DNA of 54,332 nt from IMG/VR virus record IMGVR_UViG_3300033153_003825, positions 1 to 54,332 of that record, one strand, 5' to 3'. Origin of the DNA: a virus. The notes under the pieces were generated by a model. The model saw only the letters and a list, made by a program, of their open reading frames with translations, did no database searches and was not told the origin of the DNA. Positions 1 through 54,332 of this stretch are shown piece after piece. The position numbers were made by a program, and so were the translations under genes. Position 1 is the first letter of the stretch. The number at the start of each line of letters is the position of its first letter.

Positions 1-144
1 CACCAAGGAACGGTTGGTTGGCCTCTTATCCTTTTCAGTGTCAAAGAGCTTCTGGATCGTACCATAGGGCGGGGGTCAACCAACTATTCTGGTCCATATC
101 GAGTAGCGGAAAGAGTCGGAACTTACGCGGAAAGAAGGGAACGA

Positions 145-429
145 ATGGATCACCCCTCCAAGTCTAATCCCACAATCAATGTGGACGGTTTTGTCTTCTG
201 GAATGTCCCTCCGCCCCGTATGAACGAAGTCTACGCCCACCTGAGTTCCCTCCTTCCATCAAAGTGCGTCGCGATCATGCACGTCCGTCACAATTTTAAC
301 TGCCCGTCGATCGAGAAGGGTGGGATGCCGGATTGCACCTGTAAGAAGGTTGATCTGGAAATTGAGGTTGATGGCGGTGTTGAAGTCGATGCTTCGCTGG
401 CCTCCTACATCATCAAGGAAGGCAACTGA
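145..429 (+). CDS. hypothetical protein, possibly longer at its 5' end
   Basis: Unrecognised 94-residue protein. The ATG follows a purine-rich ribosome site (GAAGGGA, about 134-140), which supports this start. The same frame is open to the left edge of the window without a stop, so a longer protein starting outside cannot be excluded. A Cys-x-Cys-Lys-Lys segment and a preceding Cys near the middle hint at a metal site, but no family is recognised. Its stop overlaps the start of the next gene (A at 429), so the two are translationally coupled. Confidence 0.6.
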   Translation: MDHPSKSNPTINVDGFVFWNVPPPRMNEVYAHLSSLLPSKCVAIMHVRHNFNCPSIEKGGMPDCTCKKVDLEIEVDGGVEVDASLASYIIKEGN

Positions 430-704
430 TGGACAACGTGGTCTACATGGAGTACGCCGCAGTTCGGGAGCCTACCACCGAGGATGTCGGAAACGACTTT
501 GTTATTGGTCGTCACACCATCTTCACTAAGGACTTGGAGAAAGCGAGAGAGGCGGCTAAGGGGTTTCTCAACGCCAAGGGAGCGAGTCCCGCCACCGTCG
601 TCATCTTCAAGATCAATCCAATCTTGAGGGTGTACGGCAAACAAACCTTAGAACTCAGTGAACAAGAGATCCAGCCCGAGGAAGGGTGGGGGGATGATGT
701 GTGA
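429..704 (+). CDS. hypothetical protein
   Basis: Unrecognised acidic 91-residue protein, starting in a one-base TGATG overlap with the previous gene. The middle (about residues 33-48) looks like an amphipathic helix rich in Lys, Glu and Ala. The tail is acidic and ends in Gly-Asp-Asp-Val. It belongs to the small-gene cluster upstream of the SSB gene, so an early or replication-associated role is possible, but only from position. Confidence 0.6.
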   Translation: MDNVVYMEYAAVREPTTEDVGNDFVIGRHTIFTKDLEKAREAAKGFLNAKGASPATVVIFKINPILRVYGKQTLELSEQEIQPEEGWGDDV

Positions 705-716
705 GGGAGACTCAGG

Positions 717-923
717 GTGGGCGTAGACTATTTTGATGGCACGGACCTGGATGGCCGCGCACGTCGCGTTCCAAAGAGGAACCCCGTGGTCATGGGCGAT
801 GCGGAGGTGATAGAGACTCGCATCTTCAACCGCGAGGTCTGGATTACCATTGGTAGGGCCGTAAACTACGTCGCAACGGACGCCACGGCGATAGAAGTTG
901 GATGGTTGAGGCACCACCGATAG
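717..923 (+). CDS. small hypothetical protein (GTG start)
   Basis: Unrecognised 68-residue basic protein. The GTG start lies 12 bases after the previous stop, with a GGGAGA ribosome site in between. The 3' end overlaps the next gene by 22 bases. Predicted to be mainly beta-strand (alternating Val/Ile segments at about residues 33-60). No motif recognised. Confidence 0.5.
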   Translation: MGVDYFDGTDLDGRARRVPKRNPVVMGDAEVIETRIFNREVWITIGRAVNYVATDATAIEVGWLRHHR

Positions 924-1291
924 CGGAAAGAATGGGCATTTCAAGAGAGAGAGTCCGTGGCCTCAAGGAAAGCCTCCTACGGAAGCTCAGAAGGCACCTC
1001 AAGCCCGAACAATTTGGTTGGGAGAACGCACATCCGATCAGGGCGAAGGAGATCGGACCCAGGGCTCGTCCCCTCACTGAACTCAAGCTCATATGTGAGC
1101 ATTGTGGTCACGTCCTTACGCACGTCTCAAGACATCACGGCCAACATTTCCATGAAAAGATCCTTCCCTACATGAGGTGCCCCGACTGCAAGGGGACAGC
1201 GGACGAGCCTCCTCGCGCCCACCCTGTTCATCATTATCATGATTGGATACAGGTTCCCACGAAACCTCTTTGTCTACCAGCGGAGAACTAA
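902..1291 (+). CDS. HTH plus zinc-ribbon protein (sigma region 4-like)
   Basis: 129-residue protein with two readable parts. Residues 5-30 contain an IAERMGISRERVRGL stretch followed by basic leucine-rich residues, which resembles the helix-turn-helix of sigma-70 region 4 or related regulators. Residues 66-97 hold Cys-x2-Cys and Cys-x2-Cys pairs with intervening histidines, consistent with a zinc ribbon. The combination suggests a DNA-binding transcription regulator, but no sigma region 2 is present, so it is not a complete sigma factor. It overlaps the previous gene by 22 bases and couples to the next through a one-base TAATG overlap. A second ATG at 932 would remove the start of the HTH, so 902 is preferred. 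Confidence 0.6.
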   Translation: MVEAPPIAERMGISRERVRGLKESLLRKLRRHLKPEQFGWENAHPIRAKEIGPRARPLTELKLICEHCGHVLTHVSRHHGQHFHEKILPYMRCPDCKGTADEPPRAHPVHHYHDWIQVPTKPLCLPAEN

Positions 1292-1632
1292 TGACGGAAT
1301 CATCGAAGGTACCTGTGGAATTTATAGTTTGTTCCGAGTGCGGCATTCTTTTTGGTGCCCCCGTCCACTGGATGGAGCAAAGACGTTTTGACGGCGTTTC
1401 TTTCAGCTGTCCAAACGGCGATTTCCAGAGTTTTGGCGACGACGAAAGAACGAGCCTCAAAGAAGAGGTAGCCCTTCTTTCTTCCTCTTTCGCGGAAGGA
1501 GAAGAACGTACCAAAAAAGCTGAAGACGGCGTCTACCGCCTGGAACAATCTATCAATGGCTACAAAGGCATTATTGCCAAGCTCACGAACGAAGCCCGTG
1601 ACTTACGCGAACAACTGAAATTGGAGAACTAA
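1291..1632 (+). CDS. zinc-finger and coiled-coil protein
   Basis: 113 residues from the ATG at 1291, which overlaps the stop of the upstream gene. This start is preferred over an in-frame ATG at 1243 that would overlap the upstream gene by 49 bases. The N-terminal half has CSECG and a later SCPNG, a plausible single zinc site. The C-terminal half (about residues 50-110) is a charged heptad-like coiled coil. Similar Cys-plus-coil proteins are common unassigned phage proteins. It lies immediately upstream of the SSB gene with a one-base overlap, which suggests co-translation and perhaps a DNA-metabolism role. Confidence 0.65.
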   Translation: MTESSKVPVEFIVCSECGILFGAPVHWMEQRRFDGVSFSCPNGDFQSFGDDERTSLKEEVALLSSSFAEGEERTKKAEDGVYRLEQSINGYKGIIAKLTNEARDLREQLKLEN

Positions 1633-2114
1633 TGGCCATCTTTCAAAACAGGGTCTTTCTCATCGGCTACCTCGGCAAAGATCCAGACACGCACACATTC
1701 GACAACGGCGACATGGTCACGAATGCGAGTTTAGCAACAACCCGTTCCTGGAAGAGGAAGGGTTCGGACGAATGGCAGGAGGACACAACCTGGCATCGTC
1801 TCGTTTTTCACGGCACTGAAGCGGTTAAGGCCCACGACCAACTTCGCAAGGGCTCCAGACTCTCGGTTGAGGCTTACATTCGCTCTCGCACGATGGGTGA
1901 AGGCAGTGAGAAGAGGTATTTCACGGACATCGTCGTTGATCGCTGGATTAACCTCGATCCTAAGATCCAGGGCGACGGTATTCCCGCTCGTGGCTCCTAT
2001 TCCAAGCCCTCGGCACCATCAGAGCCCCAAGGGCCTCCTACACCGCCCTCAGAGCCCAAGTCGGAGCCCATGAAGGCGTTGGATGACGATGACGAAGACT
2101 CCCTCCCCTTTTAA
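1632..2114 (+). CDS. ssb: single-stranded DNA-binding protein
   Basis: 160-residue SSB. Residues 1-110 form the OB fold, with family-typical features: the N-terminal N-x-V-x-L-I-G-x-L-G-x-D-P pattern, a Trp at about 37 before a charged loop, a TTWHRLVFHG strand, and a KGSRLSVEAYIRSR strand. A Pro/Ser-rich linker follows (about 115-148). The end is acidic and finishes in DDDDEDSLPF, the tip that recruits host replication and repair partners in bacterial SSBs. It coats single strands during replication and annealing. It is far from the helicase and recombinase block at 40-45 kb but would serve the same processes. Confidence 0.95.
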   Translation: MAIFQNRVFLIGYLGKDPDTHTFDNGDMVTNASLATTRSWKRKGSDEWQEDTTWHRLVFHGTEAVKAHDQLRKGSRLSVEAYIRSRTMGEGSEKRYFTDIVVDRWINLDPKIQGDGIPARGSYSKPSAPSEPQGPPTPPSEPKSEPMKALDDDDEDSLPF

Positions 2115-2124
2115 GAGGAAGGCA

Positions 2125-2385
2125 ATGAAAAAACGAGTACTCACCCCGGCCCAGAAAAGTGTGGTTCGGATGCTTGGGATGGGCCGCATTCTACTATGTG
2201 ACGACGCCTCCAGGTGTGAGCCGCTTTTTTGGATCACCACGGATGGCAGGAGGCGAGTGCGAGGTCCGTGTTGGCCGGTGGTTGAGTCATTGGAGCGAAA
2301 ACGTCTTTTAAGGGTCAAGAAGCGCAGTATCTACGGTCGCCAGGAATTGGTGATCCGCCTCAAGGTCAAGAAAAGCCCTTCATGA
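2125..2385 (+). CDS. hypothetical basic protein
   Basis: 86-residue strongly basic protein. The ATG at 2125 is chosen because AGGAAGG sits just upstream; an in-frame start at 2083 would lie inside the SSB gene. The layout LTPAQKSVVRMLGMGR followed by a short strand and an ESLERKRLLR helix resembles a small winged-helix domain, which is common in phage regulators. The family is not recognised. It directly follows ssb and may share its transcript. Confidence 0.6.
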   Translation: MKKRVLTPAQKSVVRMLGMGRILLCDDASRCEPLFWITTDGRRRVRGPCWPVVESLERKRLLRVKKRSIYGRQELVIRLKVKKSPS

Positions 2386-2567
2386 AAATCCTTTCCCTGG
2401 ATTTGAGGGTGAATGATGTCGTCAAAAGAAAACTTTTTGGAATTTGGGTGGAGTTGAAGATGGGTCTTTTTGTCACCTTGTTAGGAGCCTCACAAAGGTA
2501 CAGCGCCAAGGTACAGCGTCAGGCCAGGTGGCTATTGGGTTTCCTCACTTGGAAGGTACACCGCTGA
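2382..2567 (+). CDS. doubtful small ORF overlapping the AGGTACA repeats
   Basis: 61 codons starting in an ATGA overlap with the previous gene. Its last third is made of the AGGTACA repeat units, whose 13-base period is not a multiple of three, as expected for non-coding DNA rather than a conserved protein. No motif is visible. It may be a short coupled peptide or chance reading through the repeat region. Confidence 0.3.
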   Translation: MKILSLDLRVNDVVKRKLFGIWVELKMGLFVTLLGASQRYSAKVQRQARWLLGFLTWKVHR

Positions 2568-2613
2568 GGTACACATATTAAAGGGATTAAAAAAGAATTA
2601 TGAATAGGTACTG
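2495..2613 (+). repeat. iteron-like AGGTACA direct repeats
   Basis: Four direct copies of an 11-base unit close to AAGGTACAGCG lie at 2495-2505, 2508-2518, 2553-2563 and 2566-2576. Copies 1-2 and copies 3-4 are each exactly 13 bases apart. A fifth partial copy, AGGTACTG, is at 2606-2613. Regularly spaced short direct repeats beside an AT-rich stretch are typical of initiator-binding iterons or a regulator operator array. Which of these it is cannot be read from sequence. Confidence 0.55.
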
Positions 2614-2749
2614 TAAGGGTAGCCTTAAAGAGTTGTTACTAAGAATGAGTTATGCTTTAAGAAGTTGTCAATAGCAATCTCTTTGTTTTGGGCTATTTCA
2701 CGGGTTTTATTTACGCCGCCGCTGGCGATTATTTGAAAAAAGGGGGAGA
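2568..2749. other. AT-rich intergenic region, candidate origin or regulatory region
   Basis: This is the longest gene-free gap in the window and is visibly AT-richer than its surroundings. It contains an inverted repeat CTTAAAG/CTTTAAG (2624-2630 and 2655-2661, 24-base loop). A weak promoter-like pair TTGTTA, 17 bases, TTTAAG overlaps the repeat. It follows the iteron-like repeats and precedes a new run of small genes starting at 2750. It could be a DNA-unwinding element of an origin, or simply the promoter region of the downstream cluster. Confidence 0.4.
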
Positions 2750-2899
2750 ATGAGGACTTGGAGAGTCGCCTTGGTTCTGACGGCCTGGGCTGTAGGATGC
2801 GGGCTCTTAGTCTGGAAGCTGGGCGTCTGGGCCACCGTTGGTGTTTGCCTCGTCGCCTACGGGTACGTTGAATCTGGTTTCGACATGAGGGGGCCGTAG
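2750..2899 (+). CDS. small membrane protein
   Basis: 49-residue protein beginning MRTWRVALVLTAWAVGCGLL. A strong ribosome site (AAGGGGGAG) lies just before the ATG. Residues 5-39 are almost entirely hydrophobic and could form one long or two short membrane segments, with a short polar tail. It is the first gene after the AT-rich gap and uses the same style of ribosome site as the next gene, which supports its being real. Function unknown. Confidence 0.6.
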   Translation: MRTWRVALVLTAWAVGCGLLVWKLGVWATVGVCLVAYGYVESGFDMRGP

Positions 2900-2932
2900 T
2901 AATATTCTAATTCTCAAGAAAAAGGGGGAGTA

Positions 2933-3232
2933 ATGACGTATCACGATTCGGACGAAATGGCGAAGCAGGAGGCCACCAAGACATCCGACGCCGAGGACCT
3001 TCGGACGATGGCGGGGAAGGTGGTAGCCCTAGCCGTGTTAGTGAGGGAGCAGACCAGAGTGGTCCGTGAGGCCGTCCTGGGAGGTTGGATCGAGCCGAAT
3101 CCCGAGTGTGGGGAGGACGTGGAAAAGCCTCTTGGCCTAATCTCACAGATGAGGTCTGAGTTTTCTTCGATCCTCGCAGCCCTATCGGAAGCCGAGGATA
3201 ATCTGGGCAAGCTCCGGGAAGAGTTGAGCTAA
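2933..3232 (+). CDS. hypothetical helical protein
   Basis: 99-residue protein with a good ribosome site (AAAGGGGGAG before the ATG). It is largely helical: an acidic N-terminus, an Ala/Val-rich helix at about 27-50, and a heptad-like helix at about 75-97 ending in KLREELS. No conserved motif is recognised. The next gene starts 16 bases after its stop, behind another AGGAGGGGGG-type site. Confidence 0.6.
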   Translation: MTYHDSDEMAKQEATKTSDAEDLRTMAGKVVALAVLVREQTRVVREAVLGGWIEPNPECGEDVEKPLGLISQMRSEFSSILAALSEAEDNLGKLREELS

Positions 3233-3247
3233 AAAAGGAGGGGGGAG

Positions 3248-3562
3248 ATGGAGAGTCAGGTTGAGCTTTTCGGTTTCGGGAAGCCCACAATAGCTGAACA
3301 ATTCAGACGCTTCCATGGCGAGCACCCGGAGGTGTACGAGGAACTGGTGTCGCTGGCGAGGCAGGCGAAGAAGGCGAGGCGTCAGGTTGGGATTGGGCTA
3401 ATCTTCGAGGTGCTCCGCTGGAATCGGATAATCGCGGGCCTGCCCGACACCAACGAGGAATTCAAGCTCAACAACAACTATCGTTCTCGTTACGCACGGC
3501 TCATCATGCGTCGGGAGTCGGACCTAAGTGATTTCTTCGAGACGCGGCGGCTGCGGTCGTAA
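3248..3562 (+). CDS. conserved phage protein of unknown function
   Basis: 104 residues matching a pattern I know from many phage genomes: an N-terminal IAEQFRRFHGEHPEVYEELV segment, a central basic VGIGLIFEVLRWNRIIAG stretch, then FKLNNNYRSRYARLIM and a final DFFETRRLRS. The family is usually left unnamed and often sits among small early genes. The Arg/Asn-rich core suggests nucleic-acid contact, but this is inference. The stop overlaps the next start (TAATG). Confidence 0.75.
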   Translation: MESQVELFGFGKPTIAEQFRRFHGEHPEVYEELVSLARQAKKARRQVGIGLIFEVLRWNRIIAGLPDTNEEFKLNNNYRSRYARLIMRRESDLSDFFETRRLRS

Positions 3563-3861
3563 TGGCCATGACCACCCAAGAACTCTGGGCCTGGGAGGAT
3601 TGCGAACCACAGGACGAGTCCTGGTGCCCGCATTGTAAAGAGTGGGTGGAGGCTGAGAGCGAGATAGACGAGGACGGCGTTTATACCGAATGGTGTTATC
3701 AGTGCGGGCAGGCCGACTTGCGAGACGACGAACTGCTCGACTTTTTTGAGGAGGAGAACGATGCCCGAAGTTCCCAGCCTGGAGATGTTCCAGAACCTAC
3801 TAAGGGCGGTGAACGCGCTAGAGGCAAGGGTGGACGCAATGGAGGGGGCCGGGGGGATTAA
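3562..3861 (+). CDS. zinc-ribbon acidic protein
   Basis: 99 residues from an ATG that overlaps the previous stop. Residues 15-55 are very acidic and hold CPHC and CYQC pairs, a clear zinc-ribbon arrangement. After about residue 66 the protein turns into a Gly/Arg-rich low-complexity tail, exactly where it overlaps the next gene (from 3761). The tail composition there probably reflects constraint from the other frame. Function unknown. Confidence 0.6.
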   Translation: MAMTTQELWAWEDCEPQDESWCPHCKEWVEAESEIDEDGVYTEWCYQCGQADLRDDELLDFFEEENDARSSQPGDVPEPTKGGERARGKGGRNGGGRGD

Positions 3862-4093
3862 GGGTGGTCCATGCGGGGCCTATGTCCCTGCCGAAGACCT
3901 GGCTGAGTCGCTGAAGCTGTTAAAGCGGGCCTGGAACTGCTTACAAACCTCTGCGGGTGGCTACCCCACGACTATCGCGCTCATTTTCGATTTCTTAGAG
4001 AAGATGGGAGGGAAAAATGGACCGAGTACGACTGAAAAGATGGGGAACAGACCATATCGAGGATCCGAAGAAGAAGAAGTTCACCCTCTGTAA
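3761..4093 (+). CDS. hypothetical protein overlapping both neighbours
   Basis: 110 residues starting MPEVPSLEMFQNLLRAVNAL, with a GAGGAG ribosome site before the ATG at 3761. That start is preferred over an in-frame codon at 3746. The N-terminal helix has a heptad look (residues 4-30) and a second helix pair occupies about 48-85. The last 25 residues are polar and lie inside the next gene. It overlaps the upstream gene by about 100 bases and the downstream gene by 77, which is unusually deep. Function unknown. Confidence 0.55.
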   Translation: MPEVPSLEMFQNLLRAVNALEARVDAMEGAGGIKGGPCGAYVPAEDLAESLKLLKRAWNCLQTSAGGYPTTIALIFDFLEKMGGKNGPSTTEKMGNRPYRGSEEEEVHPL

Positions 4094-4241
4094 CCTCATG
4101 CTTCCGTGGAAGCTGCTGGAGCCCAAGGGTGACCGGATCTGCGTGGTCTGCCGGAAGGTTTTCGAGAAGCGTTATGGGTACCATCCGATGGTTACTTTTG
4201 AAGAAGGGGAGGTAGGTCATGTCCAAGATGAAGCTCTTTGA
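4017..4241 (+). CDS. small Cys-containing protein
   Basis: 74-residue basic protein preceded by GGGAGGG. A CVVC pair at residues 42-45, together with upstream Cys25, could bind zinc. It carries aromatic and basic residues through RKVFEKRYGYHP. It overlaps the previous gene by 77 bases and the next by 23. Unknown family. Confidence 0.55.
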   Translation: MDRVRLKRWGTDHIEDPKKKKFTLCNLMLPWKLLEPKGDRICVVCRKVFEKRYGYHPMVTFEEGEVGHVQDEAL

Positions 4242-4440
4242 GTTTGCAGTGCTGTTCCACCCGAAGGCGACGAAAGAACAGAAGGACGCGGGAGAGGAGC
4301 CGATGTCTAAGGTTATTCTGTCGCCCGACACCATGTTGGCGAAGGACGAGAAAGAGGCCGTCATGCGAGTGGCGCGGGAACTCCCCGAGGATCTCATGCC
4401 CAAGTTGGATCAAGTCGAAATCCTGATCCGCTCTTTTTGA
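4219..4440 (+). CDS. conserved small phage protein
   Basis: 73 residues. The architecture MKLFEFAVLFHPKATKEQKD, then MLAKDEKEAVMRVARELPED and a final QVEILIRSF is one I recognise from many tailed phages as a small alpha/beta protein without assigned function. A strong GGGGAGG ribosome site precedes the ATG at 4219. The final strand ending in Arg-Ser-Phe is characteristic. Its stop overlaps the next gene's TTG start. Confidence 0.75.
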   Translation: MSKMKLFEFAVLFHPKATKEQKDAGEEPMSKVILSPDTMLAKDEKEAVMRVARELPEDLMPKLDQVEILIRSF

Positions 4441-4697
4441 GACGCCGTCCTCGCCGGGAGCGGCCCGTGAAGAGGGCTGCGAGGGAGGCCGAGGAAACGC
4501 TTGATGGGCTGAGGCCCCAGCCCGACTGGGAGGGGCCGGAACTTTGGTTGGGTGGGTCGGAGAACGCCAACGGTTCTGCGACATTGAATGTTGCGACCTC
4601 ATCCCGCACGACCCAGATTGAGGGTGGGTTGACACAGACCGTGACTAGCGCGGCTCATCCATCATCTGCGTACATGGCTTCTGAGGTGCCTATGTAG
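4437..4697 (+). CDS. hypothetical protein (TTG start)
   Basis: 86 residues from a TTG that shares bases with the previous stop (TTGA). The N-terminus is Arg-rich (RRRPRRERPVKRAAREAEE) and the rest is Ser/Thr/Gly-rich without hydrophobic core. It could be disordered or RNA/DNA-binding. The weak start and low-complexity content keep confidence modest; the tight spacing to both neighbours supports translation. Confidence 0.4.
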   Translation: MRRRPRRERPVKRAAREAEETLDGLRPQPDWEGPELWLGGSENANGSATLNVATSSRTTQIEGGLTQTVTSAAHPSSAYMASEVPM

Positions 4698-5098
4698 TGA
4701 CCCAAGGGAAGCGCCTTCCGGTTCCACACAACGGGGGCAGGTTGTCGAAACGATACGGTATCGCGCCCGATTCGTGGTCGGGAGCCCTCCGTAGGGACCT
4801 CAACGTGATTGCGACCTGGTTGCTTTCTTTGGGTTTTACGGACGCAGCGAAACTTGGCTCTCGTGCGCGACAGGTGGATGGGGCGGGGCCGGGATTTCGG
4901 CACGGGAGCAAACTCATGATGATGGTGGCGGGAGTTTCCTGTACCTGTGGACGTCTCCCTCACCTCGACAAGTGTGCGATATGGAGGAAGCTCGAAATTC
5001 GTGAGCACATGTATTCTACTTACGGGATCACGGCGAGTACCAAGGTACCGCCAGAGAATTATATGGAGGACGTTTTAAGGTTCCCCCGCGCAGGGTAA
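4697..5098 (+). CDS. hypothetical protein (GTG start)
   Basis: 133 residues from a GTG overlapping the previous TAG. The N-terminal part is basic; a central CTCGRLPHLDKC stretch gives three Cys and one His that could form a zinc site. A helical segment around residues 35-55 includes two Trp/Leu-rich turns. No family recognised. After its stop there is a 111-base stretch holding only one very short possible ORF. Confidence 0.5.
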   Translation: MTQGKRLPVPHNGGRLSKRYGIAPDSWSGALRRDLNVIATWLLSLGFTDAAKLGSRARQVDGAGPGFRHGSKLMMMVAGVSCTCGRLPHLDKCAIWRKLEIREHMYSTYGITASTKVPPENYMEDVLRFPRAG

Positions 5099-5120
5099 AC
5101 CTTGAACCGAGCAGCGGTGC

Positions 5121-5213
5121 ATGAACTTCTTGGCTTACGGCTTTCAGCCATGTTTTGCGAGTCGGGATTCGCTGGTAGATAGGACGTCCTGTTGCGGGGG
5201 GCTGTTTCAATGA
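5121..5213 (+). CDS. possible 30-residue peptide coupled to the next gene
   Basis: A 30-codon frame starting MNFLAYGFQPCFASRD ends in an ATGA overlap with the gene at 5210. No strong ribosome site is visible upstream. The exact stop/start overlap is the style used throughout this genome, so a short coupled peptide is possible. With so few codons it may be chance. Confidence 0.25.
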   Translation: MNFLAYGFQPCFASRDSLVDRTSCCGGLFQ

Positions 5214-5461
5214 AAACAAGAAAAGGTATCCAGTTTATTTGGCACGGGCGGCATGTTACTTGGTGGTGGGTCGGCCTTGTGCGACTAACCTGGGAAACTA
5301 ATCTCAGGTACATTTTCAGATGGATCCTGGGCGTCGGGCCAGTGGAGCTTCGGCGCTGGGAACCACGACCTTTTGAGGAGCTAAAGCGTGATGACGACGC
5401 ATGGCGAAGAGAACATGGCAGGATCCGAGAACCAAGAAGAGGCCCAGGAGAGTCTTGGTAA
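5210..5461 (+). CDS. small Trp-rich, possibly membrane-associated protein
   Basis: 83 residues from ATG 5210; an in-frame TTG at 5192 is less likely. Residues 18-45 contain VTWWWVGLVRLTW and YIFRWILGVG, an aromatic hydrophobic stretch broken by Arg, compatible with interfacial or single membrane insertion. The C-terminal 35 residues are highly charged and overlap the next gene. Function unknown. Confidence 0.5.
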   Translation: MKTRKGIQFIWHGRHVTWWWVGLVRLTWETNLRYIFRWILGVGPVELRRWEPRPFEELKRDDDAWRREHGRIREPRRGPGESW

Positions 5462-5672
5462 ACAAGTAGCCCGAACGAGCAGGTTGATCTACCTAGACTT
5501 CAAGGGAGAGGGCTTCACCGGCAAGGAGGCGTTTGAGTTGACGAAGCTCTGGTGTGCGCCGAACTACTCGGTGATCGTACAGAGGATGTACGCGGAGGAA
5601 GCGGCGATGGCGAAACGTGCAGCTCAAGAGAAATCTAGCGGCAGGCCACGCCTACATCTCCCCCAACACTAG
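5391..5672 (+). CDS. hypothetical helical protein before the terminase block
   Basis: 93 residues from ATG 5391, with GAGGAG at 5375-5380; a GTG at 5388 and an ATG at 5415 are alternatives. The middle, YLDFKGEGFTGKEAFELTKLW then APNYSVIVQRMYAEEAAMAK, resembles a compact helical phage protein with a possible HTH-like helix pair. It overlaps the previous gene by 71 bases and ends 10 bases before the putative small terminase. Confidence 0.5.
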   Translation: MTTHGEENMAGSENQEEAQESLGKQVARTSRLIYLDFKGEGFTGKEAFELTKLWCAPNYSVIVQRMYAEEAAMAKRAAQEKSSGRPRLHLPQH

Positions 5673-5681
5673 GGGGCCGGA

Positions 5682-6479
5682 GTGCCCGAGAAGAAGCCGG
5701 AGGACGAGCGGACGGAAGTCGGGGTGGAGGATCCTCCCGCACCCATTGTTTACAGGGTGCGTGTAGACGGCAGTGACGTCTTTAGTGCTGCGGGGGCTAT
5801 TCCCTTTGAGGCTCCCGCCGACGAAATCTTCAGGTACGTGGAGGAGAGGGCGCGAGATGTCGGCACTCGCATCAAGCGTAATCGCGGCAAACCCAATAGC
5901 GCCAAAATAGAGAACATGCTTTCAGTTGAAGAGAAGGCTGTCGTCATTCTCGGGAGGGCTATCAGGATTCCTTGGCGGGAGATCATAAAGCGTATTAGTG
6001 ATGACAGGGTGGCGCGGGGGGAGACTCCGCCCAGTCGCTTGCCTAGTGATTTCCATAAGTTGGTTATGTCTCACCACAAAAAGATCGTGGCAGCCATCCA
6101 TTCCGATATGCTGGAAGGAGTGGAGGCGTATTCTCCGTTGGTCGGTAGCCCTGGTCGCATAATCTGGCGGGCCAAGCTGCTCGAATTTTATCGCCAGCGA
6201 ATCTTTGCACTTGGCCGCAACACCAATATGAAGTTGGAGAGGAAGGAACGCCGGATCGCCTCTCTCGATAAGGCGATGGAAAAGCACATGCGTTATTTCG
6301 AGGGGCTCCAGAAGGAAGGTGACGTCGAACTGTTGATGGGATCGCTCTCCGAGAAGGTTCAGGCTCGTGCCCGAGAGGGGGCGGAGGAGGCCATTGCGAA
6401 GAAGTTTGCGAACGGTGAGATCACGGACGAAGAGAGAATCGACGAACTGAGAAAGCTGCGCCATGGCGAGCTTGAATAG
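5682..6479 (+). CDS. putative terminase small subunit
   Basis: 265 residues from GTG 5682. The assignment rests mainly on position, two genes upstream of the large terminase. Residues 76-110 (SVEEKAVVILGRAIRIPWRE plus following residues) could be an HTH-type DNA-binding region. The C-terminal half (about 175-262) is a long charged helix suited to oligomerisation. Small terminases recognise the packaging site and form rings that load the large subunit. No family signature is clear, so a different DNA-binding protein is possible. It overlaps the next gene by 17 bases. Confidence 0.5.
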   Translation: MPEKKPEDERTEVGVEDPPAPIVYRVRVDGSDVFSAAGAIPFEAPADEIFRYVEERARDVGTRIKRNRGKPNSAKIENMLSVEEKAVVILGRAIRIPWREIIKRISDDRVARGETPPSRLPSDFHKLVMSHHKKIVAAIHSDMLEGVEAYSPLVGSPGRIIWRAKLLEFYRQRIFALGRNTNMKLERKERRIASLDKAMEKHMRYFEGLQKEGDVELLMGSLSEKVQARAREGAEEAIAKKFANGEITDEERIDELRKLRHGELE

Positions 6480-6837
6480 AAAGTCTGCGAGAAAGAAGTT
6501 GCAGGACTTGATGGTCGTGCCCGACCTTGAGGTGGTCCACGAGAATGTGGCGAAAGCCTGGTATCTGGGTGAACGCTTTCCGGTGCCAAAATTCAATCCA
6601 AAATGTCCTGCCTGCGACTCCCGTGCCGCGCTCATTCGCATGTACCGCTTCTTTATGCGGGGAGGCCCGGCTACAACGCCCTACCGTTGCGACGTTTATA
6701 TGAAATGTCTGGACTGTGGCGTGATTTGGACCTATGGGGTGGTGATCTCGAAAGAGATGTTCAAGGCCAACGAACACCTTGGCCTCGTCCACCGTAAAAC
6801 CGTGCTGGCCGAACTGGAGAAAATGGATGGCGTCTAA
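6463..6837 (+). CDS. zinc-ribbon protein beside the terminase
   Basis: 124 residues. After a basic N-terminal helix it has CPAC at about 48-51 and a second CLDC pair at about 85-88 followed by GVIWTYG, a standard zinc-ribbon spacing. It is sandwiched between the putative small and the large terminase genes and overlaps both. An accessory packaging or DNA-end protein is plausible, but this is inference from context. Confidence 0.6.
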   Translation: MASLNRKSARKKLQDLMVVPDLEVVHENVAKAWYLGERFPVPKFNPKCPACDSRAALIRMYRFFMRGGPATTPYRCDVYMKCLDCGVIWTYGVVISKEMFKANEHLGLVHRKTVLAELEKMDGV

Positions 6838-8545
6838 GGCGTCGTTTCATGAGTGGCTCTTTGCGGAGTGTGACTGGAAGATCTCCTCCGGCTTCATGAG
6901 GGGGAAGCGTTTTACTTTCGATGCCTTCCCTTGTCAGCTAGAGATTTGCCGCGATGAGGCCACGCAGCAAGTCGTGATGAAGTCTGCTCAAATGGCCATC
7001 TCGGAGATTTTCACGCTCGCCCGGCCCTTCTGGGCATTGTCCAGCCTTGGGGTGAACTGGGGTATTCTCTTTCCGACACAACAGGCGATGCGGAACTTTT
7101 TCAGGACTCGCATCAAGGGGGCCTTGGCGGTCAACCCCTACCTGCGAAAAGTGACCACCGCAGAAAACGAGGGGAACGTGACCGCCTTCGGGCGTGAAAT
7201 CTTTCTCCGGTACACAACCACCGAAACCGCCATCGCGACCTTCGACGCGGACGGGGCGACGGTGGACGAACACGACATGCACAACCAGGAGTCCTTGTTT
7301 GGCGCGAAGACTTCAAGGACCCAGGGGGCGATGGGGGACACGCGATGGTTTGAGGTGTCCACGCCGTCCTTTCCTTCCTTCGGAATCCACAAAGCCTACT
7401 TAGGATCAGATCAGCGAGTTTGGCTGATTAAGTGCCCGCACTGCGGACACGAAAACAACCTACCCGAGAAGGTAGGTGAATATGACATTGCGGACGTCGG
7501 TGACTTCTTCCTGGAATTCTTGGGCGAAGACAGGTTCCCATCGTGGAAGGATTACTACCTTCCGTGTTCGGGGTGTCATGGTTCGATTGACCCCGTGACT
7601 CCAATGGACTCGGCCAAGCCGAGCTTCGGCGGTGGGCGTTGGGTGGCGAAGTACCCGAACAGGGACGTTCACGGATACCACCTTCAAATCTTCCAACGTC
7701 TTTATCACGGTGGAACTCCAGCCGTCCTGAAACGGATACGGCACAATCTCATAAACGCCACCGACCCTACTCACATAAGGCGGTGGTGGAATTACACTCT
7801 CGGGATGCCGTTCCTTTCCAGGGAAGGTCGTTTGACCGAGGACGACCTAAAGAGGGTCACGACAAATGGGTACAACGACGTGTGGTGTCAGGACTTCGTT
7901 TACCGGACGATGTTCAACATCACGAACATGAAGTCTGACTGGATGGGTGTGGACGTTCGGATGGGCCAGTATCACATCATTGAGATGAAGCGTTTGAGCG
8001 ACCACGAGAAGCTGTTGGTTGGTGCGGGCTGGGTAAAGAACACGACCGAACTTGTGGAGTATTGGAGGCGGCGCGGCAAGCCCATCTTTGTAATCGACGC
8101 CCTGCCTGATACGAACGAGACTCGCACGGTCGTTATGGCAATCGGGCGTCGGGCTCGCAGGGCCAGCTTCTCCCGTAGCACGAGCGTTCTATGGCAACCG
8201 AGTGGGGACAAGGACCATATTATCGTGAACCGTCCGGTTTCCATGGAGGGCGTTAAGTCCATGGTGGAGAGTATGGGGCTTATCGTTCCAGAGCCCGCCT
8301 GGAAGGTCGGTGCGGGTCTTCATCGGGAACTTGGAACCATGCGAGAAGAGGAGACGTTAAAAGACCACTTCCGCGCTCCTGTGATGGTCCGTTCCTACGC
8401 CGAGCAGATTGCGAACGAGGTGTACGACTTTCCGAAGGATGCCATGGGTGGAATAGATCCTCACTTTTTCATGGCCGCAGCATTAGCTTACATCGCGTCG
8501 CAGGTACAGGCAGCGCCCGCGTTCGCGCTACGGATCCCGCGATAA
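6827..8545 (+). CDS. terminase large subunit
   Basis: 572 residues from ATG 6827, an 11-base overlap with the previous gene. This is the packaging motor: an N-terminal ATPase and a C-terminal RNase H-like nuclease. The degenerate Walker A is VVMKSAQMAISE (about residues 47-58), the form common in GpA-like terminases. The Walker B region is ADGATVDEHDM, about residues 142-152. A zinc ribbon (CPHCGHEN then CSGCHGS) sits between the domains. Nuclease acidic residues are in MGVDVRMG, FVIDALPD and GGIDPHFFMAAALAY. Length and gene order fit a large terminase. Confidence 0.9.
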   Translation: MASKASFHEWLFAECDWKISSGFMRGKRFTFDAFPCQLEICRDEATQQVVMKSAQMAISEIFTLARPFWALSSLGVNWGILFPTQQAMRNFFRTRIKGALAVNPYLRKVTTAENEGNVTAFGREIFLRYTTTETAIATFDADGATVDEHDMHNQESLFGAKTSRTQGAMGDTRWFEVSTPSFPSFGIHKAYLGSDQRVWLIKCPHCGHENNLPEKVGEYDIADVGDFFLEFLGEDRFPSWKDYYLPCSGCHGSIDPVTPMDSAKPSFGGGRWVAKYPNRDVHGYHLQIFQRLYHGGTPAVLKRIRHNLINATDPTHIRRWWNYTLGMPFLSREGRLTEDDLKRVTTNGYNDVWCQDFVYRTMFNITNMKSDWMGVDVRMGQYHIIEMKRLSDHEKLLVGAGWVKNTTELVEYWRRRGKPIFVIDALPDTNETRTVVMAIGRRARRASFSRSTSVLWQPSGDKDHIIVNRPVSMEGVKSMVESMGLIVPEPAWKVGAGLHRELGTMREEETLKDHFRAPVMVRSYAEQIANEVYDFPKDAMGGIDPHFFMAAALAYIASQVQAAPAFALRIPR

Positions 8546-8563
8546 CTTTTGGTTGGGGGCACC

Positions 8564-8803
8564 ATGAAGCACGAAGTCACCACGGTACGGCTGGATGCAA
8601 CCAAGAACAAGCACCATCCCAATAACGAGCAGGGTGTGGGGAGTATCGCCAGCCTCCTCTCCTACGGGTGGGACCTCGCCGGGTCTTTTGAAGTGGGGGA
8701 TGACGTGGTGGTTTTTCTACGCCGCAAGAGGCGACATTGGAAGTTTTGGAGAAGGCCAGCACTCCCGCCTGGAATGAAATCCTACCCCGTGTACCGCCAT
8801 TAG
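8564..8803 (+). CDS. small hypothetical protein between terminase and portal
   Basis: 79 residues from ATG 8564, preceded by a GGTTGGGGG site; an in-frame TTG at 8549 is less likely. The central SIASLLSYGWDLAGSFEVGD followed by VVVFLRRKRR resembles a small alpha/beta fold in which a helix ends in a Gly-Trp-Asp/Glu turn before a strand, as in DUF4177-like proteins. The C-terminus is very basic. A 105-base gap with no evident gene follows. Confidence 0.5.
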   Translation: MKHEVTTVRLDATKNKHHPNNEQGVGSIASLLSYGWDLAGSFEVGDDVVVFLRRKRRHWKFWRRPALPPGMKSYPVYRH

Positions 8804-8908
8804 CTTGCCCCCTTCGTGGGGACACCAGGCTTGCAGGCAACCCAGCGAATCATTAAAGTGTGAAGTGCAGTGGTGGCAACAACCGGCCAAGGGGCATTGT
8901 GAGTTGCT

Positions 8909-10558
8909 ATGGAAAATTTTCTTTCCAAAGTCCTCGAAATCTCTCGCAGCGTCTTTGGTGTCGTTAAGGATCCAGGCCCCAATTCTGAGGGGTCCTATTT
9001 TAAGGTGATCGACGAAGCGTACCAAAGCTACGCCGAACATCGAGGAGAGATCCAAAAACTCCGCGATTTCTATAACGGCGACCAAATTCAGGGTACCGGG
9101 CTGAATGACGGGGATTACTATATCCCGGACTGGCCTGACGAGAACTCTGACGACAAGGACACGAGAGCAAGACGAATGCAGGACCTCGCGTGGAACCGTG
9201 TCCGTGAAGGGGTCCTGACCCACGCCGACGCCCTCTACGCATCAGGGGTCGGCGTTTCTGTGCATCGAAGAATAGAGTGGGACGAGGGGGCGACCACGTC
9301 TAGCGATGACCGGGAGTGGTTGGAGGGTTACTTCACCAATCGCTTTTGGAGACTGAACGAAATCTCCCAGTTCATGTGGGACACTTGGAAGACAGTCGGC
9401 GCGGAGCGTAGTGCGGTTGTGATGAACCTATGGTTAGACGCCAAAGCCAGGCGTCTCCAGCCATTCTCGGGTGAGGACACTCAACGCCAAGTGCATCAAG
9501 ACAGGGGTAGTGTGTGGCTTGAGCGTTTGGACAATCTTCAGGTTATTCCCATCCCACATCCCGTGACGCCCCGTGAGCTTGGTGGGGTCATCCGATGGTA
9601 CAAGAGGGCCACGAACGACGGCCTACCCGTTTTCACAGAACATGAATGTTATCCAGGTGAGCGCGGAACCGTCACCGAGTTGATTACAGACGATCTCTGG
9701 CTTCGGTGGCATGGTAGCAAGCTGGACCATCATGCGTGGGGAACGAAAAACAGGTACGGGGATGTGCGAACACTCTTTACTTGGTTTCGGAACCCCTCCG
9801 ACATAGCCGACTCCGATGACGCCGCCGCAGCCCAACTCCTCCTCCTCGAAAACACATATACGAACGCTGAAATCTCCAGGAGCCATGCGTTCCCGGAGAC
9901 GGTTTACGTCGCGTTCGAGCCACCGATGCGAGAGGACTCAAGCGGGAGGCAGGTCTTGGAGAAGGGTCCGAATGTGGCCTACGTCGCGCAGGACCCGAAC
10001 GCGAAGATTCTGAAGGTAGCTGCACCTGCCGGTCTTAGTGAGGTGGGCCTGAACGACTCTCGAATCCATACGATGCTAGATGAGGCATTGGGGCTCTCGC
10101 AGGTTGACCGTAATCAGGCGGGCGGGCTTGGTCAGTTACGTTCGGCTCCGGCGTTGGGTCGCCTCCAGGGAAGAAGTGAGAGGCGGCGGCGACGGAAAAT
10201 CTTGGCAGCGGACAAGGCGGAGAGGGACCTTTTCAAGTCGGTTAGGGACATGACGGTTTATCACTGTTACCCGGAGGAGGGGCGCGAAGCGTTTTTCGAT
10301 TCCAGGGTTATTGTGACATGGCCACCTGAAGGGTTTGGGGTGGACACATATACGGAGGCACAGAAGGACCAGATCGAGACTCAGGCTGGGCTGGAGACGC
10401 GCACGGAGCAGCTTCGTAAGCGGCACCCCGAGGCGTCTGAGGTTGAACTGAGCGAGATGGCCGACCAAATTGAGAAGGAGTTGGAAGCAAAGAAAGAGGA
10501 GGTTGAGCGGAAGCCCGATCCCAACGCGACGTTGAGGTCTAACGCCCAACCAGAGTAG
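8909..10558 (+). CDS. portal protein
   Basis: 549 residues, the expected size for a siphovirus portal, directly after the terminase. Features: an N-terminal RGEIQKLRDFYNGDQ helix with a following DYYIPDWPDENSDD acidic segment, a VLTHADALYASG segment typical of portal wing helices, a central beta-rich part, a helical QVDRNQAGGLGQLRSAPALG stem/tunnel region near residue 400, and a long charged C-terminal helix. Twelve copies form the DNA gate at one capsid vertex. The ribosome site is weak. Confidence 0.85.
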   Translation: MENFLSKVLEISRSVFGVVKDPGPNSEGSYFKVIDEAYQSYAEHRGEIQKLRDFYNGDQIQGTGLNDGDYYIPDWPDENSDDKDTRARRMQDLAWNRVREGVLTHADALYASGVGVSVHRRIEWDEGATTSSDDREWLEGYFTNRFWRLNEISQFMWDTWKTVGAERSAVVMNLWLDAKARRLQPFSGEDTQRQVHQDRGSVWLERLDNLQVIPIPHPVTPRELGGVIRWYKRATNDGLPVFTEHECYPGERGTVTELITDDLWLRWHGSKLDHHAWGTKNRYGDVRTLFTWFRNPSDIADSDDAAAAQLLLLENTYTNAEISRSHAFPETVYVAFEPPMREDSSGRQVLEKGPNVAYVAQDPNAKILKVAAPAGLSEVGLNDSRIHTMLDEALGLSQVDRNQAGGLGQLRSAPALGRLQGRSERRRRRKILAADKAERDLFKSVRDMTVYHCYPEEGREAFFDSRVIVTWPPEGFGVDTYTEAQKDQIETQAGLETRTEQLRKRHPEASEVELSEMADQIEKELEAKKEEVERKPDPNATLRSNAQPE

Positions 10559-10578
10559 CATCCAAACCGGAGAGCCTG

Positions 10579-11244
10579 ATGGCTGACAAAGAAGAGGATG
10601 TGAAGGAGAGTCAAAAACCTGATGGTGAGACTCAAAACGCCGATGCCAGTGACGGTGCGGACGACCCTGATGGGAAGACCGACAATAAACTGGAAGAGTC
10701 TGCGTCACCAGAGTTAGCTAAGTACATTAAAGAGCTTCGTACCGAACAGGTTCGGCGGAACAAGACGAACCAGGAGCTTAAAGGCGAACTCGACAAGCTC
10801 AAGTCCGATAGGAAAGAAGAAGCCAAGCGGCTGAAGGCGTTGGAGGACAAGGACAAGTCCGAAGAGGACCTGAAGGCCGAGCGGTTGAAGGAGTTGGAAG
10901 AGACTGCGGGCAAGCTCCCGGAACTTGAGAAGTATCACAAGCACGTTAAGGCTCTTTACGGAAGGCGGATAAAGGCAGTGAAGGAGGCGGGCGAGGAAGT
11001 TCAGGCGTCCATCGACTCACTGTTGGAGGACATGCCCAAGGATGATTTCTTGGGCAGGCTGAAGGTCATTGACGCCGTTCTCGCCGTTGCGGGGAAGAAG
11101 AAGGAGATGCCGGAGGAGGATGTTGGGAATCCGGCTGAAACGGGGGATGGAGAGTCCGGGAAGACGTTAGCAGGTGACTTGGCCTGGAGCCCTATGGGGC
11201 AACACGAGGCCGGTCTTGCTGGACTGACAAAAACGTCCGAGTAG
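10579..11244 (+). CDS. scaffolding protein
   Basis: 221 residues, highly charged and almost wholly helical, with a GGAGAG ribosome site. An acidic disordered N-terminus (1-45) is followed by a long coiled coil (about 46-125) rich in Lys, Glu and Leu and a smaller C-terminal helical part. This composition and the position between portal and capsid genes are typical of internal scaffolds that shape procapsids. No prohead protease gene was seen, so the scaffold may exit intact. Confidence 0.8.
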   Translation: MADKEEDVKESQKPDGETQNADASDGADDPDGKTDNKLEESASPELAKYIKELRTEQVRRNKTNQELKGELDKLKSDRKEEAKRLKALEDKDKSEEDLKAERLKELEETAGKLPELEKYHKHVKALYGRRIKAVKEAGEEVQASIDSLLEDMPKDDFLGRLKVIDAVLAVAGKKKEMPEEDVGNPAETGDGESGKTLAGDLAWSPMGQHEAGLAGLTKTSE

Positions 11245-11255
11245 GAGTGTGACCT

Positions 11256-12101
11256 ATGGCTGATTTGACTATTGTTGCAGCCGCAGTCCGGGCCGTCGAA
11301 GGCGATCCGGCTGAGACTACGACGATGGACGCTGCCTCTGGGTTTACGCCCACCAACGGAGCCTGCGTTGCCGTTTCTGGCAACGATGAGGTTGACGCTT
11401 GCGATGCCGCCCTTTCAAGTGGGCTTTCTGTGCCACTTGGATTAGTGGAGTCGTTCAAGACGATCAGAACGACCGCTGGTAGCAGCGGATACCGCGTGAC
11501 CGTGAGGAAGCGTGGTATCATGGAGGGATGGACCGGCCTTACGGCTGGTGACGTCATTTACAATTCTCTAACGGCAGGGGCGCTCGCTGACGCGGACCCG
11601 ACCGATGGTCTTATGGCTATCGGCACCCTGCTCATCAGCGGCACGGCGGAGAAGTTCAAGACCACCACCACTGCTGAGTTCATCATCGACGGTGTACCCC
11701 ACACCAAGGCCGCTGCGGACAATCTTGTGTTCTCTGCTGCCGATACCATTAACGTGGGTGCTGCCACAGGTACTTTCTGGGGCGCATGGCTGGTTCAGAC
11801 CAATGCGGCTGGTACGGTAACTACGAAGCCTGCCGCTGGGCTTGATGACCAGGTGTACACCACGGAGGCCCTCGCGGTCGCCGCCCTTCCCGCCGCTGAC
11901 GCGGACAAGGCCGCTCTTGGCTACATCACCGTCAATTCTGATACCGACGTTGATTGGGTTGCCAACACGGACGACCTGACCGATGCGTCAGACTGTACCA
12001 CCGCCGACTTCTACGACGGTGTCGCAGGAACTAAAAACGGTAAGGCAATCGGTGTGGCTTTGAATGCCACGCAAATCGAACTTGCCATGCCGAGCCTCTA
12101 A
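11256..12101 (+). CDS. head decoration or head-fibre protein
   Basis: 281 residues, Ala/Thr/Gly-rich and beta-rich, directly upstream of the major capsid gene. The N-terminal half has TAGSSGYRVTVRKRGIMEGW and a GLTAGDVIYNS turn, as in small capsid-cementing proteins. The C-terminal half (TFWGAWLVQTNAAGTVTTKP and onwards) resembles a surface domain I associate with phage head fibres or stabilisers. It likely binds the outside of the shell. Confidence 0.7.
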   Translation: MADLTIVAAAVRAVEGDPAETTTMDAASGFTPTNGACVAVSGNDEVDACDAALSSGLSVPLGLVESFKTIRTTAGSSGYRVTVRKRGIMEGWTGLTAGDVIYNSLTAGALADADPTDGLMAIGTLLISGTAEKFKTTTTAEFIIDGVPHTKAAADNLVFSAADTINVGAATGTFWGAWLVQTNAAGTVTTKPAAGLDDQVYTTEALAVAALPAADADKAALGYITVNSDTDVDWVANTDDLTDASDCTTADFYDGVAGTKNGKAIGVALNATQIELAMPSL

Positions 12102-12121
12102 GGGAGAAAGGATAGATTACC

Positions 12122-13228
12122 ATGGCTGATACGTCTTATGGAATCCACCTGTCTCCCGACCTTCTCGGTGGTACCGTCCAAGGGATGGACATTGAGAAGT
12201 TGTCTCGTGAGAGGATTCGCGAGATGTTGGATGCGAGACAGGCGGCACGGAACGCTGCTGTTGATCTGATTCTTGGTGGACTCGCTATCAAAACGACCAA
12301 TCGTGCAGCCCTCATCGGCCAGCACACCGAGATTGGCGAGTGGGAAGATGCCACCGAGACGGGTCGTCCCAGGCGGCGGAAGGTTGCTGGCCTCACCGGG
12401 GTCGGCTTCCCGATCTACAAGTACGAAATGCGGAGCGGCTGGAGTTACGACTACTTGGCGAAGGCCACGAACATCGAACTGCTCTCCACTTTCGAGGAGA
12501 TCATGGGTGGACACCTAATGCGCCTCTATAAGGGTGCGCTGCGGGCTCTGTTTGGAAACACCGCCTATGAATGGAGTGACACTCTGTTCCAGGAGGACGG
12601 AACGCTCAAGGTCATGCCGCTGGTTGGGGCCGACTCTGACTTCACGCCCCCGCCTTGGCAGGGTACTACCTTCACTGGCACTCACGACCACCACATCGCC
12701 AATGGTGCCACCTTTGATGAAGCCGACCTAACCCTCGCTGCCGAAGAGGTTCGGGAGCATGGGTACGGCCAGCCGCGCTCTATCGGCGGGTTTGGTGGGC
12801 ACATTGAAGTGTGGATTCCCACCAACATGAAGGCGACGGTAATCGCGTTCACGAACCACATCGACCCCAATGACCAGATGGTGTCCGACATCAACAAGAT
12901 TTGGGCGAAGATCGACGGTGACAGGTACCTTGGATGGAACAGTGCTTCCAAGGTCTGGATCCGGGAGGTTCCGTGGTTGCCCGATGACTATTACTTGGCT
13001 TTCGCCAACACTATCACGGCCCCTGGCCAGAGGAACGCTTTTGCGCCGTTGCGTATGCGGGTTCCCGAGGTCGCGGCCCTTCGTGGCATCAAACGGTTTG
13101 ATGACAAAGAGTTCCCACTTCAGGATTCCTACTGGGTGGACTTCTTCGGCTTCGGTGTTTACGACCGTATTTCTGCTGCGGCTGGATTTCTCGACGCCAG
13201 CACCTATGCGGTGCCTGACATCACCTAA
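12122..13228 (+). CDS. major capsid protein
   Basis: 368 residues, positioned after scaffold and decoration genes. The helical N-terminus (about 22-60), long beta segments, and the GGHIEVWIPTNMKATVIAFT and VWIREVPWLPDDYYLAFANT stretches match HK97-fold capsid proteins of the type lacking a cleaved delta domain. The absence of a protease gene agrees with a separate scaffold. AAGG before the ATG is a modest ribosome site. A strong hairpin follows its stop. Confidence 0.85.
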   Translation: MADTSYGIHLSPDLLGGTVQGMDIEKLSRERIREMLDARQAARNAAVDLILGGLAIKTTNRAALIGQHTEIGEWEDATETGRPRRRKVAGLTGVGFPIYKYEMRSGWSYDYLAKATNIELLSTFEEIMGGHLMRLYKGALRALFGNTAYEWSDTLFQEDGTLKVMPLVGADSDFTPPPWQGTTFTGTHDHHIANGATFDEADLTLAAEEVREHGYGQPRSIGGFGGHIEVWIPTNMKATVIAFTNHIDPNDQMVSDINKIWAKIDGDRYLGWNSASKVWIREVPWLPDDYYLAFANTITAPGQRNAFAPLRMRVPEVAALRGIKRFDDKEFPLQDSYWVDFFGFGVYDRISAAAGFLDASTYAVPDIT

Positions 13229-13234
13229 CCGGAC

Positions 13235-13279
13235 GGGGTGGGGGGCGATCCCCCACCCCACCCCCACCCTTATGGGTGG
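13235..13279 (+). promoter_or_regulatory. tandem G/C-rich hairpins after the capsid gene
   Basis: Hairpin 1 pairs GGGGTGGGGG (13235-13244) with CCCCCACCCC (13250-13259) around a 5-base loop, ten perfect pairs. Hairpin 2 pairs CCACCC (13264-13269) with GGGTGG (13274-13279) around TTAT. The G-rich arm of hairpin 1 could also pair with the C-rich arm of hairpin 2, giving alternative folds. There is no T-run, so it is not a standard intrinsic terminator. Roles could be mRNA 3'-end protection of the capsid message or partial attenuation. Confidence 0.65.
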
Positions 13280-13297
13280 AACTGAGGAGTAAGACCG

Positions 13298-13573
13298 ATG
13301 GCGGTACTGACTTTCTACGAGCGGTACAGGTCGGACACGAGGTTCAAGGAGCGCGTAGACGGTATCCTGATGGAGGCTATCTTCGCTGCGGCTGGGGTTG
13401 ACGCTGAGGCCCTGTGCAAACGCTGGGAGTCCGGGGATCACCAACTGAAGCTCAAGGAGGTGGCCTCGAAGCCCGAGCCGACGCCAGAGCCCAAGCCGAC
13501 GCCGAAGCCAAGAAAAACACCGACCAGGCGTCCAGCCAAAAGAGCTGGCGCTGCAAAAGGCGATAAAGGGTAA
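13298..13573 (+). CDS. small head protein with Lys/Pro-rich tail
   Basis: 91 residues: a folded helical N-terminal half (YERYRSDTRFKERVDGILMEA) and a tail from about residue 56 of Pro-Glu/Lys-Pro repeats ending in Lys/Arg/Ala-rich sequence like histone H1 tails. A GAGGAG site lies before the ATG. It sits between capsid and connector genes. The basic tail could contact packaged DNA or neighbouring acidic proteins; this is inference. Its stop overlaps the next start. Confidence 0.6.
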   Translation: MAVLTFYERYRSDTRFKERVDGILMEAIFAAAGVDAEALCKRWESGDHQLKLKEVASKPEPTPEPKPTPKPRKTPTRRPAKRAGAAKGDKG

Positions 13574-13986
13574 TGGCTTTCGACGCTTATGCGACCGTAG
13601 GTGATATTCGTGCTTATGTCCCCACAGCGATTGACGACCTGTGGGAGCATGACGAACCCACCGCCAAGGACTCTCTTGTCAGGGCGGCGAAGAAGATCAA
13701 TGAGCGGTTCGCTGGAATGGAGCGGTTCACGATCATCCCCATCGCAGTCGAGGATAGTGGGGACTACGCCGAAGTTCTCGTGGAACTCAACGTCTACGAG
13801 GCCCTGTGGATCCGCGTCAGTGGTATTTACGCTGGCGAGGCATTCGAGGATACTTGGGCTTGGATTCGGATTCGTTTGAACCAGCTCTGGAGCGGAATAG
13901 AGGCAGGTACTTTCTCGTTTGGATCCGAGCCAGAGGCGGCGGCGGGTGGCGGTATTGCGATACACACCCGTAGGGTTTCCCCATAG
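13573..13986 (+). CDS. head-tail connector (adaptor) protein
   Basis: 137 residues. The N-terminus AYATVGDIRAYVPTAIDDLW, an early helix with KDSLVRAAKKINERFAGM, and a helix with WIRIRLNQLW match the helical adaptor proteins that dock under the portal (gp6/gp15-like). The C-terminus is Gly/Ala-rich. Position immediately after the head genes supports the call. Confidence 0.7.
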   Translation: MAFDAYATVGDIRAYVPTAIDDLWEHDEPTAKDSLVRAAKKINERFAGMERFTIIPIAVEDSGDYAEVLVELNVYEALWIRVSGIYAGEAFEDTWAWIRIRLNQLWSGIEAGTFSFGSEPEAAAGGGIAIHTRRVSP

Positions 13987-13995
13987 GAGGCCCCC

Positions 13996-14469
13996 ATGCC
14001 GCAAGGTGACGTAAGGCTTCACGAATTTCTGGAGGCGATCCATGATCGGATCGTGGACCAGGTTTCATATCTTGATGGCTACGTGGGCGTAGTGGATGCT
14101 GACGAAGACACGGCCCCGGAGGTATTGAGAAAAGCGTTAGGCACCGGACGTTACGGTGTCAGAGTCATGCCAGCCTCGCCCGCCATGGTTCCCGAACCTG
14201 GCCTGGGTCAGATTACACTTTGGGATTTCAACGCTCTGATCGTTGTGCTTTTTCGTAAGATGGGCGCGATGGGGAGTAGGCCCAAAGATGACCAAGGTAG
14301 TGACATCACCGTAACAACCAAAGAGGTCATTACCAGCCTTATGGGCCAGCGGTTGTCGCTCCTCAATCAAGGTGGAGTAAGCTGTGGACCCGTCAAATAC
14401 GTGACGGACGGCACGGCGCTCCAAGCCATGATCTTCACCGCGAGCGGTAGCTCCAGAGAAGTGAGGTAA
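13996..14469 (+). CDS. tail terminator-like protein
   Basis: 157 residues, just before the tail tube gene. An N-terminal helix HEFLEAIHDRIVDQV followed by beta strands (YGVRVMPASP, QITLWDFNALIVVLF) and a late strand resemble the alpha/beta fold of tail terminators or neck proteins that cap the tail tube. A GGAGG site precedes the ATG. Exact role (terminator or head completion) is uncertain. Confidence 0.6.
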   Translation: MPQGDVRLHEFLEAIHDRIVDQVSYLDGYVGVVDADEDTAPEVLRKALGTGRYGVRVMPASPAMVPEPGLGQITLWDFNALIVVLFRKMGAMGSRPKDDQGSDITVTTKEVITSLMGQRLSLLNQGGVSCGPVKYVTDGTALQAMIFTASGSSREVR

Positions 14470-14471
14470 CT

Positions 14472-15671
14472 ATGCCCGGAGGATTTGAGTCGGGCCTGAG
14501 ATTGGTTGAGCATTATTTGGGCAGGGCGTCTGCTACGAAGCAGACAAGGGGTGTTTTTCCAACCCTGTCCTCTGGTCCCGAAATCAACATTGGCAGAGCA
14601 ATCCGCAATGCTGAGAACCGGATTACCGGGACTGCCGCTCAGGCCGCGAATACAGTCAGTGTTCACGGGACGTTCCCAACGGCGTCCATCACAATGGATG
14701 CAAGGCCGGAGGATATGATCCTCCCCCTGATGTCCTTCTTTCACAACCGCAAGTACACTGTGATTTCACAGGGTACGGGTGGCCCTAGTTCGTATTCGAC
14801 CCCATGGACAGAGACGGGCACGTTCCAGTTTGGTATGCTGGACGCGAAGCCCGATCACACTGGGGCCGTCATTGGGGTGTACGACGATGGTGCAGCCTCC
14901 TACAACGAACAGGTAGAGATGTCCGACGTTTACTCTATTGGTTTAGAGTACCTGTACGGCCATGGAGACTTGGGCGATGCGGACAACGCCGCGTTCATCG
15001 AGAACTTCGTCTCTAACATGATTCGGTTTGAGGTGACACGCGGAATCGACAACTACCTCCTCTTCACGTTTGCCGGTTTCGGTCGCACGGGCGATGAGGT
15101 AGCAGATGTCGTGGAGGCTACGTGGGGTCCGGGGACCAACGGTAACTATTCGGACCAGTCCGTGTTGACTCCCGAGGACATGACTCTCACAACCTTAAAA
15201 CTCAACTCTGCGGACGTGTCTTCGACGTTCGAGCCCTGGCTGGATTCGCTGACCATTGAGATGACCAATGGCATCGAGGGTCGTGACGCTTTGGGGTTCG
15301 ATGAGTTTAATGCTCTTGCCACCGCTGGTCGCCCATCGGTTACGGGTACGATTGGCATGAGCCACATCAGCAGCGAGTTCCTAGATGCGCTGGCGGCTGG
15401 ACAGAAGTTTGAGTTGACGGTCGAGTTCACAAATGGCACCAATCAGGATTTGACCATCACTCTACCCTACTGCAAGTTCCATGAGAGCTTCAACCCTACT
15501 TCTGGGGATGTGGGTGCCGACGTGACCCTGGAAGCGCCGTTTAGAGCGGTGATAGACCCCAGCGTGGTGAAACCGTTGGCGGAGGTGCAGTTGGACACGC
15601 TTTTCGATGTTCGTACCAACAGCTTCTTCCTGGCGACCACATTGGCGGACGCGGCGACGTACATCGCTTAG
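14472..15671 (+). CDS. major tail (tube) protein
   Basis: 399 residues, beta-rich, between the terminator-like gene and the chaperone genes. Segments such as TVSVHGTFPTASITMDARPE and FELTVEFTNGTNQDLTITL, and the duplicated layout (two similar beta-barrel halves around 60-200 and 240-390), fit large tail-tube proteins with two tube-fold domains. It would polymerise around the tape measure. A second, less likely option is tube plus added decoration domain. Confidence 0.8.
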   Translation: MPGGFESGLRLVEHYLGRASATKQTRGVFPTLSSGPEINIGRAIRNAENRITGTAAQAANTVSVHGTFPTASITMDARPEDMILPLMSFFHNRKYTVISQGTGGPSSYSTPWTETGTFQFGMLDAKPDHTGAVIGVYDDGAASYNEQVEMSDVYSIGLEYLYGHGDLGDADNAAFIENFVSNMIRFEVTRGIDNYLLFTFAGFGRTGDEVADVVEATWGPGTNGNYSDQSVLTPEDMTLTTLKLNSADVSSTFEPWLDSLTIEMTNGIEGRDALGFDEFNALATAGRPSVTGTIGMSHISSEFLDALAAGQKFELTVEFTNGTNQDLTITLPYCKFHESFNPTSGDVGADVTLEAPFRAVIDPSVVKPLAEVQLDTLFDVRTNSFFLATTLADAATYIA

Positions 15672-15679
15672 GAGGCGAT

Positions 15680-15904
15680 ATGACCAAGATTCGACCTGAA
15701 GCATTGGTCGAAATCTGGGCGAAGCGTCCTGATGTGTTTGAGCTAGAGCCCATTCACGTCAGGGCGCAGTTCGCCGCCCAGGTAGAGGCCAAGATCAAGG
15801 AACTGGAGAGGGCTGCACAGAAAGCAGCCGAGAAGGTCGCCAAGGCAAAGATCGCGGCGAAAAAGAAGACTCCGGCCAAGAAGGCTGGCACGAAGGGGGA
15901 TTAG
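15680..15904 (+). CDS. small protein with histone-like Ala/Lys tail
   Basis: 74 residues. The first half is a short helical domain (RPEALVEIWAKRPDVFELEP); residues 38-74 are an Ala/Lys-rich helix turning into KKKTPAKKAGTKG, very similar in composition to histone H1 tails and to the tail of the protein at 13298. A GGAGG site precedes the ATG. It lies exactly between the tube gene and the chaperone, with the next GTG one base after its stop. Confidence 0.6.
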   Translation: MTKIRPEALVEIWAKRPDVFELEPIHVRAQFAAQVEAKIKELERAAQKAAEKVAKAKIAAKKKTPAKKAGTKGD

Positions 15905-16297
15905 GTGATTACGCTAGACCTGACGGAAAAAGGACTGCGGCCCATGACGGTCACGGGTACGGACACTGACGGCGATCCTTTTGAGATTCGTTTCGTATTC
16001 AAGAAGCGTCTGACTCGCCAACAGTCTATGCTCATGACAAGGACGGTAGGGAAGGGGAAGAGGGCCAAAGAGGTGCCGGACCTTGTAAGGCTTTATGGCA
16101 GCACGATACAAAGCATTCACCTGATCCTTGGCCTACGTCTTACGTTTAATGGAGAGGTTCTCCCGACTGACGTTCCGATCGAGGATGCCGCGATGGTCCT
16201 GGCAATCATGGATAACATTCCGACCGACATCACGGAAGAAGTGGACAGCCATGTGTTGGGTACCGCAGAACTAGAGGTGGACGCAAAAAACTCCTAA
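15905..16297 (+). CDS. tail assembly chaperone, short form (G-like)
   Basis: 130 residues from GTG 15905. It lies between the tube and tape-measure genes, where tail chaperones are encoded. The N-terminal beta strands (MTVTGTDTDGDPFEIRFVF) and a helical middle fit a tube-like chaperone fold. The last sense codons contain A AAA AAC (16285-16291). A -1 slip there bypasses the stop at 16295-16297 and enters the frame of the next entry, giving a 310-residue G-T fusion as in lambda-like phages. Confidence 0.75.
   Translation: MITLDLTEKGLRPMTVTGTDTDGDPFEIRFVFKKRLTRQQSMLMTRTVGKGKRAKEVPDLVRLYGSTIQSIHLILGLRLTFNGEVLPTDVPIEDAAMVLAIMDNIPTDITEEVDSHVLGTAELEVDAKNS
16285..16291 (+). promoter_or_regulatory. 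programmed -1 frameshift site (A AAA AAC)
   Basis: The heptamer is in the correct reading phase (gcA AAA AAC) two codons before the stop of the short chaperone. After a one-base backward slip the next codons are CTC CTA AAG TGG, continuing without a stop to 16836. A Shine-Dalgarno-like AGAGGTGG lies at 16273-16280. A possible stem CTTCCT/AGGAAG (16317-16322, 16334-16339) lies downstream. Both are known types of frameshift stimulator. Confidence 0.75.
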
Positions 16298-16836
16298 AGT
16301 GGGCAGCTACGGCGTACTTCCTGGCGTCGAGTGAGGAAGGGAAGTGCGAAGGTTGTCCACTGGATGGAGTAGCGACAAGTCGGATCTGCTTGGATGATCC
16401 AGATTCATTCCCCTTAACCCTTGCGGACGGGAAGCACGAAGTACAGATTGAGAGCAAGGCAGAGATGCTTCCACTATTAACGGAGTTCACCGAGGCGGTG
16501 TTCTCCGAACTAAACCGCCCTGGGGTGTCAGTTCACCCCAGGGCATTCTTGAAGGTAAGAAGAGGTGAGAAGAAGAGGACGGTTCCGTTTTGTCCAGCAT
16601 CGTTTCCGACGCCCCCGTGGGCCAGGGCGGTGATCGAACAAATCTCAATGGACATATCAGGGATGCAGCCTCGCTTCTTCTACAACGACAAAGCGTGGTT
16701 GGAGCAGCCAGCTATTTATTGCTCATGCTACATTGCCGTCTCTGAGGCAAAAAAAGTGGTAGACGACTGGCTTGAGGAGCGAAGGAAGAAGCGGGAGCCC
16801 CACGATGGAAGCGGATCCATTCGCAGTCGCGGTTAG
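16291..16836 (+). CDS. tail assembly chaperone extension (T-like), made by frameshift
   Basis: 181 codons read only after the -1 slip; numbering starts at the first new codon. Independent translation is unlikely: the frame has no ATG near its beginning and only a TTG at 16390 without a ribosome site. It begins LLKWATAYF-like (with one extra Ala), then has a GKCEGCPLDG Cys pair, a beta-rich middle and a charged helix at the end. The T part normally recruits tail-tube subunits to the tape measure. The 3' end overlaps the next gene. Confidence 0.7.
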   Translation, partial: LLKWAATAYFLASSEEGKCEGCPLDGVATSRICLDDPDSFPLTLADGKHEVQIESKAEMLPLLTEFTEAVFSELNRPGVSVHPRAFLKVRRGEKKRTVPFCPASFPTPPWARAVIEQISMDISGMQPRFFYNDKAWLEQPAIYCSCYIAVSEAKKVVDDWLEERRKKREPHDGSGSIRSRG

Positions 16837-17368
16837 GTCGATCGCCATAGCCCATCGGGGAACGAAGACCCTCCTTCAGCTTTCAGCAGACAAAGTAGCC
16901 CAAGGGATCAGGAAAAACATCAACGCGGGGCGCAACGCTTCAGGGAAAATGCCAGAAGGCGCTCCCACCTGGGTTGCTGGCACACCGATGACGCCTCTCT
17001 CTAAAGCAACCCTGATGATCCGTGAAAAAAACGGCATCTCCAGTACCCGACCCTTCTATGAGACTGGTTACACTTATGACCATATCGGAGGCTGGCTTGC
17101 TGACGCCATATCGGTTCGTGTGGGCGGGACGACAAAGAAGGCCAGGCAGTGCATTTCGCTCAATTATGGCACCGAGGTTATGGGTTCGGAGATGAAAGGA
17201 ATCAGGGAGGCTCTCAAGTCAGAGGCACCTGATTCTGAGATCCCTCCGAGGAATCCTGTCGGCTACACGAAGCAAACGTCTGACGCCATCTTCGGTTTTT
17301 GGGCGAAGGCTATGAAGGTGGGGGACGCTTCTCACTCCACTCACCGTATGGACATCACGCTTTTTTAG
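16805..17368 (+). CDS. minor tail or morphogenesis protein
   Basis: 187 residues from ATG 16805 with a GGGAG site; an in-frame TTG at 16772 is rejected because it lies deeper in the chaperone gene. The KVAQGIRKNINAGRNASGKM helix, then TPMTPLSKATLMIREKNG and SSTRPFYETGYTYDHI, resemble phage virion-morphogenesis proteins (LSxxTL, then a polar loop and a short helix). Position between chaperone and tape measure is unusual for a neck protein, so the role stays open. Confidence 0.5.
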   Translation: MEADPFAVAVRSIAIAHRGTKTLLQLSADKVAQGIRKNINAGRNASGKMPEGAPTWVAGTPMTPLSKATLMIREKNGISSTRPFYETGYTYDHIGGWLADAISVRVGGTTKKARQCISLNYGTEVMGSEMKGIREALKSEAPDSEIPPRNPVGYTKQTSDAIFGFWAKAMKVGDASHSTHRMDITLF

Positions 17369-17377
17369 GAGCTACCG

Positions 17378-20191
17378 ATGCCACAGACCGACATTATCAT
17401 CAAGCTGGGTGGCTCCACCGCGAAGATGATTACGGCGAAGGCCACTGCCCTGGATCGGTTGGCCATGTCGGTGGGTAAGGTGAAAGCTGCCTTTACCGGA
17501 GGTCCTTTCCAGAAGGCCACTCAAGGAATGAAGGGGTTTAACAACGAAGTCCGTAAGGCCACCACTGGGGCGAGGCAATACGGAAAACAGGTCGAGAATG
17601 CAGGTCAACGTACAGACAGGTTCGGTACCAAGGTCAGCGGAGCGGGCAACGTCCTGGACCGATTCCGAATGCTGTTCATGCGTATGGTCAGGATCATGAC
17701 GGCGTTCTTGATAATCAGCACGATTACTCGGGCGGTGAGGGAGTTTACTACCACCCTCGCCAAGGCTCCGATGCAAATGGAGCTATGGAACAAGCAGCTT
17801 GTGGTTCTGAGCGGAAACGCGACCCTTGCTGCCGAACGGCTCGAACTTTTGAAGATAGTAGCCATTGAAACGCCGCTGGAGCTTCCCGACCTTTTTCAAG
17901 GACTGACTACGCTCCAGGCGTTTAATGTGGAGATTAGTGAACGCACGATCCCCCTTATGACGGACTTGGCTGCCGTCTCTGGCAGAACCTTCCAAGAGGT
18001 TTCGGAGGTCATTGGTAAGGTGATCGCGGGCTCTCCGACAGCGATCACTCGCTCGCTCCCCACGCTCGCCATCAACCCCATGGAGTTCAAGGCACTTGCC
18101 GCTGAACTGGGGTCCAGGTCCGAGGCTCTGTTCCAGATGATCCAAGAGAAGTTCGAGGGTTTTGCCAAAGAGTCGGCCACCACCGTTATCGGTGTAATCT
18201 CGAACATCAAGGACGCTTACTTTGTGATTATGGCCGACCTCGGTGAGGCCCTGATGGTCCCCTTGCGAGAGACGTCACAGGCCATCATGGACTGGCTGAT
18301 GCTGCTACGGGAAAGCCCGGAGAGGCTGCGTGAATTACAGGACAAGGTCATGCTTATCGGTGACGAGCTTGTTCAAATGACCAAAAGCGTATGGAGCGCC
18401 TTTGTCGCTGTAAACAAGTTCACGCAGGCCATCGGTGGGTTAAACGTCGCCGTAGGCACACTCCTCGGTTTTCTTGTTGGCCGTGCCCTGGCAGCGAAGT
18501 TTATCGCGCTGGCTGCGGCGGCGAAGACGGCGGAAGTCGGCCTTCTGGCGATGGTGCTCAGGTCGATGAATCCTTGGATTATTGCGGCGGGGCTCGTGAT
18601 GGCGTTGGCGGGACTCCTCTATGTGCGGTGGCAAAACCAGAGAGATGCGCTTCGTCTTGTGACTATGCGTCAGAGCGAGTTTGCCGATGAGCTTGCTCGC
18701 ACGAACAGGCTCATGGACAGGAGTATCGGCCTCGTGGACGCCCAGACTCGCGCCAACCAGGCCCTAACCATAACTAGCATGGCCATGGGACTGATAGAAG
18801 GTGCAGGGGATCCCGAACAACTTAAAGCCCGCATGACCGGGGCGCGGGCGGTCGTCCCGCACCTACCAAGTTCCGTTGCGGCTGAAGCGAGAGAGCTTGT
18901 TATGAGGCTCGACGTGGTAGGCTCGCGACTGGCAGAGCTTGAGAAGATCAAGGGGACGAGGAGCGGAAGGGCGGCTTTTGACTTCTTCTATGGCGAAGAG
19001 TTCGACAACCTCGTTAGGCGACGGGGGCAGCTTGTAGGTGAGTTGGCTGGCAAGTTCCAGGAAGCCTCGGGCATTATGGCTAAAGAGGCGGAAGAGATCC
19101 GCAAGGCGATGGAGGCACCGACCACCTCCACGGGAGATAAGGTTGTGGGCGGTGACGAAACGGACCCACTCGCGGAGTATCTCAAATTCTGGAGAGACAA
19201 CTTCAAGCCGATGATTGCTGAGTTCGACGTCCTCAAGGCCAAGTTCGATATGGGGTTGATTTCGAGAAGTGCTGCTCGAGAGCAGGCGTCGGCCATGAAG
19301 GAAATGGTGGAACGGTGGAGAGAGGGATTTCTGTTGATGGACTCGCCCGTCATGCAGCAAATCGGCCTGATGCTCAGTCCTGTGGTTTCCAATATGCAGA
19401 GCTTCATGGACGGGATTGACTCGGAGCTTACCGGGGAGTTCGCAGAACGCTTTACGGAACTGAAGCTCAAGATTGAATTGGGTATGGAACCGGGTGCGGC
19501 TACGACTGCGTTGACCGCCTTGAGGGACGAGTTGATCGAGATGATGCGAACCCTGGAGGATTCTCTTACGCCTGAAATGAAAAAGGCGTTCGAGGGGATC
19601 CTGCGAGGTATCAATGGTGCGATCGAGTCGCTGAAGCCCGAGGACATGAGTCAGGCCCTTGAGCAGGTGATGAGGATGGTGATAAAGCAAGGGGCCGATG
19701 CGATCTCTGATGCTCTGGCTTCGATGATCTCTCCCGAACTGGGGATAAGTCTTGGCCAGGCCATGGGTCAGTTGTTCTCAGCGATGCTGAACGTCATGGG
19801 TGATGCTATGATCCAAATGGGCATCGCAGCGAAGGTCATTCAGGAATTGTTCAAGGACGTGACGAACCCCGCTACGGCGGTAGCACTCATCGCTGGCGGC
19901 ATCCTGCTAAAGACGTTTGCGAAAGCTATCGGCGGAAGAATGAAGTCAGCAGCGCAGGGTGGTGGTGGTGGGAGCGGTGGGGGTGGTGGCGCGATCAATT
20001 ATCCGCAGTTCAGTCCCGGAGCCTACGGAGACAAACGCTCCTGGTATGTGACGATCAACGCCATGGACGCGGCGAGCTTCGAGCAAACGATCGCAAGGAA
20101 CCCGGTCGCGTTCGGTAGGCAGATTGCCGTGATCGCGAGAGAGGACAGAGCAACGGGCGGGCAGGCATATGGAGCCTTCCAGCCAGCGTAG
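17378..20191 (+). CDS. tail tape measure protein
   Basis: 937 residues, the long helical protein directly after the tail chaperones, as expected. Hydrophobic segments: about 99-118 (LFMRMVRIMTAFLIISTITR) and several between 345 and 415 (GTLLGFLVGRALAAKFIALA; NPWIIAAGLVMALAGLLYV). Long heptad-like regions lie between about 430 and 780. A Gly-rich linker (about 860-871) precedes a short beta-rich C-terminal domain with SWYVTINAMDAASFEQTI. By the usual 0.15 nm per residue rule the tail would be about 140 nm. Confidence 0.9.
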   Translation: MPQTDIIIKLGGSTAKMITAKATALDRLAMSVGKVKAAFTGGPFQKATQGMKGFNNEVRKATTGARQYGKQVENAGQRTDRFGTKVSGAGNVLDRFRMLFMRMVRIMTAFLIISTITRAVREFTTTLAKAPMQMELWNKQLVVLSGNATLAAERLELLKIVAIETPLELPDLFQGLTTLQAFNVEISERTIPLMTDLAAVSGRTFQEVSEVIGKVIAGSPTAITRSLPTLAINPMEFKALAAELGSRSEALFQMIQEKFEGFAKESATTVIGVISNIKDAYFVIMADLGEALMVPLRETSQAIMDWLMLLRESPERLRELQDKVMLIGDELVQMTKSVWSAFVAVNKFTQAIGGLNVAVGTLLGFLVGRALAAKFIALAAAAKTAEVGLLAMVLRSMNPWIIAAGLVMALAGLLYVRWQNQRDALRLVTMRQSEFADELARTNRLMDRSIGLVDAQTRANQALTITSMAMGLIEGAGDPEQLKARMTGARAVVPHLPSSVAAEARELVMRLDVVGSRLAELEKIKGTRSGRAAFDFFYGEEFDNLVRRRGQLVGELAGKFQEASGIMAKEAEEIRKAMEAPTTSTGDKVVGGDETDPLAEYLKFWRDNFKPMIAEFDVLKAKFDMGLISRSAAREQASAMKEMVERWREGFLLMDSPVMQQIGLMLSPVVSNMQSFMDGIDSELTGEFAERFTELKLKIELGMEPGAATTALTALRDELIEMMRTLEDSLTPEMKKAFEGILRGINGAIESLKPEDMSQALEQVMRMVIKQGADAISDALASMISPELGISLGQAMGQLFSAMLNVMGDAMIQMGIAAKVIQELFKDVTNPATAVALIAGGILLKTFAKAIGGRMKSAAQGGGGGSGGGGGAINYPQFSPGAYGDKRSWYVTINAMDAASFEQTIARNPVAFGRQIAVIAREDRATGGQAYGAFQPA

Positions 20192-20200
20192 GAGAGACAG

Positions 20201-20620
20201 ATGGCCGTAGACTATAATCCAGGAAGCAATCCGTTTTCCGCTCAAGACGACTTTCCGTCGACCCCCGACGCCGTGGACCTGCCCGATGGTGTAGACGCGG
20301 TAGAGGCCGATTATTCTTACGAGGGGTCTGTTGATTTTGGAACGATCATCAACACCTCCTGGGGTGGCAAAGAGAAGAGGACGGCGAAGATCCCGAAGCG
20401 GCTGAGTTTCAATATCGTCTTTGACAACCTGACCCCCACAGACGCGAACACGCTTTGGAACCACTTCCTAGCGCAGGAGGGTCAACTTTACACCTTCAGT
20501 TATTTTGAGTACCTGAGCGAGGAGGAGTTCACTTGTAGGTACGACATACCCATGATGGATCGAGAGACGTTCCTGTTCGAGGCAGAGAAGATCGGCCTTC
20601 AGTTAATCGAGGTTTTGTAG
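20201..20620 (+). CDS. minor tail protein (distal tail region)
   Basis: 139 residues between the tape measure and the tip protein. An acidic Pro-rich N-terminus leads into beta strands: TAKIPKRLSFNIVFDNLTPT, then a TLWNHFLAQEGQLYTFSYFE segment found in phage tail proteins that sit at the distal end of the tube. GGAGAG precedes the ATG. The next gene begins immediately after the stop. Confidence 0.65.
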   Translation: MAVDYNPGSNPFSAQDDFPSTPDAVDLPDGVDAVEADYSYEGSVDFGTIINTSWGGKEKRTAKIPKRLSFNIVFDNLTPTDANTLWNHFLAQEGQLYTFSYFEYLSEEEFTCRYDIPMMDRETFLFEAEKIGLQLIEVL

Positions 20621-23600
20621 ATGAGATCGGTCAGCAGCGCCATCCAGGCCATTCTGGACGCCGACCAGAGTCGACCCGTAACGGTCGTTAAGCTCACCCT
20701 GGTCGATGCGAGCGCCACCGTGATCTACGCGGCCACCGCTGCGGTGACAATCTCAAGCCAGGCATACCAGGGCGACCTGCTGGAACTCCCGCGTATTGTC
20801 GTTAGTGCTCAGGAGGGAATAGACCACATCGTTCTGAGGTTCGCCAACGCCGACTGGGCATACTCTTCCTACCACAACACGAACGACTTTGACGGGGCCA
20901 CGGCGGAGGTAAGCCAGTATTTCGCCACAAACGCCGCCTACACCACGTTCGAGGGGCCAGTAGCCCTCTTCAGCGGGACGATCTTCAGGCCAGAAGTCAA
21001 CGCTGAGGTGCTGACGCTGAACGTCATGGCCGACGCACGGATGGCGAAGGGTGGCAGCGTCGGTCGCGTCGTGACGAACCACTGTGGTTGGGACTTCGGT
21101 GACGTGGACTCGAACTGCGGGTACGTCGAATCAGCCACGGTCACGACAGGTGGTGCCTACACCCAGTCAACATGGATTCCCATTACAGGTTCGGCTGAGA
21201 CAGGGCAGGCTGGTGTTGCTCTTGAGCCATCTGATTATCCGTCCAACTTCGTCAAAATCGTGCGCGGCGGGAGCCCGGTCTACACGGACCTTCGGGTGAT
21301 TGAGGCGGACCTAGCCAACGGGCAGATCAAGTTAAACTCAACGCTTATCTGGAGCGGTACCCTGGTTGCTGGTGACAAAATCATTTATCAGGGGTGCCCC
21401 AGGGACACGATCCGCGAGTGTGGGCGTCGCTGGAAGTTTGCAGACTCCTCCCGACAGCAGGACAAGTTCGGTGGTATGGACTATTTCCGGGAGCAGTTTG
21501 GTAGGGCCGAGCCAAAGCAGGGAACCGTTGCCCAAATGGAGGGCGTGGTTGGGCACATCGTCCCGATCCCCTACGGCACACGCTGGACCACGCCGATGAT
21601 CGTGGGAGTCCACTCTAGGGCCGGGGGTGGCACAAAGGACTGGGCCTCATGGGGCACGGATCGCGACGGGCCGTTCGCCGTCTGTGTGATTGGTGAAGGC
21701 CCCCTTGATACTGGCCTCGAAGACGTCGAGGCCAACGTACTTCTCGATGGTGCGGAGATCCGGGCAAGCAAGTATTACGTGAATCAGGGCTGGGAAGATA
21801 AGTTCGAGATTCTAACTGGGACCACGTCTCAGGTACCGGCGGACTTCTTTCCGAAGTGGGACAGAAACAAGGCAATCCCAGGGTTTAGCGCACTTCGTAA
21901 CGTCGGGTATTTCATTATGGAGCTACCCGAAGGTTATGAACTGACTCCCCAGGTAACAAACACCGTGTGGGAAACCCTCCCGCAAGACTTTGGCGCTTGG
22001 ACCTTTATCCCAGGCGGGGCTGTCTCCCTTATACGCAGAACTCGCTACTGGAGCACACAGGTACCCGATGTCCAGTGTATGTATAAGGGGAAGAAGGTTC
22101 GGAAGTACGTCTACTCGGGGAGTAACCCTGTCAGTGGCGCGTATGAGTTTTCAAGGAATCCGGTGTGGCAAATCCTCGACGTTTTAATAGCACCCTACCG
22201 AGAGGACACCAGCGACCGTTGGTCTGCTGGCCTATCCGCAAACGCGGTGGATTTTGGTTCTTTTATCGATTGGGGCGACTACGCTGAGGACACGATTGGT
22301 GTTTACGATTTTGACAACAACTCCATCAATGTTGAGCGGTACCGTTCAGACCTCTATGTGAAGTCCGGCAAGCGCGGTGAAGTGTTGAAGATGCTTCTCC
22401 ACGCCTGTCGTGGAACGCTGGTGGCGAAGGACGGCAAGGTCGGCATTGTGCTAGACGCCCCCACTGGAGGGAAGGGCACGATCACCGGGGCCACCTCCAC
22501 GGTGATTACGGAGAGCACTAGGACCGGCCTAGTAGACTCGACTTGGCCTGACGGTGGGGTAAGCGGGCTTCTCACTGGGATGAGGGTCAAGATCCTGACG
22601 GGGACGGGCTCTGGGCAAGTAAGGACCATCGCCTCGAACACGAAGAACACCTTCACAGTCTCTTCGGCCTTCAGCCCAACCCCAAGCGTCGGCGGGACCT
22701 TCGCGATCTACGCCCTGGAGCTTACCACAGACAACGTGGGAGTGATCCAGGTACGGCACAAGAAGGCCCTCCATGAACTCACCAACCAGATAATCGCGAC
22801 CTGGCAGTCTACAAAGGATCAAGGCAGGAACGCTTCGGTTCCGATCCCGGACACCTATGAGGATGACCAGACACCAGGAAAGTACCACTTTGACAAGTTC
22901 GGCCTGAACGAGAAAACGGTGGCGATGAACGCCACCACCGAGTGGCAGCAAGCCGTTCGGAACGGGTGGTACGAGCTTCGTAGGGAGTTGGACCACAACT
23001 TCGAGTTCATCATCAGTGACCTCAATATCGAGGGCTTGGTGCTGGAGGTCGGGGATCACGTCCTCATCAATCATGACATCAGCGGGATCTCCAATGAGAC
23101 GGCCCGCGTTGCACGTATAGAGGACGGCGGACAGGCGACGTACACGCTGGCTTGTGAGCTTACGAGGGATCATGTTTACCTCGACTACCCGACTGACGAC
23201 TTCGATTCCGTAGACATTTCGTCCACGCTCACGCCGCCTCACGGGGTTCCGCCTCATGTTAGTGGCGTCTTAATCGACCACTACGTTGAGTTGGATGGCG
23301 AGCAGCCCTTGGTTGTGGTGGACTGGGATCAGCCCGAGTGGCAGTACGCGAATTGGTCGGTTGTGGTGGACTTCCGATACCAGAATCCGAATACTTTGAT
23401 CTGGACCGCTTGGACCGAGTTGGGTATTTCGCGCACCAGGAAGATCACCTTCCGGGCATCCAGGATAGGCATGGTCGAAGTGAGGCCGGTCCTCTTGAGC
23501 GGTGCGGGGATTCGCGCCGACGACCACCTTGAAAACGGCACTTCCTCTGGCAGTAATAGCCCTACCACCTTAAACGACACGACCAAGGCGTGGGTTGTGG

Positions 23601-26600
23601 ATGAATGGGACGGCTGCGTTGCGGAGATCATATCCGGGACTGGGGCCGATGCAGACGATCCGATTCGGGAGATCGCGAGCAACACCGCCACACAACTAAC
23701 AGTCACTTCAAGCTGGGACATCACCCCAGACGGCACGTCGGTTTACGACATCTACGTGGCGGCTCCGGTGGTGCAGGAACAGATTACGGCTGGAATTGGA
23801 TACGGCTTCCCTTACCTGGACGAAGATGACGGCGACCTCTACCTGCATCCGGGATGGGAGCTTGGCCTGGGGTGCAAATACTTAGACTCCGACACTGCCC
23901 CCAGTAAGAACGACGTGGTCACGACCGGGTCCATCCTCTTGTCTGACGGTGCCCCCGAGGGGGGCACGAACATTCATACCTTTACGGGGGACGGGGAAGT
24001 ACGGTACGTCGGTATTGTCTACTACTTAGACGAAGCCTGTACGCAGGGCGAGAGCAACCTGACCATTCTCCGGCACACCTATCACGAGAAGGACAACCTT
24101 CCAAGGGTCGTCTGGTTCCCCTACATCCCAGACACGGTGGGAAAGGAAGGGGTCAGGTTCGTAGCCACTGACGACGGCGCTCAGGTGAACTTCGGGTATG
24201 CCGTTATTGATGAGGGCGCGGGGGATCCGTCGTGGCCGTCTGGGTACACGACCTCTGGCCTCACGTCAGACCCGTATGTGGAGGACGTTGAAGTAACAAA
24301 ACCGGCAGAGGGCGGTACCCGCAAGGTCATCGTCTTCAACTGCGTGGACGCCGAAGAGAATATGTATCGTCCCACGGACGACCCTGGCCGCGTCTACGTC
24401 GATGGAAACTCTTGGCCGAGTGGGTATTGCACTTACGACATTGAGCCCGACTACACCCCCGTAATCACGCCGCAGGCCATCGAAACGGACACCTTGTCTT
24501 GGCGCTTCCGGGTTAAGAAAACCAACATCGGCTCTGAGTCGTGGGATGCGATCTCGTGGAATGACGCCACCTCCGGTGAATACTCTGGGAACACCTTCGT
24601 TCCCCAGTACATGACCAGCTATACGATCGCTCCGACCGAATGCCTGAATGTGGAGTGTGTGTTCCTGCGGACTTCTGCGACGGACGATACGACACAGAAC
24701 GCATCCATGAAATCGGTAGCGATGCGCTTCACGATCTACCCATTCTTCGACACCGTGATTCCGACCGTTCAGGTGTACCTCGGTCAAGTGGGGTCGGTAG
24801 GAAACATTTACCTGGTCATCAATGACCCCAAGGGCTTTGTGGTCGAGACAGCATTTAAGGCGGTGGAGAACTGGGATGGCGAGGACTTCGACGACCCCAC
24901 AGACTTGACTTGGAACCGGGACACTTCGCAGCCCTACAACCTCACCGAGACGGTCAACCTGGGCGAGGACCACAACAGCCTTATCGCCTGGGCGGTGGGC
25001 TACGACCTGGACGATGGCAACGGTACGGTCTATGTCCAGGGGTCGAATGTTTACGACCTAGACAAAATTCCTGTTGTCTTTGGTGCCCTTCATGTGAACG
25101 CGGGTGGGTCCGTTTACCTGTCAATCAACGGGCGCGAGGACCTGAAGTCCGTTCAATACAAAACTTCCACCACCTCTATGCCTACCGACGTGACGGGCGG
25201 GACGGTGATTAACGGACGCTCCACAAGCACAGAAATCGAATCCAGCTTGGCCGACGACGCGACCCTTTACGTCCGCGTTCGGGGCTACAACGCAACAGGC
25301 GGTTCCGCTGGAGGTGGGGACGCTTCGACAGAGGACTGGTTCGGGCAGGTCACGAATCTACTGAGTTCTCAGGTTCCTACCGTTCAGCCCTACGCTTCAC
25401 AGAGCGGATCCACGGGGACGTTGGATCTTGTGGTTTATGACCCCGACAGCGTTCTTGTCGCCACCTCCTATGAGGCCCAGTCCGGGGGTGGTGATTTTGC
25501 GCTGGACGCTGACCCGGTGAACTGGACCGGGTACGACAATTCGTCACCCTACGATCTTGATTATGACGTCACTTTGGTTGAGGCTCACACGAGCTTCATC
25601 GCCTGGGGAGTGGCGTACAACCGTGGTGCCGGGGTGAAGTGGATCACCGGATCCCACACGTTCGACTTGAACATTATGCCTAGTGGTATGGGCACCTCCG
25701 TAGTCTACTCGAATGGTAACGCCTCTTGTGACCTGTTCGGTGATGAGGATACGGCAAGCTGGAAAGTCGCGGCCTCTACTTCGGCGTTCCCCAGTGCCAC
25801 AACTGTCAGAGCCGCTGGCGCGGACGATGGTCAGAACCTCACAGCTTCCGATGTGGGTACGCTTCTAACCGCTTCCAGCGGGGACACGATTTACTATTCC
25901 GCGTTTCCGTACTCTGCGGTGACTGGAGGGGGCACCGAAGGGTCGATTGTGCAGTTCATCGGGAACTACTTTGACGAGGACACGTCAACCGATCCACTGA
26001 CGCCGAAGGTGTTCGTAGTCCCCAGTCAGTCGGGTTCTACGGCCACGCTCAGTCTGACGATCCGGGATGAGTACCTGAAGGTCACGGACATAGAGAAGCG
26101 GACGAAACAGGGGGACGCGGCCTGGAGTTCCTGGACAGACTTGACAGGTGGTAGCGGGACCATCGGAGTAAACGAGGACCTGACCCGTTCCCAAACCGTA
26201 ACGATCGAAGAGAAGCACAACTCAGAGATAGGCATTCGGATCGAATGGACGGATGAGGAGAGCGCCAACAGGTATATCTACTTCAGTCATACCTTTGACT
26301 TGGACACGATCCCATCCGTAGTTTGCGGACTCTCCCTCACCCTCTCTCAGGCCCAGCTTGCGTGGATTGGTGACGAAGACCTGGCGTCCATCAAGTATCT
26401 GGTGTCCACATCCTCCATGCCCGCAGATGTGTCGGGCGGGACCTCGGCCAATGGGCGGAACGGCAGCGAGGAGCTTTTAGGTACGCTCACTCTGAATCAA
26501 ATCATGTACGTCCGGGTCCGGGGCTATACCAGCACTGGAGCCACGGGCACGGAGTCAGCGGAGGATTGGTTGGGTACGATCCGACGTGACTCCACGTTGA

Positions 26601-28870
26601 TGCCCACGGTTCAGGTGGTCGCTACCCAGACCGGAGCTACGGGCACGTTGACTCTCAATATCGAAGATCCCGACTCGAAGATGAACGCTACGTCTTTCGA
26701 GACGGGTCTTTCGCCCGACGCCGACCCGGTAAACTGGTCTGGATACGACAATTCGTCACCCTACGACACTTCCACGAACCCGGCGATCGAGGAGAAGCAC
26801 GGGACGGTCGTTCATTGGGGCGTCCGGTACGACATTGGGGATGGCAATACGTGGATCACCGGATCCCATTCGTTCGACATCGACGTGATCCCGATGCTCG
26901 TGAATTGCTCGCTTGCAGAAGCCGTGAACGAGGGCGATTGCTTCTTCGCATGGCAAGGTGACGAAGACACGGCGAGTATGAAGTACATCACAAGCACGTC
27001 GTCCATGCCGACCGAGGCGAACTTGGATGGCGGTGGAACGTCCGTGAACGGGCGAACCGGACTGACCATCATCGACTCGAACCTGACCGCAGGGGAAACA
27101 ATCTACATCAGGGCCAGGGCGTACAGTGCGACAGGGGCCACCGGGACCGCCTCGGCTGAGGATTGGACGGGCAAGTATATCCGAAGCGAGACGGAGATTC
27201 CAACTGTACTCGCGATCCCAACCCAGAGTGGGAACAATGCGACCGTCACGCTGACAGTCGAACATGCCGGGGGTGGTGTCACCGCGACGGCATTCGACCG
27301 ATCGAGCGCCAATCCGGCGATTGGTTACGACAACGTCAACGACGACCCGACGTCCTGGGATGTGTACGACAGCGGTGCGCCGTACACGTACTCGAAGACG
27401 TACACGGGTCTAATTATTCCAGGCCATTCCGTGAGGGTTTATTGGGCCGTTCGCTATGCGGTCAGCGGGACCGACAAGTGGATCATGGGCCTTTGTGAGT
27501 TCGATGCTGATAAGGAAGCCGAGATCCATTCGTGCACGTTCAGTTATGACTCCGATAATACAATCAACCTCCATGTCCGGGGTGACGAAGACTGCGAGAA
27601 CATCTACGTCACGGTCACGTCTAGCGGGATCGCGCCAGGCGATCCAACCAGCGGTTCAAATGATGGGAGCATCAACGCGAACCAAGGTACGATTCAGACC
27701 AGTATCACGGGCAATCAGGGTGACATGATTATTGCAAAGATCATAGGCTACAATAATGAAAGTTCGCCCGAGGCCGGTCCCGTTACTCAGTTCGTGGAGA
27801 TCCGTGGGGGCACTGAAAAGTTGCCGATTGAGGTGAAGCTGACCCCTTCGCAACCCACGGCAACGACGGGTCGCATGTATATCACCATCAGCGATCCAGG
27901 CTTGATCGTTCAGACGGTCAAGTACGCCAAGAAGACGGGCGCGGGGGACTTTGGTTCTTTCACGGACGTCGGGTGGGATTATAGCCCAGACACTATTGGT
28001 GTGGACGCTACGCTTCGTTTCTACGAAGACGTAGACCTTTTGCAGAAACATCAGGCCGGGCTTAAATACGAAATTGTCTACAAAGATCACAGTGGCACCA
28101 ACATAACAACGGAGGGTGGCTGGACCTTTGACGCAGACCTGACCGCTGAGATCCAAAGCATAGAAATAAACATTGAGGATGACGGTTCGGTCTGGGCGAC
28201 GGTGGTGGCTGACGAAGATGCGGCCAACATCTATCTGACCTGCTCGATTGACGCAGAGCCGAGTGCTCCAACTACGGGCGTTTACGACGCGACGGTCAGT
28301 GGACGCGAGGGCTATGTAAACACGACCAAAGACGCTACCGACTTTGAGCACGTCGCTTGGGTCAAGGTCGGCGCTGCGGACTCGGGTGGTGTGATGGGGC
28401 CGATTATTGAGGCGAAGATTCGGCGTCCTGGAGGAGAGGTCAGCAAGGTACTCAGGATAGCCTGTACGGGAGTGGTGCGGCGGGGGAATTCCACGGGGAC
28501 GTGGGCGAGTACCGCCGGATACACCCATCCCATGTCGGCTGATACCGTTACCACGGGATATGTTGGCATAGAGTTACCCCCCGGAGTTTTGATTACCAAG
28601 GCGTCGTGTCGGTTGTATGAGCTTAATTCGAGTAGTGTTTCCGCTTGGTCTTTTCATTATGCCACGGACACGGGGGCTGAGACATATTTGGCGGGCGGGA
28701 GTGGTTCTACGGGCTGGAACACAGATTACGATAACATTTCTCACGTCAGGAACCCCGACTACCATTATTATTTCTACATCAACTGCGATGCCGATTCTGT
28801 CAATACGAACAGCAGGTTTGCGTATGTGGAGTTGGAGTACACCAGTTACGATGTTGACGAAACCCTTTAG
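20621..28870 (+). CDS. giant tail tip / host-recognition protein
   Basis: 2749 residues. Residues 1-330 match the tail-hub type carrying NHCGWDFGDVDSNCGY and CPRDTIRECGRRWKF (DUF2163/BR0599-like Cys pattern). About 330-880 resembles the gpJ-like baseplate hub. About 880-1370 contains Ig/FN3-like domains and two similar segments with SGTGxGQ or SGTGADADD turns. About 1380-2605 is six tandem ~205-residue modules (see repeat entry). The last ~145 residues form a separate beta-rich cap. It likely forms the tail tip and spike and contacts the host. No peptidase motif was seen. Confidence 0.85.
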   Translation: MRSVSSAIQAILDADQSRPVTVVKLTLVDASATVIYAATAAVTISSQAYQGDLLELPRIVVSAQEGIDHIVLRFANADWAYSSYHNTNDFDGATAEVSQYFATNAAYTTFEGPVALFSGTIFRPEVNAEVLTLNVMADARMAKGGSVGRVVTNHCGWDFGDVDSNCGYVESATVTTGGAYTQSTWIPITGSAETGQAGVALEPSDYPSNFVKIVRGGSPVYTDLRVIEADLANGQIKLNSTLIWSGTLVAGDKIIYQGCPRDTIRECGRRWKFADSSRQQDKFGGMDYFREQFGRAEPKQGTVAQMEGVVGHIVPIPYGTRWTTPMIVGVHSRAGGGTKDWASWGTDRDGPFAVCVIGEGPLDTGLEDVEANVLLDGAEIRASKYYVNQGWEDKFEILTGTTSQVPADFFPKWDRNKAIPGFSALRNVGYFIMELPEGYELTPQVTNTVWETLPQDFGAWTFIPGGAVSLIRRTRYWSTQVPDVQCMYKGKKVRKYVYSGSNPVSGAYEFSRNPVWQILDVLIAPYREDTSDRWSAGLSANAVDFGSFIDWGDYAEDTIGVYDFDNNSINVERYRSDLYVKSGKRGEVLKMLLHACRGTLVAKDGKVGIVLDAPTGGKGTITGATSTVITESTRTGLVDSTWPDGGVSGLLTGMRVKILTGTGSGQVRTIASNTKNTFTVSSAFSPTPSVGGTFAIYALELTTDNVGVIQVRHKKALHELTNQIIATWQSTKDQGRNASVPIPDTYEDDQTPGKYHFDKFGLNEKTVAMNATTEWQQAVRNGWYELRRELDHNFEFIISDLNIEGLVLEVGDHVLINHDISGISNETARVARIEDGGQATYTLACELTRDHVYLDYPTDDFDSVDISSTLTPPHGVPPHVSGVLIDHYVELDGEQPLVVVDWDQPEWQYANWSVVVDFRYQNPNTLIWTAWTELGISRTRKITFRASRIGMVEVRPVLLSGAGIRADDHLENGTSSGSNSPTTLNDTTKAWVVDEWDGCVAEIISGTGADADDPIREIASNTATQLTVTSSWDITPDGTSVYDIYVAAPVVQEQITAGIGYGFPYLDEDDGDLYLHPGWELGLGCKYLDSDTAPSKNDVVTTGSILLSDGAPEGGTNIHTFTGDGEVRYVGIVYYLDEACTQGESNLTILRHTYHEKDNLPRVVWFPYIPDTVGKEGVRFVATDDGAQVNFGYAVIDEGAGDPSWPSGYTTSGLTSDPYVEDVEVTKPAEGGTRKVIVFNCVDAEENMYRPTDDPGRVYVDGNSWPSGYCTYDIEPDYTPVITPQAIETDTLSWRFRVKKTNIGSESWDAISWNDATSGEYSGNTFVPQYMTSYTIAPTECLNVECVFLRTSATDDTTQNASMKSVAMRFTIYPFFDTVIPTVQVYLGQVGSVGNIYLVINDPKGFVVETAFKAVENWDGEDFDDPTDLTWNRDTSQPYNLTETVNLGEDHNSLIAWAVGYDLDDGNGTVYVQGSNVYDLDKIPVVFGALHVNAGGSVYLSINGREDLKSVQYKTSTTSMPTDVTGGTVINGRSTSTEIESSLADDATLYVRVRGYNATGGSAGGGDASTEDWFGQVTNLLSSQVPTVQPYASQSGSTGTLDLVVYDPDSVLVATSYEAQSGGGDFALDADPVNWTGYDNSSPYDLDYDVTLVEAHTSFIAWGVAYNRGAGVKWITGSHTFDLNIMPSGMGTSVVYSNGNASCDLFGDEDTASWKVAASTSAFPSATTVRAAGADDGQNLTASDVGTLLTASSGDTIYYSAFPYSAVTGGGTEGSIVQFIGNYFDEDTSTDPLTPKVFVVPSQSGSTATLSLTIRDEYLKVTDIEKRTKQGDAAWSSWTDLTGGSGTIGVNEDLTRSQTVTIEEKHNSEIGIRIEWTDEESANRYIYFSHTFDLDTIPSVVCGLSLTLSQAQLAWIGDEDLASIKYLVSTSSMPADVSGGTSANGRNGSEELLGTLTLNQIMYVRVRGYTSTGATGTESAEDWLGTIRRDSTLMPTVQVVATQTGATGTLTLNIEDPDSKMNATSFETGLSPDADPVNWSGYDNSSPYDTSTNPAIEEKHGTVVHWGVRYDIGDGNTWITGSHSFDIDVIPMLVNCSLAEAVNEGDCFFAWQGDEDTASMKYITSTSSMPTEANLDGGGTSVNGRTGLTIIDSNLTAGETIYIRARAYSATGATGTASAEDWTGKYIRSETEIPTVLAIPTQSGNNATVTLTVEHAGGGVTATAFDRSSANPAIGYDNVNDDPTSWDVYDSGAPYTYSKTYTGLIIPGHSVRVYWAVRYAVSGTDKWIMGLCEFDADKEAEIHSCTFSYDSDNTINLHVRGDEDCENIYVTVTSSGIAPGDPTSGSNDGSINANQGTIQTSITGNQGDMIIAKIIGYNNESSPEAGPVTQFVEIRGGTEKLPIEVKLTPSQPTATTGRMYITISDPGLIVQTVKYAKKTGAGDFGSFTDVGWDYSPDTIGVDATLRFYEDVDLLQKHQAGLKYEIVYKDHSGTNITTEGGWTFDADLTAEIQSIEINIEDDGSVWATVVADEDAANIYLTCSIDAEPSAPTTGVYDATVSGREGYVNTTKDATDFEHVAWVKVGAADSGGVMGPIIEAKIRRPGGEVSKVLRIACTGVVRRGNSTGTWASTAGYTHPMSADTVTTGYVGIELPPGVLITKASCRLYELNSSSVSAWSFHYATDTGAETYLAGGSGSTGWNTDYDNISHVRNPDYHYYFYINCDADSVNTNSRFAYVELEYTSYDVDETL
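24758..28436 (+). repeat. six tandem ~205-residue modules in the tail tip protein
   Basis: Module starts are at 24758, 25373, 25997, 26600, 27197 and 27821 (597-624 bases apart). Each begins with a variant of IPTVQVxxxQSGxxGTLxL, passes a YDNSSPYD-like turn and an HTFDLDxIP-like strand, then has GDEDxASxKYxxSTSSMP and a YVRVRGYxxTGATGT strand. This is likely two Ig/FN3-like domains per module. Modules 2 and 4 share a 23-base identical stretch (25532-25554 and 26744-26766), pointing to recent exchange or duplication. Module 6 is the most divergent. Confidence 0.8.
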
Positions 28871-28878
28871 GAGGTCCC

Positions 28879-29226
28879 ATGTCAACCGTGCCCGAAACTC
28901 AAGATTTTTTGGATGAACTAAGCACCCCCACCGTCTGCACGAAGGCTTCATTGAGGACGGCGATGAAGCCCTTTCAAGAGAAGGCTAACGAAATGTGCCA
29001 ACAACTCGCCCGGACTCGAATGCTGTTGGGATTGAGTGAAATGGAGGAGTCGGCGGACACTCTTTCTATGAAGTTCGAGCACCTCGACGACCAACTTCGG
29101 ACAGGTGACAGGCTTCTGACAGAGATCCACAAGAAGATTCGAGAGTCGGAGCATCACTTTAAGCGTATGGTTCAGGCTGAGGGAGAATTTCGTGCCCTCG
29201 CGGGTGCCGAAGGCTACACCGTTTAG
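28879..29226 (+). CDS. coiled-coil protein in the tail block
   Basis: 115 residues with a TAGGAGG site before the ATG. Residues 22-110 are helical with heptad-like Leu/Met/Phe spacing (NEMCQQLARTRMLLGLSEME; DDQLRTGDRLLTEIHKKIRE). A structural trimer or regulator of the adjacent membrane proteins is possible. Unknown family. Confidence 0.6.
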   Translation: MSTVPETQDFLDELSTPTVCTKASLRTAMKPFQEKANEMCQQLARTRMLLGLSEMEESADTLSMKFEHLDDQLRTGDRLLTEIHKKIRESEHHFKRMVQAEGEFRALAGAEGYTV

Positions 29227-29235
29227 GAGGATCAC

Positions 29236-29343
29236 ATGACGGCCACGAAAATCGTACTGGCGGTAGTAATCTTAATCATTCTCGGTGGGGTCATTTGGAT
29301 GATGATGTTCAAGGGTGGGGGTGTCACGAGAGGCGACCAATAG
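29236..29343 (+). CDS. 35-residue single-span membrane peptide
   Basis: Begins MTATKIVLAVVILIILGGVI with a strong TAGGAGG site before the ATG at 29236. Residues 5-25 form one membrane helix; the tail is Lys/Gly-rich and short. Its size and placement with two other membrane proteins suggest a holin-accessory or antiholin-like role, which is inference only. The next gene starts 15 bases later. Confidence 0.6.
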   Translation: MTATKIVLAVVILIILGGVIWMMMFKGGGVTRGDQ

Positions 29344-29357
29344 GGGAGTGAGTCATA

Positions 29358-29687
29358 ATGAAGAACGGCAACGGGCATGGCCTCACGATTAACGGGACCA
29401 CGTTGACGAAGGTGTTGGCGGGACTGAACGCCTTTCTTCTGGCGGTGGCAATCGTGGTGATCGGGTTGGCCAGTACGACCGTCGTAGGTCACGGGGAGGA
29501 CATCGGTGAATTGAAAACCAATGTCGCCGTGATCCAAGGGAATCGTTTCACCTCTTCCGACGCCCTTGAATGGTCGCGGCGGGTGGAGGATGACGTGAGG
29601 GAGAGCGTTACAGAAATGCGGGCCGAAATGAACTCCAGGTTCGATCGCTTAGAGGCGAGACTGAATCGAGGCGGGGGGGCATTCTGA
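29358..29687 (+). CDS. membrane-anchored coiled-coil protein
   Basis: 109 residues. A single membrane segment at about 20-44 (VLAGLNAFLLAVAIVVIGLA) is followed by a periplasmic or cytoplasmic helical tail, DIGELKTNVAVIQ and a charged coil ending at FDRLEARLNRGG. The layout resembles XhlA-type hemolysin/holin-associated proteins, though with the membrane segment at the other end. The stop overlaps the next ATG. Confidence 0.6.
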   Translation: MKNGNGHGLTINGTTLTKVLAGLNAFLLAVAIVVIGLASTTVVGHGEDIGELKTNVAVIQGNRFTSSDALEWSRRVEDDVRESVTEMRAEMNSRFDRLEARLNRGGGAF

Positions 29688-29956
29688 TGTTGGCAACAAC
29701 CAAGAATATTGGCGGACGGGGGTACAGTATTGTTGTCTGGTGCTCCGGCCTGCTGATGATCGTAGAGCTTCTGATGGTCTGGGCTCTATTTGATGGGAGT
29801 CTCACTGGAAAAGAATTCACAGACATCACGACGCTGTTTTTTCTCATGATCGGAGGCATGGGTGGCGTTTATCAAGGTCAGAACCTCATCAACGCGGTAC
29901 CTGGAGTCAGGAAGTGGGAGGGCAACCCGCATCCCGCGACCCTGGAGGACAAGTAA
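29687..29956 (+). CDS. putative holin (two membrane segments)
   Basis: 89 residues with two hydrophobic segments at about 14-36 (SIVVWCSGLLMIVELLMVWA) and 46-64 (ITTLFFLMIGGMGGVYQ), a short loop between, and a charged C-terminus. This is a class II holin layout. It is adjacent to two other small membrane proteins, but the endolysin candidate lies 9 kb downstream, so holin assignment is tentative. Confidence 0.45.
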   Translation: MLATTKNIGGRGYSIVVWCSGLLMIVELLMVWALFDGSLTGKEFTDITTLFFLMIGGMGGVYQGQNLINAVPGVRKWEGNPHPATLEDK

Positions 29957-30007
29957 CCCCACACACGACTTGCTTCTGTTGGCCGCGAGACGGGTGTAGA
30001 TTGAGAC

Positions 30008-30022
30008 GACCCCTACTGGGTC
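30008..30022 (+). promoter_or_regulatory. small hairpin in the gap before the fibre genes
   Basis: GACCC (30008-30012) and GGGTC (30018-30022) can pair around a 5-base loop in the 90-base gap 29957-30046. It precedes the AGGAG site of the next gene. No T-run and no clear promoter boxes were found. It may be chance. Confidence 0.3.
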
Positions 30023-30046
30023 CAACCAAATGCTAGGAGAAATATC

Positions 30047-30442
30047 ATGACTGTAAGAGTAGACACCAGTGTCGTGGACGGGCTTGCTGACACGTTTGCA
30101 GGTTACTTCGACAGCGGCGTACTGGAGATCCGCGACGGCACCCAGCCTGCGGACGCCGATACCGCCGCGTCTGGGTCGGTGCTTGCGAGCATCGACCTTC
30201 CGGCGACTGCGTTCGGCGCTTCGGCTGCGGGTGCTGTGGCAAAGGCCGGGACGTGGCAGGACTCAAGTGCCGATGCGTCGGGTACGACCACATGGTTCCG
30301 CATGAGGGATACGGGCGACACGTATCGTCTGGACGGTTCCTGTGGACAAGGCACCGGCGACCTGAGCTTCGACGACTCTTCAATCGTCGCTGGCGGCGTT
30401 GTCACCATCACCGCCTTCACCGTCACCATGCCTGAGTCCTAA
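30047..30442 (+). CDS. conserved tail/fibre-associated protein
   Basis: 131 residues. The sequence of features, a GYFDSGVLEIRDG start, PADADTAASGSVLASIDLPA, a TWFRMRDTGDTY core and a GGVVTITAFTVTMPES end, is a small beta-rich family I know from many siphovirus fibre regions, of unassigned function. CTAGGAGA precedes the ATG. Confidence 0.7.
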   Translation: MTVRVDTSVVDGLADTFAGYFDSGVLEIRDGTQPADADTAASGSVLASIDLPATAFGASAAGAVAKAGTWQDSSADASGTTTWFRMRDTGDTYRLDGSCGQGTGDLSFDDSSIVAGGVVTITAFTVTMPES

Positions 30443-30459
30443 GCCGAGGGAGGAACCTC

Positions 30460-30840
30460 ATGGCCGACGCAATTATGGGCCTGACCAAAGCCAACGGGCG
30501 GGTCAGCGTCCTACTCATGTACGACGTACCACCGGGGTCCATCAAAACAGATCCCACCACTACCGAGAACGTGGTGCTTTCGCCTTCGGCAGACTTGCCA
30601 GCGGAAAGCTCCATCGGCCCGAATCCCGTGACCCAGGCCGAGAAGGACGAGTTCGACGCCGGGACGATGGTTTATCGCGTCCATACCTTCGGCATCAATT
30701 CCGACTGGCCGGATGAAACGGCTGGTATCGTGGCGGAGGCCCGCAAGGGCTGGGCCGCGATGCAGGCGATCCTTCTGGCCGAGTATGACGCCAAGGCCGC
30801 TTCCTGGGACCATGCCGGTGTGCGGATCACTCCGGCCTAA
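30460..30840 (+). CDS. hypothetical protein in fibre block
   Basis: 126 residues with a GGGAGG site. The N-terminal half is loop/beta (GRVSVLLMYDVPPGSIKTDP); the C-terminal half is helical (EKDEFDAGTMVYR then RKGWAAMQAILLAEYDAKAA). No family recognised. Its place between two structural genes suggests a virion or assembly protein. Confidence 0.55.
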   Translation: MADAIMGLTKANGRVSVLLMYDVPPGSIKTDPTTTENVVLSPSADLPAESSIGPNPVTQAEKDEFDAGTMVYRVHTFGINSDWPDETAGIVAEARKGWAAMQAILLAEYDAKAASWDHAGVRITPA

Positions 30841-30856
30841 TTGAGAGGAGATTATT

Positions 30857-31225
30857 ATGAGTGGTTGGGAAGCCTCCCCAGGAAGTAAGATCAGCGATGC
30901 CGCATCTGTCACCGGGACAGCATGGGGCGATGATAGCTCGATGGTCAGCCTGAACCCTGGCGAAGGATGTCAGCTTCACGTTGACTCGGATACGAACGGT
31001 ACCACGGATGATCTAGTTGTCGGTGTGTTCCCGTCGCACGATGCTGGCGTGACGTATCCGACCATGCCGAGTCAGACGTTCACGGTACCCTATGCGGACG
31101 ACCCGGACTCGAAGCCATTTTTTGTCACCGGCTGGGCTCATTTCAAGTTGATGTTCAAGGGCTCCGGTGCGACGGATACGTTCACGGTCAACGTCTGGGC
31201 TCGCAAGGACGGGATCAGCGCCTAA
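30857..31225 (+). CDS. beta-rich structural protein
   Basis: 122 residues with an AGAGGAG site. Alternating polar/hydrophobic strands, LNPGEGCQLHVDSDTNGTTD, LVVGVFPSH, HFKLMFKGSGATDTFTVNVW, fit a small jelly-roll-like phage structural protein. It ends at TAA 31223-31225, immediately before a hairpin that covers the next gene's start site. Confidence 0.6.
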   Translation: MSGWEASPGSKISDAASVTGTAWGDDSSMVSLNPGEGCQLHVDSDTNGTTDDLVVGVFPSHDAGVTYPTMPSQTFTVPYADDPDSKPFFVTGWAHFKLMFKGSGATDTFTVNVWARKDGISA

Positions 31226-31254
31226 CGGCCCCTCTGGGTGAAAGGAGGGAGCCG
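31226..31254 (+). promoter_or_regulatory. hairpin masking the ribosome site of the next fibre gene
   Basis: CGGCCCCTC (31226-31234) can pair with GAGGG (31245-31249) and GCCG (31251-31254), with one bulged A and a 10-base loop. The GGAGGG ribosome site (31244-31249) and the first base of the GTG start (31254) are thereby in the stem. The hairpin begins right after the upstream stop codon, so a terminating ribosome would open it. This is a classical layout for translational coupling. Confidence 0.5.
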
Positions 31255-32648
31255 TGGCAAGTGTGCGTCTAATAACGTCGGAGATCATTACATTCGCTTG
31301 GACAGGAAGCGAGTGGGCGGACGATGTTGCGCTCATTGTCACTCGTGACGATGAGGTACTTGTTGTGTTGGTAATTGGGTCTCAAACTCCTCCTACAGAA
31401 GTTCGGTGGGATGGTGCGGTCATCTCCTACCAAGATGACCGGAACGATCAGAATGTTGGTGGCATAACGTGGTTCGACAAGATTCAGCCGGAACCTGGGG
31501 CCTACAACCTGACTGTTGTTAATTCTTCAGGCGGTAGTCGCCGTCTGATTGTTCTAGGTGTCGGTGGTGTGGAACTTGCGGCCCCGCGAAGGTTGTTAAC
31601 GAAAGCTCCTGGATGGAGCGCATCCCCTGATATATCCTGTGAGTCCAGACCTGGCGATCTAGTCGTTGCTGTTGTGTCTACTGAGAATGTTCACACGCAC
31701 GACGCTGGACAAAACCCCCTGACAACTTCTGAGACGGCTAGTGGGGAATATGCAGGATCTGCTTATTGGGTGGCAACAAGTCAATCTACGTCTTTTGGCT
31801 GGAGTCAGGCAGCTAGTAACACTGCCAGAATGGCAATGGCTTATGCTGCTGTCCCCATCTTCCACCCCTACGGCACAACCCGCCGCCTGTCGCGCCCAGT
31901 GGTGGACCTTATCAAGCCTGCGCACTTGAATGTGCGCCCTGCGCTGGCACCTCCTGAATGGCGGCGGTTCCTGTCTGAACTTCATGCCGTAGCCGTAAGT
32001 TATGATGGAGTGGTCGTTACCCATCCTAATATCGGGACGATTGTTGTGCCACCCGACATTGAACAGGCTCCGTATGGGGAGGCGTGGGGGGCGTCGGATG
32101 GGACATCAAAAGTTGTGAGGCTTGCTACTTCTAGGCATCATCAGTATGGCTTTAGTGTCATAGCTCTCGTTCGCCACACAACCCTTTCTCAGGACTGTGG
32201 CATCTGGGGGAAAACGTCTCCAGACATAATGCAGTTTTGGTGGGATGTGGGAGAACAAGACCTTGGCCTGCAAGTGGACGGCGTTGCTTCCTATGGGGCG
32301 ACAGGGTTGCCTGGAGACACAGACTACCACCTCCTCGTCTTTCGTTATGGGCCTTCGGTAATACCTGGAACGAACACAGGCGAAGTCTGGTGCGACGGCA
32401 AGTTGCTTTTCGAGATCGACGACTCGTGTGGTTCTTCGACGGCAACAACTCGCTTCAATGCGACCGCAACGGATGATGCAAAAGATGGTAGGAATTTCTT
32501 CGTCTACGGTGCTGAAGTAAAATACTGCCTTACGGTGGAGGAGGTTTCGGCTCTCAGTGCCGATCCCTTCGGCCCTTTCCGCCGAGTCCGCACCATCCCC
32601 GTAGCTCGCGCGCCCCTGCCTGGTGAACGAAGGTGGGTGCGGCGATGA
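31254..32648 (+). CDS. fibre protein with one LamG-like module
   Basis: 464 residues from GTG 31254 (GGAGGG site). The N-terminal ~210 residues are beta-rich with no recognised family. From about 213 a module starts SRPVVDLIKPAHLNVRPALA and ends VSALSADPFGPFRRVRTIPV, the same frame of motifs that bounds the three modules of the next protein. The core (GFSVIALVRHTT, DTDYHLLVFRYG, NTGEVWCDGKLLFEI) is the concanavalin A/LamG jelly-roll pattern, usually glycan- or protein-binding. The stop overlaps the next start (ATGA). Confidence 0.7.
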   Translation: MASVRLITSEIITFAWTGSEWADDVALIVTRDDEVLVVLVIGSQTPPTEVRWDGAVISYQDDRNDQNVGGITWFDKIQPEPGAYNLTVVNSSGGSRRLIVLGVGGVELAAPRRLLTKAPGWSASPDISCESRPGDLVVAVVSTENVHTHDAGQNPLTTSETASGEYAGSAYWVATSQSTSFGWSQAASNTARMAMAYAAVPIFHPYGTTRRLSRPVVDLIKPAHLNVRPALAPPEWRRFLSELHAVAVSYDGVVVTHPNIGTIVVPPDIEQAPYGEAWGASDGTSKVVRLATSRHHQYGFSVIALVRHTTLSQDCGIWGKTSPDIMQFWWDVGEQDLGLQVDGVASYGATGLPGDTDYHLLVFRYGPSVIPGTNTGEVWCDGKLLFEIDDSCGSSTATTRFNATATDDAKDGRNFFVYGAEVKYCLTVEEVSALSADPFGPFRRVRTIPVARAPLPGERRWVRR

Positions 32649-35236
32649 GCATAGATCGCATCAAACCGGCACCTTGGGACGTTCAGGCGGCTCTTGTGAG
32701 CCCTGCTTTTCGTGAACTCCGATACCACATTCGTAATGAGTGGATGATGTGGGAGGCTGGCGGAAAGAAGTGCTTCGATACTGGCTATGCCAAAGAAGAT
32801 GGGGTGTTCGGGGCTAATGTTCCATTGTGGGACACCGGACCTTACGGGTGTTGCTTGGATTTCCGGGATATTTCGGGGACAGCCTACACGGTGGATATTC
32901 CCAGCTACACGCCGGATCAACAAGGTTCGTGTGAGGTTTTGTATCTTCACCGAAATTCCTCCCGCCAGAGACTTTTAGGCTCTGGAGACGCTTTTGAGCT
33001 TCATCTTAGATGGGTAGATCCAAACAGTATTCATAACGAGTTCTTCCAGGGGGCTTCTGATGTAACGTCTGCATTCGGTGTTGCCATTGGTAATTGGTAT
33101 CACATCGTTTCTACCTGGGACTATGGGACCGGGGCGGCAAAAATCTACATCAATGGGGTCCTCAAAAACACCACCGCTTTTGCAGATGACATACCCGGAA
33201 CTGCTACCTTACAATTAGGGTTCCGCACCGGGAGTGCGTCCACCCTGGAGTTCCGGGGCAAGATGTCTTATGTCCGGTTTTATGATAAGCCGCTAACAGA
33301 TAGTGAGGCCCTACTTCTTTATGAAAACCCCTTCGGCCCGATCACCCGCGCCAGGGTGTTCCCGGTCAAGTATCAGGCACCACAGACGCGCATCCTCAGA
33401 CCGGGGCCAGTGGATCTGATTAAGCCAGCCCCTTGGGACGTGCAGGCGGGGCTAGTGGGAAAGGAATGGGGTTGGTTCTGGGAAGATATCGGTGCCTTTC
33501 TCCCATTCTGGGAGGGAGTAGGAAAGCCTGTTGATGTGGCCCGTGGTATCATTACCACATTCAATACGGGTGACGGGGCGGCACCTATTTGGGATCAGGA
33601 TGGAATGGGGCGGCGACTTACGGCAGACGCTATTGGCTCGGAAGTTGACCTAGATCAAACCCTCACGGACATCGTAGGCGATGATGATTTTTTCATCGCT
33701 GCTTTGTGGTCGCCATCCACTCAACTTACTTCAATGGTTGTGTCGTCTGGTCTTGACCTCACACATAACCTTGGCATGGATCGTGGAGCTACTGGCAACA
33801 TCTTCGCTCGGGCTTTTGGCAACCAGGTCCAGAACGCAGGAAGTTTTTATGTAGCTGGCGATATACTTTTAGCTGTGATGTCAACCGCCGGTCAGGGAGG
33901 GGCTCTCACTTTGGAGTGCCGGAACCTGACAACTGGGGCACGGTCCCGAAACACCGGCACGGCTGGCACAACGGTCCCGTCTGGAGTTGCGCGGGTATTC
34001 CGTAGGGCTGCCAACACCTACGAGATGCAAGGCTCGGTATATTGGGTGGCTCTGGGTAGAGGTCTTCCAACGAATGACGCCCTTACCGTCTTTGTCGATC
34101 AACTTGCCAGTGACCCCTTCGGCCCCTTCCGTCAGGCTCGCTCCATCCCGGTCCCCAAGGTTGAGCCAACCACCCGTATCCTGCGGCCAGCGGTGAATGA
34201 TGGGATTAAACCGGCTGAGTGGGATGTGCAGGCGGGGCTGGTTGATCTGGAGTATCGGAAACTTCATGATGGCCTGATTCTGGGGGTGCCTTTCTGGGGC
34301 AGCCATGTTAAGGACGGTGGGACCCTTGAAGACATAAGCCAGTTTCAACGTATTTTGACGATAGATAATTCATTGTCCGGGTTAGCTATTACAGACACCC
34401 CTTCGGGGCGAGCCGTTCAATTCAGTGGTGACGATACAAATGACCGGATAGGTTTGGGCTCCATCCCGTCTACCGATCCGCTGTCTTTGTCTGGGACCTC
34501 TGCGGCCACAATAGCCTTTTGGGTTCGGCCGAATGCGTTTGGTTCCTGGCCTGGTGGGTCTATTAGAGTAATCGACAAATCCAATGGGGCTGGGACGGCT
34601 AATGGCTGGGCGGCTGCGATGTATAACTCTGGGTCGGCTCGCTACGTCCTTTTGGTGGAAAACTCCGGGTCGGAATTTTGGGAAGGGTGGTTAATTGACT
34701 CTTTCCTGGATGATTGGCACTTCTATTTGTTCCGCTGGGCTGGAACGGATATTGAGTGTTTCGTAGATGGCAAAGACCAGGGGTCGCCTGACGCAACCTT
34801 TGGGGCGAGCCCTCCGGGGTTGCCAGCTTCTACGACCACCACCAACGCCGCTATCGGTAACTGGAATCATGAAATTGACAAAAACTTCTCTGGGGACATG
34901 GGGACGGTTTATGTTTGGGATCGTGCCCTTAGTGACAGTGAAATCCAAGCCCTCGCCACCGACCCCTTCGGCCTCATCCGTCGCGCCCGATCCATTCCGG
35001 TGCCTGCGCCTACTGTCACGGTTTCGGACCTGGAGCAGACGCTTGAGGGCTTCCGTTGGCGGAATGACGACGGTTCCGAGAGTGCGGCGACGTGGGCTCA
35101 AGTGCAGGATGCGTACCATACGATTGGCGTTGACGGGGAAACCCGACTTCGCATCGTACTCCAGGCACCCGAAGGCGGACAGCTCCAATTAGATTGTGCG
35201 AAAGACGGCACCGAAGATTGGTTCAAGGTGGACTGA
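32645..35236 (+). CDS. fibre protein with three LamG-like modules
   Basis: 863 residues from ATG 32645, a 4-base ATGA overlap with the previous gene. Three concanavalin/LamG-like modules start at about 32657, 33403 and 34186, each with IKPAxWDVQAxLV, and end in DPFG/NPFGPxxRARxxPV linkers. Cores show WYHIVSTWDYGTGAAKIYIN and WHFYLFRWAGTDIECFVDGK, typical LamG strands. The last ~70 residues form a different small domain. Likely a receptor-binding fibre recognising surface glycans; ligand unknown. Confidence 0.75.
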   Translation: MSIDRIKPAPWDVQAALVSPAFRELRYHIRNEWMMWEAGGKKCFDTGYAKEDGVFGANVPLWDTGPYGCCLDFRDISGTAYTVDIPSYTPDQQGSCEVLYLHRNSSRQRLLGSGDAFELHLRWVDPNSIHNEFFQGASDVTSAFGVAIGNWYHIVSTWDYGTGAAKIYINGVLKNTTAFADDIPGTATLQLGFRTGSASTLEFRGKMSYVRFYDKPLTDSEALLLYENPFGPITRARVFPVKYQAPQTRILRPGPVDLIKPAPWDVQAGLVGKEWGWFWEDIGAFLPFWEGVGKPVDVARGIITTFNTGDGAAPIWDQDGMGRRLTADAIGSEVDLDQTLTDIVGDDDFFIAALWSPSTQLTSMVVSSGLDLTHNLGMDRGATGNIFARAFGNQVQNAGSFYVAGDILLAVMSTAGQGGALTLECRNLTTGARSRNTGTAGTTVPSGVARVFRRAANTYEMQGSVYWVALGRGLPTNDALTVFVDQLASDPFGPFRQARSIPVPKVEPTTRILRPAVNDGIKPAEWDVQAGLVDLEYRKLHDGLILGVPFWGSHVKDGGTLEDISQFQRILTIDNSLSGLAITDTPSGRAVQFSGDDTNDRIGLGSIPSTDPLSLSGTSAATIAFWVRPNAFGSWPGGSIRVIDKSNGAGTANGWAAAMYNSGSARYVLLVENSGSEFWEGWLIDSFLDDWHFYLFRWAGTDIECFVDGKDQGSPDATFGASPPGLPASTTTTNAAIGNWNHEIDKNFSGDMGTVYVWDRALSDSEIQALATDPFGLIRRARSIPVPAPTVTVSDLEQTLEGFRWRNDDGSESAATWAQVQDAYHTIGVDGETRLRIVLQAPEGGQLQLDCAKDGTEDWFKVD

Positions 35237-35239
35237 TCC

Positions 35240-38200
35240 ATGACCCAGTATGCCCGCCCAGATAACGATGACAGCAACCCAGGGGGATGGAGCCCTGCGG
35301 TTGGCGGGACGTTGTATGGCGAACTAGACGAGGTCACACCCAGCGACACGGACTACATCGACGACAATAGCGTGGGCTACTGCGAGGTCGGCCTTTCCAG
35401 CGTCACCGACCCGGCAGTAGGTACCGGCCATGTTGTCAGCTACCACTACCGCCGCACCCCGACCAACCGTGCCATCACCATGCGGGTTTCGCTCTACGAC
35501 GGCACCACGCTCATCGCGGGTCCGTGGTCGCACGTCAATCCTGCTGGCACCTTCACACTGGTTGAACAAACCCTAAGTGAAGCCCAGGCCAATAACGTAT
35601 CGACGGCTGGCTATGCGGGTGCGCTTAAACTTCGTTTTGAGATAACGGCCCTTCAGAACTCACAGGCCCACGCCCAGTTCAGTTGGGCCGAGTTGGCTGT
35701 GCCGGATGCAGGTTCTACGCACAACGCCACCGCAGCCCTGACCTTACCTGCGCTGACCGCCTCCGGTGCAGCGACGTATTCGTCTGGGACAAATGACGCC
35801 ACAGCAAGTCTGACGCTCCCGGCCCTGACCGCTTCGGGGACCGCTACTCACACGGGACCGCCACACAACGCTACGGCCACACTCGTATTAGCCGCGCTCC
35901 TGATGGCGGGGACGGCGACGTTCACGAAGCCTGAGTATCAGGCGACGGGGGCGCAGGACCTACCCGCGCTGACGCTTAGTGCCACGGCGACTCACGTACC
36001 ACCTGACCACGACGCGACGGCCAGCTTAACGCTACCTGCGTTGACGGCTTCGGGGACGGCCACGTTCGTTGACACGCCGACGTTTGACGCAACAGCTTCG
36101 CTTACCCTACCCGCGCTCACGTTGTCGGCCACGGCTACGCATGTCGCGCCGATCGAGCTTTTTGATTCGACGTACATCACGGCGAGCGGTGAAGATACGA
36201 CCGAACAGCTTGCGGCTCCCGATGGTGCCGTCGCCTTCTCTGCTGGTCGGATTCAGGATGACGAGAACCCAGCCGATTCGATTGCCGCGAATGCTACGGG
36301 CTGGACGGAACTGGAATGGGCGATTAAGGCGCGGGAGCCTGCGGCTGGTGAAACGTGGAAGTTCCGATTAAGCCTGGATGGAACGCCTATTACGCTGGAC
36401 GTCACGCCAAAGTTGACGGTCACGGCTGGCTCTACGCACGACGCCACAGCCGCCTTGACGCTCCCAGCCCTGACGGCCTCCGGTACGGCGACCCACGCGA
36501 TTGCGGAGCGCCAAGCCACTGCGTCGTTCACCCTACCAGCCCTGGCCGCTGTGGGGACTGCGACATTCGTGAAGCCGGAGTTCCAGGCAACGGCAGCAGT
36601 CTCTCTGCCCGCGTTGACCGCGTCCGGTACCGCTGAGTTCCCGCACTCTCAGGGTTCAGCCACCCTTGACCTCTCCGCCTTAGCGGCCAGCGGTACGGCC
36701 ACCCACGCGATCGCAGAGCGTCAAGCGACCGCATCTCCGACACTACCTGCGCTCACGGCATCGGGCACGGCAACTTTCGTCAAGCCCGAGTTTCAGGCAA
36801 GCGCATCACTAACCTTACCCGCGCTAGAGGCGACGGGTACGGCAACCTTCGTAAAACCCGAAGTTCAAGCCACGGCGTCCCTGACGCTACCGGCCCTGAC
36901 CGCAACGGGCACCGCGACACACGCGATTTCTCCGTCCAGCGCGACGGCTACACTAGACCTACCTGCCCTGACCGCCTCGGGGACCGCGACCCATGCGATT
37001 GCAGAGAGAAGCGCGACAGCGGCGCTGAACCTTCCGGCCCTAACGGCATCTGGCGCTGCAACACACGCGATCGCCCCGTCTGACGCGACCGCAGCTCTAG
37101 ACCTACCGGCGTTGACTGCGGCGGGGACAGCGACCTTCACGAAGCCCGAAGTCCAAGCCACTGCATCGCTGACGCTGTCTGCGCTCCAGGCATCCGGTAC
37201 CGCTGAGTTCCCACATAGCCAGGGGACGTTCGCTCAGTCGCTACCTGCCCTGACAGCCGCAGGCACGGCGACTCATGTACCCCCAGGCCACGATGCAACG
37301 GCAGCGATAGATTTACCCGCCCTGACGGCATCGGGTACAGCAACCTTTGTGAAGCCGGAGTTCCAGGCGACGGCGAGCTTCGCGCTTCCGGCACTGACAG
37401 CGAGCGGCACGGCTGAGTTCCCGCACTCTCAAGGCACGGCGTCTCTTGCGCTGTCGCCGCTCCAAGCGTCCGGGACTGCGACATTTGTGAAGCCGGAGTT
37501 CCAGGCGGCGGCGTCCCTAACCCTGCCTGCCTTAACTGCGACGGGTACCGCGCAACACCCAGACCAGGCGAGCGCCGCGCTGGCACTACCCGCATTGACC
37601 CTCACGGCGACGGCGACCCATTCGCCGCCGACGTTCAGTGCCACGGCGGGCCTGAGCCTCCCTGCCCTCACCGTTGCAGGGGTGGCCGCGAACTCAACGA
37701 ACGATGCGACGGCCAGCTTGGTACTACCGAGTCTGACCGCTTCGGGCACAGCCTCTCATGTAGTCGCTGACAACGTGGGGCAAGCAAATCTAAACCTCCC
37801 CGCACTGACAGCATCGGGTACGGCGACGTTCCCGCACAGCAAGGGCACGGCCTCGCTTGCGTTGTCCGCTCTGACCGCTTCTGGCACCGCGACGTTCGTG
37901 AAGCCGGAGTATTCTGCGACAGCGGCGGTCGGCCTTCCAGCCCTGACGATGGCCGGGACCGCGCAGCACCCGGACCAGGCCAGCGCAGCCCTTACACTCC
38001 CGGCGCTTACGGCCTCCGGCACAGCTACCCATGTAGCGCCCCAGCATGACGCTTCAGCGTCCGTGGACCTCGCCGCCCTACAGGCATCGGGTACGGCCAC
38101 ATTCGTTAAGCCCGAGTACCAAGCCACCGCGTCGCTCGACCTCCCGGCACTGACCGCCAGCGGTGCAGCAACCTACGTTGAGCCGCCAAGCAACGCCTCA

Positions 38201-38539
38201 GCAGCCTTGGGCCTCCCCGCCCTGACCGCCAGCGGTACGGCGACGTTCACGAAGCCAGAGTTCCAGGCAACGGCGGCGATTACGCTTCCAGCCCTAACTG
38301 CCAGTGGTGAGGGTACACCGCTTTCGGGTGGGACAGCCGTGCTTGCCCTTCCATCCCTGGAGGTGTCCGGTACCGCAGGGTTTGTTCTCAATCCGACACT
38401 GGACGTAGACGCGACTCTAAGGCACAATCTCACGGTGGCGTCCAGTATCGAACATGATTTAGATGTGGACATGGGCGCATCTTTGAAGCATGATTTGAAC
38501 GTGGACGCCGAAATGAGGGACCAAGACGATGACAGCTAA
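35240..38539 (+). CDS. giant short-repeat fibre protein
   Basis: 1099 residues. An N-terminal beta domain (about 1-158) is followed by about 34 repeats of 20-24 residues with consensus ATASLTLPALTASGTATFVKPE. One ~95-residue non-repeat domain interrupts after repeat 6 (about 36140-36430). The end has LRHNLTVASSIEHDLDVDMG-like pseudo-repeats and an acidic tail. Alternating short hydrophobic strands and Gly/Pro turns suggest a beta-solenoid or fibrous shaft. An N-terminal domain plus long shaft fits a tail fibre or surface-coat protein. The overlap with the next gene is 11 bases. Confidence 0.75.
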   Translation: MTQYARPDNDDSNPGGWSPAVGGTLYGELDEVTPSDTDYIDDNSVGYCEVGLSSVTDPAVGTGHVVSYHYRRTPTNRAITMRVSLYDGTTLIAGPWSHVNPAGTFTLVEQTLSEAQANNVSTAGYAGALKLRFEITALQNSQAHAQFSWAELAVPDAGSTHNATAALTLPALTASGAATYSSGTNDATASLTLPALTASGTATHTGPPHNATATLVLAALLMAGTATFTKPEYQATGAQDLPALTLSATATHVPPDHDATASLTLPALTASGTATFVDTPTFDATASLTLPALTLSATATHVAPIELFDSTYITASGEDTTEQLAAPDGAVAFSAGRIQDDENPADSIAANATGWTELEWAIKAREPAAGETWKFRLSLDGTPITLDVTPKLTVTAGSTHDATAALTLPALTASGTATHAIAERQATASFTLPALAAVGTATFVKPEFQATAAVSLPALTASGTAEFPHSQGSATLDLSALAASGTATHAIAERQATASPTLPALTASGTATFVKPEFQASASLTLPALEATGTATFVKPEVQATASLTLPALTATGTATHAISPSSATATLDLPALTASGTATHAIAERSATAALNLPALTASGAATHAIAPSDATAALDLPALTAAGTATFTKPEVQATASLTLSALQASGTAEFPHSQGTFAQSLPALTAAGTATHVPPGHDATAAIDLPALTASGTATFVKPEFQATASFALPALTASGTAEFPHSQGTASLALSPLQASGTATFVKPEFQAAASLTLPALTATGTAQHPDQASAALALPALTLTATATHSPPTFSATAGLSLPALTVAGVAANSTNDATASLVLPSLTASGTASHVVADNVGQANLNLPALTASGTATFPHSKGTASLALSALTASGTATFVKPEYSATAAVGLPALTMAGTAQHPDQASAALTLPALTASGTATHVAPQHDASASVDLAALQASGTATFVKPEYQATASLDLPALTASGAATYVEPPSNASAALGLPALTASGTATFTKPEFQATAAITLPALTASGEGTPLSGGTAVLALPSLEVSGTAGFVLNPTLDVDATLRHNLTVASSIEHDLDVDMGASLKHDLNVDAEMRDQDDDS
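35715..38393 (+). repeat. about 34 tandem 60-72-base coding repeats
   Basis: Protein-level repeats are close to identical (LPALTASGTAT), but the DNA copies use many different synonymous codons for the same residues, for example Thr-Ala-Ser-Gly as accgcctccggt, acggcttcgggg, accgcgtccggt or acggcatcgggc. Linkers alternate among a few types: TFVKPEFQ, THAIAERQ, EFPHSQG, QHPDQAS, THVPPDHD. So amino-acid sequence is conserved while DNA identity between copies is kept low. Confidence 0.8.
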
Positions 38540-38846
38540 CCCACTGACGTTGAAATACAAGTCGGACGGCACCTTAGTCTTGACGGCCAAGTATCTGGAT
38601 GTCAACGATGAATGGCAGGTTCTTACCGGGGCCACGGTCAACGTGACAGTTGTCCGACTCGGAGAGGAGATTGTGGCTGAGTCCACAGCTTTAGAGATTG
38701 GCGACGGAGTCTATGAGTACGACCTGTCCTACGACATCGACGCCGACCCCGAGGACGTGTTGGTTGCTCAGGTCGAGGTGATCTCCGCTGGCGGTGCTCG
38801 CACCTATGCTGAGATTAAGCTAAGGGTCGCGACGGACGAAGATTAA
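38529..38846 (+). CDS. small beta-rich fibre-associated protein
   Basis: 105 residues overlapping the giant fibre gene by 11 bases. An immunoglobulin-like strand pattern runs through: YKSDGTLVLTAKYLD, TVNVTVVRLGE, GVYEYDLSYDIDADP, VAQVEVISAGGARTYAEIK. Such small Ig-like proteins often cap or decorate fibres. It ends one base before the endolysin gene. Confidence 0.6.
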   Translation: MTANPLTLKYKSDGTLVLTAKYLDVNDEWQVLTGATVNVTVVRLGEEIVAESTALEIGDGVYEYDLSYDIDADPEDVLVAQVEVISAGGARTYAEIKLRVATDED

Positions 38847-38847
38847 A

Positions 38848-39321
38848 ATGCCTGTATTCGGTGAGCGGTCCAGAAAGAAACGCGGCACTTGTCATCCGCT
38901 GCTCCAGCACACAGCGGACCTGGCGATTCGGTATTGGGACATCACCCTGATTCATGGCTTCAGGGGTAAGGAGCTTCAGAACGAGCTTGTGGCCCAAGGC
39001 TTCAGCAAGACGCCCTGGCCCACGAGCTTTCACAACCACCTTTCCACAAGTAAAGACGTAGCTGATGGGTTCGCTATGGCTGTGGGCGAACCTTTGTCCT
39101 TGGCCTTTGATTTCGCCCCGTGGTTCCCGACGCTCCCCCATGTCAGATGGAAAAACGGTGATGAGTTTTACCACATGGCTGGCCTGATAATTGGAGTGTC
39201 CAAGAGGTACTTGGAAGACTTTGGATTTCGGCTCAGGTCTGGTACGGACTGGGACAGCGACCAAGACCTCCACGACCAGACGTTTATGGACCTCGGGCAC
39301 CTGGAGCTAAGGCGGTTGTAA
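38848..39321 (+). CDS. endolysin, M15-type peptidase
   Basis: 157 residues. Matches the phage M15/VanY-like L-Ala-D-Glu (or D-Ala) peptidase plan: helical start (CHPLLQHTADLAIRYWDITL), GFSKTPWPTSFHNHLS with His62 (or His64) as first zinc ligand, LAFDFAPW with Asp88 as second, SGTDWDSDQD, and DLGHLEL with His151 ligand and Glu153 nearby. An insertion of about 15-18 residues lies between the first two ligands. It cleaves peptidoglycan cross-links for lysis. No signal peptide, so export would need a holin. Confidence 0.8.
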   Translation: MPVFGERSRKKRGTCHPLLQHTADLAIRYWDITLIHGFRGKELQNELVAQGFSKTPWPTSFHNHLSTSKDVADGFAMAVGEPLSLAFDFAPWFPTLPHVRWKNGDEFYHMAGLIIGVSKRYLEDFGFRLRSGTDWDSDQDLHDQTFMDLGHLELRRL

Positions 39322-40022
39322 TGGATCGGTGGGAAAGGTTCCTGGAGTTGATGCAGCGGCCAGCCTTGCCCGGTGGTAAGCCCATCTTCATAGCCGCTAT
39401 CGCGGCCCTCATGCTCTTGAGCGCGTTCGTCGGCCACCTCTTCGGAAGGGACAGCATTCCCGGTGGAGTTCCCGTAACCGTCATCAGGGAAGTGGCAAGC
39501 GAAGAGATGGAAGGGGAGCTTGAGGACCTCCGACTGGAAAACGAAGGGCTTTTGGCTCGACTAAGAGGTAGGGTCGAAGTCGCTCCAGCCGAAGAGTTGA
39601 TCTTAGACGAACCAATCGAAGGGTGTCCCGAGACGGCCATCACGGAGGTTAGGATCCGACCCTACGGAATGGCAAGCTACACGCGCCTGACCCGACTCGC
39701 ATCTGACAGCATCTCCGTGTTGCCGTTGTACCAATTCTCGTTACTCAAGGACGTGGACATAAGCCGTTGCACCCAGTTTTACTTCAGCGGCGAAACCTTT
39801 GTTTGCGACACCCCCCGCCTCGGCGTCCTAGACCTCTTTCTTTACACAGACCTTGTCTACGACCAAACCCACCCCTTAGCTAACCAGCGGATCCTGGATG
39901 CAGGCGTCGGCCTGAACTGGAGACGCTGGCCTTCCTCTAATTGGTCGCTCGAACTGTCACGAGACATCAATGGATGGTTCGCCTTCGGCATAAAAAGAAA
40001 ATTCAGATTACTCGGTAGGTAG
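39321..40022 (+). CDS. membrane-anchored protein after the endolysin, possible spanin-like
   Basis: 233 residues starting in a one-base overlap with the endolysin stop. A membrane segment at 21-41 (PIFIAAIAALMLLSAFVGHL), a coiled coil at about 54-86, then a Cys-containing beta-rich region. The C-terminal 60 residues have amphipathic strands ending in Phe (DAGVGLNWRRW; SLELSRDI; WFAFGIKRKF), like outer-membrane strands. Following an endolysin, this would fit an envelope-spanning lysis protein, but no known spanin family is recognised. Confidence 0.4.
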   Translation: MDRWERFLELMQRPALPGGKPIFIAAIAALMLLSAFVGHLFGRDSIPGGVPVTVIREVASEEMEGELEDLRLENEGLLARLRGRVEVAPAEELILDEPIEGCPETAITEVRIRPYGMASYTRLTRLASDSISVLPLYQFSLLKDVDISRCTQFYFSGETFVCDTPRLGVLDLFLYTDLVYDQTHPLANQRILDAGVGLNWRRWPSSNWSLELSRDINGWFAFGIKRKFRLLGR

Positions 40023-40033
40023 GCCCCGACTAC

Positions 40034-40062
40034 TTGACTTTGTGGTGTTATCCTCTTAACAT
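40034..40062 (+). promoter_or_regulatory. sigma70-like promoter of the replication block
   Basis: TTGACT (40034-40039) is separated by exactly 17 bases from TAACAT (40057-40062). Five of six and four of six bases match the -35 and -10 consensus. It lies in the 76-base gap between the lysis/fibre block and the gene at 40099 and would transcribe the replication genes rightward. Confidence 0.6.
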
Positions 40063-40098
40063 GAGTGCGTTCGCCTGTTCGCCGCACATGGGGGGAAA

Positions 40099-40386
40099 AT
40101 GCTCACCAAGGAAAAGAGGGCGACGAAGACCGTCGCTACCATAAAGAAGTCGGTAAGGTCTGGATTTACGCTGGCCGAAACAATAAGGATGTTGCTTGAC
40201 GAAACCTTCGAGGCCCTCGCCCAGCAAAATGAAATCAACGCAGAAGAGTTCACCATGTGCCTCTTGGACTACCCAGGAAGGAGGATTCCAAAGGTCCGCA
40301 GGATCTTGGCGCGAAAGTTGGGACTCAAACTCTCTGTCATGAATGATTTGATCGACACCTACCGTCGCCACAACACCAGAAAGTAG
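40099..40386 (+). CDS. small basic protein, first gene after the promoter
   Basis: 95 residues. A Lys/Thr/Arg-rich N-terminus (LTKEKRATKTVATIKKSVRS) precedes helices FTLAETIRMLLDETFEALAQ and VRRILARKLGLKLSVMNDLI. The composition fits a small DNA-binding regulator of the replication block. The ribosome site GGGGGG is strong. Unknown family. Confidence 0.6.
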   Translation: MLTKEKRATKTVATIKKSVRSGFTLAETIRMLLDETFEALAQQNEINAEEFTMCLLDYPGRRIPKVRRILARKLGLKLSVMNDLIDTYRRHNTRK

Positions 40387-40393
40387 GGAGAAA

Positions 40394-40675
40394 ATGTGGA
40401 AGCTGCTGCTTCGCTTTGCCGGGTGGATTGTCTCTCGGGAGGGTGGCGTTGTTGTTCCGTCGTCCGACCTGGACCGTTGCGTAAGTGAGATCTACGATTT
40501 GCGGGACTACATGCTTCGTAGTGGCCACATCAATACGGTCGCCGGGAGGAACCCAAAGGCCGTCATCACCATCGACAGGGGGCTCGCCTCCATCCTACTT
40601 GCCCTGAGCGGATCGGAACTACTGACCAAACGTGCCGCTGAAGGGCCACAGGAGGCCCTTAGAAAGGTTTCGTGA
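40394..40675 (+). CDS. hypothetical protein before the exonuclease
   Basis: 93 residues with a GGGAG site. The N-terminal WKLLLRFAGWIVSREGGVVV could be a short membrane-associated or amphipathic helix. The middle DLDRCVSEIYDLRDYMLRSG and a final LLALSGSELLTKRAAEGP are helical. Its stop overlaps the next start. No family recognised. Confidence 0.55.
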   Translation: MWKLLLRFAGWIVSREGGVVVPSSDLDRCVSEIYDLRDYMLRSGHINTVAGRNPKAVITIDRGLASILLALSGSELLTKRAAEGPQEALRKVS

Positions 40676-41805
40676 TGAATGATGCCCAAGTTGTCGCAGA
40701 TCACCCTGCGGGACCTCTAGCGGGCCGTGTCGTAAGGGACGAGAACGGGGACGCGGTGAACCCGATGGTGAATCGCGAGGCATGGAAGCTGGTGCGGCAA
40801 CCATGCCTCGGATCCTCAGACATGCCAGCCATCTTCGGACAGGACGAATACCGGGAGCCGTGGAACATTTGGGACCGGATCGTACTGGGTGACTGGGAGG
40901 ATGCGGAGGGTGGGGACATCCGGCGTGGGGTCAAGCAGGAGAAGGTCGCACGACAGACTTTCGTGGACCGCACGGGGTTGGACGTCTTGGCCCTACCCAT
41001 GGTTCACCACCCGGATAACCCACGCATCGTGACCGATACGGACGGGCTCGTTATTAACCCCGGTGAGAAGAGGTGGCCCGAGGTGGTGAGAGAGTCTGAA
41101 GTGTTGAGTCCCGTCACTAAGTTCAAGGGGCACGGATGGATGGAGTTGAAGGTGCCACGGATTCCAAGATTCTATCGGTTCAAGGAAGAAGGATTGCCCC
41201 GCGCTCACATCATCCAAGCGCAAACTCACGGCCTTGTCACGGGGCTTGATTGGGGTTTCTTCGCCTTCTACACACCCGAGTACGACGAACTTATTGCGTT
41301 CCCGGTCCTGACCGACTGGGTTTTTTGTGATTGGTTGCTGAAGTCGGCAACGGAGTGGCTGGAGTCCTACGTGGACCTGGAGATACGTCCCGAACGTCCC
41401 GCTCCACCTCCTCCGAAGTGGCCTGACCCAATTCCTGGAGAGGCCACGTTGAGGGAGGACGATGAGTGGATGCTTTGGTCTGCCGTGATGATCCAGAAGC
41501 ACTACGATCTCCTGGAGGCCGAAGAGGACAAGAAGGAGACTGAGGAGAAGGTGGTTTCCTTGCTTGGGGAAGGGGACCAACACGTAGCAGGGAACGGCGT
41601 GAAGGTTACGCGGAAGAGTTCCGCATCCCAGCGTCGGACTGACTTTAAGAAATTCAGGGCTGCGTTCAAGATTGCCCAGAAGAGGATGGACCTCCGGGCG
41701 TTGAAGTACTTGGACCCAGACTCGGACGAATTCAAGTACAGCACCGCCACGAGTGAGAAGGTTAAGGTGGTCGTGCTCGCCCCTAACCCGATGGAGGACT
41801 TCTAA
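40672..41805 (+). CDS. YqaJ-type phage recombinase exonuclease
   Basis: 377 residues (GTG at 40672, or ATG 40675). YqaJ/lambda-exonuclease features: LGSSDMPAIFGQDEY near residue 46, RRGVKQEKVARQTFVDRTG with the conserved Glu, VTDTDGLV with the active-site Asp, and MELKVPR as the E-x-K motif. The C-terminal third is a coiled coil and a basic tail. These enzymes resect double-strand ends to create 3' overhangs for annealing-type recombination. The next gene and ssb probably act with it. Confidence 0.8.
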   Translation: MMNDAQVVADHPAGPLAGRVVRDENGDAVNPMVNREAWKLVRQPCLGSSDMPAIFGQDEYREPWNIWDRIVLGDWEDAEGGDIRRGVKQEKVARQTFVDRTGLDVLALPMVHHPDNPRIVTDTDGLVINPGEKRWPEVVRESEVLSPVTKFKGHGWMELKVPRIPRFYRFKEEGLPRAHIIQAQTHGLVTGLDWGFFAFYTPEYDELIAFPVLTDWVFCDWLLKSATEWLESYVDLEIRPERPAPPPPKWPDPIPGEATLREDDEWMLWSAVMIQKHYDLLEAEEDKKETEEKVVSLLGEGDQHVAGNGVKVTRKSSASQRRTDFKKFRAAFKIAQKRMDLRALKYLDPDSDEFKYSTATSEKVKVVVLAPNPMEDF

Positions 41806-43028
41806 TGGGGCTTATCAGTCGGAAGCTGCTGAAGCGGCGTCCACAAGAGTTAGGTAAGATCAAGATTGGTGGTAAGGGGGCAGAGAGAGCGGGCCAAGGG
41901 GGCACAAAATACCAACTGCCAGTCAAGTACGATCACTTCCTTGTCACCACCCGCGCCCGAGGTGAAGACGGCAACTTCGTCACGGACGCCAAAATCCATG
42001 CTCATTCGAGTGTGGGAGACAAGCCCACAGAACTCGCCGGGGTCCTGATGTACGAGACTCCTGAGCAAAACTTCCATGCAGAGATGGCTCTTTGGAAAGG
42101 GAAGACTCAGAAGATTTCGACCTGTGACGGGGAGGAAAGGACGAACCTGTCGGACGGGAAGGTGACGCCTTGCGTTAAGGCCCAGGGTGGTGAGTGTCAG
42201 TGCAAGCCCTACGGACGCCTTCATCTTCAACTGTGGGCCTCCGGCCATGTCATGGGCTACCACACGTTTCGCACCACCTCCTGGGAGTCTGTGAACAACA
42301 TCCAGACCGTACTTCAGGAGGTTTACGAGCGATTCGGGACACTCTTCCAGGCTCCGGTGAAGTTGGTGATGTACCCTTCGGAGGACCAATACAAACAGGG
42401 TAGCGAGACAAGAGTTTCCACGTCCTGGAAGGTGGGCCTCGTGCTAGCCATGTCCATCGAAGAAGCTGCCAAGAGAATGGTGTCGTCGAAGCGTCAGTTG
42501 GACCTGGCGCGTGGTGAACTCAAGCTGATCGCCAGTGAGGTTCAGAAGGACCAGGCCGACCGTGACATGGAGGAGGCTGAGGATATTGCCGATGAGTTCT
42601 TCCCAGAGGACGGCATCGAGGCATCGGTCCAGAGTCAGGAAACGCTGGACGACCTGAAAGAGGAGCTTGGGGTTGCCCTGGACGCGGACTTCGAGGTAGT
42701 GGGGCCAGAGAGTCCTGAACCTGAACCTGAACTTGAACCCGAGTCTGAGTCTGAGTCTGAGTCTGAGTCCTTGCCAGCTTGGGAGCAAGAAGCCGAAACG
42801 CTCTTTAGCAAGATCACGGGCTCCCTCGAAGACATGGACGAAGAAGAGGCTACGGCCATGTTGGTCAGGTACCTTAAAAAGTACGCACCGAAGGTTTCCG
42901 AACAGACTGCGGAGTATGTCGGCACCAGGAATGCGGCTGGGTACACCAGGCGGAAAGCGGAGAACGATCTGAAGAAGGTGATTTGGGAATTTCAAGAGGC
43001 TCAACCGAGGGAAGGGGACGCCTTCTAA
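41805..43028 (+). CDS. Gp3-like phage protein (recombination partner)
   Basis: 407 residues starting at a one-base overlap with the exonuclease. Residues 1-185 follow the pattern of a phage family I know as Gp3-like, or 'hydrolase or metal-binding': GKIKIGGKG, LPVKYDHFLVTT, a Cys cluster (CDGEE through CVKAQGGECQCKP), and GYHTFRTTSWESVNNIQTVL. In phiC31-like phages Gp3 is a recombination directionality factor, so a role in controlling recombination is possible. The C-terminal half is acidic with GAGTCT tandem repeats (42741-42770) coding Glu-Ser. A single-strand annealing partner role is equally possible from position. Confidence 0.6.
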   Translation: MGLISRKLLKRRPQELGKIKIGGKGAERAGQGGTKYQLPVKYDHFLVTTRARGEDGNFVTDAKIHAHSSVGDKPTELAGVLMYETPEQNFHAEMALWKGKTQKISTCDGEERTNLSDGKVTPCVKAQGGECQCKPYGRLHLQLWASGHVMGYHTFRTTSWESVNNIQTVLQEVYERFGTLFQAPVKLVMYPSEDQYKQGSETRVSTSWKVGLVLAMSIEEAAKRMVSSKRQLDLARGELKLIASEVQKDQADRDMEEAEDIADEFFPEDGIEASVQSQETLDDLKEELGVALDADFEVVGPESPEPEPELEPESESESESESLPAWEQEAETLFSKITGSLEDMDEEEATAMLVRYLKKYAPKVSEQTAEYVGTRNAAGYTRRKAENDLKKVIWEFQEAQPREGDAF

Positions 43029-43108
43029 TGGGGGCTCGAAACGCTGTACCTCGAAGTACGGCAAACCCAATTACCACCTGCATGAACGCTATACCTTCGG
43101 GGGGATGA
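43028..43108 (+). CDS. possible 26-residue coupling peptide
   Basis: A 26-codon frame starting MGARNAVPRSTAN begins in a TAATG overlap with the previous gene and ends immediately before the GTG start of the next. The perfect fit between two genes suggests a translated coupling peptide. With no family or strong ribosome site, this is uncertain. Confidence 0.35.
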   Translation: MGARNAVPRSTANPITTCMNAIPSGG

Positions 43109-43483
43109 GTGGCGGACTTCGGCTTTGTAAAAATGAGCCGAAAGTTCATGACCAGCGAAATGTGGGAGGAGGACCGGACGTTCTCTAGGGCAGAGGCTTG
43201 GATAGACCTTCTCTTTATGGCATCCCACCGCAAGTCCAAGAAGCAAGTCGCTGGCTTTGAAGTTTCCCTTCGGCGTGGCGAACTGGTGGCTTCCGACTCA
43301 CACCTCGCGAGGCGTTGGGGGTGGAGTCGAAACAAGCTCCGCCTGTTCCTTAAAAACCTAGAGCTTGAGGGAAGAATTGACCGCCTGGACCACGCACAAG
43401 CCAACCAGACAGGCAAAATTATATTCATCCTCAATTACGGTCGCTACCAGAGGGAGGGGTTCACGGGTGAGCGAAGAATTTAA
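43109..43483 (+). CDS. winged-helix replication initiator-like protein
   Basis: 124 residues from GTG 43109. FVKMSRKFMTSEMWEEDRTF, AEAWIDLLFMASH, then SLRRGELVASDSHLARRWGW, SRNKLRLFLKNLELEGRI follow the N-terminal winged helix of phage replisome organisers and DnaD-like initiators. It ends near the start of the helicase and overlaps it, consistent with an initiator that loads DnaB. It lacks the second domain usual in such proteins, so the helicase may be loaded by another route. Confidence 0.65.
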   Translation: MADFGFVKMSRKFMTSEMWEEDRTFSRAEAWIDLLFMASHRKSKKQVAGFEVSLRRGELVASDSHLARRWGWSRNKLRLFLKNLELEGRIDRLDHAQANQTGKIIFILNYGRYQREGFTGERRI

Positions 43484-44804
43484 TCAGGCCGAGCGAGCCG
43501 AGTTTGCGGTTTTAGGTGCGATGCTGCTGGGCGACGAACCCGTAACCGAGGCTATCGAACTCCTCAAGCCGTCCGACTTCGCTTGGCGGCAGAACAGGGT
43601 CATGTTTGAGGCGATGCTGGGCCTTTTCGAGAGGTCTACCCCCGTCGATGGTGTGACCCTCCTGGCTGAACTCCAAGCTAGGGGCAAGATGGAAGAGGCA
43701 GGCGGGGCTGGCTACGTGGGCGATCTGATCGGTGGAGTGCCCACCGGAGACAATGTCAGCCATCACTGCGTACTCGTGAAAGAGGCCGCAGCCAGGCGTT
43801 TGCTGGGTAACGTATGCCACACGACAATCCGTGACCTGGAAGAAGATGGCGGCGGGTCGGTTGACGAGATCCTGGAGCGGACAGAAAAGAAAATCTTTGA
43901 GATCGCCCACAACGTCACACCGGGCAAGCCCGAACTATTGACTTCACTTCTTCCGGCCCTGGTTGATCGGATAGAGGCGCGTAGGGCGTCGGGCAAGGAA
44001 ATCTTTGGGATAGGGTCGGGGTTCAAGCTCCTAGACCACATGATGGGCGGCTTCCACAGGGGCGAACTCACCATACTTGCGGCCCGCCCCTCCATGGGAA
44101 AGACCGCACTCGCCACCAACATCTTAGACTTTATAGGCACCACGTTGGAAGTGCCCGTCCTGTTCTTCTCGTTGGAGATGAGTCGAGAGGATATCGGACA
44201 TCGAATCTTGTCCCTGAGAACCGGGATTCCCATGAATGATCTTCGCTCACCGAAGTACATACGAAGCGATGATGCCATTCAAATCTCACGACAAGTGAGA
44301 ATCATGAGCGAGAGTCAGATTGTGATTGATGCCGAGCCTGGGTCTTCGGTCCTGGCGATGCGGGCCAAGGCTAGACGCGCCATGGTTCAATACGATTTCA
44401 AACTCCTGGTGGTTGACTATCTCCAGTTGATGCACGGTCAGCGACGGGCTGACAACAGGAACGAAGAGATCGGTTACATATCCAGGGGGTTGAAGTCACT
44501 GTCCCGAGAGCTTGATGTTCCAGTGTTAGCTCTTAGTCAGTTGAACCGTGGGCCAGAGCAGCGTCCAGACAAACGACCCATGTTGTCCGACCTTCGTGAA
44601 AGTGGATCCATCGAACAGGACGCCGACGTTGTGATGTTCCTTTATCGGCCAGAATACTATTATGGACCAGAGGACAGGGACGGGAAGGACCTCAAGGGCA
44701 AGACCGAGCTTCATGTGGCGAAGAATCGAAACGGCCCCACCGGGGTCATCCACATGACTTTCCGAAACGAAACCATGAAGTTCTACGAGATGCACAAGGA
44801 CTAA
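43467..44804 (+). CDS. dnaB: replicative DNA helicase, DnaB-like
   Basis: 445 residues from GTG 43467 with GGGAGGGG upstream; an earlier in-frame start at 43365 lies inside the preceding gene and is rejected. The N-terminal helical domain (NQAERAEFAVLGAMLLGDEP) is complete. The RecA-like motor has Walker A ARPSMGKTALATN, FFSLEMSRE, Walker B LLVVDYLQLM, then ALSQLNRGPEQRPDKRP and SGSIEQDADVVMFLYRP. It unwinds DNA at the phage fork. The N-terminal domain would bind primase. No phage primase gene was recognised. Confidence 0.95.
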   Translation: MSEEFNQAERAEFAVLGAMLLGDEPVTEAIELLKPSDFAWRQNRVMFEAMLGLFERSTPVDGVTLLAELQARGKMEEAGGAGYVGDLIGGVPTGDNVSHHCVLVKEAAARRLLGNVCHTTIRDLEEDGGGSVDEILERTEKKIFEIAHNVTPGKPELLTSLLPALVDRIEARRASGKEIFGIGSGFKLLDHMMGGFHRGELTILAARPSMGKTALATNILDFIGTTLEVPVLFFSLEMSREDIGHRILSLRTGIPMNDLRSPKYIRSDDAIQISRQVRIMSESQIVIDAEPGSSVLAMRAKARRAMVQYDFKLLVVDYLQLMHGQRRADNRNEEIGYISRGLKSLSRELDVPVLALSQLNRGPEQRPDKRPMLSDLRESGSIEQDADVVMFLYRPEYYYGPEDRDGKDLKGKTELHVAKNRNGPTGVIHMTFRNETMKFYEMHKD

Positions 44805-44805
44805 C

Positions 44806-45093
44806 GTGAAACGCAAGGCATTCTTAGGGAGCCTCGCCGCGATTCCAATGGCGATCAAGGGGGTGATCGCGGGTTCTCCACAGCCCGTCGTTTTTTACGC
44901 CACCCCAGGTCCCGAGCAGAAACAAGAAACCTGGATGGTCCAGGTTGATGCCGGAGGTACGGTAACTACCAAAAAGTCCGGCGATTCTGGGTACCCACCT
45001 CCCGACCAGGGCTGCGTGATTGTTGGAATAATTACCATAGAAGCCACAGGAGTCGAACGTGGAATTCAAGGCTGCGGGCCTCGACTTAGGTAA
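44806..45093 (+). CDS. hypothetical protein with N-terminal hydrophobic segment
   Basis: 95 residues from GTG 44806. The start MKRKAFLGSLAAIPMAIKGV looks like a basic signal or membrane segment, and the body is Gly/Pro-rich with QVDAGGTVTTKKSG. It overlaps the next gene by 35 bases. It could be a small secreted or tail-anchored protein. Family unknown. Confidence 0.45.
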   Translation: MKRKAFLGSLAAIPMAIKGVIAGSPQPVVFYATPGPEQKQETWMVQVDAGGTVTTKKSGDSGYPPPDQGCVIVGIITIEATGVERGIQGCGPRLR

Positions 45094-45598
45094 GACTTGG
45101 GGGTGGGCGGTGATGAATCGGGACACGGACTACCCCTTGATTCGCTGGGGCGAGGAGAGTGCCGGGAACGACGCCACCTCAAACGCAAGTTCTGGGATGA
45201 TCTATCACACCTACCGGACGTGGTTGCGTGAGTTCTTGGACAAAATACAGCCCGACCTCTTGGTGTATGAGTCTGTCCGCTTCACTCGGGGTGTGTCGTA
45301 CATCGAGGGGCAGAAGGGCATCCTTTTGGCCGAGCTAGAGGGCCGAGGAATTCCATACTATGGTCTGCCGATCGGTACGTTAAAGAAGTACGCCACCGGG
45401 CACGGCAAGGCGAAGAAGTACCACGTCATGTCCGTTGTAGCCTGGAGGTGGAACCGCAAGAGTGGTTTCGCGCAAGCCAGGCCGTGGGATCAACGGAAGA
45501 AGCTCACTGACAATATGGCCGACGCTCTTTGGTGCGCTCACCACGGATGGACGACCTGGCTTGGCTCTGAAGCGATGGCCCCAACGCCAGGGGGGTGA
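45059..45598 (+). CDS. RuvC-like Holliday junction resolvase
   Basis: 179 residues from GTG 45059. RNase H-fold acidic residues: Asp9 in GLDLGKTWGW, Glu71 in LVYESVRF, and Asp151/Asp155 in LTDNMADALW, the RuvC layout. A GIPYYGLPIGTLKKYATGHG stretch with basic residues is typical of phage RuvC homologues that bind DNA junctions. It cuts branched DNA after recombination or replication, before packaging. It is the last gene of the plus-strand replication block. Confidence 0.8.
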   Translation: MEFKAAGLDLGKTWGWAVMNRDTDYPLIRWGEESAGNDATSNASSGMIYHTYRTWLREFLDKIQPDLLVYESVRFTRGVSYIEGQKGILLAELEGRGIPYYGLPIGTLKKYATGHGKAKKYHVMSVVAWRWNRKSGFAQARPWDQRKKLTDNMADALWCAHHGWTTWLGSEAMAPTPGG

Positions 45599-45610
45599 CG
45601 CTAGGGCCAA

Positions 45611-45661
45611 GTCGGCCTCGGGGAAGGGGACAGCCGACCGCTAGTAAAAACTAGGCCGACC
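45611..45661. repeat. GTCGGC/GCCGACC repeat cluster, candidate attP or terminator
   Basis: GTCGGCC at 45611-45617, GCCGACC at 45633-45639 and GCCGACC at 45655-45661. Between the last two lies CTAGT-AAAA-ACTAG (45641-45654), an inverted repeat with a 4-base centre. The direct repeats and the palindrome abut the integrase stop, where attachment sites often lie. The repeats can also form alternative hairpins between the two converging transcripts. Which function applies is not decidable here. Confidence 0.4.
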
Positions 45662-46811
45662 TGATGTCCAAGTCAACGACTTCGTCCCGGTATAGAAGGC
45701 CCACCGCACGTTCCACCGCGTCCACTCTTTCGTCCTCCGCCCTCCGCCCCCTGCGACCGAAGTTGCTGTCGATTACGTGTCCTGGCGTCACGCCGAGTAT
45801 CATCGAAATCAGGAATGGATGAGCCCCGGCCTCCGCCATGTGAACGGCCCCAGCCTTACGCAACATGGACGGATCATACTCCACGTCATTGAAGATCCAT
45901 GCGAGCATCTTCCGTGACATAACCCCACCGGGTATTCCCCCTTCGTAGAAGCCGAGACGCACGGCCTCCACTACCCCTGTCGGCAATGGAACGGTGCGCT
46001 CAGTCCCCCTCGACATCCTGTGCTTGTACTTCTTCCCGGAGATTTTTACGTGGCCGACGCCGACACCCCACTTGGCAATCGGATGAGTCTCCTGCCAGGA
46101 TCGGACGAACCAGCTATCGTCCACGGCGGCGTAGATTTCATGACTATTCGCCTCGGAATGGCCCACGATCTCCATAGCTTGTTCCAGGGTAGCCCCGGTA
46201 TTCAGGAGCCAAGTGATGCACGTATGGCGTAGGTCGTGAGGTGTGGCCGTTTCTGACACCCCTGGAAGGTAGCGATCCATGATGTAACGGATCCCGTTGG
46301 CCGACAAAGCCTTTCCCCTGTCGGACTGGAGGAGTGGGCGGCTATCGTGGAGTGCGCCTACCTCAGCTTGCCCAAGGTGCCCACCCTCTCCAGCGACGAG
46401 GCGATTGATTCGGTCCTGGAGGGGCGTTGGGACATATACCTTGCGTTTCCTCCCACCCTTTCCGTGGATGAGTATAAACATCCGCCCATCACGTGAGTCT
46501 AAATCGACCAGGCGGATCCTCCGAAGCTCGACTTGGCGCAACCCACAGACCAGTCCCATCTCTACGGCAACTTGGTCCCGGAGGTTCCCGCCGTTCTCTA
46601 CGGAAGACAGCAGAGCTTTCGCTTGGCTGTACGTCAGCCCTCGACTGTCGATAGTACTTAGTAGCCTGGGAGGTTGTACTTGGACCGCATCCCACCTGAG
46701 CCTGTGGATCTCGCCAGCCCCCAAGCCAGCGTAACTCAGGTAGGACACGGCCCTGCGGGTAGGATTCGAGTCCCCTTCTATGGATTTTTTGATCTCATTT
46801 GGTCCCAACAT
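45651..46811 (-). CDS. int: tyrosine recombinase (integrase) with nested domain architecture
   Basis: 386 residues with a GGGGAG site. Residues 53-232 form a complete tyrosine recombinase: Arg92 (GLRQVELRR), Lys118 (HGKGGRKRK), His192-x2-Arg195 (HDLRHTC), His218 (VGHSE), Tyr227 (HEIYAAV). Around it are two more recombinase-like pieces: residues 3-46 resemble a box I with Arg replaced by Gly31 (AGLGAGEIHRLRWDAV), and 252-354 resemble the beta-hairpin plus box II, with Ser315, Arg318, Val341 and Phe351 where His, Arg, His and Tyr belong. The outer pieces together would form a degenerate domain interrupted by the active one. A normal core-binding domain is not evident. Confidence 0.85.
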   Translation of the reverse strand: MLGPNEIKKSIEGDSNPTRRAVSYLSYAGLGAGEIHRLRWDAVQVQPPRLLSTIDSRGLTYSQAKALLSSVENGGNLRDQVAVEMGLVCGLRQVELRRIRLVDLDSRDGRMFILIHGKGGRKRKVYVPTPLQDRINRLVAGEGGHLGQAEVGALHDSRPLLQSDRGKALSANGIRYIMDRYLPGVSETATPHDLRHTCITWLLNTGATLEQAMEIVGHSEANSHEIYAAVDDSWFVRSWQETHPIAKWGVGVGHVKISGKKYKHRMSRGTERTVPLPTGVVEAVRLGFYEGGIPGGVMSRKMLAWIFNDVEYDPSMLRKAGAVHMAEAGAHPFLISMILGVTPGHVIDSNFGRRGRRAEDERVDAVERAVGLLYRDEVVDLDIRSA

Positions 46812-46834
46812 TTTTCGCTCCCCTTGCGAAGGCT

Positions 46835-46850
46835 TGTTAGGAGACTAACA
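46835..46850. promoter_or_regulatory. TGTTAG/CTAACA palindrome upstream of the integrase
   Basis: TGTTAG (46835-46840), GAGA, CTAACA (46845-46850): perfect six-base arms with a 4-base centre. It lies between the 46845-47066 gene and the integrase, overlapping the former's stop and just upstream of the integrase ribosome site. It may be an operator or a small mRNA hairpin. Confidence 0.35.
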
Positions 46851-47066
46851 GTCGGAGGAGTCTGTGTCAAGGCTTGCTTGGCTCAAGTTCCTCGCTACTT
46901 CCGTGGGAGAAAGATTGAGTGCCAATGCCAAGTCACTCGCTGGCCCTCGGCAAGTCTTGACATGGGCCTGGGCCTCATCCCCGGATAGCTGATACCAGGT
47001 CGCCAGCCACGCCATCCAGTTGGCTATTTGCTCATCGCTGAACATGTCGAAATCACGCTCTTTCAT
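46845..47066 (-). CDS. small helical protein upstream of integrase
   Basis: 73 residues. FSDEQIANWMAWLATWYQLS then DLALALNLSPTEVARNLSQA: a helical protein with a possible HTH in the second half (NLSPTEVARNL). It could be a small DNA-binding regulator or excisionase-like factor; size and position next to int fit, but no family is recognised. It overlaps the upstream gene by 14 bases. Confidence 0.5.
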   Translation of the reverse strand: MKERDFDMFSDEQIANWMAWLATWYQLSGDEAQAHVKTCRGPASDLALALNLSPTEVARNLSQASLDTDSSDC

Positions 47067-47418
47067 CTTCCCCTCCGGCCACCTCCTGCAAGGCGATCCC
47101 GGTGTTCGGGATCACCTGGACACACCGATCATCCCAAAGCTCCACCATGCCGAAGTCTTTCGTTGCCGTGACGGTAAGGGCGCATCCAACGTGCTCCTCA
47201 CACCAGTTCCAAATGACGGAGCGGATGTAATCAACATTCACGTCAGGCGGTTGCGGCCCCACCCTGGCGGTAAAGATCTTCACCTCTTTCCCGGAGGCGA
47301 CCCACGCCTTAACGCGCTCTAGCATGGCCGGTATCGGAGGGCCAATGTGATCTATGCCCCGCCAGCCATGGTACTCGGCCAAGGTTCCATCGAGGTCAAC
47401 TCCGATCCACGGCTTCAT
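47053..47418 (-). CDS. HAD-like phosphatase
   Basis: 121 residues. GVDLDGTLAEYHGWRGIDHI carries the HAD DxDGT motif (Asp8, Asp10). VKIFTARVG holds the Thr of motif II, and KDFGMVELWDDRCVQVIPNT gives the Lys and the acidic motif IV. This compact single-domain form is common in phage. Substrate unknown; nucleotide or sugar phosphates are typical for the family. Overlaps the next upstream gene by 23 bases. Confidence 0.8.
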   Translation of the reverse strand: MKPWIGVDLDGTLAEYHGWRGIDHIGPPIPAMLERVKAWVASGKEVKIFTARVGPQPPDVNVDYIRSVIWNWCEEHVGCALTVTATKDFGMVELWDDRCVQVIPNTGIALQEVAGGEDERA

Positions 47419-47593
47419 CGTCCTCCCCTTTCTCTTCTGGGCGGACGAAGCTCGCCGTCCCTTTCATCTTGAGGGCCTTGAGGCGTTGTTCGTAGTTGGG
47501 GACCAGGCGACGCTTGAGCTTTTTTTGCTGCTCCTCACTCTTTTGTCTTCGTTCCTGGAGCACCTTCATCTTTCTGCGTCTGCCTTTTGTCAT
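47396..47593 (-). CDS. small basic coiled-coil protein
   Basis: 65 residues, Lys/Arg/Gln/Glu-rich from the start (MTKGRRRKMKVLQERRQKSE) and helical to about residue 45, then an acidic end. It is sandwiched by overlaps between a sulfotransferase-like gene and the HAD gene. Unknown function; nucleic-acid binding is possible. Confidence 0.5.
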   Translation of the reverse strand: MTKGRRRKMKVLQERRQKSEEQQKKLKRRLVPNYEQRLKALKMKGTASFVRPEEKGEDDEAVDRS

Positions 47594-48231
47594 GGTAAGG
47601 CCCCTACGTTGTACCGGAAGCGATGAAGCTCCTCGGCGTGATGTTTCTCAATCCAAGCAATCGCGCCTGGCGTGAAGTGGGACGCTTGGTCTTCTTTGGG
47701 CTTACCGGGCGTTGCGTTGCGATGCTCTAACGTCTCCGGCTCGCCCGTGGCCCCATCAATACACTCACCAATCAGGGGCAAATCGAAGGCGCGGAAGAGG
47801 CGATTGTACTCCTCTCGCAACCCTCGCTCGAAGCGCATCTGCCAGGTAGGTCCGGGCAACTGTTCCCAGGCGAACCTCCACATACGGCCCCGGTGTGGGT
47901 GATACTTGATGCCCCGGTACATGAACTCTTCCAGAAACTCTACCGTAACCGGACCCCTTCCAGCGTCAGGCTCGCCCCACTGCCACCAATGCGTCAGGAT
48001 CGCTGAGAAGGGGTTACGCACCATGTAGACGTACGTGAAGGTGCGTTCATCACCCTCCCACCACTTCCGGTACGGTTGGCCTTTGTGTGGCCCCAGGTCC
48101 CAGGGTCCGTCGTGATGTCCACCGAGGTTGTCGAATCCCCTCTTCTTTTTGTTCAACAGCCGCGCCAACGTAGTCGTGCCCACGCTTTGGTGATTTAGGA
48201 CGACTATCTTCTTCTCGAAGTGAACCTTCAT
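47590..48231 (-). CDS. sulfotransferase-like protein, copy 1
   Basis: 213 residues. VVLNHQSVGTTTLARLL (residues 10-26) is in the place of the 5'-phosphosulfate-binding loop of PAPS-dependent sulfotransferases; YMVRNPFSAILTHWW (69-83) has the Arg-x-Pro-x-x-x-Ser-like 3'-phosphate-binding motif. RGRMWRFAWEQLPGP and SHFTPGAIAWIEKHHAEELH complete a fold shared with the protein at 51050-51667. It may transfer sulfate from PAPS to a glycan or small molecule. The target cannot be told. Confidence 0.65.
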   Translation of the reverse strand: MKVHFEKKIVVLNHQSVGTTTLARLLNKKKRGFDNLGGHHDGPWDLGPHKGQPYRKWWEGDERTFTYVYMVRNPFSAILTHWWQWGEPDAGRGPVTVEFLEEFMYRGIKYHPHRGRMWRFAWEQLPGPTWQMRFERGLREEYNRLFRAFDLPLIGECIDGATGEPETLEHRNATPGKPKEDQASHFTPGAIAWIEKHHAEELHRFRYNVGALP

Positions 48232-48992
48232 GGCTTTTCTTTTAGGGCCTCGGTGGCGATGGTCCGCATTATGCAGCCGTGCATTCCTTCTCTTGGGCCA
48301 CCATCAATCTCGACCCAACCCTCAGAGATGGCCTCCAGCGCGGTGCGGAGTTTGGTGGCCTTGTCTTCAGCATTAAAGGCACTCGTTAATTCTTTATTGG
48401 CTAATTCACGCAACTTTTCTGTAAACCCCCGCTCCCTTTTGTTCGCTTTCCTCAGCCTCTCGATCTCGGAGATGGCGTCAGTCATGTCCTTTCCAACTCG
48501 CACCACAAACGTCTGCCAGCGGATATGGTCTTTGGGAGACGGCTCCCATCCATCCTGTTCGGCATAAACATTGAGCGCAATTGTTCGCCTCAACCTCTCC
48601 ACCACGTCACGCTCGCTGACGGATGGCCCCGGAGTGTCGGGTCTGCACTCTAATGACTTGGCCGCTATTGCCCGAACAACGCTATCCATGACCAAAATCG
48701 CCGCTGCCGTAGAGCGTTTGGGGTCTGCTCGTCTCGTTCTAGCTGCATTGTCTACCTCAGTCCAGATAACACGTTCGGCAATCACATAATGGTCCAAGCC
48801 CGCTTCAATCTCGGCCCATTGAATCTTGGACCCATCAAACACATCACTATCTGTTTCACTCCGGGGCTCCGCTACGTCGGAAGAGCGTTGAACTCCTCCA
48901 TCTTCATCATCTCGCTTTCCGTGGATGGGGCAATTTTGATTTGGACCACACCCTAAGTCCCATCGGCACGTACACCGCTCGCTATCCTTCAT
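48228..48992 (-). CDS. zinc-finger plus coiled-coil protein
   Basis: 254 residues from ATG 48992, chosen for the GGAG ribosome site; an earlier in-frame start at 49061 is less likely. The N-terminus CTCRWDLGCGPNQNCPIHGK has four Cys and one His in a compact cluster, suggesting zinc binding. The C-terminal 90 residues form a charged coiled coil. No enzymatic motif seen. It overlaps the sulfotransferase-like gene by 4 bases. Confidence 0.55.
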   Translation of the reverse strand: MKDSERCTCRWDLGCGPNQNCPIHGKRDDEDGGVQRSSDVAEPRSETDSDVFDGSKIQWAEIEAGLDHYVIAERVIWTEVDNAARTRRADPKRSTAAAILVMDSVVRAIAAKSLECRPDTPGPSVSERDVVERLRRTIALNVYAEQDGWEPSPKDHIRWQTFVVRVGKDMTDAISEIERLRKANKRERGFTEKLRELANKELTSAFNAEDKATKLRTALEAISEGWVEIDGGPREGMHGCIMRTIATEALKEKP

Positions 48993-49041
48993 AGCTCCAA
49001 CTCCGTAATGGCGGGTAAACAGTTGGGAACCATCGAGGGGA

Positions 49042-49055
49042 GGGGGCTGGCCCCC
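49042..49055. promoter_or_regulatory. GGGGG-CTGG-CCCCC hairpin in the intergenic gap
   Basis: GGGGG (49042-49046) and CCCCC (49051-49055) can pair around four bases in the gap 48993-49074. Outer GTTGGG/CCCAAC segments (49022-49027, 49053-49058) offer an alternative pairing. It lies downstream of the 49075-49212 gene in the minus-strand direction. It may be a transcription pause or mRNA-stabilising stem; no T-run follows. Confidence 0.35.
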
Positions 49056-49074
49056 AACCATTTCCCGGTGTGTA

Positions 49075-49212
49075 TTAGTTTACGCGGTCGTAAACGTCAC
49101 GGGTTCTCGTAAGGCTGTCCAAGGTATGAGCCAGTCTTTCCATGGTGTCCGGCTTGGCGTCTTTCATCGCTTCCAAGACCATACGGATCGTGCCATCAAT
49201 CAGTTCTTTCAT
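49075..49212 (-). CDS. 45-residue helical peptide
   Basis: Begins MKELIDGTIRMVLEAMKDAK with AAGGAG nine bases upstream. A single charged amphipathic helix continues to about residue 38. The strong ribosome site supports translation. No family recognised. Confidence 0.55.
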   Translation of the reverse strand: MKELIDGTIRMVLEAMKDAKPDTMERLAHTLDSLTRTRDVYDRVN

Positions 49213-49265
49213 TTCGGTTTACTCCTTAACGGTTATTCCCCTCGGTTGTGCTACTTAAGGGTCAC

Positions 49266-49457
49266 TCATAGCTCCAACTCCGTGATGGCGATTGCCAGGT
49301 CCCCTATCTCAAAACGGAAATGTTTCGTTTCCACCAACTCCCGCAGGGCGGCTTGGACAGATCGTTTGGCACTCTTCCTTTCTTCGTCATTGAACTCATC
49401 CCACTCGGCCCAGAAAGCAATCCTCGCCATCCTCTCCAGCATCTCTTCAGGTTTCAT
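49266..49457 (-). CDS. small acidic helical protein
   Basis: 63 residues, EEMLERMARIAFWAEWDEFN then KSAKRSVQAALRELVETKHF: two or three helices with a charged face. It overlaps the next upstream gene by 4 bases and is preceded by a GGAG-type site within it. Unknown family. Confidence 0.55.
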   Translation of the reverse strand: MKPEEMLERMARIAFWAEWDEFNDEERKSAKRSVQAALRELVETKHFRFEIGDLAIAITELEL

Positions 49458-49813
49458 TGATCTTCTCCCAGGATCTCAGCTATGGCGGTTGCGATGAGTT
49501 CGTCAATCTGCACCCATGTTCTCTCGTATCTTTTGTCTGGGTTAGCTGGTGTAGAAAAGAAGCGGATTCTGTCTGGGACTTGTGGAAGGGCAGCTTCATT
49601 TTTGAGCAACCACTCAACCATCCACCCCTCCAGCGGACCTACGCCTTGGTTGTGGTGGGTGAGGATGGTGACTATTTCGCGTTTGGGGTCATAGTCTGGG
49701 AACATCATTTGACAGGCGGCATCCTCCCACTTACCCGCGAATACGCTTCCCCTGCTTGCATCACGATCTTCGGTAATCCGATACCCCCTCACCACTCTCT
49801 GCTCACTCATCAT
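49454..49813 (-). CDS. hypothetical protein
   Basis: 119 residues from ATG 49813 (second ATG at 49810), with AGGAG just upstream; an in-frame codon at 49837 is weaker. It has an acidic/basic alternating body, a REIVTILTHHNQGVGPLEGW central strand and an ELIATAIAEILGED C-terminal helix. No family is recognised. It overlaps its upstream neighbour by 11 bases. Confidence 0.5.
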   Translation of the reverse strand: MMSEQRVVRGYRITEDRDASRGSVFAGKWEDAACQMMFPDYDPKREIVTILTHHNQGVGPLEGWMVEWLLKNEAALPQVPDRIRFFSTPANPDKRYERTWVQIDELIATAIAEILGEDQ

Positions 49814-50576
49814 CTGGCTCCTGTAGGATGGCGTCACGGTGATGCTGAATGAACCTGTGGCAACGACCTACTTTCGCCGCAGCGGCCAAATCATCGTCTT
49901 CCAGCGTGGCCACAATGGCTTCAATTAGGATCGCCTCACTGTCTCGCTCCCGGTGGGTGAACTGGTCGGGCTTTATCAGTTCAAGCTCATAGGCCATGGC
50001 CGTAGCGTGGCGCTCCTCGGCCCAACCGTCTGCCTCTGGATCGGTGCGGTAAAGAAGCTCTTGGAGTATCAGTCGAGCAATCTCCTCCATCCTGTCTCCG
50101 GGCTCCCGGTGGGTGGAGGTGTGTTTTTCCTCGAGCTGTTGGTCGTGTTCCGCCTCCATACGCTTGTAATAAGCGTCTACTCCCTCTCCGGGCTCCCGGT
50201 GGGGTGCGGCGTCAATAGCCTTGGCAACGGCCTTTAAGAGTCCGACTTCCGTCCAGTGTAGGTTGTTGTCCCCGGTTGCTATCCTTCGTAGACCATCGGC
50301 ATAGTGACCTTCCGTGGGCTCCCGCTGGGGTGCGGCGTGTAGGTAGAGGGGGCTGCTGTCCTTATAACTGGGAATCTCCCCACCCCAGAACCTTTTAAGG
50401 TGTTCTATCTGAGCAGCGGTAACCCATACCACCGGCTCCCCATCGCCCAGAAATGCGAGGAGTTCGGATGCTACCCAATACGCCTCACCTCGCATGATGC
50501 TGTTAGAGACGCAATCCTCGATGTTTTTCTTAAAGGCTTCTACTCTCGCCACCTTCTCCCTCATGTCACTTGCCAT
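49803..50576 (-). CDS. modular protein with repeated HREPG linkers
   Basis: 257 residues from ATG 50576 (GGAGAG site). Four short modules are separated by repeated linkers: APQREPTEG, APHREPGEG, STHREPGDR and FTHRERDS. The DNA copies keep a GGGCTCCCGGTGGG core (about 50098, 50189, 50314 plus a degenerate one near 49946). The first module, GEPVVWVTAAQIEHLKRFWG then SSPLYLHAAP, resembles a domain seen in phages of Gram-negative bacteria. The linker repetition suggests module shuffling or amplification. Function unknown. Confidence 0.6.
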   Translation of the reverse strand: MASDMREKVARVEAFKKNIEDCVSNSIMRGEAYWVASELLAFLGDGEPVVWVTAAQIEHLKRFWGGEIPSYKDSSPLYLHAAPQREPTEGHYADGLRRIATGDNNLHWTEVGLLKAVAKAIDAAPHREPGEGVDAYYKRMEAEHDQQLEEKHTSTHREPGDRMEEIARLILQELLYRTDPEADGWAEERHATAMAYELELIKPDQFTHRERDSEAILIEAIVATLEDDDLAAAAKVGRCHRFIQHHRDAILQEPDDE

Positions 50577-50784
50577 CAGTGTTTCTCTCCGCCCGTAGTC
50601 GTAGCAAATCCCACTTGGCCCTTTCCCTGGCACGAGCGCGATTGAATTGCCTGATGCCTCTGAGCCACTTCAAGGCCCTGCGATGATCCGCCCTGTCGAG
50701 TCTGTCGAGTGAGTCGTAATCCACGGCGTCTAGGCCACGTTCGATCGCCAAAAGAATACGCTTACTGGTGGATGGACGCCTCAT
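50566..50784 (-). CDS. small Arg-rich protein
   Basis: 72 residues from ATG 50784, nine bases after the previous stop. Highly basic: RRALKWLRGIRQFNRARARE and RAKWDLLRLRAER. It is one long amphipathic helix and may bind nucleic acid. A start further upstream (TTG 50898) would overlap the membrane-protein gene and is rejected. It overlaps the next gene by 11 bases. Confidence 0.45.
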   Translation of the reverse strand: MRRPSTSKRILLAIERGLDAVDYDSLDRLDRADHRRALKWLRGIRQFNRARARERAKWDLLRLRAERNTDGK

Positions 50785-50792
50785 CCCGTTCA

Positions 50793-51053
50793 CTAAATCC
50801 ACTCCATCGGAGAATGACCCAAGAGCATCGGAATAATACGAATGGCGAAGTGAATCCAGAGCCAGGTGATGAACGTCATAAAGAGCCAGCCGTACCAATG
50901 CACCCGCTCAGACACGGCACAGTTGTTTTCAGTAAAGCTCCAGGCTGGGGTGGAGCCGACTCCGTACATTTCAGCGCCGTAGAAGATGCCGACCAAGACC
51001 ATCATGTAGAAGAGAAACCAATCAAGGTGCAACGGATAATGGTACTCACTCAT
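50793..51053 (-). CDS. two-span membrane protein
   Basis: 86 residues from ATG 51053, a 4-base overlap with the previous gene. Hydrophobic stretches about 11-26 (WFLFYMMVLVGIFYGA) and 52-78 (WYGWLFMTFITWLWIHFAI plus following). The loop carries a SFTENNCAVSERVHW stretch. Function unknown; it may act at the envelope with the neighbouring sulfotransferase-like protein. Confidence 0.55.
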   Translation of the reverse strand: MSEYHYPLHLDWFLFYMMVLVGIFYGAEMYGVGSTPAWSFTENNCAVSERVHWYGWLFMTFITWLWIHFAIRIIPMLLGHSPMEWI

Positions 51054-51667
51054 TTCGATTCTCCGTGAAGGCGGTAGCCCAACTGCATCGCTTCGGCGCG
51101 GTAGGCTTCCTTGAGATAGTCGAGTCCTTCGGGCGTGAAGTGCTCTACCCATGGCCCAAGCGGCTTGTTTGTGGTGACGTGCTTGGGGTCTTTCCGTAGC
51201 TCCCACTCCTCAAGGCGTCCAAGGTCGTAGGCGATCAGGTAGCGATTCACGTCCTTAGTAAGCGACTCGAAGCGGAGGATACTGGCTCCTGGTATTTCCC
51301 AGACGAAACGCCACAAACGGCGTGAGCCAAGGAACAGGCGGGGGTACTGGCGCGGCCATTCCGCGAGGAACCTGGCGCAAACCTTATCCTGGTCCCACTC
51401 GGAGTTCACTTCCTTGAATGTGGACCACCAGGACAAGAGGGCGTCACCATGGTTCCGTACTACGAAGGCGTAGTCGCAATCCAGCGGGTTCGTATCCCAC
51501 CATACTCGCTCGATCGGCATGTCTAGTTGCTGGTGAAGGTTTCGAGGCCCTTCGTGACGGGCTCCGATTATCTTGAAGCCTCGCCGCATGAAGATCCTTT
51601 CGAGCCACCGGGACGCTGCTTTTGCGTGGAGGCCGAAGACCAACTCCCTCTCTTTATTAAAGAGCAT
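51050..51667 (-). CDS. sulfotransferase-like protein, copy 2
   Basis: 205 residues, a paralogue of the 47590-48231 protein. Shared landmarks: a P-loop-like VFGLHAKAASRWLERIF near the start; RRGFKIIGARHEGPRNL, matching RGFDNLGGHHDGPWDL in copy 1; FVVRNHGDALLSWW, matching YMVRNPFSAILTHWW; RRLWRFVWEIPGA, matching RGRMWRFAWEQLPGP; and EHFTPEGLDYLKEAYRAEAM. The Pro of the Arg-Asn-Pro motif is replaced by His here. It overlaps both neighbours. It may be a diverged sulfotransferase with a different acceptor, or have lost activity. Confidence 0.6.
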   Translation of the reverse strand: MLFNKERELVFGLHAKAASRWLERIFMRRGFKIIGARHEGPRNLHQQLDMPIERVWWDTNPLDCDYAFVVRNHGDALLSWWSTFKEVNSEWDQDKVCARFLAEWPRQYPRLFLGSRRLWRFVWEIPGASILRFESLTKDVNRYLIAYDLGRLEEWELRKDPKHVTTNKPLGPWVEHFTPEGLDYLKEAYRAEAMQLGYRLHGESK

Positions 51668-51938
51668 CGGGCTCGCCCTCCCACCGCTTCCCGGCGGGCG
51701 TCGGCCTTGGTGGAGACAGAAACACCCTCATGCCTCGGCGTGGAACGTGGCCCATAATCCATTCGATGTGTGGGTAATCGCCATCCCCTACGACAATCCC
51801 GGCGGCTGGCATTTCCTCGGTCCACCGAACCACCTTGATCGCTTCCGCGAGAGTATTTTGACTTTCTTTGATAGCCGATGGATCGAGGTGTCGAAGGTTC
51901 TTCATCAGAACCGATAACCGAAGTGCTAGTCCTTTCAT
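51657..51938 (-). CDS. hypothetical protein
   Basis: 93 residues. Helical first half (ALRLSVLMKNLRHLDPSAIK) then VVRWTEEMPAAGIVVGDGDY and a basic Pro-rich end. It overlaps the copy 2 sulfotransferase-like gene by 11 bases and the next upstream gene by 4. Unknown family. Confidence 0.5.
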   Translation of the reverse strand: MKGLALRLSVLMKNLRHLDPSAIKESQNTLAEAIKVVRWTEEMPAAGIVVGDGDYPHIEWIMGHVPRRGMRVFLSPPRPTPAGKRWEGEPDAL

Positions 51939-52264
51939 TCTTCCTCCGTGGTGGGCGGTCTGGACGTGGCCGTGCCCTTAACCTTTGGCGTAACGAGCTT
52001 GAGGACGTTGAGGCCGTCCATACTCATCTCGTGCCTGAAGCCAAGGCCGTTGCAGTTCTCGCATCGGACAAATAGCCTGGCGGTTTCGTCACCCTCCGCC
52101 ATTACAATGACGCCGCCGTCCGCAAGGTGTTCCACGGTGAGTGCGGGAGCGTCTTGTGCGTTCGGGTCAAAGTCGAACGGCTCGTGACCCTCGGCCAAGG
52201 TCCGCCCAGCGCCTTCGCACCGGACGCACCGAACAGCGTTCAGTTTCACATCAAACTTCGGCAT
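51935..52264 (-). CDS. zinc-finger protein with DnaJ-like Cys pairs
   Basis: 109 residues. CVRCEGAGRTL and CENCNGLGF are two CxxCxGxG-type motifs as in the DnaJ zinc domain, separated by an acidic beta-rich stretch. Such motifs bind zinc and often contact unfolded protein or nucleic acid. It is too short for a chaperone co-factor. Function unknown. Confidence 0.6.
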   Translation of the reverse strand: MPKFDVKLNAVRCVRCEGAGRTLAEGHEPFDFDPNAQDAPALTVEHLADGGVIVMAEGDETARLFVRCENCNGLGFRHEMSMDGLNVLKLVTPKVKGTATSRPPTTEEE

Positions 52265-52274
52265 GGGTCCCCCC

Positions 52275-52556
52275 TTAAAGTGGTAGGTCCAACTGTCTCC
52301 ATCGTTCTCGCCATCCCCGGCGACGAGTATCCTTTACTAGGTCTGCTACGGGAACCCAGCGAATGATGAATACATGGTCCGTAACGGGGCCATAGCTGTC
52401 CATGTGGTGGTTTTTGATCCAGTCGTTCAGGGCTTTAGCGTCGCCGCTTTTGCAGAGTGCTACGGCTTTTTCACCGTTAAGGCGACCCATCGTGACGGCC
52501 CTGAACGGCGTTCTCTGCTCCCCGAGAAAAATCTTGTCCCCCTGCTGGACCGGCAT
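52275..52556 (-). CDS. hypothetical protein
   Basis: 93 residues from ATG 52556, supported by AGGAG; an in-frame start at 52625 is rejected because it lies inside the upstream gene. QQGDKIFLGEQRTPFRAVTM and KSGDAKALNDWIKNHHMDSY, then HVFIIRWVPVADLVKDTRRR: small alpha/beta protein. Unknown family. Confidence 0.5.
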   Translation of the reverse strand: MPVQQGDKIFLGEQRTPFRAVTMGRLNGEKAVALCKSGDAKALNDWIKNHHMDSYGPVTDHVFIIRWVPVADLVKDTRRRGWRERWRQLDLPL

Positions 52557-52567
52557 TCTCCTCTCCC

Positions 52568-53305
52568 TTAGTTCTGGACCACCCCAAATGTAAGTGGTAC
52601 TGGATGAAGCGTTTGCTCCGTCCACTTAGGAAGAATCCTGCCGTCCCTCACCCCAGCTAGTAACAGGTTTGGTGAAATGTCTGCGAGCACTCCTCCAAGA
52701 ATCTCTGGCAACACCCACGTCACCTCAAATTCAGGCAGGGCGGTATCCCCAAGGTCCGGGCAGGCTGTGGGACGGTTGTAGGACTTCGCTACCGCATCTT
52801 CATATCCACCCTCGTAAGCGCAAAGAATAAAATCCTCACCCACTACTGCACGGATGGTGGGGAATTCATGTTGAGGCCAAATTGCATCGGAAGTCCGGGT
52901 ATTCATGTACCCCATGATGAAAAGAATAGGGTTGGCATACAAATCAATGCTCCAGTTCCCTCGCCTGAGTACTTGAATTTTAAGGGTGTCCGGTGCGTAC
53001 TGACCAGCCGTGTCCACGATTGAGTGGACGATCACCGCAGAGACTCGGGAGGAGTCACTAGCCATGACACTCATAGAGGCAGGGGTGAAAAAGTCTTCTG
53101 CGTCCACCGCCCACACTGGACAGGAGACTTGGAGCCCCACGTAACCCTCGACACGCCATCCTTGTCCTGTCTCCTTTAGGGGACACTCGTGGGAAATTCC
53201 GGCGATCTGTCCGTAGGCATAGCCGTTGATGGTAATGGTCGCCTCCTGGCCGCACAGGAATCCAGGTACTAACGTCATTACTAGCGCAAGGGAAAAACGC
53301 TTCAT
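52568..53305 (-). CDS. secreted protein with signal peptide
   Basis: 245 residues. A classic signal peptide, MKRFSLALVMTLVPGFLCGQ, could be cut near residue 19-20. The mature part is beta-rich with at least four Cys (CPLKE, SCPVW, LCAYE, ACPDL), suggesting disulfides in the periplasm or outside. Preceded by AGGAGG. It stands beside two membrane-protein genes, so an envelope or superinfection role is possible. No family recognised. Confidence 0.6.
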   Translation of the reverse strand: MKRFSLALVMTLVPGFLCGQEATITINGYAYGQIAGISHECPLKETGQGWRVEGYVGLQVSCPVWAVDAEDFFTPASMSVMASDSSRVSAVIVHSIVDTAGQYAPDTLKIQVLRRGNWSIDLYANPILFIMGYMNTRTSDAIWPQHEFPTIRAVVGEDFILCAYEGGYEDAVAKSYNRPTACPDLGDTALPEFEVTWVLPEILGGVLADISPNLLLAGVRDGRILPKWTEQTLHPVPLTFGVVQN

Positions 53306-53314
53306 GCTTTCCTC

Positions 53315-53617
53315 CTAAAAAGTGAGGGTTCCCAGGAACACGGCCCAGGCATACCCGTGACAAAGAATCGGTCCCGTCATGTCCCCGATGCCGTCTCGGA
53401 GGTACTTCTTTCGGGGGTGGCCCATCGCCCTGTGAGTCTCCCAATTACTGCCTTCACGCATGGCGAAATAAACAACCAGAATCTCTGAAGTCAGTACCGC
53501 CTCCAAAGGACCGACGATTCCAGCTAGATAGGTGAAGGCGGCACAGATCAGGAAGTGGGCGATCCAAGAAAGTTCGTCTCTGGAAGCCACGTACTCGGCA
53601 AATTCGGTCAGGTTCAT
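53315..53617 (-). CDS. membrane protein
   Basis: 100 residues. Hydrophobic segments at about 19-34 (IAHFLICAAFTYLAGIVGPL) and 85-98 (CHGYAWAVFLGTL), with a charged middle containing RAMGHPRKKYLRDGIGD. The stop is ten bases before the secreted-protein gene. Unknown family. Confidence 0.5.
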   Translation of the reverse strand: MNLTEFAEYVASRDELSWIAHFLICAAFTYLAGIVGPLEAVLTSEILVVYFAMREGSNWETHRAMGHPRKKYLRDGIGDMTGPILCHGYAWAVFLGTLTF

Positions 53618-53661
53618 GAATCTGAATATGCGCCTATTTCACTATGAAACGCAAGCGCCTC

Positions 53662-53910
53662 CTAATCTGGTAAGGTTTTGATGTAACAGAGCGTTTTGAA
53701 TCCCACCATGTCCACCTCTTGGATGTAAAGCAACGCCTCCAGCGAGTCGATGAGGGATCTCTGGCCCCTAATGATCGAGTCCTGAATTACGGCCATGTTT
53801 TCCAGGTGGTGAGAGTATCGGACGTTCCTCGCACACAAGATCCCAGCCCATAGATAGACAGCCAGTATCACACCCCAACAAACGACATCCCACGTCGTGC
53901 GGGGCCTCAC
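53662..53910 (-). CDS. membrane-anchored coiled-coil protein
   Basis: 82 residues from GTG 53910, overlapping the previous stop by 4 bases. One membrane segment (WDVVCWGVILAVYLWAGILC) near the start is followed by a helical charged segment (HHLENMAVIQDSIIRGQRSL). It resembles Rz-like or anchored accessory proteins in layout, without a lysis neighbour. Unknown function. Confidence 0.5.
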   Translation of the reverse strand: MRPRTTWDVVCWGVILAVYLWAGILCARNVRYSHHLENMAVIQDSIIRGQRSLIDSLEALLYIQEVDMVGFKTLCYIKTLPD

Positions 53911-54122
53911 GGGTCCGCTCGCTTTCTCATGTACCCTTCGGCCAGTGTAATCACGCCACCGCCCTCAAGGACTTTGGATGCCCACTTCCAGGGCAATCCG
54001 GTGGCCCGGACAAACCCACCCGCCTCCTCTTTCGTGACCGAAGTCCACGTAACGTCCGGGTCCTGAATTTTAATGTGGTCCCTGATCCTGAGTGCCTGGT
54101 TTTTTGGAATCGTTTCGTACAT
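53907..54122 (-). CDS. hypothetical protein
   Basis: 71 residues with a strong CAGGAGG site. RIRDHIKIQDPDVTWTSVTK, AGGFVRATGLPWKWASKVLE then GGGVITLAEGYMRKR. A small alpha/beta protein with a basic end. Its 5' part is overlapped by 53 bases by the small membrane-protein gene at 54070. Unknown family. Confidence 0.5.
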   Translation of the reverse strand: MYETIPKNQALRIRDHIKIQDPDVTWTSVTKEEAGGFVRATGLPWKWASKVLEGGGVITLAEGYMRKRADP

Positions 54123-54240
54123 CGGTTTGGTCCTCCTGTACTAAGCGGTTTAGACGTAGTAGCGCCATGCCCACCATAAATGGGGTGCCGAGTCCTACGA
54201 AAAAACCGATCAGAATTGAAACACCATCGAGTTCGGGCAT
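54070..54240 (-). CDS. 56-residue single-span membrane protein
   Basis: Begins MPELDGVSILIGFFVGLGTP. One hydrophobic segment covers about residues 8-28, followed by a basic turn and a polar tail. The start lies in a TGATG overlap with the upstream gene. The 3' end overlaps the next gene by 53 bases. Function unknown. Confidence 0.45.
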   Translation of the reverse strand: MPELDGVSILIGFFVGLGTPFMVGMALLRLNRLVQEDQTDVRNDSKKPGTQDQGPH

Positions 54241-54332
54241 CAGTCCCAACCTATGTCCTTGAGTTCACTGAGTCGGACCCATTTTGTACGGGCCGCATGT
54301 CCCCATACGATCATCTCTACTAGCACCCTGTC
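54240..54332 (-). CDS. 3' end of a gene cut by the window edge
   Basis: An open minus-strand frame enters from the right edge and ends at a TGA (54242-54240). The readable 30 residues end in KWVRLSELKDIGWD. The beginning of the gene lies outside the window. Nothing can be said about function. Confidence 0.45.
   Translation of the reverse strand, partial: DRVLVEMIVWGHAARTKWVRLSELKDIGWD

Follow-up and report, generated by a model that had tools for sequence, protein, structure and literature searches.

A phage tyrosine recombinase with a catalytic domain predicted to be nested within a second, catalytically dead one

The window analysed here (the whole stretch of 54,332 nucleotides of viral DNA) encodes a tyrosine recombinase of 386 residues (positions 45651–46811, minus strand; assigned from the open reading frame and its translation) which, judged from sequence profiles and a structure model, almost certainly consists of a complete Xer-like catalytic domain (approximately residues 58–248) nested in a catalytically dead one (residues 1–46 and 251–354). 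A conserved C-terminal helix (residues 356–374) is also part of the protein, and both profiles and model point to an outer catalytic domain that has no detectable core-binding domain ahead of it. The gene is the only one in the record with a PF00589 match, and we consider it fairly probable that this single recombinase of the phage, with one catalytic domain inside another, uses the dead domain as a DNA-holding or assembly module. Four uncultured phages, including the one in the window, form a small group with the nested design; the arrangement is absent from the 116 ordinary recombinases examined.

The first-pass annotation of this gene had read it as an inactive recombinase fold interrupted by an active one, and the open reading frame as well as every residue it had named were found in place. 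The inner domain (residues 58–233; 46113–46640, minus strand) contains, as claimed there, a full catalytic set, namely Arg92, Lys118, His192, Arg195, His218 and Tyr227. When the whole protein was searched against Pfam, only this domain was matched (PF00589 at residues 59–232, E 3.6e-26, profile positions 3–170 of 172). In an alignment of 61 sequences, made up of the window protein, its three homologues and 57 unrelated phage recombinases, five of the six residues (Arg92, Lys118, His192, Arg195 and Tyr227) were invariant, and His218 was at least 90% conserved. Given this complete catalytic set, the inner domain should be active. The elements predicted by AlphaFold2 comprise helices 61–73, 77–88 and 93–97, strands 104–107, 110–116 and 122–127, and helices 129–139, 171–184, 191–204, 209–216, 221–225 and 232–242, and structure comparison of the domain gave matches to an archaeal XerA-type recombinase (Z 20.8) and to XerH (Z 19.2). 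The segment that contains the final inner helices and leads back to the outer domain (residues 234–250; 46062–46112, minus strand) carries a conserved HPIA[KQ]WG motif, and the profile match to the inner domain extends to the HP.A end typical of Xer-type domains.

The outer domain is split around this insert. Its first part (residues 1–46; 46674–46811, minus strand) was aligned by HHalign to columns 5–56 of a catalytic-domain profile built from 112 unrelated genomic and phage recombinases, and contains helices 4–12, 17–28 and 32–36 and a strand at 43–44 in the AlphaFold2 model, together with a box I match in which Gly31 replaces the catalytic arginine. The presence of a helix before box I (4–12) and of β1 (43–44) indicates that the outer domain is a complete catalytic domain from the start codon onward. 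A weakly conserved linker (residues 47–57; 46641–46673, minus strand; 3 of 11 positions invariant among the four homologues) leads into the inner domain. After the insert, the second part (residues 251–354; 45750–46061, minus strand) was aligned to columns 49–190 of the same profile and is predicted to form strands 253–257 and 272–276 followed by helices 278–291, 300–308, 314–327 and 332–339. It includes the conserved residues Arg265, Arg268 and Arg272 and a box II-like stretch in which Arg318 is present and the catalytic His and Tyr are absent. The protein ends with the C-terminal helix placed by AlphaFold2 and a tail (residues 355–386; 45654–45749, minus strand), where 13 of 32 positions are invariant. 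The split fold proposed earlier is supported, but its boundary, which had been put between box I and the β-hairpin, is better drawn with helix 4–12 and β1 included in the first part and the insert at the β1–β2 turn, the position seen in the AlphaFold2 model.

The similarity of the outer parts to a recombinase became apparent when they were joined. Searched singly against Pfam, the N-terminal flank gave no match and the C-terminal flank an E of 0.09, which is not significant, whereas the joined flanks (residues 1–46 and 251–386) matched PF00589 with E 8e-6 to 1.3e-5 and 25.5–26.1 bits, just under the curated cut-off of 27.1; the joined flanks of all four family members matched this family. When the flanks were joined in swapped order the PF00589 match weakened to E 0.012, and the N-terminal flank followed by a shuffled C-terminal flank gave no PF00589 match. 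Similarly, the HHalign scores against the catalytic-domain profile added up, with 27.7 for the N-terminal part, 39.4 for the C-terminal part and 65.0 for the joined sequence, which covered columns 5–190 with a probability of 97.8% and a single-template E of 4.9e-12, while 60 column shuffles all stayed at or below 0.6% probability. The joined outer sequences scored 22–27 bits, compared to at most 5.3 bits in 6000 nulls.

The same tendency was seen in a blind flank test, for which the best catalytic domain was cut out of each of 120 recombinases and the remaining flanks were joined and rescored. Here, the four nested proteins reached 14.1–18.1 bits, whereas the 116 ordinary recombinases did not exceed 4.1. 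A full-length profile built from 29 unrelated genomic recombinases matched three of the four nested proteins with box I, a full catalytic domain, the β-hairpin and box II in this order; for the nested protein P0002, the box II piece was not reported separately in this search. Direct HHalign comparison of outer and inner domain, with shallow profiles of four sequences each, gave nothing useful, and when the joined outer domain was used for a profile search against solved structures, no recombinase was returned.

Judged from the aligned sequences and the model, the outer active site is lost in all four phages. The position of the first catalytic arginine is occupied by Gly31, that of the lysine (residue 260) by K, R, R and E, that of the first histidine (His II) by Ser or Thr315 and that of the second (His III) by Val or Ile341, and there is no tyrosine. 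Gly31, Phe351 and Arg318 are invariant, the last of these, corresponding to Arg II, being the sole catalytic residue retained. The exchange of the box I arginine for Gly31 had been noticed in the first-pass annotation, and both its invariance and the profile match of the N-terminal part bear it out. The annotation had also given the two histidine positions the same spacing of 26 residues in the inner and outer copies (192 to 218 and 315 to 341), which is correct. The step to the nucleophile, however, is 10 residues in the outer domain (Val341 to Phe351) and 9 in the inner one (His218 to Tyr227). The outer equivalent of the nucleophile is consequently either Asn350 or Phe351 (Asn/Lys350 or Phe351 across the four phages). 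The outer domain is basic (pI 9.0–9.9), and Arg265, Arg268 and Arg272, all at the β2–β3 segment, are invariant.

AlphaFold2 supplied with the four sequences only gave a pLDDT of 48, from which no conclusions were drawn. In a rerun, 57 unrelated recombinase domains were added, which align to the inner part only and make the alignment deep only there; this prediction reached a pLDDT of 83.1 and a pTM of 0.75, with residues 262–268 and 343–349 poorly predicted. In the resulting model, the order of elements is the same in the outer and inner domains, except that the short helix bearing the Tyr is without an outer counterpart. The model thus gives two nested domains with the same element order and not one domain with unrelated extensions, and Pfam, HHalign, the nulls and the flank test allow the joined outer pieces to be recognised as the catalytic domain of a tyrosine recombinase. 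Both lines support the reading of an inactive outer fold carrying a whole recombinase domain, the activity of the latter being predicted from its residues. In the structure comparison, every listed range starts in the inner domain, so that the matches bear on this domain and neither assign nor exclude a family for the outer one. In a few cases (4a8e, 5vfz and 3vcf) the aligned range reaches residue 374–376, which may mean that the C-terminal helix packs on the inner domain in the position that the final helix has in ordinary recombinases.

Homologues sharing the split layout over their full length were found on three other IMG/VR contigs (L002, 62% identical; L003, 71%; L004, 67%), and the nested family rests on these three sequences and that of the window. 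The locus is the same in all four phages, with the recombinase gene facing a RuvC-like gene, followed by genes for a DnaB-type helicase and a helicase loader. An assembly chimera or a pseudogene is ruled out by the presence of an intact gene at the same locus on four separate contigs. Between the window and L002, the outer domain is 65–66% and the inner domain 60% identical, so that the outer domain is conserved as well as the inner one, and in both domains second codon positions vary far less than third positions. The conservation of an outer domain whose active site is dead in all four phages indicates a maintained dead domain and no recent accident. Searches of cellular genomes, cultured phages and plasmids found no full-length relatives and returned ordinary integrases via the inner domain, or nothing; one of the genome scans relied on inner-domain patterns, and the outer C-terminal part was searched in 299 genomes of a single phylum, without a positive control. 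The nested design may have arisen when one catalytic domain was inserted into another, or else by successive deletions in a tandem array, and the complementary flanks favour insertion.

Integration and chromosome resolution are the textbook functions of tyrosine recombinases, whose ordinary members hold DNA in a C-shaped clamp formed by a core-binding and a catalytic domain, with the β2–β3 hairpin as a DNA-contacting place. In the predicted architecture of the protein described here, the outer catalytic domain starts the gene directly, a Xer-like domain of about 200 residues enters at its β1–β2 turn, and the outer domain resumes at β2 and continues to its C-terminal helix. Cutting and joining would be performed by the inner domain via Tyr227. 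The outer domain lacks Arg I, Lys, His II, His III and Tyr but retains its predicted fold, Arg II and the basic β2–β3 segment. Since the dead catalytic domain is the only other folded module, and is basic and Arg-rich at the β2–β3 hairpin, we propose that it would substitute for a core-binding domain or organise assembly. Replacement of a core-binding domain, DNA holding and regulation of synapsis had been put forward in the first-pass annotation as possible tasks of the dead domain. Whether it touches DNA we regard as evenly balanced. The recombinase would presumably serve integration, excision or multimer resolution.

A simpler reading is that of an ordinary integrase with a single catalytic domain, in which residues 1–46 are the remnant of a core-binding domain and residues 251–386 an unrelated C-terminal extension. 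N-terminal modules before the catalytic domain are common in integrases, and the whole-protein Pfam search, which gave the inner domain only, would agree with such a layout. However, profile searches of the protein matched no core-binding family, and in all four homologues residues 1–46 fall on box I of the full-length profile and outside its core-binding part, which rules out a core-binding remnant. Moreover, the C-terminal part matches the catalytic domain from β2 to its end, the flanks of the 116 ordinary recombinases fail to score likewise, and AlphaFold2 shows a second set of the same elements; we hold this reading to be very improbable. The outer fold could also be the product of an accidental fusion, kept only as a scaffold that the inner domain needs and without a DNA-binding or regulatory role. 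Loss of the outer active site would be expected in this case, and the stability of an inserted domain can depend on the host fold, but an outer domain as conserved as the inner one, with constrained second codon positions and invariant motifs at the putative DNA-facing hairpin, makes a mere scaffold unlikely.

Two further possibilities assign the dead domain a regulatory task. It could be a DNA-binding regulator like MrpR or SroF, so that recombinase and repressor are combined in one protein acting on operators such as the palindrome GTTA-N6-TAAC. This palindrome is located upstream of the recombinase gene (46836–46849), in a position shared by all four phages, and a second copy (40047–40060), likewise present in all four, lies upstream of a small gene (40099–40386) preceding the replication genes (positions in the relatives: 7962 and 14376 in L002, 7960 and 14476 in L003, 7329 and 13888 in L004); the two may constitute a shared operator. 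Dead tyrosine-recombinase folds do serve as phage repressors (PMC10516654), SroF and YopR were among the structure matches, and the genes scanned included no other recognisable repressor. The known repressors, however, have core-binding and catalytic-type domains whereas only the catalytic type is found here, the small unknown proteins of the operon could bind the palindrome equally well, and nothing ties the outer domain to it, which leaves a repressor function as a minor possibility. Alternatively, the dead domain could be a built-in pseudo-partner that makes each chain a heterodimer of an active and a dead catalytic domain, in which case a synapse of active and inactive subunits would limit or direct strand exchange. 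In a variant of this idea, only a single strand exchange or one orientation would be permitted and the Holliday junction would be finished by another nuclease, such as the RuvC-like neighbour. One dead and one intact catalytic domain are indeed held in each chain, a RuvC-like gene adjoins the recombinase gene in all four phages, and a few of the structure matches align up to the outer C-terminal helix. RuvC-like genes are nevertheless common in phages, and here the gene is on the opposite strand, beside replication genes; we judge the pseudo-partner to be quite unlikely, and its RuvC-dependent variant equally so.

The preferred reading, a dead domain that holds DNA or organises assembly, has only partial parallels among known systems. 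The inner domain shares its fold (Z 19–21), its catalytic set and the HP.A C-terminal end with Xer-type recombinases (archaeal XerA, 4a8e and 5hxy; Helicobacter XerH, 5jjv and 5jk0), but these consist of a core-binding domain and one catalytic domain, whereas in the nested protein the latter lies inside a second catalytic domain and a core-binding domain was not found. In the passages considered of a large survey of tyrosine recombinases, the modules described are of the arm-binding and core-binding kinds, with two core-binding domains in one subgroup; the insertions reported for the catalytic domain are short, and no catalytic domain within another is mentioned (PMC8138268). According to the same passages, the catalytic domain tolerates insertions, some of them at the β-hairpin, in the integron integrase, IntTn916 and IntBPP-1 groups, as it does here, but their insertions are short and lie within an active domain; those of IntTn916 and IntBPP-1 are at β2–β3, whereas a whole catalytic domain is found here at β1–β2 of a dead one (PMC8138268). 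Literature searches for catalytic domains that are nested, inactive or present twice, and for domain architectures, in which subscription papers were little covered, named no such protein.

The persistence of a dead recombinase fold as a DNA-binding protein is known from MrpR of phage SPbeta (PMC10516654). Like the outer domain, MrpR and SroF of phi3T are tyrosine-recombinase folds without the catalytic residues that have been retained in phages, and the fold and residue loss of the outer domain fit this type, with operator binding as a candidate role; MrpR, however, is a stand-alone repressor that includes a core-binding domain (PMC10516654), whereas the dead domain here is fused around an intact one. 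Engineered zinc-finger insertions in Cre-type recombinases have demonstrated that activity can depend on a second DNA-binding domain (PMC11631766). In these fusions, too, the DNA-binding domain is joined by insertion and not terminally, but they are engineered, at position 278/279 of an active domain, while the arrangement described here is natural and the active domain is itself the insert. If an intact and a dead domain do share the work in the proposed way, this would represent a new route to a DNA-binding or regulatory module in tyrosine recombinases. Recombinases controlled by domain insertion would have a natural model in the nested design, which also opens to experiment the question of whether a pseudo-enzyme can replace a core-binding domain.

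Recombinases that begin at the catalytic domain are known from FimB and FimE. Two such proteins, near-identical and small, were observed on L028 and L034 (open frames of 204 and 225 residues), with close relatives in the viral contigs L124 and L125. Like the outer domain, the L028 and L034 proteins have no core-binding domain ahead, but they consist of a single domain and have retained the catalytic residues.

The record represents a 54-kb virus whose gene products include a major head protein, an endolysin, a DnaD-like helicase loader, a RecE-like exonuclease and a RuvC-like resolvase, and stretches of it match phage genes annotated as DnaB helicase and terminase. Neither the window nor the three related loci contain a tRNA, and no attachment site was found beside the recombinase gene. 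Between the convergent recombinase and RuvC-like genes lies a 13-bp inverted repeat (45577–45608, minus strand), which overlaps the end of the RuvC-like gene in the window and occurs at the same place in L002, L003 and L004. Its consensus structure, with two compensatory pairs across the four phages, is probably that of a transcription terminator. A role as recombination core site was put aside, as most differences between the arms still allow pairing in RNA (G-U) and at two pairs both partners have changed.

A gene at 41805–43028, adjoining that of the RecE-like exonuclease, matched PF18897 ('Gp3-like, recombination directionality factor-like', E 4e-27). This family takes its name from the directionality factor of phiC31-type serine integrases; the only recognised integrase of the phage is the tyrosine recombinase. 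Near the structural genes, an open reading frame of 1099 residues (35240–38539) is largely made up of degenerate repeats, each about 72 bp (24 residues) long. Finally, two genes without a PHROGs match (47590–48231 and 51050–51667) are conserved in all four phages. Their products, each about 210 residues long and containing stretches that resemble VVRN and FRFE, look alike by eye and might be sulfotransferase-like paralogues.
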